From contig JASJBC010000014.1 of assembly GCA_030066715.1 (NCBI GenBank), forward strand, positions 1 to 36,750: a stretch of 36,750 bases of DNA, written 5' to 3'. Under the pieces are notes generated by a model that did no database searches, was not told the origin of the DNA, and saw only the letters and a program-made list of their open reading frames with translations. Each line of letters opens with the position of its first letter. Within the stretch, counting starts at the first letter, position 1. This DNA comes from Acidimicrobiia bacterium (GTDB taxonomy: Bacteria > Actinomycetota > Acidimicrobiia > Spongiisociales > UBA5794). This document shows, one piece after another, positions 1 through 36,750 of the stretch. The position numbers and the translations under genes were made by a program.

Positions 1-1126
1 GCACGAACGACTTTGCATTCCCGGCGTCGTCCTCAACTCGGACGAGACCTCGATACGCCGACCGACCCCCGCCTTTCGAGATCGACTTCGACGTGATCAA
101 CGACGACGTGTTCGGGGCGGCATGCACCATCTTCGCCCCGGCATCGAGATGCTGACCGGTGTTGGCAAAGGCGATGGAGAGCACCTCACCGTGCGCCCCT
201 TCCTCCATGAGCCAGACGGCCGGATACTTCATCGTCAGGTTGCTGCCGAGGTTGCCGTCGACCCACTCCATGGTGGCGTTCTTGTAGGCGGCGGCGCGCT
301 TCGTGACCAGATTGAACACGTTGTTCGACCAGTTCTGGATGGTCGTGTACCGGCAGCGCCCGCCTTCCTTGACGATGACCTCGACGACGGCCGAGTGCAG
401 CGAGTCGCTGCTGTAGGTCGGTGCCGAGCAGCCTTCGACATAGTGACAGAACGCACCTTCGTCGACGATGATCAACGTCCGCTCGAACTGGCCCATGTTC
501 TCGGCGTTGATCCGGAAGTAGGCCTGGAGAGGCTCCTCGACATGCACGCCGGGCGGCACGTAGACAAAGCTGCCTCCGGACCACACCGCCGAGTTGAGCG
601 CGGCAAACTTGTTGTCGTTGGGCGGGATGATCGTCCCGAAGTACTCCTTGACGAGATCGGGATACTCGCGGACCGCAGTGTCCATGTCGCAGAAGATCAC
701 GCCCAGCTTCTCGAGATCCTCCCGGTTGCGGTGGTAGACGACTTCGCTCTCGTACTGAGCGGTGACGCCGGCGAGGTACTTGCGCTCAGCTTCCGGGATC
801 CCGAGCTTCTCGTAGGTCTCCTTGATGGCATCGGGAACCATGTCCCAATCCTTGGCCTGACCTTCCGTCGGCTTGATGTAGTAGTAGATGTCATCAAAAT
901 CGATCGTGTCGAGCATCTCCGTGCCGCCCCAATTGGGCATTGGCTTGCGCACGAAGCGCTTGTACGCCTTCAGCCGGAAGTCGAGCATCCACTCGGGCTC
1001 ACTCTTCATCGATGACATCTGCCGGATGATGTCCTCGTTGAGACCCTTCTCAGGCTTGAAGACATAGTCCTCCTCGTCGGCCCAGCCGAGCTGGTAACCG
1101 CCAAGGTCAATGTCAACAGTCGTCAT
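1..1126 (-). CDS. sufB: Fe-S cluster assembly protein SufB (runs off the left edge of the window)
   Basis: Own minus-strand translation from ATG at 1126: [68 protein letters not shown]... and ...[64 protein letters not shown]..., characteristic of SufB. Absent from the ORF track, presumably because it has no stop inside the window. Confidence 0.95.
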
Positions 1127-1240
1127 TTCAGGATCCTTTGCTCGGGTTGAACAATTAGCACTATAGCGATAGGGGAATGGATTCCCCGCCGGTGGAAGCG
1201 GCAGGATTGTGCCCGATCGATCGCCAAAACGCCAACACAT

Positions 1241-1374
1241 CTCCCGTTCTTGCGGATGGTGCTTCGGTATCCCGAAGTCGTGTCCGCAAGAACGAGAAGA
1301 CGACCTCGGATGATGCCGCCGGAACGGGGTGTGGGAGTGGGGGGAAGACCGGGTTCCGCCCCGACGGATCATCC
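1241..1374. other. Composite structured intergenic element: 12-bp-stem hairpin with nested inner stem, followed by a nested stem enclosing a G-quadruplex motif
   Basis: CGTTCTTGCGGA (1245-1256) / TCCGCAAGAACG (1283-1294) perfect inverted repeat; inner CTTCGG (1262-1267) / CCGAAG (1272-1277). Then GGATGAT (1308-1314) / ATCATCC (1368-1374) and CGGAAC (1320-1325) / GTTCCG (1353-1358) around GGGG-TGT-GGG-AGT-GGGGGG-AAGACC-GGG (1326-1353). Confidence 0.6.
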
Positions 1375-1446
1375 TTGGTACTGGTATAACGTCACCAGTC
1401 GGAGAATTGATCCCGCAATTGTCACGCAGCCGACACGGAGCCAGCG

Positions 1447-1902
1447 ATGCCGGTCATCGTCATTGGAGCAGACACCAGATTGGGGCATGCGATCGTGCCC
1501 GCCCTCCGCCCCGCCTCGGGGGAGATCAGGCTCTTTGCATCAGACGAGGATGCTGTAGCCAGGTACCGGCCCTTCACCAAGGTCGCAGTCGGGGACATCT
1601 CCGACGGGAGTCACGTGGGCGGGGCAGCGATCGGTGCGTTCTGCGCCGTTGTCATTGCAGAGGCGGCCCACGACCAGCGCGAACGCTTCTTTGCCTCCAC
1701 GCCGGATGAGCTCTTCGCCCAGTGGGCGGATGGTCTGGAGGAAGCGGGGATCAGTCGGGTGATCCTCGTCGGCGCCCGATCGGAACTCCCGAATCCAGTG
1801 CGATTGGACAACATCGGGGCGGAGTACGTGCTGGTGGACACGAGCGACAAAGACCTCGCCGCAGTTGCCGACGAGGTGGCCGCAGCCGAGGACGCCGCCT
1901 AG
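1447..1902 (+). CDS. Small NAD(P)-binding Rossmann-like protein
   Basis: 151 aa ORF starting [20 protein letters not shown] (nucleotide-binding beta-alpha-beta look) with [27 protein letters not shown]. Confidence 0.6.
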
Positions 1903-3137
1903 AACACCTCCGCACACCACGGGGCAACCGAGATGCGGAACAGCGCATCCAGCTTGCCGACGGCCTCCACCGACCCCTCGATACGGCCGACTCTGGCGAG
2001 ACCCATGGCGTCACGCCCGCCCAGATAGAGCGCACCCAGCGTGCTGACGTCCATCGCCAGGTCCGCCTCGGTGACGACCTTGTCCACGGTGGCCACACCG
2101 TTCTCGACGGTGATCCGATAGGTCCCAGCGTTCCAGTCGGCAAACGCGTCCGCAACAGCGATCGTGATGGTGCCGCTCCCCGCATAGGTGCGGCGCCGCA
2201 GCGCATCGGCGACATCGACGAGCCTGATCCACAGGCTGTCCGACATGTTCGTGGTGGTGACGGCCCGGCCGTCGTGCAGCAGCAGCTGAAGCGGATCGTC
2301 GGCGGCGATGTTCCAGCACTTCACGATCGGGAAGAGATCTACGTTCGTTGCGTAGTGCCACAGTGCCCGATATCCCGCATCGGTCGTCGCAATCACCTCC
2401 CGGATCCTGAGTTCGCCCTCAGCGAGCTGGTCCCAGCTGGCCTTTTGCCGGTAGGTCATGTAGCCAACGGGTTCGCCATCGACCTCGGCGATCGCATGCC
2501 GCAGCGCACTCTGCCCTTCCCTGTGCTTCTCGGGATCGAAGAAGAGGCGCCACTTCCACCAGTCGGCCGACCGTTGGAACATGCCCGGCCGGCCCCCCTG
2601 CACCGCTGCGAACAACGGCGGCAGCAGCACCTCGGCCTCCTCGGCGGGCGCCAGCCGGACCATCACCCCTTCTTCGCTCCGACCGCGCCCGGCAAAGCGT
2701 GCGTCGTACTTGATGCCGCGCATGCGGACGGCCGGCCCGTAGCCGTAGCGCCCGTAGATGGGGACCTCCGATGCCCAGAGCCCACCAAGTGGTTCGCCGC
2801 GGTCACGGGCGGCGTCGATGTGTTTGCGCATCATCGCGGTCAACATGCCCTGGCGGGTGTGTGTGGGCTGCACCGTGATGATCGTCAGCCCGGACATAGG
2901 AACCTGTGCCCCACCGGGAACGGTGAGGGTCAGCGCGAAGTCTCCGCCGGTACCCATGATCTCGTCGCCGGCGAACACGGGCAGCATGCGCTCGCGATCG
3001 AACATCGCTCTGAAACGTTCGCCGCCCTGCTCGTCGTCGAGGTCGGCGTCGTGGCCGAAACCGGACGAGATGGCCTGCCGAAACGCGTCGACATCTTCGG
3101 GCTTGAGTTCACGGATCTCGAAATTCATGGCCTGCAC
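1899..3137 (-). CDS. GNAT family N-acetyltransferase, Eis-like (N-terminal GNAT, C-terminal SCP2-like region)
   Basis: 412 aa; MNFEIRELKPEDVDAFRQAISSGFG..., GLTIITVQPTHTRQGMLTAMMRKHIDAARDRGEPLGGLWASEVPIYGRYGYGPA is typical of Eis-family acetyltransferases. Confidence 0.85.
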   Translation of the reverse strand: MQAMNFEIRELKPEDVDAFRQAISSGFGHDADLDDEQGGERFRAMFDRERMLPVFAGDEIMGTGGDFALTLTVPGGAQVPMSGLTIITVQPTHTRQGMLTAMMRKHIDAARDRGEPLGGLWASEVPIYGRYGYGPAVRMRGIKYDARFAGRGRSEEGVMVRLAPAEEAEVLLPPLFAAVQGGRPGMFQRSADWWKWRLFFDPEKHREGQSALRHAIAEVDGEPVGYMTYRQKASWDQLAEGELRIREVIATTDAGYRALWHYATNVDLFPIVKCWNIAADDPLQLLLHDGRAVTTTNMSDSLWIRLVDVADALRRRTYAGSGTITIAVADAFADWNAGTYRITVENGVATVDKVVTEADLAMDVSTLGALYLGGRDAMGLARVGRIEGSVEAVGKLDALFRISVAPWCAEVF

Positions 3138-3226
3138 GCTATCAGCCCTGCCACCGGCCCGATGGTCGTCATTGCTGTGCTCGGGTACTGCCTAGTCTCC
3201 TGAAACCGCCCCGAGAGGAGTATTTC

Positions 3227-4015
3227 GTGCATCCGGTACGAATCGCCGTCCAACTTCACCCGCAGCACGCCGACTACGGCGACATCCGCCGCGCCGTCGC
3301 AGAGGCCGAGGACCTCGGTGTCGACATCGTGTACAACTGGGACCACTTCTATCCGCTGTACGGCGATGCCGACGGAAAGCACTTCGAGTGTTGGACGATG
3401 CTCGGCGCCTGGGCGGAACAGACAACGCGAGTTGAGATCGGCGCCCTGGTCACCTGCAATTCGTATCGGAACCCAAACCTGCTCGGCGACATGGCCAGAA
3501 CCGTTGACCACATGTCAGGAGGTCGGCTGATCCTCGGTATCGGGTCAGGATGGTTCCAGCGTGACTACGACGAATTCGGTTACGAGTTCGGAACCGCGCC
3601 CAGCCGTCTCCGCGACCTCGACCGTGATCTTCCCTTGATCAAGGAACGAATGGACAAGGGCAACCCGGCGCCGACACGCAAGATCCCGGTTCTCATCGGT
3701 GGCGGCGGCGAGAAGGTCACGTTGCGGATCACGGCCGAGCACGCCGACATGTGGCACTTCTTCGGAACCCCGGAACAGATGGGGCGCAAGAGCAAGATCC
3801 TCGACGACTGGTGCGCCAAGGTAGGACGTGATCCGGCCGAAATCGAGCGGACGACACAGATCGACTACGACCGCATGGATGCCGATCCGCACACGATCGG
3901 CGAGGAATTCCTCTCCTTGGGCTTCTCGACCTATACCTTCGGCCTCAACGGCCCCAACTACGACATGACTGTCGTCAAGCCATGGCTGGCCTGGCGAGAC
4001 GAGAAGAACGGCTGA
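3227..4015 (+). CDS. LLM class F420-dependent oxidoreductase
   Basis: 262 aa; IAVQLHPQHADYGDIRRAVAEAEDLGVDIVYNWDHFYPLYG..., GRLILGIGSGWFQRDYDEFGYEFGT, KIPVLIGGGGEKVTLRITAEHADMW. GTG start. Confidence 0.9.
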   Translation: MHPVRIAVQLHPQHADYGDIRRAVAEAEDLGVDIVYNWDHFYPLYGDADGKHFECWTMLGAWAEQTTRVEIGALVTCNSYRNPNLLGDMARTVDHMSGGRLILGIGSGWFQRDYDEFGYEFGTAPSRLRDLDRDLPLIKERMDKGNPAPTRKIPVLIGGGGEKVTLRITAEHADMWHFFGTPEQMGRKSKILDDWCAKVGRDPAEIERTTQIDYDRMDADPHTIGEEFLSLGFSTYTFGLNGPNYDMTVVKPWLAWRDEKNG

Positions 4016-4032
4016 ATAGCCCCGACGCGCCA

Positions 4033-4061
4033 CGATCGCCCTCCCCACCAGAGGGCGATCG
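4033..4061. terminator. Putative bidirectional terminator hairpin downstream of the LLM oxidoreductase gene
   Basis: Perfect 11-bp stem CGATCGCCCTC (4033-4043) / GAGGGCGATCG (4051-4061) with 7-nt loop, 18 bp after the stop; T-tract weak. Confidence 0.6.
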
Positions 4062-4130
4062 CTTACTGGCCCGCCACGTCCCCTTGCGGGGAGTTCTTGT
4101 GCCGTGTGTTCCCTATCGGCAGTAGGCCAC

Positions 4131-4256
4131 TGGAAGTTAAAAGTCCGCGGTGACCAATCTCCGATCACCAGGAGTGACCAGTCACCTGACTCCACCCCCA
4201 CGTGCCACCCGGGGCGGAGCCCGGCGAAGCAAACGACCCGGCGAGATCGTTGGTCA
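4131..4256. repeat. Degenerate short-repeat intergenic tract (TGACCA/CACCAG type) followed by a GC-rich REP-like stretch
   Basis: ccactgg ... GTGACCAATCTCC GATCACCAGGA GTGACCAGTCACC TGACTCC ... CCACCCGGGGCGGAGCCCGGCGAAGCAAACGACCCGG ... TTGGTCAGTGCC; low-complexity GDQSPITRSDQSPDS-like translation in the spurious + ORF. Confidence 0.4.
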
Positions 4257-5498
4257 GTGCCCCGGGATGCCACCGATCGCCGCCATTCCGCCCCGGTCGA
4301 CCAATGCCCCGTGGCTGACAACGGCCAGCGGTGTGGGTTGGAAGCGGAGGGCCTCTGTGACGTCGGGAACCGGGAGTATCACCAGGTGGGCGGGATTGCC
4401 GACTGCGAGCGTGTGATCGGCGACGCCCATGCTCTCTGCCGCTCTCGTCGTCACCATGTCGTACACCGTCTCCTGCCCGTCCCGGGTCATCATCCAGAGC
4501 AGGTGCGCCCCGAGGAAAGCCACCTCGAGCATGTTGTTGCGACCGAAGGCGTAGTAAGCGTCGGAGATGTCGTCCTGCCCCAGGACGACATTGACTCCTG
4601 CGGCAAGAAGCTCGGCAACCCGGGCGTGGAGCGGGCCGGTGTGCGGATCGGACACGATCGAGACCCGTGCCTCGCGCAGCAGGGCGACGAGCCGCTCCAG
4701 GTACGGCATCGGGTATAGCTCCATTGCCCGACAGTGATGAGCCAGCGCCCGCCCATGCCAACCTCTGGAGATGGCCTCGACCGCCATCATCTCCAAGGTC
4801 CGCAGACCAGGGTCGCCGGCGTCATCGAGAAGCATCGAGACGTCCTTGCCGTATTCGGCGGCAAGGTCGAATGCGATGCGAACATGCTCCTGCATGGCGT
4901 TCTCTGTGAACTCGATCCAGGGAATTCCGCCGACCACATCGGCGCCAATGTCGATCGACTTGTGGAGCAGCTCAACAGTTCCCGGTTCCTTGATGATGCC
5001 GTCCTGCGGAAAGGCGACGACCTGCAAATCGACGATGCCGGAGAACTCGTCGCGTACTGCGCACAGCACCTCGACTCCTCGGGTGCCTGCCTTCGAGTCG
5101 ACGTCTGCAAACGCCCGGATGTGCGTGGTGCCGTAGAAGGCGGCCATCGCCGTGGCGCGACGAACCAGCGCCAGCATCTGGTCGGCGTCCTGGCTCCGCT
5201 TCACTTCGGCGGCAGCGTCGATGGCGCTCATTGCCTGCCCCATACCCTCGCCCTGATAGAAATCCAGCGCGTGATCACCCAAGCGGGCGAGAGTGAAGAC
5301 CTTGTCCAAATGGAGATGGGCGTTACAGAAGCTCTCGGTGACCAGTCCGCTCCCGGCGTCGATAACGACATCAGCACTTTGTCGTGTGCTCCCGGCGTCC
5401 TCGATAGCTGTGATTGCTCCGGCATCGACGGTGATGTCATGAAGACCAGGCCGCCCGCGCAGACTTGCAGATTCGATCAGGATTGATTCGCCGGTCAT
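4254..5498 (-). CDS. Amidohydrolase family protein (cytosine deaminase/AtzC-like)
   Basis: 414 aa; VTESFCNAHLHLDKVFTL metal-binding motif, YGTTHIRAFADVDSKAG, ALAHHCRAMELYP, VVLGQDDISDAYYAFGRNNMLEVAFLGAHLLWM. Confidence 0.85.
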   Translation of the reverse strand: MTGESILIESASLRGRPGLHDITVDAGAITAIEDAGSTRQSADVVIDAGSGLVTESFCNAHLHLDKVFTLARLGDHALDFYQGEGMGQAMSAIDAAAEVKRSQDADQMLALVRRATAMAAFYGTTHIRAFADVDSKAGTRGVEVLCAVRDEFSGIVDLQVVAFPQDGIIKEPGTVELLHKSIDIGADVVGGIPWIEFTENAMQEHVRIAFDLAAEYGKDVSMLLDDAGDPGLRTLEMMAVEAISRGWHGRALAHHCRAMELYPMPYLERLVALLREARVSIVSDPHTGPLHARVAELLAAGVNVVLGQDDISDAYYAFGRNNMLEVAFLGAHLLWMMTRDGQETVYDMVTTRAAESMGVADHTLAVGNPAHLVILPVPDVTEALRFQPTPLAVVSHGALVDRGGMAAIGGIPGH

Positions 5499-5635
5499 GA
5501 CCTCACTCCTCAGTGGACCGTCCCATCATCGCGGAATGGTCGCACCCATGTGCTCCTGGCGCAGCGATCCTCGGCCAGACGCGCCGCAGCGGCTCGATTG
5601 GCAAAGGCTTTCGATCCTGCACGTCTGGTGATTGC

Positions 5636-5652
5636 GCCGGCGCTATGCCGGC
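5636..5652. terminator. Short hairpin overlapping the stop codon of the DUF222/HNH gene
   Basis: GCCGGC (5636-5641) gctat GCCGGC (5647-5652); no T-tract. Confidence 0.25.
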
Positions 5653-6758
5653 GGGTCAACGCCACTTGCGACGTTGCGGAGGAAACGGCGTTGCTGTGGC
5701 GGCGAGTCGGGATCGATCCTGAAACCGAGTCCGTGCACAACAACGTGATGATGAAACCAGCAGAGCGTGGTGAGGTTGTCTGCCTCGTGATCACCACCGT
5801 TGCTCCGCATTCGGATGTGATGAGCCTGGAGCCGGTAGCGAGAATGACACCCGGCGACCGTGCACCCGCCATCGCGGTGGGCGACGAAACGGCGCATCTC
5901 GGGCGGGATGGCCCGGGTCCGGTCCGAGGCAACAACGGGTTTGCCGTTTTCGAGACCGACGAGCTGCACGCGTCCCTCGCACAAAATGCGGTCCAGCACG
6001 GCCGGGCCGACCCGGGGACCAAACTGGATTTCGGCTCCCAACTCCCCATGGAACCGGGACTCGGCTGCGTCAAAGAACACGGTCACCAACGGCTCCGAAC
6101 GCCCCTGGTGGTTGCGGTTGCGGTCAATCGGTTCCCTGGAGTCCTGGCAGATCGAGACCAGAGCGTCGGCCCTGCGTTGCGCCCGAGTCTGAACGGGACC
6201 AGGGAGATCACCAAACTGGTCTGCCCGTTCCTCTACGGCGTCTCGAATGACTACGTACTCGAAGCCGGGCAGCTCACCGGCGATACGCCCTGAGGAGTTG
6301 TCGAGCGAGTCTTGGAAGCAGATGAATCTGTCGACGACCCGGTCCCGTTCGCTCGAGTGCGTAATCCTGCGCTGCCTGGATCGCATCCGATCAACGGCGG
6401 CGATGTTGAATCCAAACGAACGACGGATCGTTTCCTCATCCGCTTCAGACACAATGAGGCGTGAGGTGGCGATGATCCGCTCGAATGACAACCCTTCTGA
6501 AGAGGCAACCATTTCTGGCTGATGAGGCAATTGTCTTGCAGCGTCCACCAAGTCACGCGCAGTGTGCGCCGACACGTCCAACCTTCCCCTGGTCCACTCC
6601 TGCATTGATCGCGCCCCATCGACTCGATGCACTTGCCGCATGTCCAGCCGGTGGAGCACTTTGGCTTGGCGTAGCCGAAGCCGGGCAATCTCGTCCTCGA
6701 GGTCGAGCAGCTTCTGCTCCAGCTCGTCGATCGTGGTGTTGAGATCTGTGTCCAACAT
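5643..6758 (-). CDS. DUF222 / HNH endonuclease domain protein (13E12 repeat family-like)
   Basis: 371 aa; coiled N-term + DARQLPHQP, and C-terminal HNH core MRRFVAHRDGGCTVAGCHSRYRLQAHHIRMRSNGGDHEADNLTTLCWFHHHVVVHGLGFRI. Confidence 0.9.
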   Translation of the reverse strand: MLDTDLNTTIDELEQKLLDLEDEIARLRLRQAKVLHRLDMRQVHRVDGARSMQEWTRGRLDVSAHTARDLVDAARQLPHQPEMVASSEGLSFERIIATSRLIVSEADEETIRRSFGFNIAAVDRMRSRQRRITHSSERDRVVDRFICFQDSLDNSSGRIAGELPGFEYVVIRDAVEERADQFGDLPGPVQTRAQRRADALVSICQDSREPIDRNRNHQGRSEPLVTVFFDAAESRFHGELGAEIQFGPRVGPAVLDRILCEGRVQLVGLENGKPVVASDRTRAIPPEMRRFVAHRDGGCTVAGCHSRYRLQAHHIRMRSNGGDHEADNLTTLCWFHHHVVVHGLGFRIDPDSPPQQRRFLRNVASGVDPPA

Positions 6759-6836
6759 GGCGACAACGTATCAGCCGCCCATGACAAGAAATCGATTGTG
6801 AGACAACGAAAAGAAGCGAATCGAACAGTCCTTGCG

Positions 6837-7427
6837 TTACCCCGAATCGGCGGCGGCCAACAGCCGCTGCCATACGTGATCAGCTGCGAGGTTGTCCCGC
6901 AGGAATGCCTTCTCGGTCCAACTCAGCGCCGGGATGACACGCCCCGCATCAACATCGTCCTTGGGGCGGACAGCTTTGCTCTTGAAGAGGAGTTGCACGT
7001 CGGGCGCCAGGTAGGGCACTCCGTCACGGTTGTACAGGACTGCGTTGCGCCACGGCCGCCGAACGGTTGGGTCACGGCGGTAGACCCACTCGTCATCGGT
7101 CCCGTCACCGATCGTGAGATCGATTTCCCATTCGTCCCTGCGCCGCGCCCAGATATTGTTCTCACCATCGGCGAGCGGCCGCCCGTCCCACTCGCTCACG
7201 GTGCCGCGAGCTGCAACAGCAAGGCTCCACCCGGCGAACCACTCGAAGACAACATCAACCTCACCGCGGACAAGACCGAGATCGGTGTCCTCGTGCTCAC
7301 GCCAGCTGTGACCGACGTGCATCTCGAGCGCATGGCCACCGCTGAGCCACCAGCGAAACGGCGCACCTGCCATATGGGAGAGGACTTCGTCGATCGCCAT
7401 CGGCACCCACGGATCCGCAACATCCAT
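6837..7427 (-). CDS. Nucleotidyltransferase-fold protein (aminoglycoside 2''-adenylyltransferase-like)
   Basis: From MDVADPWVPMAIDEVLSHMAGAPFRWWLSGGHALEMHVGHSWREHEDTDLGLVR...; GG..(x)D.D nucleotidyltransferase-type core; YLAPDVQLLFKSKAVRPKDDVDA. Start chosen at internal ATG 7427 rather than the track's 7556. Confidence 0.7.
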   Translation of the reverse strand: MDVADPWVPMAIDEVLSHMAGAPFRWWLSGGHALEMHVGHSWREHEDTDLGLVRGEVDVVFEWFAGWSLAVAARGTVSEWDGRPLADGENNIWARRRDEWEIDLTIGDGTDDEWVYRRDPTVRRPWRNAVLYNRDGVPYLAPDVQLLFKSKAVRPKDDVDAGRVIPALSWTEKAFLRDNLAADHVWQRLLAAADSG

Positions 7428-7443
7428 GCAGACAGTATCGCGG

Positions 7444-8064
7444 CTACTCGCCATCGCCCTCTCGCGGCTCTTCTTCCTTCTCGACCTTGAGCTCACCTTG
7501 CTCGAGGTGGGCCGAGAGCTCCGATTTGTGGTCGTTGCTCTCGAACTCGACCTCAACCTCGACAGGGCCGGCCTTCTCGATCTCGGTACGGAACCCGGGA
7601 GCTGCCACCGCAGATACCACCCAAACCTCTCCGTTACCGATCGACAACGTCACGGAACCTCCAATGAGGGTGTAGGTCTGCGTCGTCGTTGCCATCACCG
7701 TGGTCGTGGTGGTTGTTGTGGAAGGAGGCGCAGTCGTCGTGGTCGTTGTCGTTGTCGCTACCGGAGGATCGGTTGTGGTCGTGGGAGATTCGGCAGTGGT
7801 TGTTGCGGGTGCCGGGGCAACGGTCGAGGCCGTAGGTGCCTCCGTCGGCTCACTGGGTTCGGTCGTGGTCGTGGTACTCGACGCCGCAGATGTGGACACG
7901 CCCGGTTCGGATGTGGATACCGGAGTCAACGTCGTTGGAGCGCCGAGGGCGACGGGAGCCTCAACGACGCGGTCGCGGATACCGGCGACCGCCGCCGATG
8001 CAATCAGCACGGAAAGCGCCGTGGCGCCGAGCCACGCTGCCGCAATGCCCAAGTAGCGTCTCAT
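7444..8064 (-). CDS. Single-pass membrane protein with Thr-rich stalk and C-terminal charged domain
   Basis: MRRYLGIAAAWLGATALSVLIASAAVAGI TM segment; long TTTTTEPSEPTEAP...TTTTTTTAPPSTTTTTTT linker; C-terminal VTLSIGNGEVWVVSAVAAPGFRTEIEKAGPVEVEVEFESNDHKSELSAHLEQGELKVEKEEE. GTG at 8079 is an alternative start. Confidence 0.7.
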   Translation of the reverse strand: MRRYLGIAAAWLGATALSVLIASAAVAGIRDRVVEAPVALGAPTTLTPVSTSEPGVSTSAASSTTTTTEPSEPTEAPTASTVAPAPATTTAESPTTTTDPPVATTTTTTTTAPPSTTTTTTTVMATTTQTYTLIGGSVTLSIGNGEVWVVSAVAAPGFRTEIEKAGPVEVEVEFESNDHKSELSAHLEQGELKVEKEEEPREGDGE

Positions 8065-8096
8065 CTGGTCAGAATGCACGACACGACGGCCGGCTG

Positions 8097-8113
8097 GGTT
8101 AACCGAACGCTAA
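8097..8113. promoter_or_regulatory. Putative response-regulator box 1 (direct repeat; minus-strand TTAGCG-ttcgg-TTAACC)
   Basis: Half-sites at 11-bp period between the divergent Thr-rich gene and response-regulator gene; 13/16 positions identical to the box at 13166-13181. Confidence 0.5.
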
Positions 8114-8174
8114 ATGACGATCAAACCACCGCCAGGAACCAGCCTTCGCGGTGCGGCCGGTGTAACTTCGTGCC

Positions 8175-8858
8175 ATGGCATCGGTACTCCTGATCGAAGA
8201 CGACCAGCGGATTCGACAAGCGCTCGCAACTCGGCTCGCCGAGCGTGGTCACGACGTCGAGTCGACGGGGACGGCGATGGATGGAGTCCAAAGGGCCGTC
8301 AGTGGTGATGTGGACATTGTCGTGCTCGATTTGGGTCTTCCGGACGTTGACGGAGCCGACGCCCTGCAAATGATCCGAGCGGTGAGCAAGGTGCCCGTCA
8401 TCGTGGCGACGGCAAGGGATGACCAGGAGGAGATCGTGACGATCTTCGACGCCGGTGCCGACGACTACGTGATCAAGCCGTACTCCACCGATCACCTGGA
8501 AGCCCGCATTCGGGCCTTGCTCCGGCGAGCCGCAAGGGTCGACAGCCCGGCCGTCATCACGATCGGTGATCTGCGCATCGATTCCGAAGCGCACGAAGCC
8601 ACCCTTGGCAACGAGCCACTGGACCTGTCTGCGAAAGAGTTCGAGCTGCTTGCATATCTCGCCGAGCGACCGGGAAAGATGATCGGGAAGCGGGAGCTGC
8701 TGGCCGCCGTATGGCGTCAGCCGTACGGTGGGGCCGACAAGACGGTCGACGTCCACCTCTCCTGGTTGCGGAAGAAGCTCGGTGAGAGCGCAGCCGATCC
8801 GCGCTACATCCACACCAGGCGGGGCGTCGGCGTCAAGCTCGTCGACCCGGGCTCGTGA
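8175..8858 (+). CDS. OmpR/PhoB-family DNA-binding response regulator
   Basis: 227 aa; MASVLLIEDDQRIRQALATRLAERGHDVE..., DIVVLDLGLPDVDG, ARDDQEE, ADDYVIKPYS, C-terminal winged helix LSAKEFELLAYLAERPGKMIGKRELLAAVW. Confidence 0.95.
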   Translation: MASVLLIEDDQRIRQALATRLAERGHDVESTGTAMDGVQRAVSGDVDIVVLDLGLPDVDGADALQMIRAVSKVPVIVATARDDQEEIVTIFDAGADDYVIKPYSTDHLEARIRALLRRAARVDSPAVITIGDLRIDSEAHEATLGNEPLDLSAKEFELLAYLAERPGKMIGKRELLAAVWRQPYGGADKTVDVHLSWLRKKLGESAADPRYIHTRRGVGVKLVDPGS

Positions 8859-10147
8859 GAGCCAGGCTGAATCTCGTCGTCGGTGCGGTTACGGCGATGG
8901 TCGTCATTGCGTTCCTCGTTCCGTTGACTTTGGTGATCAGGGACCTGGCCGCCGACCGGGCTGGGACCGCTGCGCAAAACCAAGCCGAGGCCATAGCGCA
9001 GTTCATTGCTTTGCAGGCGCCGGTAGCCAGCACCGATGAAGTGATTGCCAACGTCCCGGCAACCGAGGAAGACTTCCCCACCTCATATGTTGTCGCCACC
9101 GCTGAGGGCCAGCGGGTAATCGGCGAGCCGCTGCCGACCGGCGAGACCATCGATGCTGCCCTGGGAGGAGCGGCATTTCGAGCCCGCGTCAACGGAGGCG
9201 AGGCGGTCTATACCCCAGTCCTCCTCCCAGCCACCGGCGAAACCGTCGTTGTCCGTGTCTTCGTGAGCGATGAGGAGCTCTCCGAGGGAGTAGCTCGATC
9301 GACGGCGATCCTCATGCTGCTCGGCCTCGCCCTGGTCGCCATAGCCGTCGGCGTCGCTGACTGGCTTGGGCGTTCGATGGTGCAGCCGGTGAAGGATCTT
9401 TCCGCCACCGCAGCAACCCTCGGTAGAGGGAACCTGGAAGCACGAGTCGATCCGTCCGGTCCTCCCGAGATCCAAGAGGTTGGAATCGAGCTCAACGAAC
9501 TCGCCGACCGCATCGTCCGCCTTCTCCGTATGGAGCGGGAAGCTGCGGCCGATCTCTCCCACCGGCTGCGGACCCCGCTGACCGCAGTCAAGCTCGATGC
9601 GGAAGCATTGCAGCCCGGACCAGGAGCCGACCGTCTGCGTGAGGACCTCGACGAGCTCGAGCGCACGGTCGATTTTGTGATCAACGAAGCCCGTCGCCCG
9701 ATCCGCGCCGACTCCGATCGCAGCTGCGACCTCGGTGCCGTAGCGGCCACACGGGTCGAATTCTGGACCGCACTAGCCGAAGAGCAGGGCCGCCAGCTCG
9801 AATACATGGCCGATGGCCAGACGGCAATGGTCACAGTTGGCGCAGACGATGCAACCGCGATGATCGACGCCTTGATCGGAAACGTGTTTGCGCACACGGA
9901 GGACGGGGTCGACTTCACGGTTGCCGTTGCGGTAATCGACGACGCCAACGTGATGCTGATCGTCGACGACGACGGTCCGGGCTTCAGCGAAGATTTGGCG
10001 GAGCGGGGCCTGAGCGCAGGAGGCTCGACGGGCCTCGGCCTCGATATTGCCGCTCGCACTGCAAGCTCTGGCGGCGGCGCGCTCATCATCGGCACCAGCG
10101 GGAGCGGTGGAGGAAGAGTGACGGTGACGATGCCGGTCCTCAGCTAG
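8855..10147 (+). CDS. Sensor histidine kinase (HAMP + HisKA + HATPase)
   Basis: 430 aa, GTG start overlapping the regulator stop by 4 nt; LSHRLRTPLTAVKLDAEAL H-box, IVDDDGPGFSE and STGLGLDIAARTASSGGG ATP-binding motifs; two TM segments. Confidence 0.93.
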   Translation: MRARLNLVVGAVTAMVVIAFLVPLTLVIRDLAADRAGTAAQNQAEAIAQFIALQAPVASTDEVIANVPATEEDFPTSYVVATAEGQRVIGEPLPTGETIDAALGGAAFRARVNGGEAVYTPVLLPATGETVVVRVFVSDEELSEGVARSTAILMLLGLALVAIAVGVADWLGRSMVQPVKDLSATAATLGRGNLEARVDPSGPPEIQEVGIELNELADRIVRLLRMEREAAADLSHRLRTPLTAVKLDAEALQPGPGADRLREDLDELERTVDFVINEARRPIRADSDRSCDLGAVAATRVEFWTALAEEQGRQLEYMADGQTAMVTVGADDATAMIDALIGNVFAHTEDGVDFTVAVAVIDDANVMLIVDDDGPGFSEDLAERGLSAGGSTGLGLDIAARTASSGGGALIIGTSGSGGGRVTVTMPVLS

Positions 10148-10724
10148 CGCTTGCTCTTGCCGGCTTATCGCCGCGGCGGTGCGCCGGTATGGCACGACGA
10201 TCAGGAGTCGCCGCCTGAGCGATGCGGACAACAAGGAGCATCGCAACGATTGCCAGCGAAACCGCGTACATGCTCATGACGATCGGGTGAGAGCTGTCCG
10301 TACCGCTGAAGAAGCCGTGAAGCCCCGCACCGACGAAGGTCCCGAAGGACATCATGTGAATCGCCCGCCATGTGTTCTGCCCGATCCACTTCTTCACATA
10401 GAAGCTAACCGTGATGAGGAACATCATGTAGAAGGCGACCACGCCCAAGGCGACTGCGAGCGGGCGCCAAGACGACGCCCCGGGCACAAACAGGGCGCGG
10501 TAGCCAAAGTCGATGTAGTCGTGGTTGAACAGGAAGTACATGTGGATCCCGGTCGCAAGAAGGGAGCCGATGCCCAACGATTCGTGGAACCACGACACAC
10601 CCTTGGGCTTGACGGCCCGGCCCAGGACCTTGGTCGAGATGAGCAGTCCCCAGATGGTCGATCCTGCGAGAAGCAGAAACGCAACAATCCCCGATCCCCT
10701 GATCGCCATCCATTCCAGGCTCAT
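10140..10724 (-). CDS. Ferric-reductase-like transmembrane protein (predicted bis-heme b)
   Basis: MSLEWMAIRGSGIVAFLLLAG...; paired His at ~13-14 spacing in two helices: WFHESLGIGSLLATGIHMYF and RAIHMMSFGTFVGAGLHGFF. Start from internal ATG at 10724. Confidence 0.8.
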   Translation of the reverse strand: MSLEWMAIRGSGIVAFLLLAGSTIWGLLISTKVLGRAVKPKGVSWFHESLGIGSLLATGIHMYFLFNHDYIDFGYRALFVPGASSWRPLAVALGVVAFYMMFLITVSFYVKKWIGQNTWRAIHMMSFGTFVGAGLHGFFSGTDSSHPIVMSMYAVSLAIVAMLLVVRIAQAATPDRRAIPAHRRGDKPARASAS

Positions 10725-10737
10725 TGCACCACTCCTC

Positions 10738-11574
10738 TCATGCCGCCATCGTCCAGCCGGTAGTCGCGTAGACGTTGCCGTCGTGCCAGACCACCAGGGC
10801 GGCTTCGATCCAATCCTGTTCCTCCGCCCACACCAGCCCATGCTCGCCGTGCAGCAAGACCGCCTTCGCCCCCGCCTCCGCCTCGGTGGCAGTGGCCGCG
10901 GTGACGGTGGCGCTGAAGATCGGCGAGGCCGCCGGCCGCAGCCGACGGGGGTCGATGATGTGATGGGCGTCCCCGTCAGCAACCTTCCAGCGGCGGCGCG
11001 ATGAAGACGATGTCGCCAAGCCTCCGTGACTCAGTTGCACAGTTGCCGCAATCTCGCCCCAGGGGTCGGCGATCGCGATCGGCAGCGGAGGTCCGGCGCT
11101 GCGCAGATCCCCGCCTGCGGATACCAGGGAGGCGAGACCCAGCTCGACTGTGCGGTCCGCGGTCCAACCCTTGGCGATCCCACCGAGATCGAGAACGGTG
11201 CCGGGCGATCGAAAGACTGTGCTCTCCTCGATAGACCACTCACCTATCTCCGCAACGACCGGCTCGGCTGTCAGTTGTGGCAGAGCAGCAAAAGCCCGGT
11301 CATAGCCCCACGCAGCAACGGCAGCTCCCACCGCCGGATCGACCAAGCCGCCGGTCCGCCGTCGTAGTTCCTGCGCATCGGCGAGACACGACGCAAGCGC
11401 GCTCGACACCTCGACCGCACGGCCGGGAGTGGTGTTCAGGGCGTTCAGCTCGCTCGTCGAGTCGAATCTGCTGAAGACTGCCTCGGCATCCGCAAAGAAG
11501 CCCACCACATCACCGATCTCGTTACCAGTGGCGACAATCCTCGTGCCCATCGCAGGGAAGTCGATCCGCTTCAT
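10738..11574 (-). CDS. apbE: FAD:protein FMN transferase (ApbE family)
   Basis: 278 aa; PAMGTRIVATG, FSRFDSTSELNALN, VLDLGGIAKGWTADRTVELG, LVSAGGDLRSAGPP, HHIIDPRRLRPA. Confidence 0.92.
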   Translation of the reverse strand: MKRIDFPAMGTRIVATGNEIGDVVGFFADAEAVFSRFDSTSELNALNTTPGRAVEVSSALASCLADAQELRRRTGGLVDPAVGAAVAAWGYDRAFAALPQLTAEPVVAEIGEWSIEESTVFRSPGTVLDLGGIAKGWTADRTVELGLASLVSAGGDLRSAGPPLPIAIADPWGEIAATVQLSHGGLATSSSSRRRWKVADGDAHHIIDPRRLRPAASPIFSATVTAATATEAEAGAKAVLLHGEHGLVWAEEQDWIEAALVVWHDGNVYATTGWTMAA

Positions 11575-11942
11575 GACCCGGAACTGACGACGACATCGTT
11601 GATGGTCGGACGGTCGCCGCCGCCGCCGGCAGCGCTGGTGGTGCCGCCCCCTCCGCTACCCCCGCCGACCGTGATCGTGCGTGTGATCACCTCTGGCGGC
11701 GGCGGGGGCACCGGGGTATAGCGAACGATGATGAGGCCTGCAGCCGGAGCTTCGGGAACACCGGCCACAGGTGGGGGTACTTCCTGGACCTCGGCCAGTG
11801 GTTGGTCTACCGGTTCCGGCGCCGGCGTGGCGGCCTCCTCCGTCGCCGCCTGAACAGCGACGACCGAGGTACCCCAGGCAACTGCGGCACCAGTCCAGGC
11901 CACGATGCGAGCCCAGCGGCTCGGGAGAAGTCTCTTCAGCAT
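11571..11942 (-). CDS. Small single-pass/exported Pro-Gly-rich protein of unknown function
   Basis: 123 aa; N-terminal TM IVAWTGAAVAWGTSVVAV, then P-rich and GGGSGGGGTTSAAGGGGDRPTINDVVVSSGS; overlaps apbE by ATGA. Confidence 0.65.
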   Translation of the reverse strand: MLKRLLPSRWARIVAWTGAAVAWGTSVVAVQAATEEAATPAPEPVDQPLAEVQEVPPPVAGVPEAPAAGLIIVRYTPVPPPPPEVITRTITVGGGSGGGGTTSAAGGGGDRPTINDVVVSSGS

Positions 11943-11945
11943 CGG

Positions 11946-12311
11946 TCAACCCTCCTCCTGCGGCGGAGCCTCTTCGACAACGGTGAGCACGGCGTTGTGC
12001 TCGATCAGCACGCCGATGACGGCAGGCGGCAACTCAGCGACCAGCTCTTGCCGTCCGGCGAGCTGTGCATAGCCGTTGGCCTGCAAGACCCTCACCACAG
12101 CGGGGTCGAGTCCCTCGACCTCTAGTTGCGGAGCGGGCTCCACCACGACTGTGAAGGGCGGAGCCGTGGTCGCGGTCACGACCACGGCGTCCTCCTCCAC
12201 CACCGATCGCTCGGCAGGCGATGTGAGCAGCCACACCACCGGGATCAACCCGGTGAGCGCCACAAGGGCGGCAGCGAGGAGCGAGGTGAAGCTGCTCGAC
12301 CGGTCGGCCAC
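11946..12311 (-). CDS. Small single-pass membrane protein of unknown function
   Basis: 121 aa; GTG start sharing one nt with upstream stop (TAGTG); TM LLAAALVALTGLIPVVWLL; C-terminal LDPAVVRVLQANGYAQLAGRQELVAELPPAVIGVLIEHNAVLTVVEE. Confidence 0.65.
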   Translation of the reverse strand: MADRSSSFTSLLAAALVALTGLIPVVWLLTSPAERSVVEEDAVVVTATTAPPFTVVVEPAPQLEVEGLDPAVVRVLQANGYAQLAGRQELVAELPPAVIGVLIEHNAVLTVVEEAPPQEEG

Positions 12312-13120
12312 TAGTCGTCATCCTCTTTGTCGTCGTCGTCCTCGTCGTCGTCCTCGTCCTCTTCGTCTTCCTCGTCCTCTTCGTCTTCCTCTTCGTCTTC
12401 GTATTCCTCGTCGTCGTATTCCTCGTCGTCGTATTCCTCGTCGTCGTATTCGTCGTCGTCGTATTCGTCGTCGTTGCGGTTACCGCTGCGATCCGCAAGA
12501 TCAACCGCATCCTCGGCGACGTCGAGTTTGGCAAGCCCGGCTGCGTAGTCGCCGGCATCGGCGAGAGCCCCGGCCTCGGCGACGAGTTGCCTGGCGAGGT
12601 CGATCATCTCGCCATGGGCGCCCGCAGCGATCGCGGCATTGATGTACGCAACGGTCTCGGCGTACGCCTCCTCGAACTCAGCGGCGAGGTCGTAGTCGTC
12701 GCTGGAGTCGTCCATTCCGGCAGGTGCTGCCGCAACTGTCACGGTCTCGACAACGGCCTCCGGTGCCGGCGGCCCGGGCAAGGCCATGCCTTCCGAAGCG
12801 CAGATCGAACGCAGCGAATCGAGCGCCGCCTGCTCGAGAGCGCTGATGGTCCCGCCTGCCTCCTTGGCGACGAGCAGCCCACCCTGTTCTCCACAGGCCA
12901 TCTCTAGGTCATCGGTAGAGGCAATCTCCAGAGCATCGGCGGCCGGCGCGACGGTTGTGGCGACGTCATCCACAACGACGTCGACGACGCCCGCCTCCTG
13001 CGGCTCGACGCTCTGGTCGGGATTCACCAGCGCCACCGCTGCAACTGCGCTCATTGGGACCAGCAGGAGCCCGATGATCAGAGAAGTGGAGAACTTGCGC
13101 CCTCCGGCGTTGTCACTCAC
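12311..13120 (-). CDS. Single-pass membrane protein with Cys pair and Tyr-punctuated poly-acidic C-terminal tail
   Basis: 269 aa; N-terminal TM LIIGLLLVPMSAVAAVALV; MACGEQGG...SICASEG; C-term NDDEYDDDEYDDEEYDDEEYDDEEYEDEEEDEEDEEDEEDEDDDEDDDDKEDDD. Confidence 0.75.
   Translation of the reverse strand: MSDNAGGRKFSTSLIIGLLLVPMSAVAAVALVNPDQSVEPQEAGVVDVVVDDVATTVAPAADALEIASTDDLEMACGEQGGLLVAKEAGGTISALEQAALDSLRSICASEGMALPGPPAPEAVVETVTVAAAPAGMDDSSDDYDLAAEFEEAYAETVAYINAAIAAGAHGEMIDLARQLVAEAGALADAGDYAAGLAKLDVAEDAVDLADRSGNRNDDEYDDDEYDDEEYDDEEYDDEEYEDEEEDEEDEEDEEDEDDDEDDDDKEDDD
12401..12475. repeat. 15-bp in-frame tandem repeat (gtattcctcgtcgtc-type, five units) encoding the EYDDE periodicity
   Basis: gtatt(c) recurs at 12401, 12416, 12431, 12446 and 12461 with near-identical 15-bp units; flanked by tcg/tcc trinucleotide-like low-complexity sequence (12310-12400). 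Confidence 0.8.
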
Positions 13121-13164
13121 GAGTACATCTCCTTGCTTGTTCCCGGCAACAATGCAGGAGCCTG

Positions 13165-13181
13165 CGCTAAGCGATCGCTAA
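13165..13181. promoter_or_regulatory. Putative response-regulator box 2 (minus strand: TTAGCG-atcgc-TTAGCG perfect direct repeat)
   Basis: Perfect 6-bp direct repeat at 11-bp period 45 bp upstream of the five-gene minus-strand operon; matches box 1. Confidence 0.55.
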
Positions 13182-13199
13182 CTGTCGGACAAACGCCCT

Positions 13200-13829
13200 C
13201 TAAAGATCGAGGACGTACACAAAGGTCTCGCCGGTGTCCCCGGCGAACAGCCGCGTCATCGGCGAGTCGAACGTCCCCACTCGCTCGAACCCGTAGTGCT
13301 CGTAGAACCCGAAGTTCGAGTGGGTGTCGGTCTCTACCGTTATCCGATCCTTGCCGAGCCCACGACACAGGTCGATGTACTCATCCATCAACTGCCGGCC
13401 GAGGCCGCGGCCGCGGGCGGCTGCATCGACTGCAAGCAGGGTGACCTCGGTGTCGGAAGGGGCCAACACCGAACGACGGGCGACACTGTGTGCCCGGATA
13501 GCACGCAGCCAGCGGAGCTTCTCGCCGCTACCCCAGCCTCTCGCACCGATCAACCGGCCCAGCATGCGGAGCGCTCCCAACAAACCCTGGTAACCGTTGT
13601 CGAACCTGGCGCCGTCGCCGGCCGCACCAAACAGCAAACCCAGCACCACCCCATCATCCTCGACGACCCGGTAGTGGCGGCTCTCCGCCAGTGACCCGTT
13701 CACGTAGAAGTCCTTGGCGACAGTGGCCACGGCCGGGTGCTCGAGATGTCCGTCGAAGTCCCATGCCTGGTTGACCAACTCCGTACACCGGTCGAGGTCA
13801 TCGGGCCGGTAGTCGCGCAAGGTTGCCAT
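13200..13829 (-). CDS. GNAT family N-acetyltransferase
   Basis: 209 aa; VTLLAVDAAARGRGLGRQLMDEYIDLCRGLGKDRITVETDTHSNFGFYEHYGFERVGTF. Confidence 0.88.
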   Translation of the reverse strand: MATLRDYRPDDLDRCTELVNQAWDFDGHLEHPAVATVAKDFYVNGSLAESRHYRVVEDDGVVLGLLFGAAGDGARFDNGYQGLLGALRMLGRLIGARGWGSGEKLRWLRAIRAHSVARRSVLAPSDTEVTLLAVDAAARGRGLGRQLMDEYIDLCRGLGKDRITVETDTHSNFGFYEHYGFERVGTFDSPMTRLFAGDTGETFVYVLDL

Positions 13830-14482
13830 CAGACGGGCCGCTTGTACTCGCTCACGTACTCAGGCGTCGCGACGTCCACGCGCAACAGCGGATCGACGAT
13901 CGCCTCTCCGGCCGTGAGCGTCAGCGGGATCACCCCGGCCCAGATCGCCAGGTCGTAGTCCTCCTCCTCGTCTCCAGGACCACCGGTTCGCATCTTCGCT
14001 GATGCTTCGGTGAGGGGAAGGGCGACGACCAGCGTGCCCTTCACCTCTTTTTCGGTCATCTCCCGAGAGTCTGCCCAGCGACCCGGAACAACGTGCTCGG
14101 TTATTGCCTCGAGTGCATCCCGCTTCTCCTGGGTGTCGGTGACGATCCGCGGCGATCCGAAGACGACGACCGACCGGTAGTTCATCGAATTGTGGAAGGC
14201 GGCCCGAGCCACAACGAGACCATCAACCAGCGTGACGTTGACGCTGATCTCGTCACCGGACCGCATGGAACGCAGCATGCGGCTGGCCGGCGATCCATGC
14301 AGGTACAGCGTTTCGCCGAGCCTGGCGTGAATGGTCGGGATGACGACCGGGGCACCTTCGTGGACAAAGCCGACATGGCAGATCAACGCCTCGTCGAGAA
14401 TCGAGTTGATGAGATCGCGGTCGTAGCTCCCGCGCTCCGGCAACCGCCGGACCTCCGTTCTCTGGCTTGGAGCTTCTGCCAT
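13829..14482 (-). CDS. Pyridoxamine 5'-phosphate oxidase family (flavin-nucleotide-binding) protein
   Basis: From MAEAPSQRTEVRRLPERGSYDRDLINSILDEALICHVGFVHEGAPVVIPTIHARLGETLYLHGSPASRMLRSM...; start at 14482 rather than track 14632. Confidence 0.88.
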   Translation of the reverse strand: MAEAPSQRTEVRRLPERGSYDRDLINSILDEALICHVGFVHEGAPVVIPTIHARLGETLYLHGSPASRMLRSMRSGDEISVNVTLVDGLVVARAAFHNSMNYRSVVVFGSPRIVTDTQEKRDALEAITEHVVPGRWADSREMTEKEVKGTLVVALPLTEASAKMRTGGPGDEEEDYDLAIWAGVIPLTLTAGEAIVDPLLRVDVATPEYVSEYKRPV

Positions 14483-14527
14483 GGGCCGGAGCCTACCGCC
14501 ACTCGGCACCAGCGGTAGGGTGGCGCA

Positions 14528-15154
14528 ATGGCGACCGCTCCCCACTCGATGTTCGCTCGGATCTACGACCTGTTGATGGTGCCCAACGATCGCCTCGGCC
14601 TGCGCCGCCAGCGGGCCCGGCTTTGCCAACACGCATCAGGTCGGGTGTTGGAGATCGCGGTGGGGACCGGGCTCAACCTGAGTTACTACGAGCGGGCCGA
14701 CCTGGTGGTGGGCATCGACAACAACACCGGCATGCTGCGCCGTGCCATCCGCCGCACCTGGGAATCCCCTGCCCCAGTGGACCTCGTAGCCGCCGATGCC
14801 CGCAGCCTTCCGTTCGGCGACAACGAGTTCGACGCCGCAGTGATCGCCCTGTCGTTGTGCACGGTCCCGGAACCCGAACGTGTTCTGGCCGAGATTGCCC
14901 GGGTGACCAGGAGCGCAGGGACGTTGCATTTCCTCGAGCATGTGCGCTCGCCCCGCGACCGCATGGCGAGGCTCCAGGACCGTATCAAGCCCGCCTGGGA
15001 AACGATCTCCGGCGGTTGTCGCTCCAACCAGGACACCGAGGGGATCTTGCGCAACTCGCCGTGGACCATCCGAGACCTCTGGAGGTCGGACACCGGCGGA
15101 ATGATTCAGGGAACCGCCACGCTAGAGACGGCCGGCCTCGACGATCCGTTGTAG
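14528..15154 (+). CDS. Class I SAM-dependent methyltransferase
   Basis: 208 aa; VLEIAVGTGLNLSYYERADLVVGIDNNTGMLRRA (motif I), FDAAVIALSLCTVPEPERVLAEIARV, FLEHVRSPRDRM. Confidence 0.88.
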   Translation: MATAPHSMFARIYDLLMVPNDRLGLRRQRARLCQHASGRVLEIAVGTGLNLSYYERADLVVGIDNNTGMLRRAIRRTWESPAPVDLVAADARSLPFGDNEFDAAVIALSLCTVPEPERVLAEIARVTRSAGTLHFLEHVRSPRDRMARLQDRIKPAWETISGGCRSNQDTEGILRNSPWTIRDLWRSDTGGMIQGTATLETAGLDDPL

Positions 15155-15871
15155 GAACTGTCTGGTCCGAGGCTGCTGCGGGTTCTTGAACAGCTCGTTG
15201 GGCGGACCCTGTTCGAGGATCTTGCCCTGATCCAGAAAGCAGACGCGGTCGGACACATCGCGGGCAAACCCCATCTCATGGGTAGCGATCAGCATGGTCA
15301 TTCCGCTCTCCTTGAGACCGCGGATCACATTGAGCACTTCGGCGACCAACTCGGGGTCGAGCGCCGAGGTCACCTCGTCGAACAACATCAACTGCGGCTG
15401 GTGCGCCAGCGCCCGGACGATGGCAACACGCTGCTGCTGTCCGCCCGAGAGACGATCCGGGTAGTCGTCTGCCTTCTCGGAGAGGTTGAACTGATCCAGC
15501 AGCTCGCGCGCCCTCTCCTCGGCGACGTCACGATCCTCGCCGTGGACCTTGCGAGGACCGAGCGTGATGTTGTCGATCACCTTCATGTGCGGGAACAGGT
15601 TGAACGCCTGGAAGACGATCCCCATCTCCTGACGGACCTGGTTGGGGTTCACCTCGCCACTGGTGATCGACAGGCCGTCGAGGCGAATGTCGCCGCCGTC
15701 GATTGGAATCAGCAGATTGATGCACTTGAGCAGAGTCGACTTGCCCGAGCCCGACGAACCGATGAGGCAGACCACGTCATGCGGGTCCACCTTGAGGTCC
15801 ACATCCGAGAGGACGACCTTGGACTCGAACGCTTTGGAGAGACTCTCTATCTCGAGTTTGGGAACACTCAT
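15122..15871 (-). CDS. Polar amino-acid ABC transporter ATP-binding protein (GlnQ-type)
   Basis: 249 aa; LIGSSGSGKSTLLKCINLL Walker A, LSGGQQQRVAIVRALAHQPQLMLFDEVTSALDPELV. Confidence 0.95.
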   Translation of the reverse strand: MSVPKLEIESLSKAFESKVVLSDVDLKVDPHDVVCLIGSSGSGKSTLLKCINLLIPIDGGDIRLDGLSITSGEVNPNQVRQEMGIVFQAFNLFPHMKVIDNITLGPRKVHGEDRDVAEERARELLDQFNLSEKADDYPDRLSGGQQQRVAIVRALAHQPQLMLFDEVTSALDPELVAEVLNVIRGLKESGMTMLIATHEMGFARDVSDRVCFLDQGKILEQGPPNELFKNPQQPRTRQFLQRIVEAGRL

Positions 15872-16743
15872 GTGCTCATCGCCTGTCGTCGTCTTCGGTC
15901 ACGCTCCGTGTACCAGTCGGTGAAGCGCGCAATCGGAACGCTGATCAGCAGGAACAGCACCGCAGCCGCTATGTAGCTGGTGTAGTTGAACGTACGTGCG
16001 TTGTAGATATCGGCCTCGGCGAGTCCCTCCCTCACCCCGAGCACGAAGACGAGAGCGACGTCCTTCTGCAGGCTGACGAGACCGTTCAACAGGGCCGGGA
16101 TCACGTTGCGGATCGCCTGTGGCACGATCACGAACCGCAGCGCCTGGACCTGCGTGAGCCCAATGGATCGAGCCGACATGCGCTGGCTCTCGTGTACCGA
16201 CTCGATGCCGGCCCGGTAGACCTCGGCGGTGTACGCCGAGTAGCTGATGACCAGAGCGGCCACGCCCCAGAAGATGCGCGAGGTTGGTACCCCACTGAGT
16301 TGCAGGGCCGGGACCCCAAACCCGAGCAGCAGGATCAGCAGCAGCATGGGGATGCCGCGAATCAGATCGATGTAGGTGACGACGATCGCCCGCAACGGAA
16401 AGAAGGCGGGCCCCCGGAGTGACCGGATCATCGCCAACACCAGGGCGAACACCAGGATCAGTACCTCGGCCACGAGGAACATCTGGATGTCGAGCCAGAA
16501 ACCGGAGAGGACGTCGGGGAAGGACTCCCGGAAATGGAACCAGGAGAAGAACTGGCGCTGGACCGTCGGCCAGGCCTCGGAGGTGAGGACGACCCACATA
16601 ATCAGCCCAACGACGATGATCGTCGAGCCGGCCGCGATCAGAGCGGCGCGTCCACCTTCCTCAGACGTCGACGGAGGACGCCGGGGCCACAGCGTCTGCG
16701 GGCCCCGGCGAACTACATCATCGATCTGGGAGTCGTCGGTGAT
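15868..16743 (-). CDS. Polar amino-acid ABC transporter permease (HisM/GlnP-type), probable ATC start
   Basis: EAA-type loop ...HESQRMSARSIGLTQVQALRFVIVPQAIRNVIPALLNG. Track start (16599) is inside TM1; the open frame continues to 16743 with no ATG/GTG/TTG, and GGAG (16750-16753) sits 6 nt before an ATC. Confidence 0.8.
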   Translation of the reverse strand: MTDDSQIDDVVRRGPQTLWPRRPPSTSEEGGRAALIAAGSTIIVVGLIMWVVLTSEAWPTVQRQFFSWFHFRESFPDVLSGFWLDIQMFLVAEVLILVFALVLAMIRSLRGPAFFPLRAIVVTYIDLIRGIPMLLLILLLGFGVPALQLSGVPTSRIFWGVAALVISYSAYTAEVYRAGIESVHESQRMSARSIGLTQVQALRFVIVPQAIRNVIPALLNGLVSLQKDVALVFVLGVREGLAEADIYNARTFNYTSYIAAAVLFLLISVPIARFTDWYTERDRRRRQAMST

Positions 16744-16746
16744 GGG

Positions 16747-17643
16747 TTACTCCGAGATGGTGACGATATCCCCGCCCTGAGCCAGCCACTCTGCCTCGAG
16801 TGCGTCGATCCGACCTTCGTTCTTCAACTCGGCCAGTGCGGCATTGACACATGACACCAGCGTGTTGCCTTCGGCAAACAACATGCCGTACTCATCGGGA
16901 TCCTGTGCCTTGGCCTCGAACTGGGCAACGATGACACCGTCGGCACCTTGCTCGGGGATCTGCACTGCGGTCATGAAGTACGCCGTGGGCAGGTCGACGA
17001 GGATTCCGTCGAGCTGACCGGCAACGAGCGATGCGATCGCATCGACGTTGTCGCCGTAGACCGACGCCTCGATGTTGGGCTCGATGACGTCCTCGATGAA
17101 GTCGAAGCTGGTCGTGCCGATCGCCGCGCCGAGCCTGGTGTCGGCGAGGCCCTCAAGCGAGTCCACACCGATCACGGCCGTGCCGGGCAGGCTCACCAGA
17201 GCTTGCCGGGTGGTGTAGTACGGGTCACTGAAGTCAACGACCTCTTCCCGGGTCTCGGTGATCGAGTACTGCTGGATGTTGAAGTCCCAGTCCTTCGGCC
17301 CCGGAGCGATGGCCTCGTCAAACTGAGTGCGGACGAAAACCACCTGGTCGTCCGAGAAGCCCATCTTGGCCGCCAACTCGTAGACCAGTGCCCCTTCAAA
17401 ACCGGTCTTCGACTCGGGAACGTCGAAGACGTCGTCGCCTACGCCCATCCACGGTGGGAACACCGGCTCGCCCGTCGCCACGGTGAGGGTGCCTGCGGTG
17501 ACGAGATTCAGATCCTCGAAGGCACAGGAAACGTCCTCGTCAACGGTGCCGGTCTCTTCATCACCACCACAAGCACCTGCCAGCAATGCCAGCGCCGCCA
17601 GCATCACCAACACACGTGCCCACGTCTTGCTGGTCGTGAACAT
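16747..17643 (-). CDS. Amino-acid ABC transporter substrate-binding protein
   Basis: 298 aa; lipobox-like LALLAGACGGDEETG; FEGALVYELAAKMGFSDDQVVFVRTQFDEAI, ADTRLGAAIGTTSFDFIED. Confidence 0.93.
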   Translation of the reverse strand: MFTTSKTWARVLVMLAALALLAGACGGDEETGTVDEDVSCAFEDLNLVTAGTLTVATGEPVFPPWMGVGDDVFDVPESKTGFEGALVYELAAKMGFSDDQVVFVRTQFDEAIAPGPKDWDFNIQQYSITETREEVVDFSDPYYTTRQALVSLPGTAVIGVDSLEGLADTRLGAAIGTTSFDFIEDVIEPNIEASVYGDNVDAIASLVAGQLDGILVDLPTAYFMTAVQIPEQGADGVIVAQFEAKAQDPDEYGMLFAEGNTLVSCVNAALAELKNEGRIDALEAEWLAQGGDIVTISE

Positions 17644-17694
17644 ATCTCCTCCAAAGATTGACGCCCGCGAGCATAGTGCCGACGCTCTGCAGCT

Positions 17695-18816
17695 TTAGTC
17701 TGCGGTGTCGAGCACCTCAGCCAATACATCGAGCACAGCGAGATCGGTAGTGGCATGGGGAGCCAGCCGCACCCAGTCACCCCGCTGCGACACGATCAAG
17801 TCGGCAGCATCGAGCCGCTGCGCCGTGACCGCAGCAGGTTCGGCGGGCATCCGGAACGAGAGGATCCCGGCACGCTCGGTGTCATCGTCCCAGGGAGCGA
17901 AGACGTCGCCGCCCGCACTCATTACGACTTCTTCGATGGCCTTCACGTTGTCTAGCACTGCGTCGTGGATCGTGGCTATCCCCTCGGATTCGATGAGGTC
18001 CACGGCCGCCTCGAGCGCCAGAGCGGCGAAGAATGGTGGGCCGCCGTCGTGAAAGCGCTCCGCATCGCCCCGGGCGGGATGCGGCGGCAGCTCGTCCCAA
18101 TCGAAAGAGTCCTCGACGCCCCACCATCCGGTGAGTGTCGAGTGCAGCATCTCGATCGAGCGCAACGACACCGCCATGAGACCGGTACCGAAGCCTGCGC
18201 GCAACCACTTGAGCCCGGTAGCCGCAACGACATCGGCGCGCCCGAGCGCCAAGTCGACACCGCCGAGCCCTTGGGCGGCGTCAACAACGAGGAGCGCGTC
18301 GTCGGCAAGCTCTCGGAGCGAACCGAGATCGGGACGGAACCCGGAGAGGTAGTCGACGGCGCTCACGGCAATTGCCCTCGTCTCGTCGTCCACGGCCTCG
18401 CTGAGAGCTCCCGCCGTCACTCGGCGATCGGGAATCTCGACCATCCTCACCTCCGGCCCTCCCATGCCGGCAGCCCGCAGCCACGGGTAGAGATTGGTCG
18501 GGAACTCGTGGGCAGGGACGACGATGTTGCCCCCAAACGGGGCGAGACCGAACGCAACATGAAAGAGAGCCGTGGAGGTATTGGGCACGACGGTGACCAA
18601 CTCGGGGGCAACACCGAGGAACCGGCTGTAGGTGCCCAGGGCGGCCTCGTAGGCGCCCAGCAGACTGGGACCGATCGGGCCGTCCGGCTCGGAGGACCGC
18701 AAATACGCGTCGGCCACAATTGTGCGCACTCGCCGCGAGGGTGGCCCGACGGCGGCAAAATCGAGATACCCGATCGGTTCAGAGAACTCGTTTAGATATG
18801 CATCGCTGACTGGCAT
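17695..18816 (-). CDS. Class V aminotransferase / cysteine desulfurase-like PLP enzyme
   Basis: From MPVSDAYLNEFSEPIGYLDFAAVGPPSRRV...; VTVVPNTSTALFHVAFGL, LLVVDAAQGLGGVDLALGRADVVAATGLKWLRAGFGTG (PLP Lys region). Confidence 0.88.
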   Translation of the reverse strand: MPVSDAYLNEFSEPIGYLDFAAVGPPSRRVRTIVADAYLRSSEPDGPIGPSLLGAYEAALGTYSRFLGVAPELVTVVPNTSTALFHVAFGLAPFGGNIVVPAHEFPTNLYPWLRAAGMGGPEVRMVEIPDRRVTAGALSEAVDDETRAIAVSAVDYLSGFRPDLGSLRELADDALLVVDAAQGLGGVDLALGRADVVAATGLKWLRAGFGTGLMAVSLRSIEMLHSTLTGWWGVEDSFDWDELPPHPARGDAERFHDGGPPFFAALALEAAVDLIESEGIATIHDAVLDNVKAIEEVVMSAGGDVFAPWDDDTERAGILSFRMPAEPAAVTAQRLDAADLIVSQRGDWVRLAPHATTDLAVLDVLAEVLDTAD

Positions 18817-18892
18817 CGCCGAGCAGGGTAGACCCGTGCCGGCGTGTTGCCGAAGCCTCAGGTAGGCACACACCCGTCCCTACAATCCGACG

Positions 18893-20437
18893 ATGCCGCT
18901 GCGGCCGACCACCACCATGTTGCTGCCCGTCGTCCTGCTTGCGGCATGCACCAACACCTCCACGTCGGGGCCGGCTCCCGGCGCGCCAACCACTGCCGCA
19001 GCCCTCGCACCGCTCCCGGAGGTGACGGCAACGACGGCGCCCGGCACTTCTGCACCACCGCCGACGACTTCCACCACTACGACGACGACAACACCGCCGA
19101 CGCTGGTGCCTGCTTCCAGCGTTGGTGAGCCTTGGGGCGAGGTTCCCGGGCTCACCATGTTTCGCGGGAACCCGACACACACGTTCTACGGGACCGGACC
19201 CGCCCCGGAGAGCCTCGGCGTGTTGTGGCGGTTCCCGGAAACGGCCATGTGCGGGACCTCGCCGGTGGGCGGTGAGTCAATTGTGTGGTGTGGAACGGGG
19301 TGGACGGGGCAACCTGTTGTCTGGGAGCGACCGGACGGCGTCACCGAAGTGATCTTTGGCGCCTATGACAAGAACATCCACTTCGTCGACGCGGCAACCG
19401 GGCTGAGGACTCGCCCCGACTTCTTCATGGGAGACATCATCAAGGGATCCGTCGTGCTCGATCCCGACGGTTACCCGCTCCTCTACGCAGGATCACGGGA
19501 CTCGCGCTACCGGATAATCGCTCTCGATAGGGAGACACCGACTGAGGTCTGGGGTCTCGAGGCGTCAGCGGTAGCCGGCATGTGGAACAACGACTGGGAC
19601 TCGAGCGCCGTGATCGTCGACGATCTCCTTCTTCTGGGAGGAGAAAACTCCTGGTGGTTTGCGGTAAAGCTGAACCGAGAACGGGACGAAACAGGATTGG
19701 TGAAGGTACAACCGGAGATTCTCTACTCGACCCCGATGTGGACCGAGGACCTGCTTCAGGCCGTCGGTCGTCAGCAATCCGTCGAAAGCTCGACGGCAGT
19801 GTTCGGCAACATCGCATACGTCGCCAACAGCGCCGGGCGAGTCGTCGGCATCGATCTCGAGGCAGACACACCGGCCGAGGAGCGCATCGTGTTCGACTTC
19901 TGGATGGGCGACGATGTCGATGCGTCGATCGTCATCGACGAGGACGGCATGCTGTACGTCGCCGCCGAAGTCGACCTCGAGACCAGCCGGGCGGCAGAAG
20001 TCGGCCAGCTCGTCAAGCTCGACCCCTCCCGTCCCGACGATCCGCTGGTGTGGAGTGTGGACGTCCCCACCGTCGATCAGACCGCCGGAGGCATTTGGGC
20101 CACCCCGGCGCTGTCGGAAGGCGTTCTCTATGCGCCGACCAACACCGGCGACCTCCTCGCGGTGGACACCGCCGACGGCACTGTGCTCTGGCGTGATGAC
20201 GTGGGCACGCACGCGTGGTCGTCTCCGGTGATATTGGACGAGACACTTCTGGTTGCGATCGACTGCGACGTCAACGCCGGCTTCCGGGCCTATGACATCT
20301 CGGAGCCGGAGGGACCCGTCGTTCGCTGGGAGTCCCGGGTCACCGGTGGGTGCATCGAATCCACCCCGGCGGTATGGAACGGCCATGTCTACGTCGGATC
20401 GAGAGACGGCTTCTTCTACGCGCTCGGAGAGAACTGA
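18893..20437 (+). CDS. Secreted lipoprotein with PQQ-type beta-propeller repeats
   Basis: 514 aa; MLLPVVLLAACTNTS lipobox; repeated propeller blades (GDLLAVDTADGTVLWRDDVGTHAWSSPVI; AVWNGHVYVGSRDGFFYALGEN). Confidence 0.85.
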   Translation: MPLRPTTTMLLPVVLLAACTNTSTSGPAPGAPTTAAALAPLPEVTATTAPGTSAPPPTTSTTTTTTTPPTLVPASSVGEPWGEVPGLTMFRGNPTHTFYGTGPAPESLGVLWRFPETAMCGTSPVGGESIVWCGTGWTGQPVVWERPDGVTEVIFGAYDKNIHFVDAATGLRTRPDFFMGDIIKGSVVLDPDGYPLLYAGSRDSRYRIIALDRETPTEVWGLEASAVAGMWNNDWDSSAVIVDDLLLLGGENSWWFAVKLNRERDETGLVKVQPEILYSTPMWTEDLLQAVGRQQSVESSTAVFGNIAYVANSAGRVVGIDLEADTPAEERIVFDFWMGDDVDASIVIDEDGMLYVAAEVDLETSRAAEVGQLVKLDPSRPDDPLVWSVDVPTVDQTAGGIWATPALSEGVLYAPTNTGDLLAVDTADGTVLWRDDVGTHAWSSPVILDETLLVAIDCDVNAGFRAYDISEPEGPVVRWESRVTGGCIESTPAVWNGHVYVGSRDGFFYALGEN

Positions 20438-21405
20438 TGGCTGCAAAGCGAACCAACGCAGGAATGGCCGTAGGGCAAGGGTTCATCGGGTTCGGTCTAC
20501 TCGCTGTTGGGGTAGCCGGGACCCTGGCCACCGTTCTCGGGTTCTTTGGCTCGACATGGTGGCTGTTCGATTTTGCGGCCAACTTCCGCGCTCACCTCGC
20601 AGTGGTACTGCTCCTCGTTGCGCTGGCCTATGCGCTTGTCTTCTCCAAGGCCACCGGGCTGTTCTTCATGGCGATGGCCATCATCAACGGCCTGATCGTC
20701 CTTCCGCTGTATCTGGGCAACCCCGAGCCGGCGGCTTCTGGAGACGACCTGACCATCGTCAGCTTCAACGTGGGACAGCGGCAATCCATCCGCGACCTCA
20801 CTTTCCGTTGGATCGACACGGTCGAGCCTGACGTCGTCGTTCTCGTCGACTCCACCGACGCATGGAACCAGGCGGTGGAGATGGCGGCGCCGTACAAGAT
20901 GCAGAACGACCTCCCCGTTGATCGCACCTACGGCATCACCGTCCTCGCCAGAGATGACCTGGAGACAGAGGTGCTGCGGATCTCGCAGGTGCGGGACGTT
21001 GCGGTCCGGGTCGAAGCCGCGATCGCGTCCCAGCCGGTTGTCATCTATGCAATCCAGTCACGACCCGCAAGCAACGAGTCTGACGCCGGATTGCGGGAGG
21101 ACTACTTCGCCGAGGTGACCCGGATGGCCAGGCAGGAGACCGATCCGACGATCATCGTGGGTGACTTCCAATCCACAACGTGGTCCCACCCTGTGAAGAA
21201 CCTCCTCTCCGAGGCCGACCTGGTCGACTCACTCTCCGGCTATGGGCTGCAATCGACGTGGCCGGCCGACCGCTGGGCCTTCTTCCGGCTTCCCTTCGAC
21301 CACCTCGTGCACAGCGAGGAGCTGACCACCATCGACAGGTATCTGGGCCCATCGTTCGGGCTCGAGCACCGACCGATCGTGGTCAAGCTCGGAATCGCAG
21401 CCTGA
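20437..21405 (+). CDS. Membrane-anchored endonuclease/exonuclease/phosphatase family protein
   Basis: MAAKRTNAGMAVGQGFIGFGLLAVG... three hydrophobic helices, then LTIVSFNVGQRQS..., DPTIIVGDFQSTTWSHPVKNLL, FDHLVHSEEL, LEHRPIVVKL. TGATG overlap with the propeller gene. Confidence 0.85.
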   Translation: MAAKRTNAGMAVGQGFIGFGLLAVGVAGTLATVLGFFGSTWWLFDFAANFRAHLAVVLLLVALAYALVFSKATGLFFMAMAIINGLIVLPLYLGNPEPAASGDDLTIVSFNVGQRQSIRDLTFRWIDTVEPDVVVLVDSTDAWNQAVEMAAPYKMQNDLPVDRTYGITVLARDDLETEVLRISQVRDVAVRVEAAIASQPVVIYAIQSRPASNESDAGLREDYFAEVTRMARQETDPTIIVGDFQSTTWSHPVKNLLSEADLVDSLSGYGLQSTWPADRWAFFRLPFDHLVHSEELTTIDRYLGPSFGLEHRPIVVKLGIAA

Positions 21406-21442
21406 TCCCCGGTCGGCACGGCGGGCACTACTCTCCCCTGCC

Positions 21443-23419
21443 ATGCTCTACGACTACACCTCCACCTCGGCCGATCTGGTCGACGAGATTGGCAACGACG
21501 CAATAGCCAAAGCGGATGACCTCGTGTCCAGGTCGGTCGCGTCCTCGCCGCGCTCCTGGGCGGACACCATCGCACCACTAGAGGCCGCAAGCGTCGTGCT
21601 CGGCGAAGCCTACGGACGTTCCCCTTTCATGGCCCGGGTACATCCCGACAAAGCGGTCCGCGACAAGGCAACTGAGGTGGAGGAGAGGCTCACCAAGTGG
21701 ACCACCGACCTCGTGTTCCGGACGGACCTCTACGCAGCCGTCCGCGAGTACAGCGAGACCGACGAGGCGGCGAGCCTGACGGGGACCAAGGCCCGCCTCA
21801 TCGAACACTGGATGCGTGACTTCCGCCGCGCCGGCCACGAGCTGGCCGAGGACGATCGGGCCGAGCTGCAGAGGCTCCAGCAGCGGCTCATCGAACTCCA
21901 GGTCGAGTATGCGAAGAACCTCGACGAATGGGAGGACTCCATCGAGGTCACCCGCGGCGACCTGGGCGGCCTCCCCGACGAGTACATCGACGGACTCAGC
22001 GAGGGATCGGAGCCGGGGAGGTTACAGGTCGGCATGGCCTATCCCGACTACATCCCCTTCATCGAGCAAGCCGAGCGACGGGACCTGCGCAGGGCCCTCC
22101 AGTTCAAGTTCTGGAACCGGGCCGCGGAGCAGAACAATCCGCTCCTCGCAGAAGCAGTCGAGCTCCGGCAGCAGATGGCAGCACTGTTCGGGCTGCCGAC
22201 CTGGGCGCACCACGCCATGGAACTCAAGATGGCGAAGACACCCGAGGCAGTCGCCGATTTCTACGCATCCATCGCTCCCCAGCTCTCCAAGAAGCGCGAC
22301 GAGGACATAGCGGTGATGACAGAGATGTTGCTCGGCGACACCGCTGCGCTTGCCGAGGATATCGGGGGCCGGGAACTCCAGTCGTGGGACAGCAACTACT
22401 ACACGACCCAACTGCGCAAGCGCGACTACGGGATCGATCAAAACGAAGTCGCCGCATACTTCCCGCTCGAACAAGTCGTGGCCGGGATGTTCGAGATCAC
22501 CGGTGAGGTCTTTGGTCTCGAGTACAGCCAGGTCGAGGACTCCAAGGCGTGGCACCCCGACGTCTACCTATACGAGATCCGTAACGCAGGGCAGAGCGAG
22601 CCGATCGCCTACTTCTACGCCGATCTCTTTCCCCGCGAGGGCAAATTCGGCCACGCAGCCGCATTCCCGCTGGTGACCGGTCACCGCCGAGCGGACGGTT
22701 CGTATGAGAAGCCGATCGCCGCCATCGTCGCCAACTTCACCAAGCCCACCGAATCGGCACCGTCCTTGCTCAAGCACGACGAAGCGCTCACTCTCTTCCA
22801 CGAGTTCGGCCACATCATCCACTTCTGCCTGACCACAGTGGACCTGGTCCGTTTCGCCGGCTTCGACACGGAGTGGGACTTTGTCGAGGCGCCCTCGCAG
22901 ATCATGGAGCATTGGATGTGGCAGCCTGAGGTGCTGCAGAGGTTCGCCCGACATCACAAGACGGATGAGGCGATCCCGGAGGATCTCGTCACCCGTCTCG
23001 TCGCCGCTCGGGACCTCAACGTCGGCCTGTTCACGATGCGGCAGATCTACCTGGGCCAGTTCGACATGAACCTGCATGGGGTGACGGGTGATGTCGACGT
23101 CGACGCGGCTTATCGCGCCGCCTACGAGCTCACCGGGTTCGAGTTCTTTGCCGGCACTCACTTCGGCGCCAGCTTTGGTCACCTCATGGGTGGCTACGAC
23201 GCCGGGTACTACGGCTATCTGTGGTCGAAGGTGTACGGCGACGACATGTTCTCTGTCTTTGCGAAGGAGGGTGTGCTCAGCCCCGACGTCGGAAGACGCT
23301 ATCGCGAAGAAGTACTGGCCAGGGGTTACTCCCGCGATGCCATCGACCATCTGCGTGCCTTCCTGGGTCGAGAGCCGTCGACCGATGCCTTCCTCGAGGA
23401 CCTCGGGCTGAAGGACTGA
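21443..23419 (+). CDS. M3 family zinc metallopeptidase (thimet/dipeptidyl carboxypeptidase-like)
   Basis: 658 aa; LFHEFGHIIHFCLT (HExxH), VEAPSQIMEHWMWQPEVL. Confidence 0.95.
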   Translation: MLYDYTSTSADLVDEIGNDAIAKADDLVSRSVASSPRSWADTIAPLEAASVVLGEAYGRSPFMARVHPDKAVRDKATEVEERLTKWTTDLVFRTDLYAAVREYSETDEAASLTGTKARLIEHWMRDFRRAGHELAEDDRAELQRLQQRLIELQVEYAKNLDEWEDSIEVTRGDLGGLPDEYIDGLSEGSEPGRLQVGMAYPDYIPFIEQAERRDLRRALQFKFWNRAAEQNNPLLAEAVELRQQMAALFGLPTWAHHAMELKMAKTPEAVADFYASIAPQLSKKRDEDIAVMTEMLLGDTAALAEDIGGRELQSWDSNYYTTQLRKRDYGIDQNEVAAYFPLEQVVAGMFEITGEVFGLEYSQVEDSKAWHPDVYLYEIRNAGQSEPIAYFYADLFPREGKFGHAAAFPLVTGHRRADGSYEKPIAAIVANFTKPTESAPSLLKHDEALTLFHEFGHIIHFCLTTVDLVRFAGFDTEWDFVEAPSQIMEHWMWQPEVLQRFARHHKTDEAIPEDLVTRLVAARDLNVGLFTMRQIYLGQFDMNLHGVTGDVDVDAAYRAAYELTGFEFFAGTHFGASFGHLMGGYDAGYYGYLWSKVYGDDMFSVFAKEGVLSPDVGRRYREEVLARGYSRDAIDHLRAFLGREPSTDAFLEDLGLKD

Positions 23420-23464
23420 GCGCCGAATCGGGAGTTCTCGCGGCAGCGTGCTGTAATCCGGGTC

Positions 23465-24397
23465 ATGCCGCTCTTCAAGCGCGGACAACCGCTCTCGGTA
23501 TGGCCACTCGTGATCTTCACGGCGTTTGCGTTCGGCTGTGGCGGGCTGCTTTCGAAAGGGTTGATCGACCGTGGCGTCGACTCGTTCACCGTCACCGCAG
23601 GACCGTTTCTGACTGCCGGTGTGGTGGCGTGGTTGGTCGCATGGATGAGCCACGACATCCGGCGCCGTGCCATCGGCCCGGGAATCCTGCTTGGGGTTTT
23701 CAACTCCTCGCTTCCCGCGTTGTTCTTCAACATCGGATTTGAGACCCTCACCGCAGGCCTGGTCACCCTCATCATCACGCTCGGACCGTCGGTTACGGCC
23801 GCAGTGGCACACCTCGTGTTCCCCGACGAGCGCTTCAATGCAATGAAAGGGCTGGGTCTCGCCGTTGCTCTCGGCGGCGTCGTGGCGCTGATCGCAGCTC
23901 CCGGGGTCATCGAGGGGGCCTCATACCGAGGGGCGCTGTGGACGACGGCCGGATCAATCCTCGCCGGGACCAGCGCTGTGGTGGCGCGCTGGTACGCAAT
24001 CCGGCACGGCGGTTTGGCTCTCATCCCGTCCCAACTGACCGCGGCAGGGTTGACCCCCTTGGTCGTCGCCGTATTCGTTGGGAGATCGCTCGTACCGGAC
24101 GGGGGCTTCGCCGGCGGCGACATCCCAATCATGGTGTTGATCGGCGTCGTTGGCTCCTATCTCGGTTTCCGCTCGATGATGCTGGCCAATGAGCGTGGGA
24201 CCACGGGACAGGTCTCGATGATCGCCTACCTGATCCCGCTGGTCGGCGTGACTGGAGGCATAATCTTCTTCGCCGAGAGGCTGACGCCGTGGATAGTGCT
24301 TGGCGGGGCGATGATCCTCACCGGAGTTGCCCTCGGTGGCCGCGCCAGCGCTCCGACAATCGCCGGCGTCAGGGCTTGGTCAAAGCGGGCTGGGTAG
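23465..24397 (+). CDS. DMT superfamily (EamA) transporter
   Basis: 310 aa with about ten hydrophobic helices and EamA duplications; LVTLIITLGPSVTAAVAHLVFPDERFNAMKGLGLAVALGGVVALI. Confidence 0.88.
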   Translation: MPLFKRGQPLSVWPLVIFTAFAFGCGGLLSKGLIDRGVDSFTVTAGPFLTAGVVAWLVAWMSHDIRRRAIGPGILLGVFNSSLPALFFNIGFETLTAGLVTLIITLGPSVTAAVAHLVFPDERFNAMKGLGLAVALGGVVALIAAPGVIEGASYRGALWTTAGSILAGTSAVVARWYAIRHGGLALIPSQLTAAGLTPLVVAVFVGRSLVPDGGFAGGDIPIMVLIGVVGSYLGFRSMMLANERGTTGQVSMIAYLIPLVGVTGGIIFFAERLTPWIVLGGAMILTGVALGGRASAPTIAGVRAWSKRAG

Positions 24398-24988
24398 ATC
24401 CGCCCATCCCCACGGCATGTCGGGGATGGTCCACATCTGATCGGGCTCAAACTCGACCCAGTCCCGGTCCCACCACCAGTCACCGGACTCCAACATCGCC
24501 CCCACCTCTTTGCCCAGTTCGAGGATCCGCCGCACTTCGATGAGGGTGAAGCGACCTTCGTCGTGGCGACGCCACAGGAGATCGATGTCCTTGAACTGCC
24601 AATCGCCTTCCGGGTCGACCCAGATATCCAGCTCGAGGTCCTGTGTATCGAAGCCGATCTCGGTTCGCGCAAACGGCGCCTCGAAGTTCAGGTACCAGCC
24701 ACGAAACTTGCGGTCGACGCCGTCCCAGAAGTGCCAGACCGCATAGGGATCGCTCGGCCGCTGCACCATCAACGCACCGTTGCCCTGCCATGCGCTGAAG
24801 CTGTGCCACGGGTGACGCCCATCGGGTGTCGGCCAGTCACCGTCGGGGAAGTGAAACGGTGAACCCTCAGGCGAGTAGGTGACCAGCTGCTCCCCGTCAT
24901 CGACAACGACGATGACCATCCAGCCCAGCCAGGGTCGTCCGTGCACTATCTGTCTCCGGACTATCGGCTGGCCTCGCTCCCAACTCAC
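24380..24988 (-). CDS. DUF402 domain-containing protein
   Basis: VSWERGQPIVRRQIVHGRPWLGWMVIVVVDDGEQLVTYSPEGSPFHFPDGDWP..., GWYLNFEAPFARTEIGFDTQDLELDIWVDPEGDWQFKDIDLL. Likely GTG start at 24988. Confidence 0.8.
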   Translation of the reverse strand: MSWERGQPIVRRQIVHGRPWLGWMVIVVVDDGEQLVTYSPEGSPFHFPDGDWPTPDGRHPWHSFSAWQGNGALMVQRPSDPYAVWHFWDGVDRKFRGWYLNFEAPFARTEIGFDTQDLELDIWVDPEGDWQFKDIDLLWRRHDEGRFTLIEVRRILELGKEVGAMLESGDWWWDRDWVEFEPDQMWTIPDMPWGWADLPSPL

Positions 24989-26313
24989 TGCGCCCCCCTT
25001 GCGATTTCGTCGAGAGCGGCCCTGTCGACCTTCCCCCCTGCTTGGAGCGGCAGCTCCTGTCGAAACGCCCACCGCTTTGGGACCTCATGACGGGATAGCC
25101 GCTCCCGCGCCCAGGCCTCCAAATCGGCTCGGGAGATGTCCTCTCCTACGACGATCGCGACGAGAGCCTGACCCCACTCTGGGTCGGGGACGCCGACGAC
25201 CTCGACCTGCTCCACATTGCGATACCCGCTGAGGACTTCCGCAACCCTGCCCGGGTACACGTTCTCCCCTCCGGTGACGACCATGTCGTCGACCCTCCCT
25301 AGGACCACGAGGCGCCCGTTGTCATCGACATACCCGATGTCCCCTGTGTGATGTCCGCCCCGGCGGTCCGGCTCGCCGAGATAACCGGGGGAAACCATCG
25401 GCCCGTCGATCACGATCTCGCCAACTCCAGCCTCGCCGGTGGCGATCGTGATTCCCGGGAGGGGCCGGCCGGCCGTGCCGAGTGACTCGACGGCCTCGCC
25501 GGGGAGGACGGTCGCCACCTGGGAACAGGCCTCCGTCATCCCATAGGTCTGGAGAATGGGCAACCCCGCGTCAAGCCCGCGTTCGACCAGCTCGCGATTT
25601 GCGGCGGCCCCGCCGAGCAGCACCGCGCGCATTCCCGAATACGGCCCGGGGTCCACAGCAAGCAACCGGTAGAGCATCGTGGGCACAAAGCTTGCCATCG
25701 ATACCTCACCGGCTCTGATGGCTGCGGCGACACGCCGGGGACGAAAGCTGCGATGGATGACAACGGAGCCGCCCGCCGCGGCAGACCGCCACAGAATCGA
25801 AAGACCGCCGACATGAAACAGCGGCAGCGTGAGCAACCAGCGGTCATCGCCCGTGTTGCCGAGTTGCCGAGCGGACGAAGCGACGGCGGCGGCAACGTTG
25901 TCGTGGGTCAGCCGCACCGCGCGGGGAACACCACTACTCCCCGACGTGAGTACCACGGTATGGAGGGGGGATTCGGCAACCGGCATCGGTGCCTGCCGTG
26001 ACAGCTGCCGTAGAGTGCTTACCCACTCCGCTAGCAGCGGGGAGTCGTGATCGATCAGCATCGGGACGACGCGAGCCCGCCAGGCTCCCCACAGCATCAC
26101 GACCAGGGGACCGCCGACTTCGCCAATCGGAACAAGTGTCACCTGTCCGGGCTCGAAGCCAGAGTCGCGAATACGCTGCGCTTCACGCGTGGCGAAGTCG
26201 TCCAATCTGCCGTAGCTCAACGAAGTGCCGTCGTTCTCCACCAGCGCAGTCGCATCGGGGTCTTCGCCGGCGGCGCGCGCCAGCCAATCGGTACCGAGAG
26301 AAGAAGCGTTCAT
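24985..26313 (-). CDS. menE: AMP-dependent ligase, probable o-succinylbenzoate--CoA ligase
   Basis: 442 aa; VVLTSGSSGVPRAVRLTHDNV, LQTYGMTEACSQVATV, YLGEPDRRGGHHTGDIGYVDDNGRLVVLGRVDDMVVTGGENVYP; divergent from menB. Confidence 0.85.
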   Translation of the reverse strand: MNASSLGTDWLARAAGEDPDATALVENDGTSLSYGRLDDFATREAQRIRDSGFEPGQVTLVPIGEVGGPLVVMLWGAWRARVVPMLIDHDSPLLAEWVSTLRQLSRQAPMPVAESPLHTVVLTSGSSGVPRAVRLTHDNVAAAVASSARQLGNTGDDRWLLTLPLFHVGGLSILWRSAAAGGSVVIHRSFRPRRVAAAIRAGEVSMASFVPTMLYRLLAVDPGPYSGMRAVLLGGAAANRELVERGLDAGLPILQTYGMTEACSQVATVLPGEAVESLGTAGRPLPGITIATGEAGVGEIVIDGPMVSPGYLGEPDRRGGHHTGDIGYVDDNGRLVVLGRVDDMVVTGGENVYPGRVAEVLSGYRNVEQVEVVGVPDPEWGQALVAIVVGEDISRADLEAWARERLSRHEVPKRWAFRQELPLQAGGKVDRAALDEIARGAQ

Positions 26314-26357
26314 GCGGTCACTACAGTATTCGGTCCAGCGCCCAACGGAGGCTTTAC

Positions 26358-27248
26358 GTGGTTTCGGAGATCTTCGATCCAGGTGCGTGGGAGCCGGTCG
26401 ATGGCTTCGGCTTCACCGACATCACCTATCACCGCGCCCGTGATCTCGGGGCAGTTCGAATCGCGTTCGATCGGCCCGAGGTTCGCAACGCTTTCCGGCC
26501 GCATACAGTCGACGAGCTGTTCACTGCGCTCGACCACGCCCGCATGACATCGGACGTCGGGTGTGTCTTGCTGACGGGGAACGGGCCGTCACCCAAAGAC
26601 GGCGGTTGGGCGTTCTGCTCCGGCGGAGATCAGCGGATCCGAGGACGGGACGGTTACCAGTACGAGGGCGATGACGGCGTCGACCCGGCCCGGCTGGGGC
26701 GGCTGCACATCCTCGAGGTGCAGCGGCTGATTCGCTTCATGCCGAAGGTGGTGATAGCCGTGGTGCCGGGTTGGGCCGTCGGCGGAGGTCACTCCCTCCA
26801 TGTTGTATGCGATCTGACCCTCGCTTCGGCGGAGAACGCCGTGTTCAAGCAAACAGATGCCGATGTCGCCAGCTTCGACGGCGGTTACGGCTCGGCCCTG
26901 CTGGCCCGCCAGGTCGGCCAGAAGCGGGCCCGCGAGATCTTCTTCCTGGGTCGCGACTATTCCGCACAGGAGGCGTTGGACATGGGTGCGGTGAACGCCG
27001 TCGTTCCCCACGACGACCTCGAGCGGGTCGCTCTGGAGTGGGCTGCGGAGATCGTGACCAAGAGCCCGACCGCACAGCGGATGCTGAAGTACGCCTTCAA
27101 CCTGCCCGACGAGGGGCTCGTCGGCCAGCAGCTCTTCGCCGGCGAGGCCACCCGTCTCGCCTACGGCACCGACGAAGCACAGGAAGGACGAGACGCCTTT
27201 CTCGAGAAGCGCGAGCAGGACTACCGCAAGTTCCCATGGCACTTCTAG
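26358..27248 (+). CDS. menB: 1,4-dihydroxy-2-naphthoyl-CoA synthase
   Basis: VVSEIFDPGAWEPVDGFGFTDITYHRARDLGAVRIAFDRPEVRNAFRPHTVDEL..., WAFCSGGDQRIRGRDGYQYE, VVPGWAVGGGHSLHVVCDLTLAS. GTG at 26358 in frame with the track ORF. Confidence 0.95.
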   Translation: MVSEIFDPGAWEPVDGFGFTDITYHRARDLGAVRIAFDRPEVRNAFRPHTVDELFTALDHARMTSDVGCVLLTGNGPSPKDGGWAFCSGGDQRIRGRDGYQYEGDDGVDPARLGRLHILEVQRLIRFMPKVVIAVVPGWAVGGGHSLHVVCDLTLASAENAVFKQTDADVASFDGGYGSALLARQVGQKRAREIFFLGRDYSAQEALDMGAVNAVVPHDDLERVALEWAAEIVTKSPTAQRMLKYAFNLPDEGLVGQQLFAGEATRLAYGTDEAQEGRDAFLEKREQDYRKFPWHF

Positions 27249-27340
27249 AGGGCGGCGGCAGCTCGGCCACCGCCACAAGCTCGCGTCAGAGCACGCCCGA
27301 CCCGAGATCTGGCGGACTGCCCAAGGCCGCCGAACTCGAA

Positions 27341-27357
27341 CCCCGCCGAAGGCGGGG
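27341..27357 (+). promoter_or_regulatory. Hairpin immediately upstream of the menA start codon
   Basis: CCCCGCC (27341-27347) gaa GGCGGGG (27351-27357), ATG at 27360; covers the expected ribosome-binding region. Confidence 0.5.
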
Positions 27358-27359
27358 CG

Positions 27360-28235
27360 ATGCCTGAGCTGAGCTCATGGGTTATTGCAGCGCGGCCGCC
27401 GACCCTGTGGGCAGCGGTGGCGCCGGTGTTGGTGGGGACGTCGCTGGCGCTGCGCAGCGATGTCTTTCGCTGGGATGCCTTCGTGGCGACGATGCTTGCG
27501 GCGCTTCTCATTCAGATCGGAGTCAACTTCGCCAACGATGTCGCCGACGGCACCCGCGGCACAGATGAGCACCGAATCGGGCCTACCCGCGCCGTCGCCG
27601 CCGGTCTGATAACCCCTCGCCAGATGTGGGGCGGGATTGCGCTGGCATTTGGGCTGGCTGCGGCTGTCGGGCTCTACCTGATATACCTCGGCGGGGTGTG
27701 GATTCTCGTCATCGGTATTGCGTCGATCATCGCCGCCCTCGGCTACACGAACGGCCCGGTTCCCTACGGCTACTACGGATTGGGGGAGCTGTTCGTGTTC
27801 GTCTTTTTCGGCCTGGTCGCCACTGCCGGGACTCGCTATGTCTTCGACCGCTCGCTCGAGATTGGCGTGGGGCCCAGCGGCGTGGCAATGGGTCTGCTGG
27901 CCAGCGCCATTCTGCTGGCCAACAACGTACGGGACGTCGATACCGACAGGGACGCCGGGAAGAGGACACTTGCCGTCATCCTCGGCCGGGGCGTCGCCGT
28001 CGGCCTCTACGCATTCTGTGTCCTGGGCTCCGTGCTGATAGTGGCCGTGGCCGTCGGCTTCGACTGGCTGCCGGCGGGAGCGCTGATAACGCTGCTCGCC
28101 TTGCCGCTTGGCGTGCCGCTGATCCGCACGCTGCGCACCGAGCGCTCCGGGCCTGCCCTGATCGGGGTGCTGAAGGGCACGGCCCGCCTGCAGTTGGTAG
28201 TCGGGGTCCTTCTTGCAATCGGCATCCAGATCTGA
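27360..28235 (+). CDS. menA: 1,4-dihydroxy-2-naphthoate polyprenyltransferase
   Basis: 291 aa; WVIAARPPTLWAAVAPVLVGTSLAL, NFANDVADGTRGTDEHRIGPTRAVAAGLI, ANNVRDVDTDRDAGKRTLAVILGR. Confidence 0.95.
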   Translation: MPELSSWVIAARPPTLWAAVAPVLVGTSLALRSDVFRWDAFVATMLAALLIQIGVNFANDVADGTRGTDEHRIGPTRAVAAGLITPRQMWGGIALAFGLAAAVGLYLIYLGGVWILVIGIASIIAALGYTNGPVPYGYYGLGELFVFVFFGLVATAGTRYVFDRSLEIGVGPSGVAMGLLASAILLANNVRDVDTDRDAGKRTLAVILGRGVAVGLYAFCVLGSVLIVAVAVGFDWLPAGALITLLALPLGVPLIRTLRTERSGPALIGVLKGTARLQLVVGVLLAIGIQI

Positions 28236-28274
28236 GGATCTATCCTCCCAGGAGATACCGCCGCGGAGGACTCG

Positions 28275-28631
28275 ATGAAACTCACACCACTCGTCTACGT
28301 CACCGACATGGATCGCTCGACAGCGTTCTACACGAGCCTTCTCCCCGCGGCCAAGATCGTCACGACCTCGCCCTATTGGACCGAGCTCCTGGTCGGGGAA
28401 GCGACGCTCGCTCTTCACATCGCAGAAACCGTCGACCACGCCGGCGACGGGATGGGCCTCGGTCTCGATGCGGCGACACCGCTCGAGGACGTTCTGGCCC
28501 AGCTGAGTGCTGCCGGAATCCCGCCATCCGGGGAGATCTGTGATCAGCCGTTCGGCCGCTCGGTGACGGTCGTGGACCCTGATGGTCTGGTCATCCAGAT
28601 CAACGAGCACTCTGCTCCCCCGACCCGCTGA
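28275..28631 (+). CDS. VOC/glyoxalase-fold family protein
   Basis: 118 aa; MKLTPLVYVTDMDRSTAFYTSLLPAAKIV..., SVTVVDPDGLVIQINEH. Confidence 0.85.
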   Translation: MKLTPLVYVTDMDRSTAFYTSLLPAAKIVTTSPYWTELLVGEATLALHIAETVDHAGDGMGLGLDAATPLEDVLAQLSAAGIPPSGEICDQPFGRSVTVVDPDGLVIQINEHSAPPTR

Positions 28632-28674
28632 ACGCTCCCTTTTTCGTCACATCCATTTGCTAGGTTTGCCAACT

Positions 28675-29598
28675 ATGACTGAGCCGCTGGTCCACGCTGT
28701 GGACCTCACGAAACGCTTCGATGACTTCACCGCGGTCGACACCGTCAGCTTCGACGTGAGCCCCGGCGAGGTGTTTGGCTTTCTTGGACCCAATGGGGCG
28801 GGAAAGAGTTCGACGATGAAGATGATCGGGGCCGTTTCTCCGGTCACCGAAGGAACACTGACCGTGTTTGGTCTCGATCCCGAGGCGGATGGGGCACAGA
28901 TCCGCGCTCGGCTCGGCTCGGTTCCCCAGGAGAACTTGCTCGACACAGAGCTCACGGTGTTCGAGAACCTGTTCATCTACGGTCGCTACTTCGATCTCCC
29001 CAAGACGGTGATCAAGGAGCGGATCGACGAGCTGTTGGCCTTCGCTCATCTCGAGGATCGCCGCGACGACCTGGTCGAGCCTCTCTCGGGCGGCATGAAA
29101 CGCAGGCTGACGATTGCTCGGGCGTTGATCAACCAGCCTGATCTCATACTCCTCGACGAACCCACGACCGGGCTCGATCCGCAGGCGCGACACGCCCTCT
29201 GGGACCGGTTGTACAGGCTGAAGCAGCAGGGAGTGACCCTCATCGTCACGACGCACTACATGGATGAGGCCGAGCAACTCTGCGACCGGCTGGTCGTGAT
29301 GGACAACGGCAAGATCGTGGCCGAGGGATCGCCCCGCAATCTCATCGAGAGATTCGCCACGCGCGACGTTGTTGAGCTTCGGTTTCCGGTCGGCATGCAG
29401 GTGGACGAGCAGGAACTCGATGGTCTCGCCAAGCGGGTCGAGATGCTGCCCGATCGAACTCTCCTCTACACAGACAGCGCCGATCAGACCCTGGTCAACA
29501 TCACCGAGCGTCCCCTCGACATCGAGAGCACCATCGTGCGTCGCTCCACGCTCGAGGACGTCTTCCTCCGGCTCACCGGGCGGAGCCTCATCGACTGA
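28675..29598 (+). CDS. ABC-2 type exporter ATP-binding protein
   Basis: MTEPLVHAVDLTKRFDDFTAVDTVSFDVSPGEVFGFLGPNGAGKSSTMKMI; LSGGMKRRLTIARALINQPDLILLDEPTTGLDPQAR. Confidence 0.95.
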   Translation: MTEPLVHAVDLTKRFDDFTAVDTVSFDVSPGEVFGFLGPNGAGKSSTMKMIGAVSPVTEGTLTVFGLDPEADGAQIRARLGSVPQENLLDTELTVFENLFIYGRYFDLPKTVIKERIDELLAFAHLEDRRDDLVEPLSGGMKRRLTIARALINQPDLILLDEPTTGLDPQARHALWDRLYRLKQQGVTLIVTTHYMDEAEQLCDRLVVMDNGKIVAEGSPRNLIERFATRDVVELRFPVGMQVDEQELDGLAKRVEMLPDRTLLYTDSADQTLVNITERPLDIESTIVRRSTLEDVFLRLTGRSLID

Positions 29599-30374
29599 TG
29601 GCGACTTCCGGCTCACTTCTGTTCGTCGAGCGCAACGCCCGCGTCTACCGGCGCACCTGGCGCGGCTCCGTCATCAGCACGTTCATGAACCCCATTCTCT
29701 ACCTGCTGGCGATGGGCCTCGGGCTCGGCAGCCTGGTGGACGACGGCGGCGGCAGCGTGCAGCTCGACTTCGACTACCTCACGTTCCTCGCCCCTGGCTT
29801 GCTCGCCGCAGCCACGATGATGACCGCCACCGGCGAGTCGCTCTACCCGGTGATGGCGGGGATGAAGTGGAACAAGTACTACTACGACGCCCTGGCGACA
29901 CCGATCTCGATACGCAACATCGTCGTTGGCCACTTCGGCTGGGTGACGGTACGGATCCTGTTCACAGCTGTCGTGTTCACCGGCGTCATGGTTGCCTTCG
30001 GCACTATCAGCCCGGCGACTGCGCTCCTCGTCATCCCACCGAGCGTGCTCGGCGGCCTTGCCTTTGCGGGACCGATCTCGGCCTACGCAGCGCAGCTCGA
30101 AAACGAAACCGGCCTGTCAACAGTGTTCCGTTTCGTCATCACCCCGCTGTTCCTCTTCTCCGGAACTTTCTACCCAATCGATCAGCTTCCCAACTGGATG
30201 GAACCGGTGGCGTACGTGACCCCGCTCTGGCATGCCGTGGAGACGACCCGGAGCGCGGCCCTCGGCATCGAGACGGCATGGGCTCCTGCTCTTCACTATC
30301 TCGTGCTCGTGGCGTTCCTGTTGGGCGGTGCGGTGGTTGCGGACCGGTTGTTCCACAGGAGGCTGAACGTATGA
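29598..30374 (+). CDS. ABC-2 type exporter permease 1
   Basis: 258 aa; NPILYLLAMGLGLGSLV, FVITPLFLFSGTFYPIDQLPNWMEPVAYVTPLWHAVE. Confidence 0.93.
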   Translation: MATSGSLLFVERNARVYRRTWRGSVISTFMNPILYLLAMGLGLGSLVDDGGGSVQLDFDYLTFLAPGLLAAATMMTATGESLYPVMAGMKWNKYYYDALATPISIRNIVVGHFGWVTVRILFTAVVFTGVMVAFGTISPATALLVIPPSVLGGLAFAGPISAYAAQLENETGLSTVFRFVITPLFLFSGTFYPIDQLPNWMEPVAYVTPLWHAVETTRSAALGIETAWAPALHYLVLVAFLLGGAVVADRLFHRRLNV

Positions 30375-31177
30375 CGGCGACTCTGAACCGCCGTATCGCT
30401 CCTCCCCGGCTGGGACGCATTCGCGCCCGCTACGTCCTCGAGCGCAATGTCCTCGTGTATCGCCGGTTGTGGCTCATCGTGTTCTCGGGTCTCTTCGAGC
30501 CTGTCTTCTACCTGTTCTCAATCGGCATCGGTATCAGCAAGCTGGTCGGTGACGTCATCGGCCCCAACGGGGAGCCGGTCGAGTACACCGCGTTCGTCGC
30601 TCCCGCCCTGCTGGCTGCCTCCGCCATGAATGGCGCCGTGTTCGAATCCACCATGAACATCTTCTGGAAGCTGAAGTGGGCCAAGGTCTACGACGGAATG
30701 CTGTCGGCCCCGCTCAACGTATGGGACATTGCCATAGGAGAGATCACGTGGTCGCAGATCCGCGGTGGCCTGTATGCCGCTGCGTTTCTCCTGGTTGCGC
30801 TGGTGATGGGACTGCTGCAGTCGTGGTGGGCGCTCTTGGCGCTGCCGGCCGCACTGTTGATCGGTGTTGCCTTCGGGGCTGCCGGGTTCGCCACGACGAC
30901 TTTTCTGAAGAGCTGGCAGGACTTCGACATGATCAACATGGTGATGATGCCGCTGTTCTTGTTCTCAGCGACGTTCTACCCGCTCGACGTCTATCCCCCC
31001 GTTCTGCAGGCAATTGCACAGGTCTCGCCGCTCTATCACGGAGTGGAGATCATCAGAGCGCTCACGCTTGGTGCGGTCGACGTCTCCATTTTCGGCCACA
31101 TTGCTTTCCTCGTGGTGATGACGGTGATCGGGCTTTCGATCACGGCCCGCCGCCTGGAACGGCTGCTCAAGGCCTGA
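30371..31177 (+). CDS. ABC-2 type exporter permease 2
   Basis: MTATLNRRIAPPRLGRIRARYVLERNVLVYRRLWLIVFSGLFEPVFYLFSIGIGI...FLFSATFYPLDVYPPVLQAIAQVSPLYHGVEIIRALTLG; ATGA overlap with permease 1. Confidence 0.93.
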   Translation: MTATLNRRIAPPRLGRIRARYVLERNVLVYRRLWLIVFSGLFEPVFYLFSIGIGISKLVGDVIGPNGEPVEYTAFVAPALLAASAMNGAVFESTMNIFWKLKWAKVYDGMLSAPLNVWDIAIGEITWSQIRGGLYAAAFLLVALVMGLLQSWWALLALPAALLIGVAFGAAGFATTTFLKSWQDFDMINMVMMPLFLFSATFYPLDVYPPVLQAIAQVSPLYHGVEIIRALTLGAVDVSIFGHIAFLVVMTVIGLSITARRLERLLKA

Positions 31178-31205
31178 GCTGCAACACGTCTCGCCGGGCC
31201 TTGTC

Positions 31206-32126
31206 CTATCGGGCCCGCTCAGTCAGGATCGCGTTGATCAGGCCTGCCCCGGTCTCCGCATCATCGACGGTGTAGACCAGATCGGTCGCGTCGTTGCGCA
31301 CCAGACGCAACGACTGGCCCGAACGCACCACGACGGCTCGCACGCCGGGACGCACGCGATAGCCCCATCCTCCGTAGGCCATCGGATTGACGACCTCCAC
31401 CTCAGCACGGCTGATGGTCTCCATCGGCACCGTCCACACCGGGAACCCCCACCATCCCAGGCTGACGACAACCCCTCTCGCGCTCACGGTTGTGCGGACA
31501 ATCGAGAACATGAGCGCGACGACCGCAATGACCACCAGCAGTATCGCCGACCAACCCCAGGTGAACACGGCGGCAATGAGGATCGCCACGGCAATGACGG
31601 TTGTGACCTTGCCAATCCCGCGTCCGGACCAAACGGCGCTGCTGGGTGCGGCGACGTCGAGAGTGGGCGAAGGAGAACTCGGCCCAGCCGGCTCGCTGCT
31701 CCGCCCCCCGGCGATGACCCAGCCAATCGCCCCGGCGAAGAGAGCAAGGACGATCAGACCGAGCAGCTCGATCCAGCCGACTTCGCCTGCATCCGACCAC
31801 GAGGCGGCGTCGCGGTTGGCAAGCACGGACAACCAGGAGACTCCAACCAGGAGAGCCCCAACCGCATACAGGCCTGCGATGAATGAGGGGGCTTCGAGTG
31901 GGGTCCGGCTGAGCACGCGACGCACCGCCACCGTCATCGCAACAAACAAACCGGCAAGGATCAGGAGGGCGACTGCGGGGGGTGCGGAACCGTTCGGCTC
32001 ACCACCCAGTCCCCAGTGGATCGCCATCGGGCTGGGGAGTGTGGACCAGTAGAGCACAAAGGGGAGCACGATCAGAGCAAGCAGCACCGCCGGGGCCAGG
32101 ATGAGGTTCAGCCAGGGGTGTCTCAC
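31206..32126 (-). CDS. DUF1648-type multi-pass membrane protein with C-terminal PH-like region
   Basis: 306 aa; VLPFVLYWSTLPSPMAIHWGLGGEPNGSAPP (DUF1648-type N-terminus), several TMs, C-terminal WTVPMETISRAEVEVVNPMAYGGWGYRVRPG. Confidence 0.75.
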   Translation of the reverse strand: MRHPWLNLILAPAVLLALIVLPFVLYWSTLPSPMAIHWGLGGEPNGSAPPAVALLILAGLFVAMTVAVRRVLSRTPLEAPSFIAGLYAVGALLVGVSWLSVLANRDAASWSDAGEVGWIELLGLIVLALFAGAIGWVIAGGRSSEPAGPSSPSPTLDVAAPSSAVWSGRGIGKVTTVIAVAILIAAVFTWGWSAILLVVIAVVALMFSIVRTTVSARGVVVSLGWWGFPVWTVPMETISRAEVEVVNPMAYGGWGYRVRPGVRAVVVRSGQSLRLVRNDATDLVYTVDDAETGAGLINAILTERAR

Positions 32127-32473
32127 GAGAACTCCTTCTTCAGCATCTCCACGACTTCGCTTTCGGACAGGCCGTGTCGTCCCGCCTCGGCGGCGAGCTC
32201 CTCCACCAACCGATGGACGCTTGCTGTGCGCACCGAGCCCTCGCGCACGATTGCACCGCGCCCCCGACGCAACTCGATGACACCCTCTTCACGAAGGTCT
32301 TTGTAGGCACGGAGGACGGTGTGCATGTTCACATCCAACGACTGCGCCAGGTCGCGAGCCGCCGGCAGCCGATCACCGGCGACAACCTCGCCGTCGGCGA
32401 TTGCCCGACGCACTGCACCGGCGATCTGGATGTAGAGCGGGAGACCGCTGTCTGGGTTGAGCTCGAGCAACAT
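32123..32473 (-). CDS. GntR family transcriptional regulator, short YtrA-like type
   Basis: MLLELNPDSGLPLYIQIAGAVRRAIADGEVVAGDRLPAARDLAQSLDVNMHTVLRAYKDLREEGVIELRRGRGAIV; ~116 aa with no large effector domain; start ATG at 32473. Confidence 0.9.
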   Translation of the reverse strand: MLLELNPDSGLPLYIQIAGAVRRAIADGEVVAGDRLPAARDLAQSLDVNMHTVLRAYKDLREEGVIELRRGRGAIVREGSVRTASVHRLVEELAAEAGRHGLSESEVVEMLKKEFS

Positions 32474-32496
32474 TGTTATAGCGATAGTATAACAAT
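32472..32496. promoter_or_regulatory. Putative GntR operator: ATTGTTATA-gcgatag-TATAACAAT
   Basis: Perfect 9-bp arms with 7-bp spacer overlapping the GntR start codon and 52 bp upstream of menD. Confidence 0.75.
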
Positions 32497-32548
32497 CGAT
32501 GGTCACGGTCAACGACCGTCCGGCGGCAGCGCCGGTAACCTGCTGCAA

Positions 32549-34225
32549 ATGCCGAATCGCCGCTTCGCCACTGCACTCGCTTCTGCCCTCGCCGACCTCG
32601 GCGTCCGGCACGCCGTCATCTCTCCCGGCTCGCGCAACACGCCCCTCATTGCGGGATTCGCCGCCGAGGGGCGTATCGAGAAATGGCCGGTGATCGACGA
32701 GCGCTCTGCGGGCTTCTTTGCGCTCGGCCTCGCCAAGGCTTCACACACGCCCGTCGTGCTTGCCTGCACCTCGGGGACGGCAGCCGTGGAGTATCACCCA
32801 GCCGTCGTTGAGGCGAGTCAGAGCGACGTGCCGCTGCTGATCCTGACCGCCGACCGCCCTGCCGAGCTGCGCGACGTGGGAGCACCACAAACAGTCGACC
32901 AGATCTCGCTCTATGGGTCCGCGGTCCGAATGTTCGCCGAGGCCCTCCCCCCGGATACGGACACCGCCCCGGAGGCACCCGGCGAAATCGCCATCGACAT
33001 CTGGGCTCACGCCACCGCTTCCCCACCGGGGCCCGTACATCTCAACCTTCCGTTTCGAGAACCGCTGCTCGAGCCGGCCACTACATCGCCGCCGGCGGTG
33101 ACGGCGCCGGCCGCGTCTCCGTACGAGCTGCCAGATCTCGACGACCTGGTGGACAGGCTCAACGGGAAGCGTGGGGTCATCGTCGCCGGGCGATGCAACG
33201 ATCCCGATTTCCCGGCGGCTTGCGCTGCCCTGGCACGGGCCGGCGGTTTCCCGGTCTTGGCCGATCCGCTCTCCGGGTTGAGACACGGCTCACATGTCTC
33301 TGCGCACATCCTCTCGCACGGTGATCTGCTCGCCACCGCCGGCGCCCTCGATGCCCATCGACCTGAGGTCGTCATTCGCTTCGGCCCAGTCCCAACCAGC
33401 AAGCCGGTGTGGAGCTGGCTTGCGGGGAACCCCGACGTCGACCAAATCCTCATCGACGAGCAGAGCCGCGATGCAACGAGCAGCGCCCGCACGACCCTCG
33501 AACTGGAACCGGCCGCTGCCGCTGGCTCACTTGCTGCGACCGTCGGCGCACCGACCGGCTGGCTGGACACTTGGGTGGCCGATGACGAAGCCGCAGCCGC
33601 CCGCGTCGCCGCCGCTCTCCGCGACACGGAGTTCCCCAACGAGCCGGCCGTTGCCCGAACGATCATCGACTCCCTGCCGGAGGAGTCGGTTCTGACGGTC
33701 GGGTCGTCGATGCCGATTAGAGATGTCGACAGCTTCGGTGGCACGAGCCGGCGCCGGCTCACCGTGCACGGAAACCGTGGAGCCAACGGAATCGATGGAA
33801 CCGTCTCCGCAGCGCTGGGGACGGCTGCATCCGGATCCAACGCGTTGGTCCTGCTCGGCGACGTCGCCATGTTCCACGACCTCAACGCCCTGGGCACAGC
33901 GAAGCAACTCGGCCTGCCCATGACCATCGTTGTCGTCCACAACGATGGCGGCGGCATCTTTCATTTCCTTCCGCAACACGACCCCAACCTGCTCAACTCC
34001 ACGGTATTCGAGACCTATCTGGCGACGCCGCACGGAACCGATTTTGTCGACATCGGGAACGCCCTAGGACTCGAGACCCACCGCGTCGATGACGCCGCAA
34101 GCCTGTCCGCCTTGGTCGCCACGACCGCAACGGGCCCGCGCCTGATCCAGGTTCACACCGACAGGGAACAGAATCTCGAGCTGCACCGGCGGGTGACCGC
34201 CGCGCTCGATGGCCTCTTCAGGTAG
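32549..34225 (+). CDS. menD: 2-succinyl-5-enolpyruvyl-6-hydroxy-3-cyclohexene-1-carboxylate synthase
   Basis: MPNRRFATALASALADLGVRHAVISPGSRNTPL..., DERSAGFFALGLAKASHTPVVLACTSGTAAVEYHPAVVEA, HGNRGANGIDGTVSAALG, VVHNDGGGIFHFLPQ. Confidence 0.97.
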   Translation: MPNRRFATALASALADLGVRHAVISPGSRNTPLIAGFAAEGRIEKWPVIDERSAGFFALGLAKASHTPVVLACTSGTAAVEYHPAVVEASQSDVPLLILTADRPAELRDVGAPQTVDQISLYGSAVRMFAEALPPDTDTAPEAPGEIAIDIWAHATASPPGPVHLNLPFREPLLEPATTSPPAVTAPAASPYELPDLDDLVDRLNGKRGVIVAGRCNDPDFPAACAALARAGGFPVLADPLSGLRHGSHVSAHILSHGDLLATAGALDAHRPEVVIRFGPVPTSKPVWSWLAGNPDVDQILIDEQSRDATSSARTTLELEPAAAAGSLAATVGAPTGWLDTWVADDEAAAARVAAALRDTEFPNEPAVARTIIDSLPEESVLTVGSSMPIRDVDSFGGTSRRRLTVHGNRGANGIDGTVSAALGTAASGSNALVLLGDVAMFHDLNALGTAKQLGLPMTIVVVHNDGGGIFHFLPQHDPNLLNSTVFETYLATPHGTDFVDIGNALGLETHRVDDAASLSALVATTATGPRLIQVHTDREQNLELHRRVTAALDGLFR

Positions 34226-35537
34226 CGGCGAGGAGGGACAATAGGGGCTGGAACTTGAGCCGCGTCTCCTCGAGTTCTATCGCAGGATCCGACTCGGCGA
34301 CGATGCCATTGCCTGCATATAGCCGAGAGGTACGGCCGTTGAGCAAGGCGCAGCGGAGCGCAAGCGCAACGACGGCCTCGCCCGATGGGGTGATCCAGCC
34401 GACACCGCCCGAATACCAGCCACGGTCCAATCCCTCGACTTTGTCGATGAAGGCGAGTGCTTCGGCTCGGGGCGTGCCGCCTACCGCCGGTGTGGGATGG
34501 ATCGATGCAAGCACATCGCAGGTGCTCACACCGGGAAGCAAACTGGCGGTGATTTCGGTCGAGAGATGCTGCACGGTCGCCATCCGCCGCAGCGAGGGGC
34601 CATCCGAGTGAGTGAGAGCCTCGGTCAGCGGCCCGAGTCGGGAGACCAGGTCTTCGACCACCATCGAGTGTTCGGCTCGATTCTTGGCGCTGGCGAGAAG
34701 CTCCTCCCCAACGGCGACGTCGTCTTCGCCCTTGCCCCGTCGCGCCGACCCGGCAAGAGGGTTGAGCTTGATGTCGTTGCCGGAACGCGCAAGCAGTAGC
34801 TCCGGGCTGGCACCCACGAATGCCGAGTCTCCGACCATCGTCGCATAGACGTAGCCCGCAGGATTTGCGGCGCGCAGGTGGTAGACGAGGTCGAACGGAT
34901 CGGTGGCTCGCTCCGACTCGACCTGGACCGAGCGGGCCAGCACGACCTTCTGGAATGACCCGCCGCGAATCGCACCCACGGCCTCCGCCACCTCGGATTG
35001 CCACTCCGCCGTGGCAGGCACGGACTCAACCGTGTGCACGCCCGGATCTGGCGGCAGCGGTGCGTCCCAGGCGCTGAGACCGGCGAGCGTATCCAGCAGA
35101 CCTGCCACATCGGACCCGGCTCTGACGGCGACCCGCAACTCAGAGCCGTCGTGGTTGCCGACAACGGCGATCTCGGGAAGAACGACGTCCAGAGCGCCAA
35201 AGCCGGCCCACTCCGCTGCAGCGGGTCCGGTGGGATTGAAAGAGAAGCCGACAACGAGACGCGCCCGTGCCGCTGCGGAAGGCAACAGATCCATCTCTCG
35301 CTCGAGCGTTCTAAACCGGTCGGGGCCCGAGGTGTTCAGACGCTGGGCAACTCCCAAAGTCGCCATTTCTTCGCCCTCCGGCGATCGGAAGTAGGTGCTG
35401 TGCCCGAACAGCCGTGCTCCGGCTCGCACGACGGCCAGGGGGGCACAATCGACCGGGATCGAAGCCGTGCGCAGGTGGTCCGGGTCCCCGGACAGCTGGG
35501 TGCGAAGTTGGGCGAGTTGGTCGTGAGAGAGGAGCAC
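34218..35537 (-). CDS. menF: Isochorismate synthase
   Basis: 439 aa; ASPELLLARSGNDIKLNPLAGSARRG, EHSMVVEDLVSRLGPL, VQHLSTEITASLLPGVSTCDVLASIHPTPAVGGTPRAEAL, GVGWITPSGEAVVALALRCALL. Confidence 0.95.
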   Translation of the reverse strand: MLLSHDQLAQLRTQLSGDPDHLRTASIPVDCAPLAVVRAGARLFGHSTYFRSPEGEEMATLGVAQRLNTSGPDRFRTLEREMDLLPSAAARARLVVGFSFNPTGPAAAEWAGFGALDVVLPEIAVVGNHDGSELRVAVRAGSDVAGLLDTLAGLSAWDAPLPPDPGVHTVESVPATAEWQSEVAEAVGAIRGGSFQKVVLARSVQVESERATDPFDLVYHLRAANPAGYVYATMVGDSAFVGASPELLLARSGNDIKLNPLAGSARRGKGEDDVAVGEELLASAKNRAEHSMVVEDLVSRLGPLTEALTHSDGPSLRRMATVQHLSTEITASLLPGVSTCDVLASIHPTPAVGGTPRAEALAFIDKVEGLDRGWYSGGVGWITPSGEAVVALALRCALLNGRTSRLYAGNGIVAESDPAIELEETRLKFQPLLSLLAAT

Positions 35538-35561
35538 GAAAGACGATGCTAGCCAGCTATC

Positions 35562-36410
35562 TCACTTCAACCCGGCGACGGTGGCGGCAATCCGATCGGC
35601 AATGAGTCCCGGCTTCTCCATCCAGACGAAGTGAGAAGAGTCGGGCACGATTTCGTAGGTTGCATTGCCAAAGCGGCCCGTCAGCTCAGCGAGGAACTGC
35701 TCCTGGTGGGTCGTGGAATGCTCGCCGGCAAGGAGCAGCGCCGGCGTGTTGACCTCATGGAGCCGATCCCAGGCCGCATGCTCCGTTGCCGCCATGAAGA
35801 ACTCGGCCTCAGCTTCCGGGGTGCACTTCAGCACGACACCATCGTCGCCGTCACGCAGCCCGCCCGCCACATAGGCGCGCATGGCGCGATCGTCCCATCC
35901 GGAGAACGCCACCTTGCCGACGAAATTGGCATACGCCGCCTTGCGACTCGTGAACCCCGGCTTGCGTCGCCTAGCCCCGACCGACATCGGGTTGTCCGGA
36001 AACCGGCCGTACGGTGGGGGGAAGATGATCGGCTCCACGAGCACGAGGGCGTCAAACAGCCCGGGGTCGATCAGGTCGGCCAGCACGAGGGCTGCGCCTC
36101 CGGCCGAGTGCCCCACGCCTATTGCGGGAGTTGCCCCGCCGACCAACTCAACCACGTCACCGCCGATGTCCCACCAGTCGAACGGCGGATCGGGAGCAGA
36201 TGAGTCTCCGTGCGCACGCTGGTCCACAGCCACGGCAGTAAAGGTGTCGAGCCTCGTCGCCAGTTCGGAGATGATCGGGTCACACAGCTCCTTGCAGAAC
36301 CCGGTGGCGTGAACGAGCACTACGAGCGGATCGCCGTCACCCGTCGTCGAGTACGCGATTTCGACGCCATCGCGGGCCAGGAACGACCTGATCTCAGTCG
36401 TCGCCGTCAT
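35562..36410 (-). CDS. Alpha/beta hydrolase
   Basis: 282 aa; VVLVHATGFCKELCDPI, AVAVDQRAHGDSSAP, GVGHSAGGAALVLADL nucleophile elbow, PDSSHFVWMEKP. Confidence 0.9.
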   Translation of the reverse strand: MTATTEIRSFLARDGVEIAYSTTGDGDPLVVLVHATGFCKELCDPIISELATRLDTFTAVAVDQRAHGDSSAPDPPFDWWDIGGDVVELVGGATPAIGVGHSAGGAALVLADLIDPGLFDALVLVEPIIFPPPYGRFPDNPMSVGARRRKPGFTSRKAAYANFVGKVAFSGWDDRAMRAYVAGGLRDGDDGVVLKCTPEAEAEFFMAATEHAAWDRLHEVNTPALLLAGEHSTTHQEQFLAELTGRFGNATYEIVPDSSHFVWMEKPGLIADRIAATVAGLK

Positions 36411-36750
36411 CCAGACGCCAGGTCAGCAGATTGTTGACTTTGATCACTCCGTCGAGACGCCTCCCGAGCTCAGCCAGGAGACGGGCTTCGTTGCGGGTGC
36501 CGATCTCGCCGCTGAAGGTCACTACGCCGTTGGCGACCTCGACGTTTATGTCGTCTGGATCGACGAACAGCACGCGTCGCAGCAGATCCTCACGTATCTC
36601 GTCCTCGATGATCTCGTCCGGCCGCGTGAAGGCAGCGACAACATCGAGCCGCGAGATGATGCCAAGGCTCTTGCCGCCGGAATCCGTTACCGGGAGCCGA
36701 TTCACGTCGTTGATCACCATCATCCGGGCGGCCTCGGCGACGGTGGCATC
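36394..36750 (-). CDS. CBS domain + BON domain protein (N-terminus beyond right edge)
   Basis: Frame open to window edge: DATVAEAARMMVINDVNRLPVTDSGGKSLGIISRLDVVAAFTRPDE (CBS) and VEVANGVVTFSGEIGTRNEARLLAELGRRLDGVIKVNNLLTW (BON). Confidence 0.9.
   Translation of the reverse strand, partial: DATVAEAARMMVINDVNRLPVTDSGGKSLGIISRLDVVAAFTRPDEIIEDEIREDLLRRVLFVDPDDINVEVANGVVTFSGEIGTRNEARLLAELGRRLDGVIKVNNLLTWRLDDGDD

Follow-up and report, generated by a model that had tools for sequence, protein, structure and literature searches.

A dispersed 46-bp palindromic repeat associated with a homing-type nuclease gene, next to a predicted structured RNA upstream of sufB in an Acidimicrobiia bacterium

The window analyzed here is a stretch of 36,750 nucleotides from an Acidimicrobiia bacterium, whose genome is a 3.14 Mb draft of about 76% completeness. 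The relatives used for comparison are draft genomes, including metagenome-assembled genomes of Acidimicrobiia and Acidimicrobiaceae. Gene calls place sufB and the gene of a Rossmann-type protein in divergent orientation, separated by a gap of 320 bp (1127-1446), which bears out the gap described in an earlier note on this DNA. The sufB orthologs share 85-97% identity in the congeners and one sister genus, and the Rossmann-type gene stays beside sufB within the genus. Near the sufB start lies a conserved CACTATAGCGATAG motif, which in other genera lies within a CACTATC-GATAGTG palindrome; a related palindrome of the CACTATCNNGATAGTG type occurs on the minus strand in relatives. On sequence grounds, this motif is likely the promoter or operator of sufB. 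Further along the window, a long gene on the minus strand (5643-6758) has a C-terminal part resembling an HNH endonuclease, and we take it, by eye, to be of the DUF222/13E12 type. HNH proteins of the DUF222/13E12 type are another multi-copy nuclease type of Actinobacteria.

Table 1. Features in and around the gap upstream of sufB (window positions).
Feature	Position	Strand	Remarks
sufB, 5' part within the window	2-1126	-	Gene call; preceded by the predicted RNA (1309-1414)
Conserved CACTATAGCGATAG near the sufB start	1159-1172	.	Invariant in seven congeneric sequences
Dispersed palindromic repeat, one single copy, subfamily A	1245-1294	.	Further copies; absent at congeneric sufB
Hairpin of the predicted structured RNA	1309-1373	-	Compensatory changes; 3' arm 1309-1327, loop 1328-1355, 5' arm 1356-1373
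Conserved C-rich loop CGGUCUUCCCCCCACUCCCAC	1331-1351	-	Nearly invariant across 20 genomes
ECF-sigma-type promoter-like motif	1388-1414	-	GGGATC 1409-1414, CGTT 1388-1391
Rossmann-type protein gene, divergent neighbor	1447-1902	+	Gene call

The gap harbors two hairpins that the earlier note had read as a single element. The parts it listed are all present in the sequence: a perfect 12-bp inverted repeat (1245-1256/1283-1294), an inner stem (1262-1267/1272-1277) with the loop TATC, a 7-bp repeat (1308-1314/1368-1374), an inner 6-bp repeat and the G-runs. The strong structure it reported was also found, as both strands of the region give better folds than their shuffles, with a z of -5.86 on the minus strand and -3.12 on the plus strand. 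Adjacency and strong folding of both structures would suit one composite regulatory element made of hairpins and a G-quadruplex. This is nevertheless very improbable. The second block is conserved in the sufB upstream regions of all six congeners, where the first hairpin has no counterpart (0/6); the block thus consists of two features and not of one unit. In addition, some 43 other places carry the first half alone, the second being single-copy, and the four G-runs are not conserved. The proposal of a small mobile palindromic element holds for 1245-1294, which has further copies and whose site at sufB lacks the repeat in relatives, whereas that of an ncRNA or long-leader regulator holds only for the separate second part, with its strong compensatory changes. 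Looking for covariation and for other copies left the finding standing, owing to other copies for the first half and to covariation for the second.

The conserved stem of the second hairpin comprises 12 bp (1316-1327/1356-1367) in the minus-strand reading, and takes the place of the 6-bp inner repeat proposed before as the pairing. Among 20 genomes, 97.5% of the stem cells pair and compensatory double changes affect 8 of the 12 stem pairs. None of 500 shuffles, which leave relatedness uncorrected, was as good; with slid partners, a control that corrects for relatedness, pairing falls to 38-54%. The block also has G-U pairs that pair only when the minus strand is read. A search model built from seven congeners matches 34 of 60 relatives, with one copy per genome and two places in G025. 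The next gene downstream on the same strand is sufB at 19 of the 20 RNA loci read; in G008, another gene directly follows the RNA and sufB lies about 2 kb on. A GGRA[AT]C-N16/17-CGTT motif, which we take to resemble ECF sigma promoters, precedes the RNA in nearly all of the 20 genomes, and the GGGATC/CGTT copy in the window would be the ECF promoter of the RNA. The conserved loop, CGGUCUUCCCC(C)ACUCCCAC, has the plus-strand G-runs as its complement, and in some genomes, such as G024 and G012, no more than two of its C-runs have a length of three or more. A G-quadruplex is not supported, since four G-runs of three or more vary among relatives and the conserved feature is the C-rich loop on the minus strand.

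The 6C RNA of Actinobacteria is a small hairpin RNA with a C-rich loop. The RNA described here shares these traits, in a comparison made via Rfam only, and differs in being a single hairpin at a fixed place before sufB. With E values up to 5, 13 genomes gave no match to any of the 4227 Rfam covariance models, that of 6C among them, and 6C RNA was rejected on this basis; nothing relevant was found in the window up to E = 10. Judged by its conservation among relatives, the minus-strand segment 1309-1414 is a predicted structured RNA, ancestral and undescribed, with a promoter-like motif. It would act either as a separate sRNA or as the leader of sufB, and need not be an independent sRNA. G-rich ribosome-binding sites are possible pairing partners of its C-rich loop.

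The first hairpin belongs to a family of dispersed repeats. The core of the window copy (1247-1292) is exactly 46 bp long and consists of two 23-bp half-sites with a central AT. All 33 copies read, including one variant of the second subfamily, have exactly this length, from TTCTTGCGGA to TCCGCAAGAA or equivalent. About 43 places in the genome match covariance model R1; together with two gene-flanking copies of subfamily B, the genome holds about 45 copies. Two subfamilies are present, A, the type found in the window, whose alignment is gapless across the core, and a few copies of B (TTCTTGCGTAACTGGCGGC...). Copies occur singly or as doublets, with a period of exactly 70 bp in 9 of 10 doublets and of 69 bp in one. 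The family is found in all six congeners and is patchy through the family and order; the inner sequence is genome-specific, while the length and the central AT are constant. A strict exact repeat pattern gave 0 matches in the named genome collection.

Covariation of the repeat pairing among the copies of the source genome is not above that of shuffles, and arm position 5 changes on either half independently. The conserved unit is thus the 23-bp half-site, used twice. A purely RNA-level role is not supported, given that covariation does not exceed shuffles. At the first inner position (alignment A1, columns 17 and 42), 25 of 32 copies show T facing G or C facing A, so that the repeat has polarity and carries a mismatch when folded. 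Speculatively, this T.G or C.A mismatch hints at a Vsr-type mismatch substrate. As reasoned from the sequence, attC-like integron sites were rejected, as the ends of the repeat do not match those of such sites and its copies are scattered.

Repeat blocks read in several genomes (63-65) lie in 28 convergent, 31 tandem and 3 divergent gaps, the window copy being one of the last three. Most blocks are situated just after genes, and 61 of 63 are intergenic; two fall within gene predictions, one of these being a flanked nuclease gene whose frame was called too long. One block has a neighboring gene on one side only. Such positions just after genes, nearly all in convergent and tandem gaps, and the strong hairpins that the RNA would form are what bidirectional terminators or mRNA-stabilizing hairpins would display, if rare duplication had spread them and a nuclease took no part. 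We consider this unlikely, as it would predict neither the fixed length of 46 bp, nor the genome-specific subfamilies, nor the two-sided bracketing of nuclease genes described below, and as pairing within the genome goes without covariation. A secondary use of the repeat as a terminator is possible.

At two loci of the source genome, repeats are found on both sides of homologous genes (G000:C185 and its paralog at C219), whose product matches Pfam AbiEi_4 and DUF559/REase_MTES_1575. Each paralog is bracketed by its own subfamily, and bracketing of the second by subfamily B had been predicted beforehand. Homologs of this nuclease occur in 42 of 60 relatives. Genomes with a close homolog (cut at about 235 bits) and genomes with model-detectable repeats number 23 each and have 19 in common, a count uncorrected for relatedness; G013 has two repeat-model matches but no close homolog. 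Searching the flanks for palindromes without a prior returned paired repeats around most nuclease genes, and the sequences of these repeats diverge along with the gene. With coordinates taken from HMM matches, a repeat common to both flanks was found for 57 of 86 homologs, as against 1% of 1212 sham intervals, and for 24 of the 27 closest homologs. For 29 of the 86, mostly distant, the test used did not find a shared flank. L115 was counted as unflanked although a downstream repeat is present, because its open frame runs through that repeat.

For three genomes missed by the repeat model (G030, G045 and G052), dispersed copies were predicted beforehand, and the gene-flanking repeats used as queries indeed recovered dispersed families, with about 11 sites in G030 and tens each in G045 and G052, many of them full doublets. 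G006 keeps many subfamily-A repeats despite holding only a fragment of the subfamily-A gene; repeats may outlive the nuclease gene. This fragment is located at L152 1583-1750 (G006 C66). Distant homologs in Blastococcus and Nocardioides are flanked too, by other palindromes. The AbiEi-DUF559 genes of Blastococcus (L220, L226, L238) lie between palindromes of about 64 bp with TGATCA at either end, which represent another repeat type in the same layout. Those of Nocardioides (L215, L221, L225, L236) have repeats of the GGGGATC/GCAGGAATC type on both flanks, with a hairpin inside and facing each other. At two further distant homologs (L150 2530-2637 and L158 901-1014), one-sided short tandem repeats of the GCGAACCCNGGGTT type replace the paired 46-bp palindromes.

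The N-terminal part of the bracketed protein resembles AbiEi antitoxins, and its C-terminal domain is of the EDxHD/Vsr-like homing-endonuclease kind. In an AlphaFold2 model of the nuclease (pLDDT 92.4), the catalytic domain resembles that of I-Bth0305I (3r3p) with a Foldseek probability of 1.00 and a TM of 0.74, whereas the N-terminal part matches the AbiEi fold of a wHTH plus a C-terminal domain (6y8q; E = 4e-6, TM 0.64 by target length). The sequence-profile matches agree with these fold matches, that to I-Bth0305I having an HMM E of 4.7e-5, and PADLOC AbiEi models match the protein as well. Residues E206, D239, E250, H257 and D266 are near-invariant and are candidate catalytic residues. AbiEi proteins regulate their own expression and recognize two inverted repeats of 23 bp (PMC7319586), and I-Bth0305I dimerizes on a target of nearly 60 bp (PMC3943268). 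The repeat described here, of 2 x 23 bp, is reminiscent of the paired 23-bp inverted repeats recognized by AbiEi, the antitoxin and autoregulator of type IV toxin-antitoxin systems, as well as of a long target suited to a dimer such as that of I-Bth0305I. However, the protein differs from AbiEi antitoxins by its fused nuclease domain and by the dispersal of its repeats through the genome. In the clustering of neighboring genes, an AbiEii (DUF1814) toxin partner was not noticed. It differs from EDxHD homing endonucleases by its location outside introns and inteins, by its AbiEi-like DNA-binding part, and by the palindromes that bracket its gene and are also present in tens of copies.

Since AbiEi autoregulators bind such 23-bp inverted repeats (PMC7319586), and the nuclease gene has one repeat immediately before it, the repeats could be operators of an AbiEi-like regulator with a regulon, co-evolving with the specificity of the protein. 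We regard this as quite unlikely. Most copies are downstream of genes, with only 3 blocks in divergent gaps, the C-terminal nuclease domain is conserved, and about 45 sites would need joint re-selection in each genome. Autoregulation through the upstream copy would also agree with a nuclease-cognate repeat.

Within the genus, the nuclease genes occupy syntenic places and are thus vertically inherited, as has been reported for RAYT genes (PMC8049555). Six repeat sites could be aligned between the source genome and G004. Four of them are occupied in both genomes, one by a doublet in each, and at all four each genome carries its own subfamily, which suggests in-place homogenization or repeated insertion at the same sites. 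The other two are without a repeat in G004. Only one clean empty site (L022) was available among these six orthologous sites, and in this single case a defined target duplication was not found. Repeats are also located a few bases after a pgsA-like phosphatidyltransferase gene in G000 (L028 2001-2116) and in G017 (L055 1437-1482), each of its own genome's subfamily, which hints at shared or re-used sites.

The system shares several traits with REP/REPIN-RAYT systems, namely many short, dispersed extragenic palindromes, found mostly after genes as singles and doublets, and founders that flank a vertically inherited gene (PMC2817692, PMC8049555, PMC3733652). The enzyme is unrelated, being an AbiEi-EDxHD nuclease and not a RAYT of the HUH/Y1, IS200/IS605-like type. 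In contrast to REP/REPIN sequences, the repeat is a 46-bp palindrome of two 23-bp half-sites with no evident GTAG/CGTC tag, and doublets are in direct and not in inverted order. The resemblance to REPs in layout and distribution, and an assembly only about 76% complete, would be in keeping with common REPs whose mobility depends on a Y1 (RAYT) transposase that went undetected in the missing part of the draft. We hold this to be extremely improbable: PF01797 (Y1/RAYT) was not found in the draft, a shared unpaired tetranucleotide tag (GTAG/CGTC) was not found in the aligned copies and their flanks, and the AbiEi-EDxHD nuclease is bracketed in many genomes, several of which are more than 90% complete. 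The repeat and its nuclease rather look like a counterpart of REP/RAYT in which an unrelated enzyme takes the part of the transposase. Cognate REP-like repeats and a homing-type nuclease are strongly associated, a link undescribed as far as we searched; no literature linking DUF559/AbiEi to repeats was found among the open-access journal papers covered.

On balance, the locus probably combines a nuclease-cognate dispersed repeat (1245-1294) with an independent, ancestral structured RNA (1309-1414). The genomes contain a repeat family of fixed length that flanks the nuclease genes, matches them by subfamily and varies in presence and absence between genomes. We infer that the nuclease binds, cuts and copies the repeat, and that it spreads it. 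Two nuclease molecules would bind the two 23-bp half-sites, as AbiEi does on paired 23-bp inverted repeats, and cutting of the repeat would be followed by repair from another copy. Over time, such cut-and-repair would spread repeats into intergenic 3' ends and convert existing copies to the current subfamily of the genome, while the nuclease gene, like RAYT genes, would remain in place between the two repeats of its own. Both spread and homogenization would be explained by a dimer that sits on the 46-bp repeat, with cutting and repair. In the source genome, a repeat would have landed just 3' of the RNA hairpin before sufB.

We give even chances to a broader view, according to which the AbiEi-EDxHD proteins across Actinomycetota would be a second, independently evolved class of repeat-associated enzymes. 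These homing-type nucleases would bind paired 23-bp half-sites and, through cut-and-repair, spread palindromic repeats and make them uniform across the genome; in bacteria this would be a molecular drive with no relation to transposition by RAYTs.

CGTC REPs come without a dedicated transposase, as pointed out by Di Nocera et al. (PMC3733652), so that enzymes other than RAYTs are an open question. DUF559 is still listed in Pfam as a domain of unknown function, and bracketing by cognate palindromes makes one DUF559 group testable as repeat-associated nucleases. The repeat system also lends itself to studying how dispersed sites change in concert in bacteria. If the proposed role of the nuclease is true, populations of REP-like repeats have at least two origins, involving enzymes that are unrelated. 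Finally, a predicted RNA that has a promoter-like motif of its own before sufB and is conserved through a bacterial family points to an undescribed layer of RNA-based control over iron-sulfur cluster assembly.
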